Assembly (NCBI GenBank): GCA_937126915.1
Contig: CAKZLM010000107.1
Location: 1 to 35,318, forward strand
DNA: 35,318 nucleotides
Reading direction: 5' to 3'
DNA from: an uncultured Alphaproteobacteria bacterium
GTDB taxonomy: Bacteria; Pseudomonadota; Alphaproteobacteria; Sphingomonadales; SMXR01
The notes beneath the pieces were generated by a model. The model worked only from the letters and a program-made list of their open reading frames with translations. It did not search any database and had not been told where the DNA came from. Shown piece after piece: positions 1 through 35,318 of the stretch. The position numbers and the translations under genes are program-made. How positions within the stretch are numbered: position 1 is the stretch's first letter; each line of letters opens with the position of its first letter.

Positions 1-1
1 C

Positions 2-211
2 GGTGTTCGCGAACCCGAGTGCCCAGCAGAAGCCATTTTACCAGACACCGAAGACGATGTGGAAAAATGGGTAGACCTAAATGGTGAATATTCTGAAAAA
101 TGGCCAAACATTACGGTTAAGAGAGAATCACCTGCTGATGCAGACGAATGGAAGGACGTTGAAAACAAGTTTGACGACCACTTCTCTGAAGAACCGGGTC
201 AAGGTGATTAG
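2..211 (+). CDS. fdxA: Ferredoxin FdxA, C-terminal part (5' truncated by window edge)
   Basis: The first 69 codons visible are the C-terminal part of a 7Fe (3Fe-4S/4Fe-4S) bacterial ferredoxin, a small soluble electron carrier. Seen: a [12 protein letters not shown] segment equivalent to the second cysteine cluster, followed by the long acidic tail ([16 protein letters not shown]) typical of alphaproteobacterial FdxA, ending EEPGQGD and TAG. In the family the cluster usually reads C-x-x-C-x-x-C-x-x-x-C-P; here the third cysteine position is Arg (codon CGC, one base from TGC), which would remove a 4Fe-4S ligand. The earlier cysteines lie outside the window. The gene is followed by a strong terminator and precedes carD, a common alphaproteobacterial arrangement. 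Identity is fairly secure; whether the Arg is real is uncertain. Confidence 0.85.
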
Positions 212-250
212 ATTAGAGAAGAACTAACCCACTGAAAACATTATATATTT

Positions 251-291
251 AGCCCTTTAAGATTTCACACATCTTAAGGGGCTATTTTTTT
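251..291 (+). terminator. Intrinsic terminator after fdxA
   Basis: A 13-bp stem (251-263 with 271-283, AGCCCTTTAAGAT against ATCTTAAGGGGCT with one G-T type pair) and a 7-nt loop are followed by a T run ending at 291. It lies 40 bases after the fdxA stop and separates it from carD. Confidence 0.88.
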
Positions 292-394
292 AGTAAAATT
301 TGTGCTATAAAGCGCCCCTCGTTAAGACTAGAAGGGTAGAAACCTAAGGACAGACAAGCAATAACCAAGTGCTCTTAAGCTGATTTTCAAAAAC

Positions 395-427
395 ATATGC
401 ATATTTACCAGATTGGCATTTGCCAAT
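395..427. promoter_or_regulatory. Palindromes upstream of carD (candidate operator sites)
   Basis: The stretch between the fdxA terminator and carD holds no gene. It contains the perfect 10-bp palindrome ATATGCATAT (395-404) and the inverted repeat ATTGGCA-tt-TGCCAAT (412-427), about 85 to 115 bases before the carD start. Such sites suit a dimeric regulator, but no regulator can be named. Confidence 0.3.
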
Positions 428-510
428 GGTGGGGTTCTTTGTCCCAAACGCATATATCCCTTAAGACACCATGCTGTCCTTATCCTATTAGAAAGGCAAT
501 ATGATTTAAT

Positions 511-1011
511 ATGGCTAAGAAAAAAGAAATCAAATTTGCAATTGGTGATTATGTCGTATACCCAAAACATGGCGTAGGTCGTATTACTGAATTAGAAACT
601 CAAACTGTCGCTGGTATGGAATTAGAACTATACGTTATTCGTTTTGATCAAGAAAAAATGACCTTACGTGTTCCTTTAAATAAAGCCGAAAACACTGGCA
701 TGCGTAAATTATCAAACGCAGCTACTGTGGAAGAAGCTTTCACCACCCTTAAAGGAAAAGCCAAAGTTAAGCGCACTATGTGGAGCCGTCGCGCCCAAGA
801 ATATGAAGCCAAGATCAATTCGGGTGACTTGGTATCAATTGCTGAAGTTGTTCGTGACTTACACCGCAACGATGACCAGCCTGAGCAATCTTATTCTGAG
901 CGTCAAATCTATGAAGCTGCGTTAAGCCGTTTAGCACGTGAACTCGCTGCTGTTGAGAGCATTGAGGAAGATGCAGCACTGGACAAACTAAATGAAGTTT
1001 TGGTTGCGTAA
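511..1011 (+). CDS. carD: CarD family transcriptional regulator (RNA polymerase-binding)
   Basis: The 166-residue protein has an N-terminal CarD/CdnL/TRCF RNA-polymerase-interacting domain (about residues 8-70, with FAIGDYVVYPKHGVGRI and a following beta-rich segment) and a helical C-terminal half (about 75-166) that in CarD/CdnL contacts promoter DNA near the -10 region. Members bind the RNA polymerase beta subunit and stabilise open complexes, mainly at rRNA and growth genes. The length fits the family. ATG 511 is the first possible in-frame start because TGA at 502-504 closes the frame. The purine-rich AGAAAGG (490-496) is 14 bases away, rather far, and a three-codon ATG-ATT-TAA lies between (501-509). 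The gene stands alone between two terminators. Confidence 0.94.
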   Translation: MAKKKEIKFAIGDYVVYPKHGVGRITELETQTVAGMELELYVIRFDQEKMTLRVPLNKAENTGMRKLSNAATVEEAFTTLKGKAKVKRTMWSRRAQEYEAKINSGDLVSIAEVVRDLHRNDDQPEQSYSERQIYEAALSRLARELAAVESIEEDAALDKLNEVLVA

Positions 1012-1033
1012 CTAAATCCTAAGTTAAAAATTG

Positions 1034-1065
1034 AAAGCCCCCGCTGAAACGCGGGGGCTTTTTTT
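1034..1065 (+). terminator. Intrinsic terminator after carD
   Basis: Perfect 11-bp stem AAAGCCCCCGC / GCGGGGGCTTT (1034-1044 with 1051-1061), 6-nt loop, then a T run. It starts 22 bases after the carD stop. Confidence 0.95.
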
Positions 1066-1319
1066 ATGCCCCTTCGATCCTGTGACACTTTGCCACCTTC
1101 CTCAAATTGATCAAAACACTAAAATAAAAGCCGTGACACCAACTCCGATGATTTGTCACCAAAAAGTCTTTTTATGTCATCATTTTGTAATAAAATTATT
1201 AAATAATGACATATATAGAATTTTACTTGCTAATTTTTACAGTGTAATTATTATAATAGTACAAAAGCAATGATCTTCTAAAAAACATCCTGTAAAGGAA
1301 TAAGATTAGGAGACACACA
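1066..1319 (+). promoter_or_regulatory. rpoH upstream region with candidate -10 box and repeated GTGACA motifs
   Basis: No gene is apparent in this AT-rich stretch. A perfect TATAAT lies at 1252-1257; the best -35 (TTGCTA, 1227-1232) is poor and spaced 19 bases, so the sigma factor and exact start are uncertain. Upstream, GTGACA occurs at 1082-1087 and 1133-1138 and its inverse TGTCAC at 1154-1159, giving an inverted pair that could be an operator. AGGAGA at 1308-1313 is a good ribosome binding site for rpoH. Confidence 0.45.
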
Positions 1320-2192
1320 ATGGCCCAGAAATGGACTGACTATCTAAGTGGTACACAGTCTTCGTTGTTCAAAACTGCAATGAAGGCACCTATGTTAGAA
1401 AAAGATCATGAGTTAGAACTGGCCCAAAGATGGCGCGACTCAAAAGATCAAGAGGCGTTAAATGAATTAACCAAATCATATTTAAGGTTAGTGATTGCCC
1501 ACGCCAACAAGGTTAAAAATTATGGCCTTCCGCAAACAGACTTAATCCAAGAAGGCTGTATTGGCCTTATGGAAGCAGCTGCACGCTTTGAACCAGAGCG
1601 TGAGATTCGTTTTTCCACCTATGCTAACTGGTGGATAAGATCTTCTATGCAGGATTATATTCTTCGCAACTGGTCAATTGTGCGCACCGGCACCACTGCT
1701 GCCCATAAATCACTTTTCTTTAACTTGCGCCGTATTCGGGCGAAGCTAGCCGATGGTATGGATGGCCCCTTAAGCCTGAAAACCAAGCTGGAAATTGCCA
1801 AAGAGCTGGACGTCAAAGTGAAAGATATTGAATATATGGAAGGCCGTATGTCTGGCAGCGATCATTCGTTGAATATGTCCATGGGTGAGCAAAACGATAC
1901 GGAATGGCAAGAAACCCTCATCGATGAAAGCGAGGGTCCAGAAGAATCGGTTATCAAAACCCATGATGGACGCATTAAAAATGCCGCCTTAAAACGCGCC
2001 ATTTGCCAACTTTCTGACCGTGAAGAGATCATCATAAAAGAGCGCCGCCTACGCAACAAGGGCGTTACTCTTGCCGCTTTAGGTGATCGTCTTGGCATTA
2101 GTAAGGAGAGGGTTCGCCAACTAGAGAACCAGGCCCTTTTGAAGATGAAAGCCTCGATGGAAATGGAGCAATTGAAAACTGATGAGTTTTAA
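1320..2192 (+). CDS. rpoH: RNA polymerase sigma-32 factor RpoH (heat shock)
   Basis: The 290-residue protein is a sigma-70 family factor of the RpoH group, directing RNA polymerase to heat-shock promoters. Seen: region 2 (about 50-125) with DLIQEGCIGLMEAAARF and the region 2.3/2.4 stretch YANWWIRSSMQDYILRNWS; directly after it KSLFFNLRR (130-138), which matches the RpoH box that distinguishes this group; and a region 4.2 helix-turn-helix (about 249-275, GVTLAALGDRLGISKERVRQLE). The length is normal for alphaproteobacterial RpoH. ATG 1320 has AGGAGA seven bases upstream. Alphaproteobacteria often carry more than one rpoH paralogue, and which one this is cannot be told. The gene is monocistronic, closed by the terminator at 2230. 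Confidence 0.95.
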   Translation: MAQKWTDYLSGTQSSLFKTAMKAPMLEKDHELELAQRWRDSKDQEALNELTKSYLRLVIAHANKVKNYGLPQTDLIQEGCIGLMEAAARFEPEREIRFSTYANWWIRSSMQDYILRNWSIVRTGTTAAHKSLFFNLRRIRAKLADGMDGPLSLKTKLEIAKELDVKVKDIEYMEGRMSGSDHSLNMSMGEQNDTEWQETLIDESEGPEESVIKTHDGRIKNAALKRAICQLSDREEIIIKERRLRNKGVTLAALGDRLGISKERVRQLENQALLKMKASMEMEQLKTDEF

Positions 2193-2229
2193 CCCCCATC
2201 TATCAAGTACCCTTTAATCCCCTAACATC

Positions 2230-2263
2230 AAAAAAGGCACTGTCATTTGCTCGTGCCTTTTTT
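2230..2263. terminator. Bidirectional terminator between rpoH and the pst operon
   Basis: AAAAAAGGCAC (2230-2240) pairs with GTGCCTTTTTT (2253-2263) around a 12-nt loop. The A run on one side and T run on the other let it stop rpoH (plus) and the converging pst operon (minus). It is related to the other GGCAC/GTGCC hairpins in this window. Confidence 0.88.
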
Positions 2264-2318
2264 GCTGGATCACTCCGCCGCTAGATAACCAGCTGACGAA
2301 CAACCAACAAAGAGCTAA

Positions 2319-3170
2319 TCAATTAGCGCCCGTACATTGGTTAGAAGCTTCCTTATCATTATTGATTTTTATCAGACGCCGCGCATCTGATAGCTTGAGG
2401 AACGGCCCACGCCATTGCTCAATCCATCCACGCACCATTACGTGATCACCCGCTTCTAAGGACATAGCCCCAACCGCCCGGCGCGTGCCGGCTGATTCGA
2501 TTAATAGCGTGAAATCCTCATCCCAATTATCGGAGAAATTGACAAACATACGAGACCCTGATTGTGAGACCGAATGCACTTTGCCCATAACGAGGGCGGG
2601 CTTACCACGCAATGCTAACGCATCCTCTGCACAAATAAGCAAGCCATCTGGCTGCTGCCATAGACCAATCTTTTTAAGGCGCGCTTCAAGCTCCGCCTTT
2701 CGATACACCTGATCCAATTCAGCTGACATCTGGCCTTCATCAGTAGGCCAATAAAGGGCTAACCCCTCAGCCAACAATGTTTCCACGACATATTGACCAT
2801 CAATGGCAACATGAACCAATTGCCGCCCTTGGTGATCTGGCTGTTTTTCCGCCAAAAATATTGATATCTCTCTGTAATCAGGATGTAGCAACAATTGCTC
2901 TAAGCGCTGATTAATGGCTTGGTTTTGTCCAGCCCTTCTGTCATCAATATATGGGTTGATGATACCCCATAACGATAAGATATGATCATCCTCATTGGTT
3001 CGAAGGCTATCATATCGATCAACAGCAATAATCTTATCATCAAGCTGCTGCTCAGCCGCGTTGGCAATTTGACCGTGATAAAAAAACGCCTGCACCCATA
3101 AGGCACAAGCGTTGATCAATAAAGTAAAGCCAACAAAAGCAGAAGCGCGGCTTTTCAAGGAGCAACGCAC
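2319..3170 (-). CDS. Membrane-anchored SNase-fold (thermonuclease-like) protein, probably not an active nuclease
   Basis: The 283-residue protein has an N-terminal hydrophobic segment (about 8-30) that is a signal anchor or signal peptide. The middle (about 55-175) follows the staphylococcal nuclease fold: a GR near the second catalytic Arg position (HQGRQLVHV), then VVETLLAEGLALYWP and a helix rich in AE..AR ending GLW, as in the family. However, the position of the catalytic Glu (usually after a D-x-P motif) reads INPYIDD, and the first catalytic Arg is not evident, so activity is doubtful. The C-terminal part (about 185-270) resembles the OB-like extension of alphaproteobacterial homologues. 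It starts with GTG; AAGGTGG, overlapping the phoU stop, gives well-placed ribosome binding. It is the last gene of the pst operon, 12 bases after phoU. The role is unknown. Confidence 0.72.
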   Translation of the reverse strand: MRCSLKSRASAFVGFTLLINACALWVQAFFYHGQIANAAEQQLDDKIIAVDRYDSLRTNEDDHILSLWGIINPYIDDRRAGQNQAINQRLEQLLLHPDYREISIFLAEKQPDHQGRQLVHVAIDGQYVVETLLAEGLALYWPTDEGQMSAELDQVYRKAELEARLKKIGLWQQPDGLLICAEDALALRGKPALVMGKVHSVSQSGSRMFVNFSDNWDEDFTLLIESAGTRRAVGAMSLEAGDHVMVRGWIEQWRGPFLKLSDARRLIKINNDKEASNQCTGAN

Positions 3171-3182
3171 AACGGCACCACC

Positions 3183-3893
3183 TTAAAGTTCTGCGGAAAC
3201 GTTGATACTTTTATCTTTGTTCACACGACCTTCTTTAATGTGTTCACCCGTTACCACATAATAAACCTGTTCAGCCATATTGGTCACATGGTCACCCATA
3301 CGTTCAATGTTTTTGGTGATGAACATAAAGTGAGTACAAGCGGTAATATATTTGGCATCTTCCATCATATAGGTCATCACTTCACGGAAGAAGGCAGTGT
3401 GGGCGTGGTCAACATTTTCATCAGCCTCAATCACGTCCAAAGCCAATTGTTTGTCACCGTTTAAATAAGCTTTCAAAGCATCATCCAACATGCGATTGAC
3501 CATGCGGCCCATGCGGGTGATTGAAAAACCTGCTTCTTCTGGTAAATCCATATCAACCAAAACATCAAGGCGCTTTGCAACATTTTTGGCATAATCGCCA
3601 ATGCGCTCAAGATCATTTGAGATACGGAAAGAAACCACAATTTTACGAAGGTCAGCCGCAACAGGTTGACGAAGCGCCAACATGCGGGTGGCATGATTAT
3701 CAATATCCACCTGCATGTCATCAATGGTTTCATCAAAGTCGATAGACTTTTGCAAGCCACCTTTTTCATATTTTGAGATATTAACGACAGACTGGCTAAT
3801 CTGTTCTCGAACAGCCGCAACCATATCAGACACCATTTGGTCTAATTCTGCTAGTTCCTCATCATATGCTTTTACAATATGTTCTTTGGTCAT
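3183..3893 (-). CDS. phoU: Phosphate transport system regulator PhoU
   Basis: The 236-residue protein matches PhoU in length and layout: two copies of a three-helix PhoU domain (about 18-105 and 120-210), with the metal-binding E/D-x-x-x-D type helices seen as ISNDLERIGDYAKN in the first and ITKNIERMGDHVTN in the second. PhoU links the PstSCAB transporter to the PhoR kinase and turns the Pho response off when phosphate is plentiful; it acts in the cytoplasm at the membrane. ATG 3893 has GAAGG about nine bases upstream. It lies 24 bases downstream of pstB and is co-transcribed with it. No phoB or phoR follows, unlike many alphaproteobacterial pst loci. Confidence 0.96.
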   Translation of the reverse strand: MTKEHIVKAYDEELAELDQMVSDMVAAVREQISQSVVNISKYEKGGLQKSIDFDETIDDMQVDIDNHATRMLALRQPVAADLRKIVVSFRISNDLERIGDYAKNVAKRLDVLVDMDLPEEAGFSITRMGRMVNRMLDDALKAYLNGDKQLALDVIEADENVDHAHTAFFREVMTYMMEDAKYITACTHFMFITKNIERMGDHVTNMAEQVYYVVTGEHIKEGRVNKDKSINVSAEL

Positions 3894-3917
3894 AAGCCAA
3901 TGCCTTCAGTCTGTTGT

Positions 3918-4721
3918 TTAGCCAATACGGCCAGAAATATATGCCTCAGTTCTCTCATCTTTTGGATTGGTGAAAAGAGCTTCAGTTTCGCCTTTTTCAA
4001 CCAAATCACCCAAATGGAAGAAAGCAGTATAGTCAGAGACACGCGCTGCCTGCTGCATGCTATGTGTTACGATTACAATAGTATATCGTTCTTTTAGCTC
4101 GTGAATCAATTCTTCAATTTTTGCCGTCGCAATGGGATCAAGGGCTGAACAAGGTTCATCCATCAAAATAACCGCAGGTTCAATGGCAATGGCACGAGCA
4201 ATACACAAACGCTGTTGTTGACCACCAGAAAGACCAGTACCAGGAGCTTCAAGACGATCTGAAACTTCATCCCAAAGACCTGCGCGACGCAAGCTTTTCT
4301 CAACAATCTTATCCAACTCTTGCTTATTCGAAGCCAAACCATGAATACGCGGGCCGTATGCCACATTATCATAAATTGATTTTGGAAATGGATTGGGCTT
4401 TTGGAACACCATACCAACATGACGACGCAAAACCTCAACATCCACCTCAGGGGCATAAATATTGTTACCATCAAGGGTGATCGACCCCGTAACTTCTGCC
4501 ACTGGGATCAAATCATTCATGCGGTTAATGCAGCGCAAAAAGGTAGTTTTACCACAACCCGATGGACCAATAAGCGCGGTTACTTTACGCGCCACAATCT
4601 CAAGGTCGATACCATGAAGAGCATCGCGGCCACCGTAAGAAACCTTCACATTGGTCGCGACAATCTTTGGCTCTTCTGCTGGCGCCTGTTGATCAGCTGT
4701 TTTTTTCTCAGTCACAGTCAT
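3918..4721 (-). CDS. pstB: Phosphate ABC transporter ATP-binding protein PstB
   Basis: The 267-residue protein is the ATPase of the high-affinity phosphate importer, working as a dimer on the cytoplasmic face of PstC-PstA. Visible motifs: Walker A GPSGCGKT (52-59), Q-loop Gln107 in [12 protein letters not shown] signature LSGGQQQR (164-171), Walker B VILMDEP (184-190) and switch His220. The first 20 residues are a hydrophilic extension (polar, QQAPAEEP) seen variably in the family. ATG 4721 is only four bases after the pstA stop, with a purine-rich ribosome binding site inside the end of pstA, so translation is probably coupled. All catalytic motifs are intact. Confidence 0.97.
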
Positions 4722-4725
4722 TATT

Positions 4726-5967
4726 CTACCACTTCTTCTCTAATTTCTTACGCATGATAATCGCTGTCAGGTTCATCAACAATAAGAAAACCAACAACAC
4801 CAAAATCGCGCCAGAGGTTTTCTCTGCAAAGGCGCGCTCAGGAATATCAGACCACAAATAAACTTGAACCGGCAACGCTGTTGCAGGGTCGGTAAATCCA
4901 CCCGGCACATCAGCAATGAAGGCCACCATCCCAATCATCAACAAAGGTGCGGTTTCACCTAGCGCACGCGCCATACCTAAAATAGTGCCCGTCAACATAC
5001 CTGGCAACGCCAAGGGCAACACATGATGGAACACTGCCTGAACCCTTGTCGCCCCCAAACCCAGCGCTGCTTCACGAATGGATGGCGGCACCGCCTGTAA
5101 GGAAACCCGTGAGGCAATGATAATGGTGGGCAAGGTCATTAAGGCCAAAACCATACCACCTACCAATGAAGATGAGCGGGGCAAGCCAAACACATTTAAG
5201 AAAACCGCCAAGCCTAATAGACCAAAAATGATAGAAGGCACCGTCGCAAGATTGTTAATATTCACTTCCAAAAAAGCAGTGAATTTATTTTTAACGGCAA
5301 ACTCTTCCAAGTAAATCGCGGCTAAAATACCAACAGCAAAACTTAGGAGCAAACACACACTTAGGGTTAAAAGCGACCCCACAAAGGCGCCGCCAATACC
5401 CGCACGTTCCGCTTCACGGCTATCACCATTGGTGAAAAAGCCTGTGTTAAAGCTGGTGCGCAAACGATCTTCATTTGCCAGAGCTTGTAACCATTCAACC
5501 TGCTTTGGTCTCAGGGTGGTCATCATTTCAGGGTCAAGGTCCGCCTTCCACGCAACATCAATATCGTCTGAGGCGCGAACCCAAACCCGTGCTGTACCCG
5601 AAAAGGACCCCAAATCAGCCAAGGCATTTTCAAGATCTTCATCAGCCCCCTCACCGACCATGCTCACCGACAAGCGGCGCTCACTGCGGGCGCTGGCTTC
5701 AAAGTTTTCAAGCGAGATTTTACGCATTAAGGCAAAGCTTGAGCCCGTGTGGTTCTCAACGGTTTCAGCAGAAACCTCAATTTGCATTTCGGTTTGAACG
5801 AAGGCCCCCATACCCCTGAATGCAATTCCGCCAATGAGAAACACCAGGAAAGACAGGCTTAACACAACCGCGCTTAAACCAATTAAGCGAAACCGCTTTT
5901 CAGAGGCATAACGCTGGGTCAATCCGGGCAATGCGGCCCGTGTTAATGGATGAATATTATCAGTCAT
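4726..5967 (-). CDS. pstA: Phosphate ABC transporter permease PstA (long form)
   Basis: The 413-residue inner-membrane permease is about 110 residues longer than the enterobacterial PstA. The C-terminal part (about 190-410) is the standard BinddingProtein-dependent permease domain, with the [20 protein letters not shown] coupling-helix region (about 298-317) that contacts PstB. The N-terminal extension has one transmembrane segment (about 28-52) and a periplasmic stretch of about 130 residues; this matches the DUF3333-type region known in alphaproteobacterial PstA. The gene starts ATG 5967 and overlaps the end of pstC by 8 bases, typical of coupled translation. PstA pairs with PstC to form the phosphate channel. 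Confidence 0.95.
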
Positions 5968-6913
5968 ATGCTTCCTTAAAGCGATTAACGATCATGTTGC
6001 CAATAATATTGAAAACAAGCGTAATCACAAATAAAGCCAAGCCTAAGGCAAACGCGGCCAATGTTTTGGTGCTATCAAATTCTTGGTCACCGGTTAGAAG
6101 CATCACAATTTGCACGGTGACGGTGGTCACAGCTTCTAAAGGGTTAAAGGTTAAATTGGCGGCTAATCCAGCAGCCATCACCACAATCATGGTTTCACCC
6201 ACCGCCCGTGAGGCCGCCAACATCAAACCACCAGCAATGCCGGGTAAGGCCGCAGGAAGAACAACACGGCGAATGGTTTCTGACTTGGTGGCACCTAACC
6301 CAACAGACCCCTCACGCAGCGCCGATGGCACCGCCGTGATCACATCATCTGAAATAGATGAAACCAAAGGAATGATCATTACGCCCATAACTAAACCAGC
6401 AGCAAGGGCCGATTCGGAGGCGATATCAAGACCAATTGCCTGACCCCAACCGCGAATGGCAGGGGCAATAACAATGGCTGCAAAGAAACCGTATACAACG
6501 GTTGGTACACCCGCCAGGATTTCCAAGGCAGGTTTTAAAACAGCGCGGCGTTTAGACGAGGCATATTCCGCCAAATAAACCGCCGAATAAATGCCAAAGG
6601 GTGCTGCCACCATTAAGGCGATAATACTAATAAGAAAGGTGCCAGCCAACAATGGCAAGGCACCAAAGGCACCTTTCGATGCCACCTGATCAGCCCGCAT
6701 GGCTGTCTGTGGGCTCCACTCAGAACCAAATAAGAAATCAAACACATTCACTTCGGAAAAGAAACGAAGTGCCTCAACAGCAAGCGAAAAAACAATCCCG
6801 ATCGTTACCAACACTGCAATCATGGAAGAAGCCATCAAAGAAACTTTGATGGCTTGCTCTCTTAATTTACTGTTGGGTCTGGTCAGGCTAACTTGCGATT
6901 TGACATCAGCCAT
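5960..6913 (-). CDS. pstC: Phosphate ABC transporter permease PstC
   Basis: The 317-residue protein is the second permease of the Pst phosphate importer. It has about six transmembrane segments (first at about 23-45) and the ABC-permease coupling motif REGSVGLGATKSETIRRVVLP (about 200-220; the contact helix with PstB). The length is normal for PstC. I place the start at ATG 6913, which has TTGGA six bases upstream; a TTG two codons earlier (6919) would have almost no spacing to that site. It follows pstS after 22 bases and overlaps pstA by 8 bases, so the whole set is one operon read from the Pho box upstream of pstS. Confidence 0.95.
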   Translation of the reverse strand: MADVKSQVSLTRPNSKLREQAIKVSLMASSMIAVLVTIGIVFSLAVEALRFFSEVNVFDFLFGSEWSPQTAMRADQVASKGAFGALPLLAGTFLISIIALMVAAPFGIYSAVYLAEYASSKRRAVLKPALEILAGVPTVVYGFFAAIVIAPAIRGWGQAIGLDIASESALAAGLVMGVMIIPLVSSISDDVITAVPSALREGSVGLGATKSETIRRVVLPAALPGIAGGLMLAASRAVGETMIVVMAAGLAANLTFNPLEAVTTVTVQIVMLLTGDQEFDSTKTLAAFALGLALFVITLVFNIIGNMIVNRFKEAYD

Positions 6914-6935
6914 GAACAATCCAATTCAGATTAAG

Positions 6936-7985
6936 TTACATATTACCCATCTGCTTGATAATCTGGTTAAGATACTTCGTGCGCTCTTCCTCACCCATTG
7001 GGATAAGACCACGGTCTGCAAGATAACCAAACTCACCTGTAGCATCGTCACTTATAAAGGCTTCTAAGAAAGGTTTCAAGGATGGAACGACACTTAAGTG
7101 CTCCCCTTTCACATAAAAGAACAATGGACGAGAGATTGGGTAACTGCCATCTGCAATGGCGTCAAAGCTTACTTCTACGTCATTTACCTTTGCAGCCTGT
7201 ACTTTATCGCTGTTTTGATCAAGGAATGAGAAACCACAAATACCCAATGCATCGCTATTGGCAGAAAGCTTTTGCACGATCAAATTATCGTTTTCACCTG
7301 CTTCAATGAAGGATCCATCTTCACGAACCGTGTGACAAACGGCTTTATATTTATCGCCATCGCTGTCTTTAAGGGCAGCAATCATCTCAAACTGCTTACA
7401 ACCACCTTCAAGAGCTAGCTCAACAAAAGCGTCACGAGTACCAGAGGTTGGCGGTGGGCCAAGCACTTCGATTTTGGTGTTTGGTAATTGTGGGTTTACA
7501 TCTGCCCAAGTAACGTTGTCGTTAGGCTTTAATCCACCGTTTCCATCAGGAATGTCTTTGGCAAGGGCAAGGAAAATGTCACGTGTGCTAAGGTTATACT
7601 CAAAAGCACCAAGGGCGTTTGCCATAACAATACCATCATAACCAACCTTAACCTCGATGATGTTTTTAACACCATTGTCGTTACACATTTTCACTTCTGA
7701 CGCCTTAATAGCGCGAGATGCGTTTGATACATCAACCGTGTCATCACCAACGCCCGCACAGAAAAGCTTAAAACCACCACCGGTTCCAGTTGACTCAACA
7801 ATGGGGGTTGGAAAGTTAGTCGAACGACCAAAACGTTCAGCAACAATGGTTGAGAAAGGATAAACCGTTGACGATCCAACAATTCTTACTTCTTCACTTG
7901 CAGATGCTGCACCAGTGAAACCTGCAAAACCCACAACCGTGGCAGCAGTTAGAACAGCGTTAGATAATGTCTTCTTGGCACTCAT
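6936..7985 (-). CDS. pstS: Periplasmic phosphate-binding protein PstS
   Basis: The 349-residue precursor begins with a signal peptide (about 1-29: MSAKKTLSNAV, hydrophobic core, AASAS cleavage region). The mature protein shows phosphate-binding segments: IVGSSTVYPF close to its start, STGTGGGFKLFCAG, DVSNASRAIK and PPPTSGTRDAF. It captures phosphate in the periplasm and hands it to PstC-PstA. ATG 7985 is chosen because the signal peptide starts there and AGAGGA lies about ten bases upstream; an open frame continues to 8069 but adds a non-signal-like stretch that would overlap the promoter. It is the first gene of the operon, directly controlled by the Pho box at 8059-8098. Confidence 0.96.
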   Translation of the reverse strand: MSAKKTLSNAVLTAATVVGFAGFTGAASASEEVRIVGSSTVYPFSTIVAERFGRSTNFPTPIVESTGTGGGFKLFCAGVGDDTVDVSNASRAIKASEVKMCNDNGVKNIIEVKVGYDGIVMANALGAFEYNLSTRDIFLALAKDIPDGNGGLKPNDNVTWADVNPQLPNTKIEVLGPPPTSGTRDAFVELALEGGCKQFEMIAALKDSDGDKYKAVCHTVREDGSFIEAGENDNLIVQKLSANSDALGICGFSFLDQNSDKVQAAKVNDVEVSFDAIADGSYPISRPLFFYVKGEHLSVVPSLKPFLEAFISDDATGEFGYLADRGLIPMGEEERTKYLNQIIKQMGNM

Positions 7986-8054
7986 GATAGATATGTCCTC
8001 TTCATTGCTATCAATATGAAAGCGATTTAATTCAACAAGTCCGTCTCTATGGTT

Positions 8055-8098
8055 CTTATAAGTCATCAAAATGACTTGAATGTTACAATTTGGTTACA
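8055..8098 (-). promoter_or_regulatory. Pho box (four phased repeats) and -10 of the pst operon
   Basis: Read on the minus strand, four 7-bp units recur every 11 bp: TGTAACC (8098-8092), TGTAACA (8087-8081), AGTCATT (8076-8070) and TGACTTA (8065-8059). The first two match the PhoB consensus direct repeat closely; the latter two are weaker. TATAAG (8060-8055) sits just downstream as the -10, as expected where PhoB replaces a -35. A transcript would begin near 8048, giving a leader of about 60 bases before pstS. Confidence 0.8.
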
Positions 8099-8214
8099 TG
8101 GATTTATCATTAAAAAACAATGTGTTACAAAAATCACAACGTCATCAACGATCATTCTCACGCTCAAAAATTTATAAAAAAGACATATTAGATAAAAGAA
8201 TCACATAAACATAG

Positions 8215-8250
8215 AAAAAGGGAGAAGCCTTTTACAGAGGCACCTCCCTT
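8215..8250 (-). terminator. Intrinsic terminator of the prolyl oligopeptidase gene
   Basis: On the minus strand, AAGGGAG (8250-8244) pairs with CTCCCTT (8224-8218), extended by GCCT/AGGC inside, and is followed by T5 (8219-8215). It lies 24 bases after the stop of the upstream gene and before the pstS promoter, insulating the pst operon. Confidence 0.85.
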
Positions 8251-8273
8251 CTTATGATAGCGTCTGTTGGGCG

Positions 8274-10406
8274 TTATTTTTCCATGCCCGCGTTATGCGC
8301 CACAAAGGCCAGCTGATCACTTGCGGCCTCAATGCGTTTGCTGGTTGGCATGCCAGATCCATGACCCGCACGGCTTTCAATGCGAATCAAACGCGGGCTA
8401 GCGCCAAACTGATATTCCTGCATGCGAGCCGCATATTTAAAGCTGTGACCTGGCACCACACGATCATCACGGTCAGCCGTGGTGATCAGAGTTGGTGGAT
8501 AATCAGTATTTGGTTTGATGTTATGATAAGGTGAATAGGTCAAAAGATAATTAAAATCTTTTTCTGTATCAGGGTTACCATAATCATAAACCCAGAAACG
8601 CCCTGCGGTAAATTTGTGGAAACGCAACATATCCATCACCCCAACAGCAGGCAGGGCAGCGGCAAACATGTCAGGGCGTTGGTTGATAACGGCACCCACC
8701 AATAAGCCACCATTTGATCCACCGGCAATGGCAAGATGATCTGTACTGGTTAAGCCTTCTTTGATCAAAAACTCGCCCGCTGCGATAAAGTCATCAAAAA
8801 CATTTTGCTTGTTTTCTAGACGACCAGCATCGTGCCACTTCTTACCATATTCGCCACCACCACGCAGGTTAGCAATGGCGTAAACACCGCCCATTTGCGC
8901 CCATGTTAAGCGGGAAGGTGAAAAAGATGGCGTCAGTGAAACGTTAAAACCACCATACCCATAAAGAATGGTTGGATGCGGTTTGGTCATATCCAAGTCT
9001 TTTTTATGCATCACAAACATTGGCACGCGGGTACCATCTTTTGATGGGTAGAATACTTGGTTAACAACAATGTCAGCGGGATCAAACGCTAACTCTGGCG
9101 CCATAAAGGTTTCGCTTGCGCCCGTTTCAGGATTATAGCGATAAATGGCGGTAGGCTGGTTAAAGCTGCTGAAGCCATAAAACACTTCATCATCAGCAAC
9201 ATCCCCATAAAAGCCAAAGGCAGAACCAATGCCGGGTAGGGCAACTTGCTCTTCTAAAATACCAGAAAGGCTATAGCGATAAACCGCTGACTTTACGTCT
9301 TCCAAATATTGTACGAATAATTTACCCGCAACAATATCAGCACCGGAGATAACGCTTTCTTGTTCAGGAATTAAAACTGATGCTTGCGACGGGTCATCCA
9401 ACGATATGGCAACAATTTTCTCATTGGGTGCATCATGATCGGTGGTGACGTATAATCTATCATCCACAACACCTACAATACTGTGCTGATGCTCAAACCC
9501 TGTGCGTAAAGCAACAGGTGAGGCATCGGCACTTTCAGTGTCTAACATCCAAATTTCGCTGCCGTTTCCTTCTGCACGGTTTGACGCCGATAAGAACACA
9601 TAACGGCCATCTTCACTGACGTGTGACACACCAACACTGATCCGCTTGTCATCTGGGCGGGCAAAAATCAACTGATCCTCAGACTGGTCGGTACCAATTT
9701 TATGATAATAAACCGTTTGATTATAATTCAAACTTTGCATGGCAGCGCCTTCTTCTGGCGCTGGGAAGCGGGCATAGAAAAATCCTTCGCCATTTGGATG
9801 CCAATCTAGCGAGGTAAACTTTGCCCATTCAACACGGTCACTTAAAACCTCACCCGTTTGGGCATTCACAACTTGCAAGGTGCGCCAATCAGAGCCACCA
9901 TCTTGAACGGCATATAAAACATGCGATCCATCCGGCGACGGTTCGTAACCAGCTAAGGCCAAGGTGCCATCCTCAGACCAACCATTAGGGTCCAACAGAA
10001 CCTCCCTCTCGCCATCACCCTCTTGACGATAAAGCGGTGATTGGTTTTGCACCCCACTGTTATAGCGATAAAAATAAGTATCACCACGTTTCTGCGGCAA
10101 GCCCGGCTTGGCATAATCCCAAAGCTCAGTCATGGTGGCGATAATCTCGTCGCGCATTTTAAGGTTGTTCAGATATTGATGGGTTACTTTATTTTGCGCA
10201 TCAACCCAGTTAGCAACATTTTTATCCTCACGAATATCATTTTCTAACCAGCGGTAGGGGTCATTAATTTCAACTCCATGGACAGTTTCAACCACGTCTT
10301 GTTTCATTGTTTTTGGATACATAGGTGCCTGACCATGCCATGCTAAAACGGCTGTTGAGCCTGCTAAAAAAGTCGCAGTCATGCCAAGTTTAAAAAGTTT
10401 CTTCAT
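8274..10406 (-). CDS. Secreted prolyl oligopeptidase (S9A family serine peptidase)
   Basis: The 710-residue precursor has a signal peptide (about 1-22, MKKLFKLGMT then a hydrophobic core). An N-terminal segment (about 28-100, YRWLEND) leads into a seven-bladed propeller (about 105-435), then an alpha/beta-hydrolase domain (about 445-710). The catalytic triad is visible: Ser564 in GGSNGG, Asp648 in DRDDRVVP and His682 in AGHGSG. Enzymes of this family cut short peptides on the carboxyl side of proline; the signal peptide puts this one in the periplasm. I start at ATG 10406, with GGGGA about seven bases upstream, since the open frame before it (to 10598) runs into the divergent photolyase start and lacks a signal-like sequence. 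It is monocistronic. Confidence 0.95.
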   Translation of the reverse strand: MKKLFKLGMTATFLAGSTAVLAWHGQAPMYPKTMKQDVVETVHGVEINDPYRWLENDIREDKNVANWVDAQNKVTHQYLNNLKMRDEIIATMTELWDYAKPGLPQKRGDTYFYRYNSGVQNQSPLYRQEGDGEREVLLDPNGWSEDGTLALAGYEPSPDGSHVLYAVQDGGSDWRTLQVVNAQTGEVLSDRVEWAKFTSLDWHPNGEGFFYARFPAPEEGAAMQSLNYNQTVYYHKIGTDQSEDQLIFARPDDKRISVGVSHVSEDGRYVFLSASNRAEGNGSEIWMLDTESADASPVALRTGFEHQHSIVGVVDDRLYVTTDHDAPNEKIVAISLDDPSQASVLIPEQESVISGADIVAGKLFVQYLEDVKSAVYRYSLSGILEEQVALPGIGSAFGFYGDVADDEVFYGFSSFNQPTAIYRYNPETGASETFMAPELAFDPADIVVNQVFYPSKDGTRVPMFVMHKKDLDMTKPHPTILYGYGGFNVSLTPSFSPSRLTWAQMGGVYAIANLRGGGEYGKKWHDAGRLENKQNVFDDFIAAGEFLIKEGLTSTDHLAIAGGSNGGLLVGAVINQRPDMFAAALPAVGVMDMLRFHKFTAGRFWVYDYGNPDTEKDFNYLLTYSPYHNIKPNTDYPPTLITTADRDDRVVPGHSFKYAARMQEYQFGASPRLIRIESRAGHGSGMPTSKRIEAASDQLAFVAHNAGMEK

Positions 10407-10584
10407 ATGTTTTCCCCAATTTATGACGATCCAAAAATCGCTAGCTCTTGATAGACTAATAGCTATTTCACTGCAAATATGGTGCGCCTTCCTGCGATGG
10501 TCAATAAAAACTATTGTGATTGATCCAGCCTCCCCGCCAAACGTAAACAATAGCACACGTGTTTTATTAGAACGAGGCCTTGCT

Positions 10585-12024
10585 ATGTCATCCCCCAAAA
10601 AATCTATTTTATGGTTTCGCCAAGACCTACGCTTAATAGATAACCCTGCGCTATTAAAGGCTATAGAAAGTGAAGAGGTTATCCCCCTCTATATTTTGGA
10701 TGATGACAATGCGGGTAAATGGAAAATGGGCGGCGCTTCAAGAGTTTGGCTGCACCATGCTTTAGACGATTTAAACAAACAACTGGATGGCAAGCTTAAC
10801 CTTTACCAGGGCAAGGCGGATGATATTATCCCCCACCTTGTGAGTGAATATGATGTTGGCGCGATACATTGGAACCGCTGTTATGAGCCATGGCGCATCA
10901 ACCGCGACACTGGCTTAAAATCTGCCCTGACATCCACTGAAGGATTATTGGTAAAAACATACAATGCTAGTCTTTTGTGGGAACCATGGGAAATTGCCAA
11001 AAAAGATGGCACCCCATACCGCGTGTTCACCCCCTATTATCGAAAAGGTTGCCTGAACGCCCACCCACCAGCTGAACCCAAACCAAAGCCGAACAACATC
11101 AATGCCACCAAACTGCCATGCAGTCTTACTCTTGAGGCGCTTTCATTGCTGCCCACCAAACCTGCATGGCATCAAACAATTATGTCCCTTGATGATTGGG
11201 ATATTAGCGAACAAGGCGCCCACGATCGCCTTAATGACTTTTTAGACAATGGCATTAACTCTTACCGTCAAGGCCGCGACTTTCCCGCCATGAAATCGGT
11301 GTCTGGATTATCGCCTTATTTACATTTTGGGCAAATTTCCCCCCACACAGTTTGGCAGGCCGCCTCGAAATTAGAGGCCGATAAAAATCGTGATCATTTT
11401 TTATCTGAATTAGGATGGCGTGAATTTTCCTATTATTTGCTGTATCATTTTCCCACCCTGCCCCATGATAATTTTCAAGCCAAATTTAATGACTTTCCTT
11501 GGCAGGATGATGACGGTTGGTTGCGGGCATGGCAGCAGGGCAAAACTGGAGTACCGATGGTAGATGCGGGAATGCGGCAATTATGGCAAACGGGCTATAT
11601 GCATAACCGTGTTCGCATGATTGTGGGGTCATTCCTGATTAAAAACTTATTAATCAATTGGCGGCATGGCCAAGACTGGTTTTGGGATTGCTTGTTTGAT
11701 GCTGACCTCGCCAGCAATGCCGCCAGCTGGCAATGGGTAGCTGGATCAGGGGCCGATGCAGCGCCCTATTTCCGCATTTTCAATCCTGTTACACAGGGCC
11801 AAAAGTTTGATCCTAATGGTGACTATATCCGACAGTATGTGCCGGAACTAAAAGACATGCCCAACAAATATATCCATTGCCCATGGGAAGCCGATTTTAG
11901 CACCCTAAGAGAAGCCAATGTAATGTTAGGAAAAACCTATCCATCGCCCATCGTCGATTTAAAAGAAAGCCGTCAAAGGGCCCTTGAAGCCTATCAAGTG
12001 GTTAAGTCGGATAGTGCGGCTTGA
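10585..12024 (+). CDS. phrB: Deoxyribodipyrimidine (CPD) photolyase
   Basis: The 479-residue protein is a class I photolyase that uses blue light to split cyclobutane pyrimidine dimers. It has an N-terminal alpha/beta photolyase domain (about 5-130, ILWFRQDLRLIDNPAL, where an antenna chromophore binds) and a C-terminal FAD-binding helical domain (about 200-470) with the signature GVPMVDAGMRQLWQTGYMHN, then RMIVGSFLIKNLL and WRHGQDWFWD. Trp-rich segments (NAASWQWVAGSG) fit the electron-transfer chain. ATG 10585 has ACGAGG about eight bases upstream; the open frame upstream of it overlaps the divergent peptidase and has no family match. A cryptochrome cannot be fully excluded. Its last 31 bases overlap the epimerase gene on the other strand. 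Confidence 0.94.
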   Translation: MSSPKKSILWFRQDLRLIDNPALLKAIESEEVIPLYILDDDNAGKWKMGGASRVWLHHALDDLNKQLDGKLNLYQGKADDIIPHLVSEYDVGAIHWNRCYEPWRINRDTGLKSALTSTEGLLVKTYNASLLWEPWEIAKKDGTPYRVFTPYYRKGCLNAHPPAEPKPKPNNINATKLPCSLTLEALSLLPTKPAWHQTIMSLDDWDISEQGAHDRLNDFLDNGINSYRQGRDFPAMKSVSGLSPYLHFGQISPHTVWQAASKLEADKNRDHFLSELGWREFSYYLLYHFPTLPHDNFQAKFNDFPWQDDDGWLRAWQQGKTGVPMVDAGMRQLWQTGYMHNRVRMIVGSFLIKNLLINWRHGQDWFWDCLFDADLASNAASWQWVAGSGADAAPYFRIFNPVTQGQKFDPNGDYIRQYVPELKDMPNKYIHCPWEADFSTLREANVMLGKTYPSPIVDLKESRQRALEAYQVVKSDSAA

Positions 12025-12896
12025 AGAGTGGGATAACGAAACTTAAAGCCCACATCGGCGATTTTTTGTGCTGACATATTTTGACTAGCCAAAAACAGGT
12101 CAGACATTTCACCCATCATCAAACGAACAAGCGGCGCTGGTATTTTGATAAAGTGCGGCCGCTTCAATGTTGTTGCCAAGGTTTTGTTGAAGGTGGTTTG
12201 TGTTACGGCCTCTGGCGCCACCAAATTATAAGGGCCACTAGTTCTTTCATTATGCAAAAACAAATCCATCGCCTGAACCACGTCATCAATATGGACCCAA
12301 GGAAAATAATTATGACCCTTGCCAAAAACGGCCCCTAAACCAACCTTATGGGGCAATAACAATTGCGGCAAGGCACCGCCTTTTTTGCTTAAAACCACCG
12401 ATAAGCGGGGAATAACCACCCGAACACCATGCTCTGCCATTGTCAGAGCAGCCTTTTCCCAGTCAGCACATAAACGCGACATAAAAATATTTTGCGCAGG
12501 CTCATCTTCAGACAACGCCTCATCTCCCCGCCGCCCGTAATAACCAGCCGCTGAAACACTGATAAGCACTTTAGGGGCATGGTCGTGACCACGTTCAGTA
12601 ACCCACTGAACCAGCGATTCAGTGGTTTCAATGCGGCTGTTATAAAGCTTTTCACGCCGCGCACCAGTCCATGGAAAACCCGCGATAGGAGTTCCTGCTA
12701 AATTAACAATAGCATCAAACTGCTTGCCTGCTGGTATGTCTGCCAAAGCTTCATATGTCTGAACGCCGTTACCCAACTTTTTCACAGCCGATGATTTATC
12801 CCGAACCCAAGCATAAAGCTTGTGCTCCTGCCCCAGCCAATACTGACACAATGCCTGACCGATTAGTCCTGTTGCGCCTGTCAGGAAAATCTTCAT
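11994..12896 (-). CDS. TIGR01777-type NAD(P)-dependent epimerase/SDR protein
   Basis: The 300-residue protein is an extended short-chain dehydrogenase of the TIGR01777 group (YfcH-like). Seen: the nucleotide-binding GATGLIG (7-13), the motif INLAGTPIAG-like stretch (VNLAGTPIAGFPW), SAAGYYGRRGDEAL near the active site, and a C-terminal DUF1731-like segment (about 250-298, KIPAPLVRLMMGEMSDLFLASQ) that marks the group. The substrate is unknown for the family. AAGGA precedes the ATG at 12896. It is convergent with and overlaps photolyase; there is no visible terminator between them. In many bacteria this gene neighbours DNA-repair or division genes, but no functional link is proven. Confidence 0.9.
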   Translation of the reverse strand: MKIFLTGATGLIGQALCQYWLGQEHKLYAWVRDKSSAVKKLGNGVQTYEALADIPAGKQFDAIVNLAGTPIAGFPWTGARREKLYNSRIETTESLVQWVTERGHDHAPKVLISVSAAGYYGRRGDEALSEDEPAQNIFMSRLCADWEKAALTMAEHGVRVVIPRLSVVLSKKGGALPQLLLPHKVGLGAVFGKGHNYFPWVHIDDVVQAMDLFLHNERTSGPYNLVAPEAVTQTTFNKTLATTLKRPHFIKIPAPLVRLMMGEMSDLFLASQNMSAQKIADVGFKFRYPTLQAALSDLTT

Positions 12897-13077
12897 TGTT
12901 AATCCTTTATAATTGACACTTTATTCTTTACTACGGCCAAAAAAACATTTTAGATGAAATATTAATAAACCAATTCAAGACAGATTTAAAATCTTCATAA
13001 ACAAAGTTCACATATTTTTAACAATTGTATTTTAAAGTTTGGAATGTGGGAACATAATAGCGAGTAGTCTGCTTCTT

Positions 13078-16000
13078 ATGAACACATTAAGCGTATCAAC
13101 GAATAACTTAAGTCTTCAAAACACCATCCTGCTCACCTTGCTATTGTGTGTGTGCGGTGTCTTGGGCAACTACCTAAATGTTACGCTTTTCTTTTCAATT
13201 AGCTTTATATTCGGCTCGACCTTTGCTTTTTTGTGCCTCAGGATACTGGGATTTTGGCCCGGCCTTGTGGTGACCTTGGCGGCCTCGCTTGTTACCTATG
13301 ATCTATGGTCCCACCCTTATGCAGTTATCATCTTTACCGCTGAATATCTTTTCATCACCGCCTTTAGGGGCAGAATAAAAGACATCATCATCCTTGATAT
13401 GCTTTACTGGTTGATCATCGGCGCTGGCTTAGTCTGGTTCTTCTATCACGTTCAGCTTAATATGGATGAAAATTCGGCCAAAGTGATTATGCTCAAGCAA
13501 GCCACCAATGGTGTCTTTAATGTTATTCTAGCAAGCTTATTATACGACTTTTTCAAGGCCCTGAGCTTGAAGGTTATGAACCCCGACTGGGTTAAAAACA
13601 AAACCGCCTTCAATACGGTTCAGCTTAGTGACAGTTTGAGAAACACGATCCTTTTATTTACCTTGATCGCGGGTTCTGTGCCAATTATCTCTAACATATA
13701 TAACATTCAACAGTTGCACGAAAGTAGTCTTTCTGATGAATTAACAGCCTTAAATGGAGAAATAAGCCAAGAGCTAATATCTTATGAAAACACTCTAAGG
13801 CAAAACGGCGACACCACCAGTTATCAACTCTCTGATGTTGATACAATTTTGAAAAATTCATTGGTAACTCTCGTGAAAAATGACGATGTAAGCATCCTAT
13901 TCAATGACATCACGTCTGATCGTACTTTATACATTGGATCAACCCAATTTGACCTGAACCAAGGCAGTGTTGAAGCGCTGGATAACAACCTTGGCTTATG
14001 GCAACCATTTGGTACAATGCCCAGTATGCAGAAATGGGCAAATGGCGCTTATTTGACCCAACAAAGATTGTCTTTCTTTAATCAAGCCGTTGAAATTACC
14101 CTTTTTCACAAAACCGCCACTGTCATGAACGCGCTGGAAGATGCCCAAATCGACACCCTTGTTGATCTGGTTTATTTAATCATTATTGCCAGCGTCGCTT
14201 CTTGGCTTGTAAGTCAGGTGCTTGTGCAACCCATTTCCAAACTGATTAGAACCAGCCATAAAATTCAGAATAACTTTGAAGACCCTGCAGAGATAAAGTT
14301 TCCTTTCTTTGTATTTAGCGAATATAACAATCTCTCGCATTCTTTGGAAATTATGGCACGTCAAATCAGCGATGCTTATGACCGTGTTAAAAGTTTTAAA
14401 AACACCCTTGAAGAACGGGTGAAAGAAAGAACTGCAGAGTTGGAACGCTTATCCCTTGTGGCTAGTCAAACCAGTAATGCCGTTGTTATCACCAACCCAA
14501 CAGGACAAATTGAATGGGTCAATGAAGGCTTTAAGCGCTTATCAGGATATGACAAAGAAGAGGTGCTTGGCAAAAAACCTGGTGACTTTTTACAAGGCGT
14601 TGAAACCAGTGCTGAGACAGTGTCTTATATTCGTAATGCCCTAAAGCGTGAGTCATTCTTCAACGCCGAGCTTATTAACTATACCAAAAATGGTCGTGCC
14701 TATTGGATTGAAATTCAATGTAACCCCTTGCGCGATAAACAGGGTAATTTGACAGGCTTCATCGCCATCGAAAGTGATATCACCGACCGTAAAATCTTTG
14801 AAACAGAACTTAAAATGGAGCGCCAAAAAGCTGAGGCAGCCAATGTCGCCAAATCGCGTTTCTTAGCCACCATGAGCCATGAAATTAGAACACCTTTAAA
14901 CGGTATTTTAGGAATGGTTCAATTGCTGGATAAATCATCGCTATCAGATGAGCAGCGTGAAAAGACACGATCCATTTATAAATCTGGTACAACCTTGCTA
15001 AACATCATCAATGATGTCTTGGATATGAGCAAAATCGAAGCTGGTGAGTTTGAACTTGTTACCCAACCCTTTGACTTTGCTGAAGTGCTTAACAACGCCG
15101 CTGATACTTTTAATGACAGTATCAAAGAAAAAAACCTCAGCATTTCCTTGCACTACCCGGAAAACGAAAATCTCCACTATATGGGGGATCCGTTTAAACT
15201 AACCCAAGTTGTTTGGAATTTGGTCAGTAATGCCATCAAGTTCACCTCTGAAGGGTCCATTAGTATTAGTCTTGAACGCCATATTTTAGAAAATAAATAC
15301 CATAACATTGTCTTAACGGTTTCTGATACCGGCAAGGGCATTGCCCCAGAAAGGCTGGAGTCTGTCTTACTGCCATTCACCCAAGAAAATGTCAATATTA
15401 CCCGCGAATTTGGCGGCACGGGTCTTGGTCTTTCAATTGTGAAAAACATTGTCGAATTAATGAATGGCACCATCAATGTTGAAAGCGAGGTAGGTAAAGG
15501 CACCAACTTTAAAATCTCTATCCCGCTTGAAACCGCTAGTAATTATGAATTCAACAAAGTCCAGAAGCAGAAAGTTGTTGAACAGCAATTATTGGATATG
15601 AACATCAAGGTGTTGGTTGCCGAAGATAATGAGATTAACGCCGCCATTGCTAAGGCATTTTTGGGCCTGATTAATTGTGATGTCGACATTGCCGAAAATG
15701 GTGAATTAGCCGTTGAATATTGTAAAAACAACCGACCTGACATCATTTTCATGGACATTCACATGCCCAAAATGGATGGCATTACCGCAACCAAAATCAT
15801 CAAAGAAATGACCAAAGAAGACCCTATTCCAGTGGTTGGTTTAACAGCCGATGTTTTCAGTGAAAATCAAAGCTCTTTCAAAGATGCTGGCATGGATGAG
15901 ATTATCAACAAGCCCTTCATTGAAAGCGAGTTGCATAGTGCCATTTCAAAATATGTTGTAAAAAAGACTGAAGGTGGTAAGAAGCACAGCAAGAAAAGTG

Positions 16001-16377
16001 AGAATACAAATACAACCGAGGACAAAAACATGAGTGATAGCACCATGAAGATAGGAGACGACGAGCAATTAGATGGCTTTATTGATCAATTAGGCGCAGA
16101 GCGTGTCGCCCCATTATTACGGTCAATTCCAGCAAACATTCAGTCCTATGTCGATATGATCGTTGAAGGTGTCAGTGAGAATGATCACGAAAAGGTTCGC
16201 GACGCTGCCCATGCTATCAAAGGGGCATCTGCGCAATTGTTTGCGGTGAAATTATCGCACCTGGCAAAAGAAATAGAATATGCCGCGAGAGAGAACCAAG
16301 ACGTTTCATATTTAATGCCCGACTTTCAAGAGGCGATTATAGAAACCAATGTTTGGTGGGGTAGTAAGATTGATTAG
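13078..16377 (+). CDS. ArcB-like tripartite hybrid sensor histidine kinase
   Basis: The protein has about 1099 residues from ATG 13078. N-terminal membrane block (about 12-180, some six to eight hydrophobic segments, MASE-like), then another transmembrane helix near 192, an extracytoplasmic region to about 360, a helix at about 355-382 and a HAMP-like linker. A coiled coil leads into PAS (about 456-575), HisKA with phospho-acceptor His601 (ATMSHEIRTPLNG), HATPase (about 688-818, GGTGLGLSIVKNIV), a receiver domain (about 844-961) with Asp893 (FMDIHMPKMDG) and an HPt domain with His1045 (AAHAIKGAS). All phosphorelay residues are present. The signal is unknown, and no response regulator gene is adjacent. 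A TTG 13 codons upstream (13039) is possible; neither start has a strong ribosome site. Confidence 0.93.
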   Translation: MNTLSVSTNNLSLQNTILLTLLLCVCGVLGNYLNVTLFFSISFIFGSTFAFLCLRILGFWPGLVVTLAASLVTYDLWSHPYAVIIFTAEYLFITAFRGRIKDIIILDMLYWLIIGAGLVWFFYHVQLNMDENSAKVIMLKQATNGVFNVILASLLYDFFKALSLKVMNPDWVKNKTAFNTVQLSDSLRNTILLFTLIAGSVPIISNIYNIQQLHESSLSDELTALNGEISQELISYENTLRQNGDTTSYQLSDVDTILKNSLVTLVKNDDVSILFNDITSDRTLYIGSTQFDLNQGSVEALDNNLGLWQPFGTMPSMQKWANGAYLTQQRLSFFNQAVEITLFHKTATVMNALEDAQIDTLVDLVYLIIIASVASWLVSQVLVQPISKLIRTSHKIQNNFEDPAEIKFPFFVFSEYNNLSHSLEIMARQISDAYDRVKSFKNTLEERVKERTAELERLSLVASQTSNAVVITNPTGQIEWVNEGFKRLSGYDKEEVLGKKPGDFLQGVETSAETVSYIRNALKRESFFNAELINYTKNGRAYWIEIQCNPLRDKQGNLTGFIAIESDITDRKIFETELKMERQKAEAANVAKSRFLATMSHEIRTPLNGILGMVQLLDKSSLSDEQREKTRSIYKSGTTLLNIINDVLDMSKIEAGEFELVTQPFDFAEVLNNAADTFNDSIKEKNLSISLHYPENENLHYMGDPFKLTQVVWNLVSNAIKFTSEGSISISLERHILENKYHNIVLTVSDTGKGIAPERLESVLLPFTQENVNITREFGGTGLGLSIVKNIVELMNGTINVESEVGKGTNFKISIPLETASNYEFNKVQKQKVVEQQLLDMNIKVLVAEDNEINAAIAKAFLGLINCDVDIAENGELAVEYCKNNRPDIIFMDIHMPKMDGITATKIIKEMTKEDPIPVVGLTADVFSENQSSFKDAGMDEIINKPFIESELHSAISKYVVKKTEGGKKHSKKSENTNTTEDKNMSDSTMKIGDDEQLDGFIDQLGAERVAPLLRSIPANIQSYVDMIVEGVSENDHEKVRDAAHAIKGASAQLFAVKLSHLAKEIEYAARENQDVSYLMPDFQEAIIETNVWWGSKID

Positions 16378-16436
16378 ATGCTGATCGTTGATCGCTGATC
16401 AAGTCATGTTCTCTTTATCTAAAACACTTAATCAAT

Positions 16437-16463
16437 TGCTGGCCCTTTAGCCAGCATTTTTTT
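16437..16463 (+). terminator. Terminator of the hybrid kinase gene
   Basis: TGCTGG (16437-16442) pairs with CCAGCA (16451-16456) around an 8-nt loop, followed by T7. It works on the plus strand only. The second half overlaps the last codons of the convergent kinase gene (16447-17580), so this structure is part coding sequence. Confidence 0.8.
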
Positions 16464-17580
16464 GTGGCTCTTCGCGTGAGCTTTCAACGATTAATTCTTT
16501 AGGCAGCAGCAAAGTCACTATGGTGCCGACACCCTTGCTGGAATCATAATGAACACTGGCGCCCAATTCCTTAGCAAAGCGTACTATCAAAGCCATACCC
16601 AGGCCAGTTCCCTCTTGGGTGCGTGACATCGCCCCTTCTAATTGAACAAAAGGTTGCATGGCATAAGACAATTCTTCGTCTGTCATGCCAACCCCTTGAT
16701 CTGAAATTATGATCTCAACGCCAGCGGATTTTTCATAAATTGAGGTGGTGACCACTGTTTTTTCATTAGAAAATTTACTGGCATTGGACAAAATATTAAT
16801 CAGCACTTGGCGCAATATCCGAGCATCTGTTTTTAATTTCACGTCCTCACCATTTAAAACAATTTCTTGATTTTTAACCATGGCGCGCGGAGTAATAAAT
16901 TTGATACAGCCATCAACCAATCTTAGAAGAGAGAACTCTTCAATATTATGCTCAATTCTACCTGCTTCAACTTTGCTTAAGTCTAAAATGTCATTAATCA
17001 ATTGTAAAAGATGATTACCCGCTTGATTGATATCACGGATATATTCTTTACTTTTTTGGGTATTTTCCTCAAAATACCCTTGATTTAATAGGCTAGAAAA
17101 ACCGATAATAGCGTTTAAAGGCGTTCTTAATTCATGGCTCATTGTGGCCAAAAACTCACTTTTGGCTTGATTGGCAATCTCAGCAGCTTGGGCAAGACGC
17201 TCGCTTTCTTTCAATAAATCGCGAAACTCTTCTTCAACAATGCGGCGGCGCTCTATCTCATGAGCCAAACGCCTGATATCTGGCAGCCATGTCGCCAAGC
17301 CAAAACCACAAACAATAATACCTGGCAAATAAAAGAATAACAGGATGACATTATCTATATCTGTTTTCACAAAAGGTAGCGCATGAAGGAAAGCACCAAT
17401 GGGTACTTCCTCTAGAAAGTCAAAAAACGCCCCCAGTGCCAAAAGAGAGGAACTGGCAACCAGCATACTATAGCCATTGTCACGCAACATTTTCGCAGAA
17501 CCCAATCGCAGCAAAACGACAGGAACAGAAAACAGACCTAAAAACAGATAAAAGCTAGTGTAGGAAAGGGGATTTTCCAC
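16447..17580 (-). CDS. Membrane sensor histidine kinase (no receiver domain)
   Basis: The 377-residue protein has three hydrophobic segments at the N terminus (about 8-26, 38-54 and 78-97), a short coiled coil (about 105-138), HisKA with His149 (LATMSHELRTPLNAIIGF) and a HATPase domain (about 245-362, with DQGVGMTDEE and GTGLGMALIVRFAKELG). It is a two-component kinase with minimal sensing apparatus, likely detecting something through its membrane helices. The start is GTG 17580, supported by AGGAT about eight bases upstream. It faces the hybrid kinase gene tail-to-tail. Neither kinase has a response regulator next to it, so the partner is elsewhere; phosphotransfer between the two is possible but unproven. 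Confidence 0.92.
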   Translation of the reverse strand: MENPLSYTSFYLFLGLFSVPVVLLRLGSAKMLRDNGYSMLVASSSLLALGAFFDFLEEVPIGAFLHALPFVKTDIDNVILLFFYLPGIIVCGFGLATWLPDIRRLAHEIERRRIVEEEFRDLLKESERLAQAAEIANQAKSEFLATMSHELRTPLNAIIGFSSLLNQGYFEENTQKSKEYIRDINQAGNHLLQLINDILDLSKVEAGRIEHNIEEFSLLRLVDGCIKFITPRAMVKNQEIVLNGEDVKLKTDARILRQVLINILSNASKFSNEKTVVTTSIYEKSAGVEIIISDQGVGMTDEELSYAMQPFVQLEGAMSRTQEGTGLGMALIVRFAKELGASVHYDSSKGVGTIVTLLLPKELIVESSREEPQKNAG

Positions 17581-17701
17581 AGTTATGATCCTGATTAATG
17601 AATTATTATTTAAATCACTGCTTACTAATACTAACTAAAGCGCACTCATGTTTTTTCAAGACGGACACTAACAAAGAATGGTTACCGAAGCGTTAAAGCA
17701 C

Positions 17702-17734
17702 AAAAAAAAGGCTGGCAATAAGCCAACCTTTTCT
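17702..17734 (-). terminator. Intrinsic terminator of the cold-shock gene
   Basis: On the minus strand, AAGGTTGGC (17730-17722) pairs with GCCAGCCTT (17716-17708) with one G-T pair, then T8 ending at 17702. It lies 24 bases after the stop. Confidence 0.9.
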
Positions 17735-17757
17735 TAACTTTAATTGCTTGATACGAA

Positions 17758-17967
17758 TTAATCGATCAATTGCAATTCACCAGCAGAGCTGCGACCACGA
17801 CGGTCTTCAACCAACTCATAAGAGATTTTTTGGTTGTCTTGTAAACCGTCTAATCCAGCAGCTTGAACAGCAGAAATGTGAACGAATACATCGTTACCAC
17901 CTTCTTCAGGCTGAATGAAACCGAAACCTTTAGTCGCGTTGAACCATTTGACTGTACCTTGAGCCAT
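17758..17967 (-). CDS. CspA family cold-shock / nucleic-acid chaperone protein
   Basis: This 69-residue protein is a single cold-shock domain. It shows RNP1 (KGFGFIQ, 13-19) and RNP2 (VFVHI, 27-31), with the opening MAQGTVKWFNATKGFG, as in the family. Such proteins bind single-stranded RNA and DNA and melt secondary structure. The start at 17967 is preceded by AAAGG (17981-17977) at nine bases. The gene is short, alone, and has its own terminator. The leader upstream is structured (two perfect inverted repeats), which fits post-transcriptional control of csp genes. Whether it is cold-inducible or constitutive cannot be told from sequence. Confidence 0.96.
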   Translation of the reverse strand: MAQGTVKWFNATKGFGFIQPEEGGNDVFVHISAVQAAGLDGLQDNQKISYELVEDRRGRSSAGELQLID

Positions 17968-17988
17968 AGTCTAATACCTTTAATATAT

Positions 17989-18108
17989 CTTACGCAGTTA
18001 ATATCGTGCCAGTAAAGTGCGTAAGTGTATCTCGACGGGCCGTATAGTCTGTTAATCAATTGGCGATTAACACCACCCTTCTATACCTCAATTGCTTGTA
18101 AGTAAAGA
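17989..18108 (-). promoter_or_regulatory. Structured leader and candidate promoter of the cold-shock gene
   Basis: Two perfect inverted repeats sit between a putative promoter and the cold-shock gene: GTTAATC with GATTAAC (18071-18051, 7 bp, 7-nt loop) and CTTACGCA with TGCGTAAG (18025-17989, 8 bp, 21-nt loop). A -10-like TATAGA is at 18085-18080 and a weak TCTTTA at 18108-18103, 17 bases apart, which would give a leader of roughly 105 bases. The hairpins are seen; the promoter is a guess. Confidence 0.5.
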
Positions 18109-18153
18109 TAATTCGTATATCATGATATTAGGCAAAGCTAAGGCATCAGAAAC

Positions 18154-18519
18154 ATGAACAAAACCGTTTTCAATGAATATTGTGCCTCCCTACCCGCCAC
18201 CAGTCATGTGGTTCAATGGGGTGGTGTCACTGTTTGGAAAGTTGGTGGCAAAATGTTTGCTTGTTTTAGCATGGGCCCCAAGGCTGATCCTCAAGAAAAA
18301 ATCAGCTTTAAATGCAGCGATATTGCCTTTGAAGTTTTATGTGAACAAGAGGCCTTTATCCCCGCCCCTTATTTAGCGCGCGGCAAGTGGGTACAGTGTA
18401 ACGCAAATGGGGGCGTCGACGACGATACATTGAAGAATTATATCAGCGATGCCCATGCAATTATTGCCGCAAAACTAAGCAAAAAAGCGCAAAAAGAATT
18501 GGGTCTCTTAAATCTTTAA
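18154..18519 (+). CDS. MmcQ/YjbR family DNA-binding-like protein
   Basis: The 121-residue protein is of the MmcQ/YjbR (DUF419) family, with a CyaY-like fold. Family features seen are HVVQWGGVTVWKVGGKMFACF near the N terminus, ISFKCSD in the middle and the conserved PAPYLARGKWVQCN (about 81-94), then a helical tail. Members have been described as small DNA-binding or double-wing proteins of unclear cellular function. AAGG lies some 12 bases before ATG 18154. It is divergent from the cold-shock gene and about 120 bases before the large secreted protein gene, with no terminator visible between them. Confidence 0.88.
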   Translation: MNKTVFNEYCASLPATSHVVQWGGVTVWKVGGKMFACFSMGPKADPQEKISFKCSDIAFEVLCEQEAFIPAPYLARGKWVQCNANGGVDDDTLKNYISDAHAIIAAKLSKKAQKELGLLNL

Positions 18520-18642
18520 ATCAGATGCTCAGTGCCCTGCCCGCAGCGCTTGGCTAGCGTATGGCCCGAGGGGGAACGACGCTTATCATTCAATGCATCG
18601 CTCCATTAAATAACCATCCTATAAAACAATGAGTAATGACCC

Positions 18643-21600
18643 ATGAAAAAAATTTCATCCATTGCGCTGGCCTTAGCCTTATCAACATCAGGCCTTGCTA
18701 TCAGCCAATCTTTCACTGACAGCGCCAACGCACAAGATTTTAAAGCTTTTGAATATCGTGAAATTGGCCCAACCCGCGGTGGTCGCGTCACCGCCGTTGC
18801 TGGCACCGTTGCTGAAGATGGCACCTTTTATCTAGGTGCCACAGGTGGGGGTGTTTGGAAATCAACCGATTATGGCACGTCTTGGCATAATGTCTCTGAT
18901 GGCTATTTTGCCAGCCCCTCTATTGGTGATATTGCTGTTTCACAGAATGACCCTAATGTCTTATATGTTGGTACCGGTACCGATGGCCTGCGCAGCAACA
19001 TCATTGCTGGTAAGGGGATGTATAAATCCATTGATGGTGGTGAAACGTGGGACCATATCGGCCTAACAGAAACAGGTCATATTGGCGCGGTTGAAATTGA
19101 TCCACGTAACAATAATATTGCTTATGTGGCGGCCATTGGTCAAGCCTTTAATGCCAATGAAGAACGTGGCCTTTATAAGACCACCGATGGCGGCAAGTCT
19201 TGGCAAAAAATTCTTTATATTAGTGATGAAGTTGGCATTTCAGATGTTGAGATGGTGCCCAACAATCCTGACATTTTGTTTGCCACCGCATGGAAAGCAA
19301 AACGCACCCCTTGGACCATCATTAGTGGTGGCAACCAAGACGAAGGCGGCGTTTATAAATCAATTGATGGCGGTGAAAACTGGGTCAAACTTGATGATAA
19401 TGGCCTTCCAACGGGTCTGATCGGTAAGATTGACCTTGCTGTTTCACCCGCTGATTCAAGCGTCGTTGCTGCCTTGGTTGAGGCCCCCGGTGATGTCGGC
19501 GGTCTATATATGTCTTATGACCAAGGTAAAACTTTTGAACATGTCTCAAATGAAGGCGGTATTCGAACCCGTCCTTTCTACTATGCCAACGTTGATCTTG
19601 ATCCCACAGATGCCAACATCGTTTATGTGATGGCGACGGGTTATTATAAATCCACCAATGGCGGTAAGAAATGGCAACGCCTGCGCCCGCCCCATGGTGA
19701 CAGCCATGATATGTGGATCCACCCTGAAAAGCCAAATATGTTCATTCAGGCCAATGATGGTGGTGCCAACGTAACCTTTAATGGCGGTCAAACTTGGACC
19801 AGTCAGTTTAACCAACCAACTGCAGAACTTTATACGGTGGAGGCCGATGACCAATATCCTTATTGGCTGTATGCGGGTCAGCAAGATAACTCAACCACCA
19901 TTGCGGTCCCTAGCAACGCCCCATATGGCAGTCAACATATTGCAGGCTGGATCATGGAAACAGGCGGTTGTGAAACCGGCCCAGCGGTTCCAAAACCGGG
20001 CAACCACAATATTGTTTATGCCAATTGTAAAGGCCGCTTTGGGGTTTATGACAAACGCACAGGCGTTGAAAAATCTTACTATGTTGGTGCCGCAAATCTT
20101 TATGGCCACAATCCGAAAGACTTGAAGCATCGCTTCCAGCGGGTGGCTCCTATTCACGTCTCGCCGCATAATGCTGATGTGGTTTATCATGGCTCGCAAT
20201 ATGTTCATCGTACCACAGACGATGGTGTTACATGGGAAACCATCTCCCCTGACCTAACCGCCAATGATCCTGACAAACAGGTTATTTCAGGCGCGCCGAT
20301 CACCCGCGACATTACTGGTGAGGAATATTATTCAACGCTTTATTCTATCCGCGAAAGCAGCATCGCTGCGGGTGTGATCTGGACAGGTTCCAACGATGGC
20401 GTTGTTGCCGTCACCCGTGACAATGGTGAAACATGGAACAAAGTTACCCCTCGCCGCCTACCAGAGGGTGGCCGTGTAGACAGTGTTGAACCTTCACCAC
20501 ACGATGCCGCTACCGCCTACATCAGCGTGTTACGTTATCAGTTAGGCGACTGGAAGCCATACATCTATAAAACTGATGATTATGGCCGCAGTTGGGACCT
20601 TTTAACCAATGGCCGCAATGGTATTCCCTCAGACCATCCCGTTCGAGTTGTACGTGAAGACCCTGAACGCCAAGGTCTTCTCTATGCAGGTACCGAGTAT
20701 GGTATGTTCATTTCTATGGATGATGGTGAAACTTGGAAGCCTTTCCAACAAAACTTACCAGTCACCCCTGTGACCGATCTTAAGCGTCATCGTGATGACT
20801 TGGTGATGACCACAATGGGCCGAGGCTTCTGGGTGCTGGATAATGTTACCACTATGCACCAAGCCAGCTTTGGTACAGTAGATGCGGGTCAGGCAGCGCT
20901 CTTTAAACCTGCCGACACCATCCGTTACCGTATGCCAAAAGGCCGCTGGGGTGGGTCTGACAGTGTTCCGCAATATCCACGTCCAAGTGTGATCATTGAT
21001 TATCAAATTCCAACAGGCTTTAAAGGGGCTGTGAAGATGGATATCCTTGATAGCAATGGCACTGTGGTCAACACCTTTGTCAATGGCCCTAAGGTTGATG
21101 ACCAAGTGATCAATGATATGAACCTCAGCAGCACCATTTACATTGTGAACCCTGCCTTAAGCACCAAGCCCGGCATAAACCGTTTCCACTGGGATATGAG
21201 CCATCAAGGCCCATGGGACGCCAACCCACGCCGCGCCTACAGCCGTGGCGCCATGGTTACGCCGGGTGATTATACCGTGCGCCTAACTGTCGGTGATAAG
21301 GTTATGTCTGAAAGCTTTAGCTTAAAACCAAACCCAACGGTTGTTAATGCGGGTACCAGCGTTGCTGATATTGAAGAGCAAACCACCCTTGCCTTAAAGG
21401 TAACCGATCTATTGTCAGAGGGGCGTATGTTGGTCGCCAACCTTCAAAAAGAATTGAAGGACGGCAGCACCCGCGAAGCGCAGGTTAAAGCAGCCTTGGA
21501 ACAACTAACCGCCAAACGCATCACCTATCCACAGCCTAAGATCGTTGATCAAATGGGGTATTTATACTTCCAATTCTTAGGCGCTGACCAAAAACCAGGT

Positions 21601-21669
21601 GGTGATATGGTGGCACAATATGAAAACCTAAAAGCGCAGTTTGAAGCAGTAAAAGCCAGCTTGAACTAG
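18643..21669 (+). CDS. Secreted VPS10/sortilin-like Asp-box (BNR) repeat protein 1
   Basis: The 1008-residue precursor has a signal peptide (about 1-30, ending SANAQ). The body (about 35-740) is a beta-propeller of many Asp boxes (S/T-x-D-x-G-x-x-W): for example KSTDYGTSW, KSIDGGETW, KTTDGGKSW, KSIDGGENW, TRDNGETW, KTDDYGRSW and SMDDGETW. The opening GPTRGGRVTAVAG is typical of bacterial sortilin N-terminal/VPS10-domain proteins, often annotated as glycosyl hydrolases. The last 260 residues hold a beta domain (FHWDMSHQGPW) and a helical tail. No catalytic residues can be assigned; ligand binding or peptide/carbohydrate processing in the periplasm are possible. It is a paralogue of the 24371-27517 protein. 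The gene is monocistronic, with the terminator at 21703. Confidence 0.88.
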   Translation: MKKISSIALALALSTSGLAISQSFTDSANAQDFKAFEYREIGPTRGGRVTAVAGTVAEDGTFYLGATGGGVWKSTDYGTSWHNVSDGYFASPSIGDIAVSQNDPNVLYVGTGTDGLRSNIIAGKGMYKSIDGGETWDHIGLTETGHIGAVEIDPRNNNIAYVAAIGQAFNANEERGLYKTTDGGKSWQKILYISDEVGISDVEMVPNNPDILFATAWKAKRTPWTIISGGNQDEGGVYKSIDGGENWVKLDDNGLPTGLIGKIDLAVSPADSSVVAALVEAPGDVGGLYMSYDQGKTFEHVSNEGGIRTRPFYYANVDLDPTDANIVYVMATGYYKSTNGGKKWQRLRPPHGDSHDMWIHPEKPNMFIQANDGGANVTFNGGQTWTSQFNQPTAELYTVEADDQYPYWLYAGQQDNSTTIAVPSNAPYGSQHIAGWIMETGGCETGPAVPKPGNHNIVYANCKGRFGVYDKRTGVEKSYYVGAANLYGHNPKDLKHRFQRVAPIHVSPHNADVVYHGSQYVHRTTDDGVTWETISPDLTANDPDKQVISGAPITRDITGEEYYSTLYSIRESSIAAGVIWTGSNDGVVAVTRDNGETWNKVTPRRLPEGGRVDSVEPSPHDAATAYISVLRYQLGDWKPYIYKTDDYGRSWDLLTNGRNGIPSDHPVRVVREDPERQGLLYAGTEYGMFISMDDGETWKPFQQNLPVTPVTDLKRHRDDLVMTTMGRGFWVLDNVTTMHQASFGTVDAGQAALFKPADTIRYRMPKGRWGGSDSVPQYPRPSVIIDYQIPTGFKGAVKMDILDSNGTVVNTFVNGPKVDDQVINDMNLSSTIYIVNPALSTKPGINRFHWDMSHQGPWDANPRRAYSRGAMVTPGDYTVRLTVGDKVMSESFSLKPNPTVVNAGTSVADIEEQTTLALKVTDLLSEGRMLVANLQKELKDGSTREAQVKAALEQLTAKRITYPQPKIVDQMGYLYFQFLGADQKPGGDMVAQYENLKAQFEAVKASLN

Positions 21670-21702
21670 GCCGACAACCCAATCCAACTGATAAAACATA
21701 AG

Positions 21703-21737
21703 AAAAGGCACCGACAATAACGTTGGTGCCTTTTTTT
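21703..21737. terminator. Bidirectional terminator with GGCACCGAC stem
   Basis: AAAGGCACCGAC (21704-21715) pairs with GTTGGTGCCTTT (21722-21733), one G-T pair, 6-nt loop, T7 downstream. It ends the Asp-box protein gene and, read backwards with a shorter T run, could also serve the converging orphan gene at 21751. Confidence 0.9.
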
Positions 21738-21750
21738 GTGGTTCTTAGTA

Positions 21751-22689
21751 TTAATCAAATAAACTTGGCCTCTCGTCACCAATTTGTTGAATATGAGTAA
21801 AAATAACCTTTGGCTTTCTTGCAGAAACCTCCCCTTTATCTTCTCTAGAAATATAGCCCGTGACTCTGCATTCAGTAAATAAGCACTCTTTATATCTAAC
21901 TATTCTGCCTGTTTTAGGCGTACAAGTTAAAACATGCCCCTTATACCAAAGCCCTAAATTATTGCTTCTCTCATTACCTTTTGTCAGACTGCCAATTAAT
22001 TCCACTTGTTTTCCATGCTCTAATTCAGGAAACAAAACCTCTTCCTCTACATCATCAGAGCCAAAAATGAATTTATCTCTTGTCGTGATTACCTCTTCTA
22101 CAATTTCATCTTTATCTTTTACGCCAATTTTTAAATTTTTGTCGCTCTCAATTAAGTCTGCAACCTTTTTCAATAATTTATCATTAGATTTTTGTATTAG
22201 TTCATAAATGTCCCTAGGAATTTCTAATTCACTATCTTCATCATTTACTACAATCACTTGATCTTTTTTTTGGTCGTATCTCAACTTATTTGAGTTTTGG
22301 CTTGAAGCACTTCTGCAATGCTTTCCAAGCTTTACAAACCAAACTAATCCAGCAATAGATTTCTTAATAATATCTTTAAAGCCAATATCATTAAAGTCTT
22401 TATCAGCCATTTTCTGCGCAGCTTTTGCTGTGTATGCCGCACCAGCAACTTTCATTATAAGTTCGATTGCATCAGGAATTAGTATTTCCCATGAGCCGCG
22501 CCTTATTTTCACAGGCAAATCAAAATCAACATTTTTAAGAGAAGGAACTTGTTTAATTGTTAAATAACGAATTGCCTCGTCGAGTCCTAATAACGCTTGT
22601 GCAGATTGCCTAGCGTCCATGAAACCTTCATTAACTTTCTTCCCCTCATACTTCAAAAACCCCAGTATCAAATCAATATCATCAGACAA
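21751..22689 (-). CDS. Hypothetical AT-rich orphan protein (DUF7946-like layout)
   Basis: No characterised function is recognised. The 312-residue protein is soluble. Its N-terminal half (about 1-125) begins DIDLILGFLKYEGKKV, has a helical DARQSAQALLGLDEAIRYL stretch and a RRGSWEILIPDAIEL motif; this layout reminds me of DUF7946-type proteins seen in accessory gene clusters (from memory, unverified). A charged linker (about 135-215) leads to a beta-rich C-terminal domain (about 225-305, with KQVELIGSLTKGNERSNNLG and FTECRVTGYISRED). In-frame GTG 22695 is only one base from GAGG (22700-22697), while TTG 22689 is seven bases from it, so TTG is preferred. The gene is much more AT-rich than its neighbours and sits alone between two terminators, which suggests acquisition. 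Confidence 0.7.
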   Translation of the reverse strand: MSDDIDLILGFLKYEGKKVNEGFMDARQSAQALLGLDEAIRYLTIKQVPSLKNVDFDLPVKIRRGSWEILIPDAIELIMKVAGAAYTAKAAQKMADKDFNDIGFKDIIKKSIAGLVWFVKLGKHCRSASSQNSNKLRYDQKKDQVIVVNDEDSELEIPRDIYELIQKSNDKLLKKVADLIESDKNLKIGVKDKDEIVEEVITTRDKFIFGSDDVEEEVLFPELEHGKQVELIGSLTKGNERSNNLGLWYKGHVLTCTPKTGRIVRYKECLFTECRVTGYISREDKGEVSARKPKVIFTHIQQIGDERPSLFD

Positions 22690-22785
22690 CTTCACACCTC
22701 ATAGTTATGCGTAAATAAAAAACAATTATTGCGTGAGATATTCAAACAGACAACTAAAAAATCTTTTATTGCCTTTGAAGTAATC

Positions 22786-22820
22786 AAAAAAGGCACCGAC
22801 AGAAATGTCGATGCCTTTAT
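22786..22820 (-). terminator. Terminator of the amidohydrolase gene (GGCACCGACA family)
   Basis: On the minus strand, a 13-bp stem (22818-22806 with 22801-22789, one mismatch) around a 4-nt loop ends in T6 (22791-22786). It lies 82 bases after the amidohydrolase stop at 22900. The stem shares AAAGGCACCGACA with the hairpin at 21704. Confidence 0.8.
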
Positions 22821-22899
22821 TTTAGCCTCCGTATGGGCTTTTCACCCTAACATAAGGCGTGCTCAGGACTGGTACGGCTTTCGCCGCGAATCCCCCTTC

Positions 22900-24204
22900 C
22901 TAGTCTTTATAGACCTTGCCGCCTTTCATGACGAAGCTGACATTGCGAATGTCTTTCACTTCTTCTAGCGGATTACCATCAATGGCGATGATATCAGCAA
23001 GTTTGCCTTCTTCAACGGTGCCTAATTCATCGGTCACGTCAAGCAGGTCAGCGGCATTAACCGTGGCCATTTTAAGGGCGTCTTTAATATCAATGCCCCA
23101 CTCAACCATGATCTCAATCTCGCGATAGTTTTTACCATGGGGCACCACGCCAGCATCACTGCCCGTTGCCATTGGCACACCCATCTCATAGGCCATTTTC
23201 ACGGTTTTCGGGTGGGTTTCGATGAAATGTTCATTATGCTCTTTAATCGCTTCAGACGTGCGCTCGCTTTTCTGCATGCCCGCCAGCATATCCTGTACCG
23301 CAACAGTTGGGATGAAATAAACCCCTTTCGATTTCATTTTACGAAGGGCCTTACGGTCCAAGAATGTGCCATGTTCGATAGATTTAATATCATAATTCAG
23401 CATAAAGTTACCGCTGGCGGTTGGGTGGCTGTGAGTGGCAACTTTCACCTTATATTTAGCGGCAACACCCATAATGGCCTCAACCTCATCTTCAAAGAAA
23501 ACCGGGGCGCCATCGGCCTGTGAGCAGATAATTTGGAAGCCCGAGCAAGACGAATAAATCTTAAACCAGTTAGCCCCTTCACGGAAATTATCGCGGGCCA
23601 TGCGGCGGCAATTATCAACACCGTTACAGTCTTTGCCTTCAGCCCGGCCTGAACCCACACCAAAGGTCACACCAGAAGCATGAATACGTGGTCCTGCAAT
23701 ATCATCGCTTTCAATACGGTCTTTTAGATCAAACAAGGGCTTACCAGATGACCCCAAGTCACGCACGGTGGTGTATCCCGCCATTAAAGTAGCGCGGGCA
23801 TTTTTGGTCATCATATAAGCACGATCATAATCACCATCGACACTTACGCCGCGCTGTGACATGAAATGCACATGCATATCCATCAAGCCCGGCATGACAA
23901 ATTTGTCTTTCATATCAAGGATAGTGACATCTTCATTGTCAATGTCAGCGGTATCAACATAACCATCTTTCACAGCAACGATTTTACCATCTGACACAAT
24001 CACAGACTTTTCCATCATTGGGTCAGAACCCGGCACCGCCAATAGCGTGCCTGCATGAATGATGCTTACCTTAACGGGCTTTACTTTTTCTTCCGATGCT
24101 TCTTTGCTATCTTTACCGTGATTATCATAAGCAATCATTGCACCCGCTGCCATCGGCATTGCCAAGGCCATCGCCATCACTGAACCTAATAATTTACCCC
24201 GCAT
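22900..24204 (-). CDS. Secreted metal-dependent amidohydrolase (prolidase/imidazolonepropionase-like)
   Basis: The 434-residue precursor has a signal peptide (about 1-22). It is an amidohydrolase-superfamily TIM barrel with a composite beta domain. Metal ligands are visible: His111 and His113 (MDMHVHF), Lys215 (NWFKIYSS, candidate carboxylated lysine), His258 (THSHPTA), His278 (IEHGTF) and Asp350 (GSDAG). It ends with the usual EGKLADIIAIDGNPL element. Close relatives include secreted Xaa-Pro dipeptidases and imidazolonepropionase-like enzymes; the substrate cannot be fixed. Ribosome site GGAGGG lies eight bases before ATG 24204. It stands between the two Asp-box proteins, in the same direction as the second (167-base gap with a terminator between). 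A role in degrading small peptides in the periplasm is plausible. Confidence 0.9.
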   Translation of the reverse strand: MRGKLLGSVMAMALAMPMAAGAMIAYDNHGKDSKEASEEKVKPVKVSIIHAGTLLAVPGSDPMMEKSVIVSDGKIVAVKDGYVDTADIDNEDVTILDMKDKFVMPGLMDMHVHFMSQRGVSVDGDYDRAYMMTKNARATLMAGYTTVRDLGSSGKPLFDLKDRIESDDIAGPRIHASGVTFGVGSGRAEGKDCNGVDNCRRMARDNFREGANWFKIYSSCSGFQIICSQADGAPVFFEDEVEAIMGVAAKYKVKVATHSHPTASGNFMLNYDIKSIEHGTFLDRKALRKMKSKGVYFIPTVAVQDMLAGMQKSERTSEAIKEHNEHFIETHPKTVKMAYEMGVPMATGSDAGVVPHGKNYREIEIMVEWGIDIKDALKMATVNAADLLDVTDELGTVEEGKLADIIAIDGNPLEEVKDIRNVSFVMKGGKVYKD

Positions 24205-24312
24205 TTTTCATCCCTCCATTAAAATAGTAAACGCTTAAAGGTAGGATGCCACAAGTTCCCCAAAGGGCAAGAGTTAATTTAAACATCCGTTACCACAAGC
24301 CGCCACTCATAG

Positions 24313-24346
24313 AAAAAGGGCCAACCGTTTTCAGGTTAGCCCTTTT
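24313..24346 (-). terminator. Terminator of the second Asp-box protein gene
   Basis: On the minus strand, AAAGGGCTAACC (24345-24334) pairs with GGTTGGCCCTTT (24326-24315) around a 7-nt loop, followed by T5. One G-T pair. It lies 25 bases past the stop and before the amidohydrolase start. Confidence 0.87.
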
Positions 24347-24370
24347 ATGTTTTCTTTATTGCTAGCAGTG

Positions 24371-27300
24371 CTATTGACGCACCACCATCACACCATTTGC
24401 CATGGCCCAATCGTTGATAGCTTTTAGCTCACCATTGATAATGGCATCACGGGATGCGGCATGGCCTTGCCACTGGGTTGATAAATCCTCCCAACGCTTA
24501 ACAGCCCCTGCGGTAACAGGTGGACCAGCACGGTCAAGAGCATCCAACAAATGTCGCACTTGGAAATCAAACATTGATGGCCAACTATCCTCATCCTCAT
24601 AGGCGCGGAACAACACTTGGGTGATTTCATTTTCCCATGCCGTGATTTTCTCAACCGCCGCACGGCCATTGCTGTGTAATTCATCAGCGTCATATTCATC
24701 CATTAATTGCTGAACCATGGTACGTGATTGGCGCAACCCATCAAGATCGCCCAATAACTGGTTCATCAATCCCATGGCTTGGTCCATGCGCATGGCAAGG
24801 TCATCATATTCTTGCTGGCTTGCTTCAATCCTTGGATCAGGGGCCACAGTGAAAGATACCGATTGCTGCATACCATCAACGCTGATGGTGGCAGAATAAT
24901 CACCCGGCACCACCGTCGGTCCTCCATAACCCGCAAAGATACGAATATCCGGAATACAAATGGTGCCAGCCTTGCGCATGTCCCACGTCCAGCTATTCAT
25001 GCCTTTTTTGGTGCTTGGATAGCTATATGTACGCTCAAGACGTGGCGGTGTGTTGGCGATCATACAACGGTCGCGATCGCTCTCTGCGCTTTCGTAGGTG
25101 CGGATTACCTCGCCTGCAGCATTTTTAATGTCGATGGTTAGTGGCCCCTTAGCGTCTTCTTTTAAGAAATAACTAAAGTGAACACCACTGGCAGGGTTAG
25201 CCCCACGAATGCCAGAGCCACCGCCACCGGTGCGCATTAAGCTGTTATCGCCAGAGACAAATAAGGCCAAGTCAGCCTTACTTTCATCGCCTTTAATATC
25301 TTGCAAATAAGTCAAATCATCCATCACCCAAAAGCCACGACCTTGTGTCGCAGCAATAAGATCACCTTGTCTGATCTTCAGGTCGGTGATGGGCACAGGT
25401 GGCAAGTTCAGCTTTAAAGACTGCCAATTTTTACCATCGTCAAAAGACACAAACATTTCCTTTTCACCACCAGCATAAAGAAGCCCTTGGCGAACAGTAT
25501 CTTCACGTACCACCCGCACAAAGGTGTCTTGCGGCAGGCCCTTATCAATCCGCTTCCAGCTTTTGCCATAGTTGGTGGTTTTATAAATATACGGGCGGAA
25601 GTCACCCATCTTATATGCCGTGATGGTGATATAAGCAGTTGCGGCATCATGCTTTGACACCTCAATGGCGTTGATCATGCCTTCAGGCGCGCCGCGGGGT
25701 GTAACATTATCCCAAGATTGGCCCTCATCACGGGTCAGATGCACCAAGCCATCATCACTGCCCACCCACAACACGTCTTTTTCATGCATCGATGGTTTGA
25801 TATAAAAAATGGTGCCATAATATTCAGCGCCCACACTTTCATTGGTGATAGGGCCACCGTTTATACCTTGGTATTCTTTATTATTGCGGGTTAGGTCACC
25901 GCTAATTTCAGTCCATGTCACACCACGATCCGATGTTTTCATTAACTTATGCGAACCATAATAAATGATGCTTGGGTCATGCGGGTTGGCCGCAACAGGG
26001 GCATTCCAGTTGGCACGGTGCTCAATATCCTCTGCCGCGCGCCCAAAGACATATTCAGGGTAAGGCTTAATCGGGCGGGTACGTTTTGTTACCGTATCAA
26101 ACTCGGTCAAGGTATTGTTGATGGTGGTGGCATAAATGAACCGCGGGTTATCAGGATCAAAGGCAATATGGGCACTTTCACCGCCGCCCACAGCAAAGAA
26201 ATCCTCAGCCCCGATACCGTTTCTAAAGGTTTGGTTTAACATTGCTACGGTGGTGTTATCTTGCTGGCCCGCATAAATGCGATAAGGCATTTGGTTATCG
26301 GTTTTGACCCGATAAAATTGTGCCGTTGGTTGGTTATAAATACTTGACCAGCTTTTACCACCATCAAAGGTTACCGTGGCCCCACCATCATTGGCATTGA
26401 TCATGTTTTTGCTGTTTTCAGGATTAATCCAATGATCATGATGGTCACTGTGGGGGGTCCGCAAAATGTCATAGGTTTTACCGCCATCGGTGGACTTCAT
26501 GAAGGTTACGTTTGAGACATAAACCGTTTCAGGGTCCGATGGATCAGCAGTTATGCGGTTATAATACCACGGGCGTGACTGCACCAAACGTGACGTGCTC
26601 ATCAGTGACCAGTTTTCACCAAAGTCATCACTGCGGTAAACACCGCCTTTGCCTTCTTCGGCTTCAACCACGGCATAAACCCGTGATGGCTGGCTAGCAA
26701 CCACATCCACACCAATTTTACCCACCAAGGTAGGCAAGCCACTGGTCAGCTTGTTCCATGTTTCGCCGCCATCGGTGGATTTAAAGATGCCGCCATCGGT
26801 GCCGCCTGATTTGATATACCATGGCTTGCGGCCATTTTCCCACATTGCTGCATAAAGAATGCGCGGGTTGGTCGGATCAATGGCTAGTTCAGCTGCCCCT
26901 ACATCGGGCGCAACTTTTAACACATGGGTCCAAGTTTTACCGCCATCGGTGGTTTTGAAAACACCGCGATTTTCATTTTCCACCCAAATTTGCCCTTGGG
27001 CGGCAACCCATGCCACATCAGGGTTGGTGGGATGAATACGAATGCGTGATATTTGACCAACGGTTTCGAGGCCAATGCGCTGCCATGTTTTACCGGCATC
27101 GGTGGACTTATACATGCCATCGCCATCACTGGTGGTCACACCACGAATGGGCGCCTCACCCGTGCCCGCATACAGCACATTAATATCAGACGGTGCCACC
27201 GCAACCGCCCCAATGGTGCCAACGCCAAAATATTTATCACTGATGTTTTGCCATGAAAGACCCGCGTTTTCGGTTTTCCAAATGCCACCGCCTGTGGCCC

Positions 27301-27517
27301 CCATATAATAAAGCTGATCATTGCCCGGAACACCCGCCACCGTGGTCACACGACCACCGCGAAACGGCCCAACAAAGCGCCATTTTTTGGCCTTTAACAA
27401 TTCTGGATCAACCACATCTTTGGCATGGCCCTCAAGCGGTTGAGACACACCAACCAGCGCCAATGACGCCACCAACAGCGCACGAACGGCACCGGCCTTA
27501 ACTTTACCGAAAAACAT
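24371..27517 (-). CDS. Secreted VPS10/sortilin-like Asp-box (BNR) repeat protein 2
   Basis: The 1048-residue precursor has a signal peptide (about 1-33, ending GHAKD). It carries Asp boxes along a propeller of about 700 residues: KTENAGLSW, KSTDAGKTW, KTTDGGKTW, KSTDGGETW, RSDDFGENW, KTSDRGVTW, TRDEGQSW, KTTNYGKSW and SFDDGKNW. The opening KKWRFVGPFRGGRVTTVAG and the segment HSDHHDHWINPENSKNMINA parallel the first protein, so the two are paralogues, though clearly diverged. The C-terminal 250 residues form a beta domain then a long helical region. Ribosome site GGAGGGGGAG lies close before ATG 27517. No catalytic site can be assigned; periplasmic or surface ligand binding is the safest statement. 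Confidence 0.88.
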   Translation of the reverse strand: MFFGKVKAGAVRALLVASLALVGVSQPLEGHAKDVVDPELLKAKKWRFVGPFRGGRVTTVAGVPGNDQLYYMGATGGGIWKTENAGLSWQNISDKYFGVGTIGAVAVAPSDINVLYAGTGEAPIRGVTTSDGDGMYKSTDAGKTWQRIGLETVGQISRIRIHPTNPDVAWVAAQGQIWVENENRGVFKTTDGGKTWTHVLKVAPDVGAAELAIDPTNPRILYAAMWENGRKPWYIKSGGTDGGIFKSTDGGETWNKLTSGLPTLVGKIGVDVVASQPSRVYAVVEAEEGKGGVYRSDDFGENWSLMSTSRLVQSRPWYYNRITADPSDPETVYVSNVTFMKSTDGGKTYDILRTPHSDHHDHWINPENSKNMINANDGGATVTFDGGKSWSSIYNQPTAQFYRVKTDNQMPYRIYAGQQDNTTVAMLNQTFRNGIGAEDFFAVGGGESAHIAFDPDNPRFIYATTINNTLTEFDTVTKRTRPIKPYPEYVFGRAAEDIEHRANWNAPVAANPHDPSIIYYGSHKLMKTSDRGVTWTEISGDLTRNNKEYQGINGGPITNESVGAEYYGTIFYIKPSMHEKDVLWVGSDDGLVHLTRDEGQSWDNVTPRGAPEGMINAIEVSKHDAATAYITITAYKMGDFRPYIYKTTNYGKSWKRIDKGLPQDTFVRVVREDTVRQGLLYAGGEKEMFVSFDDGKNWQSLKLNLPPVPITDLKIRQGDLIAATQGRGFWVMDDLTYLQDIKGDESKADLALFVSGDNSLMRTGGGGSGIRGANPASGVHFSYFLKEDAKGPLTIDIKNAAGEVIRTYESAESDRDRCMIANTPPRLERTYSYPSTKKGMNSWTWDMRKAGTICIPDIRIFAGYGGPTVVPGDYSATISVDGMQQSVSFTVAPDPRIEASQQEYDDLAMRMDQAMGLMNQLLGDLDGLRQSRTMVQQLMDEYDADELHSNGRAAVEKITAWENEITQVLFRAYEDEDSWPSMFDFQVRHLLDALDRAGPPVTAGAVKRWEDLSTQWQGHAASRDAIINGELKAINDWAMANGVMVVRQ

Positions 27518-27653
27518 AAATGCTCCCCCTCCATCAACAAAAACTGGAAAACAGAGTGAGCCTTAACCCCCAAAAGATCAAGCGGAAAAAGACAGTAAGA
27601 GGAAACATATGGATTATATTTTTATGCAAATAACCTATTTGATTATTTTTAAC

Positions 27654-27682
27654 TTGACACCGTCACGGACCTTTGCCATACT
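27654..27682 (+). promoter_or_regulatory. Near-consensus sigma-70 promoter of the candidate sRNA
   Basis: TTGACA (27654-27659) and CATACT (27677-27682, four of six to consensus) are exactly 17 bases apart. AT-rich sequence directly upstream could act as an UP element. Transcription would start near 27688. Confidence 0.65.
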
Positions 27683-27687
27683 TCTCA

Positions 27688-27742
27688 CATGTCTTCTAAA
27701 AGGCATAGATCATAAAGTCGCTCTCTCTGAGCGGCTTTTTTT
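27688..27742 (+). ncRNA. Candidate small RNA of about 55 nt
   Basis: Directly after the promoter come a hairpin, ATGTCTT with AAGGCAT around CTAA (27689-27706, one G-U pair), and a terminator hairpin, AAAGTCGCTC with GAGCGGCTTT (27714-27723 with 27729-27738, one G-U pair), then T7 (27736-27742). Promoter, two stems and terminator fit tightly together with no room for a protein. It could instead be a leader with an attenuator for the gene at 27855, which is 112 bases beyond the terminator. No known RNA family is recognised. Confidence 0.55.
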
Positions 27743-27854
27743 ATGAGAAAAATCAACCCGATAACCCAATCAACCCAACACGCACCCTTTTGGCCATCAC
27801 GCCAACGGTGTCTTTAACTGTGCCCTAATCACATGGGCAGAAAGAGAAAATAAT

Positions 27855-28772
27855 ATGTCTCAGCTTAAAGTGAATAAACCTGTTGGTAAAAACTGTTATC
27901 CAGATCCGACAGATGTCATGATTGTACAAACGTGCCTTCAAAATATTAAAGCCAAAACAAAGTTTGGTATGAAGCCAATTTGGCAAGGCAAGATTGATGG
28001 CAAAAACAGCAAAGAACTGGCCTGTGCCATAGAAAACTTCCAAACCATAGAAGGATTGAAAGTAACAGGAAAGGTTGAAGCATTTAGCGGTCAAACCTTT
28101 TCAAAACTCAAACAAAGAACACCTACATCCGTATTAAATAAATTGGTTAGCGACCCTTACATGGGCGATTTACCTAATGAACACGTCTTTTACAAAAAAC
28201 AGAAAAAGCTAAAATCTTTAATCCAGTCTATCAGTTCCCTTCCTCATCATTCAGTTGGGCAATATCTTGTAGACTTCTGGAAAACTCTTAAAGAACTTGG
28301 AGACCCAATAGCAGATACCGCATTAGACATTCATTACAGACGTCATTGGGGTATACAAGCCATTAACCGATTATATCATTATTTAGGTGATAGATATTTT
28401 GAGAAATTCCCTCCTCACCCAAAAGAATTAGAAACAATTCGCCTAGATGCAAATACATATATCAAGTTACCAAACGAAATATGGCGAAGGAAACAAAATG
28501 AATGGATTGAAGAACAGGTCAGACATATTCAGATTGCAGTAGCGGTAGAACACTGGAACGAAGCTGCTAAAGATTTGAAAAACATTAAAGGTAAATTAAA
28601 CCCTGACCAGATAACAACGTATCACCATGATGTTTTTGACAGATTTGGTCTTCCTCCTGAGGCTTTCGGGGGAACGCCTTTCAATTCAGACACCAATGAT
28701 TGGTTTAACAAATTTTTGGCGACCAAGGTTTGGTGTAAGGAGTGTGATATTGTTGAAAAGATTGATGAATAA
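27855..28772 (+). CDS. Protein with N-terminal peptidoglycan-binding-like domain, rest unknown
   Basis: The 305-residue protein has an N-terminal segment (about 7-90) that follows the PG_binding_1 pattern: KPVGKNCYPDPTDVMIVQTCL, then a GKIDGKNSKELACAIENFQ helix pair and EGLKVTGKVEAFSGQTFSKL. This version, starting at the very N terminus with no signal peptide, is the one found on secretion-system cargo proteins and phage-type cell-wall enzymes. Residues 95-305 are alpha-helical, rich in His, Trp and aromatics (ALDIHYRRHWGIQAINRLYHYLG), and match no family I know; no cell-wall hydrolase active site is evident. The ribosome site is weak. A terminator-like hairpin follows at 28794. A secreted effector is one guess; a cytoplasmic role cannot be excluded. 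Confidence 0.65.
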   Translation: MSQLKVNKPVGKNCYPDPTDVMIVQTCLQNIKAKTKFGMKPIWQGKIDGKNSKELACAIENFQTIEGLKVTGKVEAFSGQTFSKLKQRTPTSVLNKLVSDPYMGDLPNEHVFYKKQKKLKSLIQSISSLPHHSVGQYLVDFWKTLKELGDPIADTALDIHYRRHWGIQAINRLYHYLGDRYFEKFPPHPKELETIRLDANTYIKLPNEIWRRKQNEWIEEQVRHIQIAVAVEHWNEAAKDLKNIKGKLNPDQITTYHHDVFDRFGLPPEAFGGTPFNSDTNDWFNKFLATKVWCKECDIVEKIDE

Positions 28773-28793
28773 ATAGGTTTTCTAACCAATGCA

Positions 28794-28834
28794 TTTCAGG
28801 GTAGCATAAAACCTACCCTGAAACACACTTTTTT
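28794..28834 (+). terminator. Terminator after the PG-binding-like gene
   Basis: Perfect 11-bp stem TTTCAGGGTAG / CTACCCTGAAA (28794-28804 with 28813-28823), 8-nt loop. The T6 run begins five bases after the stem (28829-28834), so strength may be moderate. It lies 21 bases past the stop. Confidence 0.7.
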
Positions 28835-28921
28835 AGAACATCATAGTGAGTTATTTCCCTTTACTTTAGAAATCACAATTCCTAGTATGACTATTCATGT
28901 TCAACAAATTGAATACTATAA

Positions 28922-30028
28922 ATGAAATATGTGAATAAGCACTTGATTCCTATAATTACGTGGATCGTTTCTACATTGGTAGGAACAGGCTTTCTTTACC
29001 TTCAGTTCCTTAATATCGAAGAAATCCCTTATGTCTCCTTTGCACCATTATCTTCCGTGTCAGTTTTTATCACATGGATCATTTTACTGCCTTACTTACT
29101 AAGATCCGTAACTATAGAAAATGAAGAGGAAAAAGGGTCTTTTTCCATTCAAATGGTCGGAACTCATTTATTTCTGGATTTCATGATTTGGGGCATTGCC
29201 CTGCCTATAATCGGCGTCGTTTATTTCATGAACTTATCCTCATGGATTGGTTACATATTTTTATATATCTATACTTATAAGTTCTTAACAAACGGTCATA
29301 ATGAAAATGTTTGGGGCCTTATCAGGCCAGTTTTATTTAGTGTATCTGTGATTAGCGGCGCCGTTATTTACCTGCATCAGGGCGTTAAATGGCATTCAGT
29401 TCTTAATTATTGTTCCCCTATTACTAAAACACATGGCATGTGGAGCCAGTTTCAGGCCTATCCTGAGGATATCATATATACCCTTTTTCACGAAAAACCG
29501 ATTGGGGAACAAATTAATCAATTTCAGACTTATAAAATTGACCAAGAATACCTTCAAAAGCACAGGCCTGATTTAGCTGTAATAGCAACATATTTTAGAT
29601 TAAATGAACTTAATGATGGTGCACTTTATGGTTCGGCATCGCAAATATTGAAGGGTGTCATGGAACATGAAAATATAGCATTTTCAGAACTAACAACACA
29701 TATTCTTATCGCAAACCCTGATAATGAAAGCCAAAAATTATATGGCAAACTTGAGGGTGATCAGTATTCAATTTATTCTGCCAATATAAAGGGAGCACCA
29801 CATCCTAATTCGGTTAGATATTTAGGTTTTTGTTATAGCCTACCTGACTATCACCCAGATTTTGACGCTAATTTAAATGCTGGTTATGAAATTCAAAAGT
29901 TATGTTCCCTTGCATATGATCTCGGGCCAATTAAAATTTCCTACCACATCAAAATAGATGATTTATTCTCCTATAAAGAGGTTGAGGCCTTTTTAACAGA
30001 AACATTAATTTGCGATGTGAATATGTAA
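28922..30028 (+). CDS. Five-helix membrane protein of unknown function
   Basis: No family is recognised. The 368-residue protein has five predicted transmembrane segments in its N-terminal 150 residues (about 9-29, 41-60, 83-103, 105-122 and 134-151), followed by a soluble domain of about 215 residues with repeated short strands (ILIANPDNESQKLYGKLEGD, SVRYLGFCYSLPDYHPDF). There is no signal peptide other than the first helix. The start ATG 28922 lacks a recognisable ribosome site, so expression may be weak or the start uncertain. It is AT-rich. It lies 149 bases after the PG-binding-like gene, in the same direction but past a terminator; a toxin/immunity-like pairing is possible but unsupported by known families. 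Confidence 0.65.
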   Translation: MKYVNKHLIPIITWIVSTLVGTGFLYLQFLNIEEIPYVSFAPLSSVSVFITWIILLPYLLRSVTIENEEEKGSFSIQMVGTHLFLDFMIWGIALPIIGVVYFMNLSSWIGYIFLYIYTYKFLTNGHNENVWGLIRPVLFSVSVISGAVIYLHQGVKWHSVLNYCSPITKTHGMWSQFQAYPEDIIYTLFHEKPIGEQINQFQTYKIDQEYLQKHRPDLAVIATYFRLNELNDGALYGSASQILKGVMEHENIAFSELTTHILIANPDNESQKLYGKLEGDQYSIYSANIKGAPHPNSVRYLGFCYSLPDYHPDFDANLNAGYEIQKLCSLAYDLGPIKISYHIKIDDLFSYKEVEAFLTETLICDVNM

Positions 30029-30106
30029 ATTGAAATGTTGCTAGATTTGAAGCACCGTCGGCCCCGTAAAACGTCTCTATTGGTTATAAGTCTCAAAAGC
30101 CCAAAC

Positions 30107-30144
30107 AAAAAAAACACCGACAAAAAAGTCTGTCGGTGCCTTTA
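30107..30144 (-). terminator. Terminator of the acylase gene (GGCACCGACA family)
   Basis: On the minus strand, CACCGACA (30138-30131) pairs with TGTCGGTG (30122-30115), loop 8 nt, followed by T8 (30114-30107). AAAGGC precedes the stem, as in the 21704 and 22786 hairpins. Confidence 0.87.
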
Positions 30145-30171
30145 TGATGGTTGATATTAAGCTTATTGCTT

Positions 30172-32370
30172 TTATTGACCGCGCTTGCCGGGGCTGTAGG
30201 TTTCCTCAGCGTTGGCTTTATAGTCTTCTTCATAGAAATAGACATCGCGCAAATTGCCCGAGGCATAAACCGCCGCTTGGTCATAATAATGCGGTGACGA
30301 TGGATCGTTACTAAGGCCCCCAGCGGTAACCGCCTTGGCTTTTAGTTTCTCGCCAAACTCAACCACAGCGACAAAGCTGTTACCGCGCGTGCCATAGATA
30401 CGCTTGGTTTCACCTTGACCATAGCTTTGACCATAAGCCGCCAATGATCCCCAACGACCAGAAGCAAAACCAACAGGCAGGCTTGGGGCATTATCATCAA
30501 ACTTTTGACGAATATCAGGGCTAATGCGTTGGAAGCGGTTTATCTCGCCCCACGGCGTTTGCCACGTGCCAAAGTCTTCAGTTAATTTGGCAACAGCTGC
30601 CTCTAACGAAGCAAGGCGTTCATCAGCAGATGCACCGCTTTCCATATAGTCATAAAGACCCATGCCTGCCGCGCGGGCCTTACTGCGCGACGCCATCATT
30701 AAATCAGTGCCCCAATAAATAGCAACCGAGGTTGGCACACTATCCACCCCGCTGCGGTTATCCCATGCTTTAAGGGCCGCTATTGGTTCTGCCAATTGGG
30801 CCTTACGGGCATCATCATCACCAAGGGCATCATAAGCCGCAAACAGTGGTGGCAATAGCACATCAAAGCCTGTTAGATGGCTGTCATAAGCCGCCGCAAT
30901 AAGGCTATCAATGTCAAAGTCCGTTTTATCCTTTAACACTTCAATGGCGTGGATACCGCGATAATTTTCGGTAGTGCCAGAGAAGTAAGCTGGGTAATCT
31001 TCCTTTTTAGGGCTGTATTCACCAGCGGCACTATAAGGCCAGTTGTTGGTATTTTGGATCCAGCCATTAGCAGGGTCTTTGATGTGAATATGCTCTTCCA
31101 ACGGATGCAGGCCTTGCCAATCAGTGGCAGGGTTGCTGCCATCAACGGGCTGGGTAAAATCAAACGAGGTGTCACGACGCGGCACAAAGTTACCATGGAA
31201 ATAAGCAATGGTGCCATCGGCATCAGCATAAACCGTGTTGTTGGATGAATTGGTCAAACCCTTCATCGCTTCATAAAACTCGTTATAATTTTGTGCCTTG
31301 GTGCGTCCATAGGATTGGATTAGCGCCTTAATAGGCTCTTCCATCAAACGAACAGAAATCCACTTACCATCTTCAGACCGCACCACCGGACCACGATGGG
31401 TGAAATAGGCGGTGACCTGCTTTTGCTTCATGCTGCCATCGTCGGCTTTATAGGGCAGGTCAATGACTCGGGTTTCCATTTTGCGCTGCTCATCACCATA
31501 TTGATAATACATGCCATCGTCTTTTTCGATGATGGTTTCAGCATATTCATCAATCACATCAACATAGGTTGAAGTATGCATCCAGCCTAAACGCTCGTTA
31601 AAGCCTTGATAGACGAAGAACTGCCCCCACGTTGAGGCACCATAAGCGTTCAAGCCCTCATCAGACATGATGTGGGCTTCATGACGGAAATAAAAGCTGG
31701 TGTGTGGGTTCACCAACAACATGGCATTTCCATTTTTGGTGCGCTCAGGCGCGATGGCAAAACCGTTTGACCCACCCGGTTCTTGGGTCATTGGGTCGGC
31801 CTCATAAGGCACATTGGCCATGTCATCGCCATAAAACTCTGCCAAGCGGGCCATGCTAACACCGCGCTCAATATCACCACCGATGCTGCCCTCACTAAAG
31901 GTCAGCGCCATCCATGGTTCAAAGTGGGTAATCACTTTCGGCTTAACCTCAGGATGGGTGTGCAGGTAATAGTTCAAACCATCGGCAAAGGCCACCATCA
32001 GTTTTTGCAGCCATTCTGGGCTTTCGTCATATTTCTTTTTCATCTCGGATGGCTGGATGAAAAGCTTCATACGCAAATCGCGGTAAATTTCATCTTCACC
32101 AAGATCTTCTGCCAATCGGCCCATAGCGTTGATATAATTACGCTCGATACGGTTAAAGTCGTCTTCCGCTTGGGCATATAACATGCCAAACACGGCGTCG
32201 GCATCAGTTTTACCCTTAATGTGTGGCACACCCCATTTATCGCGGGTGATGGTCACACGGGCCGCCGTTGCTTCCCAACGGGCAAGGTCACTGGATGCTT
32301 GATTAGCAGGCTGTTCAGCAGGTGAACAAGCCACAACAAACAACAGAAACCCTAAGAATAAATGTTTCAT
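30172..32370 (-). CDS. Penicillin acylase family (S45) Ntn-hydrolase lipoprotein
   Basis: The 732-residue precursor starts with a lipoprotein signal (MKHLFLGFLLFVVACS, lipidated Cys15). It belongs to the penicillin/AHL acylase S45 family, which self-cleaves to expose a catalytic Ser. The expected Ser201 lies in EPGGSNGFAIAPERT, which would begin the beta chain; further family marks are THRGPVV, GLTNSSNNTVYADADG and the Asn-rich WIQNTNNWPY that carries the oxyanion Asn. Possible substrates include amides, N-acyl-homoserine lactones or penicillins; sequence cannot decide. GGGGGAAAG precedes ATG 32370. It diverges from the beta-lactamase-like gene, with a 127-base shared control region. Both products are lipoproteins. 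Confidence 0.92.
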   Translation of the reverse strand: MKHLFLGFLLFVVACSPAEQPANQASSDLARWEATAARVTITRDKWGVPHIKGKTDADAVFGMLYAQAEDDFNRIERNYINAMGRLAEDLGEDEIYRDLRMKLFIQPSEMKKKYDESPEWLQKLMVAFADGLNYYLHTHPEVKPKVITHFEPWMALTFSEGSIGGDIERGVSMARLAEFYGDDMANVPYEADPMTQEPGGSNGFAIAPERTKNGNAMLLVNPHTSFYFRHEAHIMSDEGLNAYGASTWGQFFVYQGFNERLGWMHTSTYVDVIDEYAETIIEKDDGMYYQYGDEQRKMETRVIDLPYKADDGSMKQKQVTAYFTHRGPVVRSEDGKWISVRLMEEPIKALIQSYGRTKAQNYNEFYEAMKGLTNSSNNTVYADADGTIAYFHGNFVPRRDTSFDFTQPVDGSNPATDWQGLHPLEEHIHIKDPANGWIQNTNNWPYSAAGEYSPKKEDYPAYFSGTTENYRGIHAIEVLKDKTDFDIDSLIAAAYDSHLTGFDVLLPPLFAAYDALGDDDARKAQLAEPIAALKAWDNRSGVDSVPTSVAIYWGTDLMMASRSKARAAGMGLYDYMESGASADERLASLEAAVAKLTEDFGTWQTPWGEINRFQRISPDIRQKFDDNAPSLPVGFASGRWGSLAAYGQSYGQGETKRIYGTRGNSFVAVVEFGEKLKAKAVTAGGLSNDPSSPHYYDQAAVYASGNLRDVYFYEEDYKANAEETYSPGKRGQ

Positions 32371-32497
32371 TGCTTTCCCCCTATAAAATTTCTTTAGCCA
32401 GAAACTACTCGTTTGACCCCCTTCTGTAAAGGCTGGATTTATTCTTTCATCATGCTAAGCTTATCTTAATTGGGGATACTATGAGAGGGGAATTTCA
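32371..32497. promoter_or_regulatory. Shared divergent control region of acylase and hydrolase genes
   Basis: The 127 bases between two divergent lipoprotein genes must hold both promoters. TTGACC (32413-32418) could be a plus-strand -35, but the hexamer 17 bases on (GATTTA, 32436-32441) is poor; on the minus strand a TTTACA/TAGTTT pair is also visible. Neither is convincing. Confidence 0.25.
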
Positions 32498-33970
32498 ATG
32501 TCAAAATGGGCACGATCAACGCTATTGATTACTGGTTTTTCATTTATTGCAGCGTGTGGTGAAGGCACCGCACCAGCTAATAATGATCAAGCATCTGGCC
32601 CCGAAAGCATGGCCGTTGATGCCATTTTTGCTGATTTTGATAAACCCACCTCACCGGGCTGTGCGGTGGCGGTTGATCATAATTTCCAGATTGTCCACAA
32701 AGCGGGTTATGGCATGGCCGACTTTGAACAAGGCGTTGAGATCAGCCCGCAATCGGTGTTTTATGCCGCCAGCGTTTCCAAGCAAGTGGTCGCCATGGCC
32801 GCCGTGTTGTTGGCCCGTGAAGGTAAAATTGATTTGGATGAAGACATCCATACCTATATCCCTGAATTTCAAGAGTATGGTCAGCGCCTAACGGTAAGGC
32901 AAATTCTTCAACATCTAAGCGGTATTCGTGATTATTTTAATCTCTTTATGTTGGCGGGGCGCTTGGATGGCATGGTCATCACCGAAGATAAAATTATGGA
33001 TATTTTATCGAAACAAAAAGCCCTTAACTTTACCCCTGGTGATAAATGGGCTTATTCCAACAGCGCCTATTTCCTGATCAGTCAAATTGTTAAGCGCGTT
33101 GATGGCAGAAACCTTAATGATTATGCCCAAGATAATATTTTCACACCGCTGGGTATGACCAGTTCACGTTTTCAACATAACCACCGCCGCCCCATCAAAA
33201 ACAAGGCCCACGGTCATGTTAACAATGATGGCGAATGGCTTATTGCCAACAGCACCCTTGATGTGGTTGGCAGTGGTGGCATGTATACCACCGTCGAAGA
33301 CCTGATTAAATGGGACCGTAATTTCTATAATAATGTCCTTGGCACAGGCCAAGATATGATTGATGAAATGGAAACCACAGGCGTTTTAAATAATGGCGAA
33401 GATACCAACTATGGCTTGGCGTTAAGTTTGGAACCTTATAAGGGCCTGAACCGTGTTTCCCATGGCGGGTCGCTTAGTGGTTACAAGGCATTTTTACAGC
33501 GCTTTCCTGATCAACAATTCAGCGTGGCCCTTCTATGCAACATTGGTGGCCTTAACCCTCAAGAAATTGCCAATAAAGTCACAGACATTTATTTAAGCGA
33601 TCTTTACACTGAAGATACAGTGTCCGCCTCAGTGGGGGCAGGCAGTGTTGAAGGTGACAAAACCTATGACCCACGCCAAGGCTTTGATGCCAGTACACTT
33701 GACCTATCAGCTTATGTTGGTGCTTATCATAATGAAGACGAAGTTAACAACACAGTCCAAATCAGCCTGAACGATGATGGCGATGGCCTTATATTGTCGG
33801 TGTTTAGCCGTGGCCAATTTGTGCCGCAATCAGCGATGAAATTTCAATTATCCAGTACCGAAACGCCATTCAGCCTTGATTTTGATCTGGATGAAAATGG
33901 TAAACCCATCAGCCTAACCTATAATGGCAGCCGTGTTATGGGCATCACTTTTGATCGGGTTGGTGAGTAG
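32498..33970 (+). CDS. Serine hydrolase, class C beta-lactamase family lipoprotein
   Basis: The 490-residue precursor has a lipoprotein signal ending IAAC (Cys20). The beta-lactamase/penicillin-binding-like domain (about 35-380) shows S92-x-x-K95 (SVSK), Y186-S-N188 (AYSNSAYF) and the HGGS motif (322-325) that replaces KTG in class C-type esterases and peptidases. A C-terminal beta domain (about 400-490) resembles DUF3471-type modules. Such proteins are usually D-amino-peptidases or esterases rather than antibiotic-hydrolysing enzymes. GAGAGGGG lies upstream of ATG 32498. The gene ends 8 bases from the convergent CvfB-like gene with no terminator between. Confidence 0.92.
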   Translation: MSKWARSTLLITGFSFIAACGEGTAPANNDQASGPESMAVDAIFADFDKPTSPGCAVAVDHNFQIVHKAGYGMADFEQGVEISPQSVFYAASVSKQVVAMAAVLLAREGKIDLDEDIHTYIPEFQEYGQRLTVRQILQHLSGIRDYFNLFMLAGRLDGMVITEDKIMDILSKQKALNFTPGDKWAYSNSAYFLISQIVKRVDGRNLNDYAQDNIFTPLGMTSSRFQHNHRRPIKNKAHGHVNNDGEWLIANSTLDVVGSGGMYTTVEDLIKWDRNFYNNVLGTGQDMIDEMETTGVLNNGEDTNYGLALSLEPYKGLNRVSHGGSLSGYKAFLQRFPDQQFSVALLCNIGGLNPQEIANKVTDIYLSDLYTEDTVSASVGAGSVEGDKTYDPRQGFDASTLDLSAYVGAYHNEDEVNNTVQISLNDDGDGLILSVFSRGQFVPQSAMKFQLSSTETPFSLDFDLDENGKPISLTYNGSRVMGITFDRVGE

Positions 33971-33978
33971 ACATTGGC

Positions 33979-34812
33979 TTAATTAAGGGTCACTTTTTTA
34001 GGCTCAATGGTGATCAGCTTTTGTTTATAAAGCTTGCCTAAAGCCTTTTTAAAGTTACCTTTGCTGACCCCAAAGGTGTTAAAAATGGCTTCGGGCGCAC
34101 TTTTGTCGGTCAGGGTCATCATGCCATCATGGCCTTTTAAGTGGTTTAAGATTTGCTGCTCTAAATCATTGCGCATTTCTTGGCCACCGGGCTGTAGTGA
34201 TAAGTTTAATTTGCCATCACCACGAATTTCACGAATATAGCCCACCATGCGCTGCCCCGCACGAATGGGTGATAAAATTTCATTATGATGGATAAGGCCC
34301 ATCGCCTCGCCATTGACCACAGCTTTAAAACCCAAGTCCGATTTTCCAGTGATCAACAAATCAACCGCTTGGTTTTCTTCAAACATATCTGGTTCAACCC
34401 GTTCAGGCAGATAGCGCTGAAAACGGCTGGTGGCGGCAATACGACCTGATTTATCGACATAGCAATAAACCACATACATGCGGTTCACTTCCATCGGCAC
34501 ACGTTGTTCGCTATGTGGCACAAACAAATCGCGGGTCAGGCCCCAATCTAGAAAGGCGCCAATGCGATTGCTTTCCACCACCCTAAGAAACGCACATTCA
34601 CCCACTTGAATGCGCGGTGTTTCGGTGGTGGCAATGGGAATATCTTCACTGTCTAAATAAACAAATACATCGATATATTCATCAATCATCCATTCATCCG
34701 GCTGATAACGACGAGGCAAAAGAATCTCACCATCATCGCCCCCGTCAAGATAGAGGCCAAAATCAACCTGTTTAACGATTCTTAAATTGTTGATTTTACC
34801 AATGTCAGCCAT
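33979..34812 (-). CDS. cvfB: CvfB-like S1-domain RNA-binding protein
   Basis: The 277-residue protein has the CvfB/YitL layout: an N-terminal S1-like OB fold (about 4-65, LRIVKQVDFGLYLDGGDDGEILLP), a second S1 domain (about 70-130, AFLRVVESNRIGAFLDWGL), a third (about 145-210, LLITGKSDLGFKAVVNGEAMGLIH) and a C-terminal winged helix (about 220-277, FGVSKGNFKKALGKLYK). Proteins of this family bind RNA and affect expression of many genes; the precise target here is unknown. The length is normal and all domains appear complete. It converges with the beta-lactamase-like gene and diverges from the oxidoreductase gene at 35035. Confidence 0.92.
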   Translation of the reverse strand: MADIGKINNLRIVKQVDFGLYLDGGDDGEILLPRRYQPDEWMIDEYIDVFVYLDSEDIPIATTETPRIQVGECAFLRVVESNRIGAFLDWGLTRDLFVPHSEQRVPMEVNRMYVVYCYVDKSGRIAATSRFQRYLPERVEPDMFEENQAVDLLITGKSDLGFKAVVNGEAMGLIHHNEILSPIRAGQRMVGYIREIRGDGKLNLSLQPGGQEMRNDLEQQILNHLKGHDGMMTLTDKSAPEAIFNTFGVSKGNFKKALGKLYKQKLITIEPKKVTLN

Positions 34813-35034
34813 GTAACGTTATCCTTAAAGATGATTTCATGTCTCTCTATATAGCAGAAACGGTTATGATCCAAGCACTTCATCATATTATCAAAATCTC
34901 GTTTCAAATAGTCTGCTTTGAGGCACAAAAGAGTCGTTGTATTTACCCATCATTTGGGGCACGATTGATGGTTAGTGCGTATCATTTGGTTAAGATGAGG
35001 TTTCTTAAAGAGACATGATATCGGGGACAAGACA

Positions 35035-35318
35035 ATGCTAAATATTGGTTTAATTGGCTATAACCAGCGTGTGCGGGACGTTATTATCCCTGCAATTTCA
35101 CGAACCAATCATATTGCCCTCACCCACTTTTATCATGAGGGTGAGGCCGAAGGCCTGCCCCAAGGTGCCCGCATTTATGCCAACCGCGAAAATTTATTCC
35201 TTGATGAAACCATTGACATTTTTCTTGTTTGCACCAGCTTTGATCAACGCTTTGATGACTGTAAAGATGCCCTAAACAGCGGCAAACCCGTTTTAGTGGA
35301 CGGCGCCATTACCAGCAA
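35035..35318 (+). CDS. Gfo/Idh/MocA-like NAD(P)-binding oxidoreductase (3' truncated)
   Basis: Only the first 94 codons are in the window. The opening MLNIGLIGYNQRVRDVIIPAI looks like the Rossmann beta-strand/loop of this family (G-x-I-G-x-x-x-R in place of the usual GxGxxG). Further on, ETIDIFLVCTSFDQRFDDCKDAL and GKPVLVDGA match the family layout where the usual EKP motif should be; here it reads VDGA, so substrate or cofactor use may differ. GGGGA lies about eight bases before ATG 35035. The C-terminal domain is missing from the window, so the assignment is provisional. Confidence 0.6.
   Translation, partial: MLNIGLIGYNQRVRDVIIPAISRTNHIALTHFYHEGEAEGLPQGARIYANRENLFLDETIDIFLVCTSFDQRFDDCKDALNSGKPVLVDGAITS

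Follow-up and report, generated by a model that had tools for sequence, protein, structure and literature searches.

In Caulobacter, GafZ, the antiterminator for a gene transfer agent (GTA), which is a domesticated phage, binds an inverted repeat located between the −10 and −35 elements of its promoter and bypasses terminators in a manner like that of lambda Q (PMC11150451). GafZ shares homology with the C-terminal portion of GafA, whose homologues are annotated under DUF6456, and its antitermination activity was described in 2024 for one promoter in one species. For lysis by the Caulobacter GTA, no lysis gene was found (PMC9632790). Here we analyzed a 35,318-nucleotide stretch of DNA from an uncultured alphaproteobacterium (the window), and we think it likely that the unit at 27654-27742 is a satellite promoter of the GTA regulon with a built-in terminator, placed 5′ of a PG_binding-domain gene at 27855 and controlled by DUF6456-type antitermination. 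The regulation that we propose is drawn from sequence elements that recur at three loci in this genome and in the GTA clusters of relatives, together with a single DUF6456 gene, and it is from these that we infer the transcription start, termination, antitermination and the pairing of proteins with sites.

An earlier note had described a TTGACA-17-CATACT promoter at this location, with a hairpin at the transcription start and a U-tract terminator in a gene-free stretch, and each of these features is present. The −35 element TTGACA (27654-27659, + strand, as are all elements of the unit) is separated by a 17-bp spacer, CCGTCACGGACCTTTGC (27660-27676), from the −10 element CATACT (27677-27682), which is extended by a TG at 27674-27675. 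The positions of the −35 and −10 elements predict that transcription starts at 27689, and the nascent RNA is predicted to fold from this base into a 5′ hairpin (27689-27706, AUGUCUU-CUAA-AAGGCAU, 7 bp with loop CTAA). A single-stranded linker of 7 nt (27707-27713) leads from this hairpin to an intrinsic terminator that is the candidate built-in stop (27714-27742, with a 10-bp stem and U7; stem-loop 27714-27738, T7 27736-27742). When RNA 27689-27742 was folded, it gave −19.6 kcal/mol with a z of −5.2, and 0 of 200 shuffles were as good; pair probabilities in the terminator are 0.94-1.0, and 0.72 for the outermost pair. The 5′ untranslated region from the terminator to the start codon of 27855 spans 27743-27854 (+), and no second good promoter was found in this interval.

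The unit occupies a gene-free interval between a divergent BNR/sortilin gene (starting at 27517, − strand) and the gene at 27855 (+), and the GC content drops here from about 48% to 36%, with the unit at the edge of a 36% GC patch. This 2.8-Mb genome encodes nine BNR/sortilin-like proteins with lengths of about 700-1100 aa, two of them in the window (24371-27517 and 18643-21669) and the others on contigs C142, C5, C19, C37, C61, C95 and C31; the homologues found in other phyla are too distant for a comparison of upstream regions. The real window contains one TTGACA-type promoter with a terminator after it, versus 0.55 per shuffled window (maximum 3), and the bare architecture of promoter plus terminator is within chance and not significant. 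The unit is significant because its operator and its spacer are conserved.

The candidate GTA-regulon operator, AATAACCTATTTGATTATT, was identified by matrix match at 27629-27647 and is a TAACC-N5-G[G/A]TTA dyad in which one base of the second half-site is altered (GATTA for GGTTA). A gap of 6 bp separates it from the −35 element that lies downstream, as at the genome's own GTA promoter. With a matrix built from GTA-cluster sites, this operator is the top match of the whole window, with a score of 19.0 versus 8.4 for the next. The matrix used to scan the genome itself was trained on the GTA clusters of four other genomes with this genome excluded, and with it the site ranks second in 403 kb of the genome. 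Among the operator matches with a TTGAC −35 element after them, three of the four strongest are the genome's own GTA locus (contig C33), the locus studied here (contig C107) and a paralogous locus on contig C79. In the relatives that were read, TAACC-N5-GGTTA, at some sites with small changes, is located twice between the repressor gene and the DUF6456 gene and once immediately 5′ of the −35 element of the GTA promoter. We propose that the operator would be bound by a regulator of the GTA cluster, which is probably the Xre-type repressor encoded divergently from the DUF6456 gene.

The spacer contains the palindrome CCGTCACGG (27660-27668) between the −35 and −10 elements, and we consider this spacer to be a candidate binding element for a GafZ-type antiterminator. 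It is identical at 14 of 17 positions to the spacer of L158, where the promoter lies before RcGTA-type head genes, and at 13 of 17 to the C79 spacer, GCGTCACGGTCCTGTGG, which itself matches the spacer of L157 at 16 of 17. Two IMG/VR contigs also carry the palindrome, in both cases 5′ of RcGTA-type head genes. A GTA-promoter matrix trained only on the family gives 27654 as the best 29-mer of the window (16.8 versus 10.6); the spacer alone is modest with the same training, as 0.2% of positions score equally well, and in register with the genome's own GTA promoter it shares mainly the right half, CTTTGC. In another viral contig (L156, 115-185), tandem partial copies of TTGACACCGTCACG are found beside a small-protein gene, and this contig may be another user of the spacer element.

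The genome has one DUF6456 gene (G000:C33:25875-26282, E 2e-37), located beside an RcGTA-type cluster whose capsid matches the RcGTA capsid 6tb9 (4e-93), and among 14 control genomes DUF6456 was found in Caulobacter only. The order on C33 is Xre-type repressor, paired operators, DUF6456, operator, TTGACA promoter, terminator, terminase, protease, capsid and tail genes, and the GTA leader of 142 nt ends in the terminator. In a genome of the same family, a related promoter is located between a DUF6456 gene (2e-48) and the terminase genes. The promoter pattern was found in four IMG/VR contigs, and in L157 and L158 the promoter is followed about 115-120 nt downstream by a terminator and then by terminase/portal/capsid genes; the L157 capsid (3e-93) and the L158 portal (2e-121) match RcGTA structures. 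A relaxed spacer pattern matched 53 viral contigs, nearly all by chance, and promoter context together with a terminator was present only in L157 and L158. The viral search pattern was derived from two paralogous loci, and what is independent in these matches is the location, the terminators and the extra matching bases only. A U-tract terminator is not obvious at the GTA promoter of every relative, several of the comparisons rest on few sequences, and the genome itself is in 176 contigs; its DUF6456 gene and RcGTA-type cluster are suggestive of an alphaproteobacterium. As for the arrangement of the GTA genes, they appear dispersed in this bacterial family (L215, L216-L220): G003 and G006 have terminase and portal followed by host genes, and this genome has terminase, protease, capsid and tail genes together, with no portal seen between terminase and protease.

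A whole-genome search with the promoter pattern returned exactly two loci, C79 and the one studied here. Their upstream regions are homologous, with an alignment score of 43 versus at most 34 in 2000 shuffles, and the order on G000:C79 is an AT-rich operator region, CTTGAC, the spacer, a 5′ hairpin that differs in sequence from hairpin 1 of our locus, a terminator and a PG_binding gene. The candidate regulated gene at our locus (27855-28772, +) encodes 305 aa with an N-terminal PG_binding-like domain, which is common to 9 paralogues or homologues in the family, with paralogues both in this genome and in two related genera, and a lineage-specific C terminus. Searches of PADLOC, PHROGs and the PDB with 27855 gave nothing useful, and NCBIfam gave only matches far below curated cut-offs. 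A second terminator-like hairpin (28794-28823, +) separates 27855 from the gene at 28922-30028 (+), which encodes a 368-aa protein with a hydrophobic N terminus and no family, and for which we infer a possible function as an immunity-like partner. Structures predicted without an alignment were unusable (pLDDT 37 for 27855 and 40 for 28922).

The genes with this N terminus form a polymorphic family (window 27855-30028, L221 1-2496, L233 2-1623, L231 12170-13462, L034, L035, L037 and L041), in which the common PG_binding-like N terminus is joined to differing C termini. Judged by eye, these C termini are transglycosylase-like in C79, M23-peptidase-like in G003 and a hydrophobic segment in C64, where a second, partial cassette of the middle domain is present as well, and at some of the loci small membrane or exported proteins come next downstream. 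From these sequences, the family resembles a toxin/immunity system that acts on the cell wall and is linked to the GTA operator. The C79 member has an in-frame stop (L233, between 957 and 1069) and the C64 member a frame break (L221, around 544-668), each of which is either a broken gene or an assembly error. Contig C64 starts exactly at the start codon, so the upstream leader is missing, and a stretch of about 60 nt at this start is identical to C79. Other family members (C29, i.e., L231 13467-13544, and G003; upstream regions of L034, L037 and L041) have a TAACC-N5-GG operator 5′ of the −35 element and no terminator, often with an operator at the start codon too; altogether there are 12 sites in nine upstream regions versus 0.4 expected. 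These loci may form another class of promoter within the regulon.

By analogy with GafZ, we propose that the locus is controlled by a processive antiterminator of the GafZ type that is loaded at the promoter, rather than by an RNA switch. Transcription from near 27689 would halt at the terminator that ends at 27742 and give a leader RNA of about 54 nt. Once the GTA program is on, the DUF6456 protein (of the GafZ/GafA C-terminal type) would use the palindromic spacer to load onto RNA polymerase, and the loaded polymerase would ignore the terminator, so that 27855 and possibly 28922 would be expressed. To reach 28922, polymerase modified in this way would need to get through the hairpin at 28794-28823 as well.

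A simpler account has the operator and its repressor do all of the regulating, with the terminator as an incidental control of leakage and the likeness of the spacers as the second half of an operator. The operator is indeed the strongest element shared among the loci, the promoters of C29 and G003 carry operators with no terminator, and with a −35 element as close to consensus as TTGACA, the promoter has no obvious need for an activator. Nevertheless, we regard this account as unlikely: a terminator is present at all three readable loci of this genome that have the operator-promoter-gene layout and the GTA-type spacer (C33, C79 and C107), L157 and L158 have one as well, and without antitermination the gene would be barely expressible from the promoter studied here.

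Termination or read-through could instead be set in cis, as in a classical attenuator that responds to RNA structure, to a ligand or to translation of a leader peptide, and there are signs that might be read in this way. The predicted start is an ATG that opens an 8-codon ATG-TAA frame, MSSKRHRS (27689-27715), whose stop touches the terminator, and an ATG is also found near the start of the C79 leader. However, these mini-ORFs have no sequence in common, no such frame opens the genome's own GTA leader, and the fold of the 182-nt leader contains no antiterminator pairing that competes with the terminator, whose pairs, the outermost excepted, are nearly always formed. The conserved elements belong to the DNA 5′ of the start site rather than to the RNA, and we consider such an attenuator improbable. 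As a candidate of its own, the leaderless mini-ORF MSSKRHRS was rejected because it is not conserved.

The earlier note had offered two functions for the unit, a novel sRNA or an attenuator for the gene at 27855. The second is supported in the form of antitermination, and the first, as a free-standing sRNA, is not. A search of Rfam with the 54-nt RNA gave zero matches, the RNA is single copy in its own genome, and no RNA homologue was found in 7 genomes of the family or in 398 of the order. A covariance model built from the single sequence did match in 45 of these 398 genomes. In the best alignments, the terminator alone is kept, and nearly all of the matches shown have a disrupted or absent hairpin 1. 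The covariation of both stems in relatives that the note had proposed as a check is not seen, and what the matches retain is a generic terminator. DNA homology searches of the genome itself, its family and order, and phage and plasmid sequences likewise yielded no more than generic GCCGCTC..GAGCGGC terminators and matches by chance. The orphan RNA sequence argues against an established sRNA. A module that is a GTA-regulon promoter making a trans-acting sRNA, with 27855 transcribed from another promoter, is as doubtful as the attenuator, since the compact unit, its good fold and a terminator that is efficient on paper are set against a unique RNA sequence, a hairpin 1 that differs in the paralogous leader, a linker with just 7 nt single-stranded and a module that is always positioned 5′ of a gene. 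From the GafZ precedent, the palindrome in the spacer and the terminator right after it, the 54-nt RNA is probably an aborted leader.

Under our preferred reading of promoter-loaded antitermination, an orphan unit of promoter, hairpin and terminator may be a control point for read-through and not an sRNA gene. The locus also suggests a modular cassette, made up of operator, antiterminator-loading promoter and terminator, that can be installed upstream of satellite genes, and its sequence signatures can be used to find the rest of the GTA regulon. PG_binding satellite genes under a GTA switch, with paralogues that have transglycosylase-like or M23-like parts, are direct candidates for lysis genes elsewhere. 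More tentatively, and as a possibility that we do not favor strongly, GTA antitermination might also control a dispersed set of polymorphic genes for cell-wall toxin-like proteins with immunity-like partners, each gene kept silent by its own terminator, which would couple GTA release to lysis or to the killing of non-kin.

Among described systems, the Rhodobacter capsulatus GTA resembles the present one in that GafA, a regulator with a DUF6456 domain, acts on the GTA cluster and on satellite cell-wall/lysis genes from dispersed promoters, and both the capsid of our genome and the L158 portal are RcGTA-type; GafA, however, is a longer fused protein, and neither a terminator nor antitermination has been demonstrated in that system. 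The arrangement of lambda pR′-tR′ with Q (also Q21 and Pseudomonas AlpA) is similar in having the loading site embedded in the promoter and a short terminated leader RNA (cf. lambda 6S RNA), with downstream genes on only after antitermination. The candidate factor here is a DUF6456 protein, and GafZ, its Caulobacter relative, resembles neither Q nor AlpA in sequence or structure according to its authors. PgtaT of Caulobacter crescentus has a palindrome between −35 and −10, a terminator downstream and a long untranslated leader (PMC11150451), and in both organisms the genome contains a DUF6456/GafZ gene and the GTA cluster is under the same kind of promoter. The two differ in that the Caulobacter GafZ element, GCGCCCG-CTGGCGC, does not have the sequence of our palindrome, the repressor RogA is LexA-like with a different motif, and the near-consensus −35 element and the operator TAACC-N5-GGTTA are features of the present locus. 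Finally, the terminator in Caulobacter comes after gtaT and GafZ has a single target, whereas here the terminator directly follows a short leader and the proposed targets include satellite genes.
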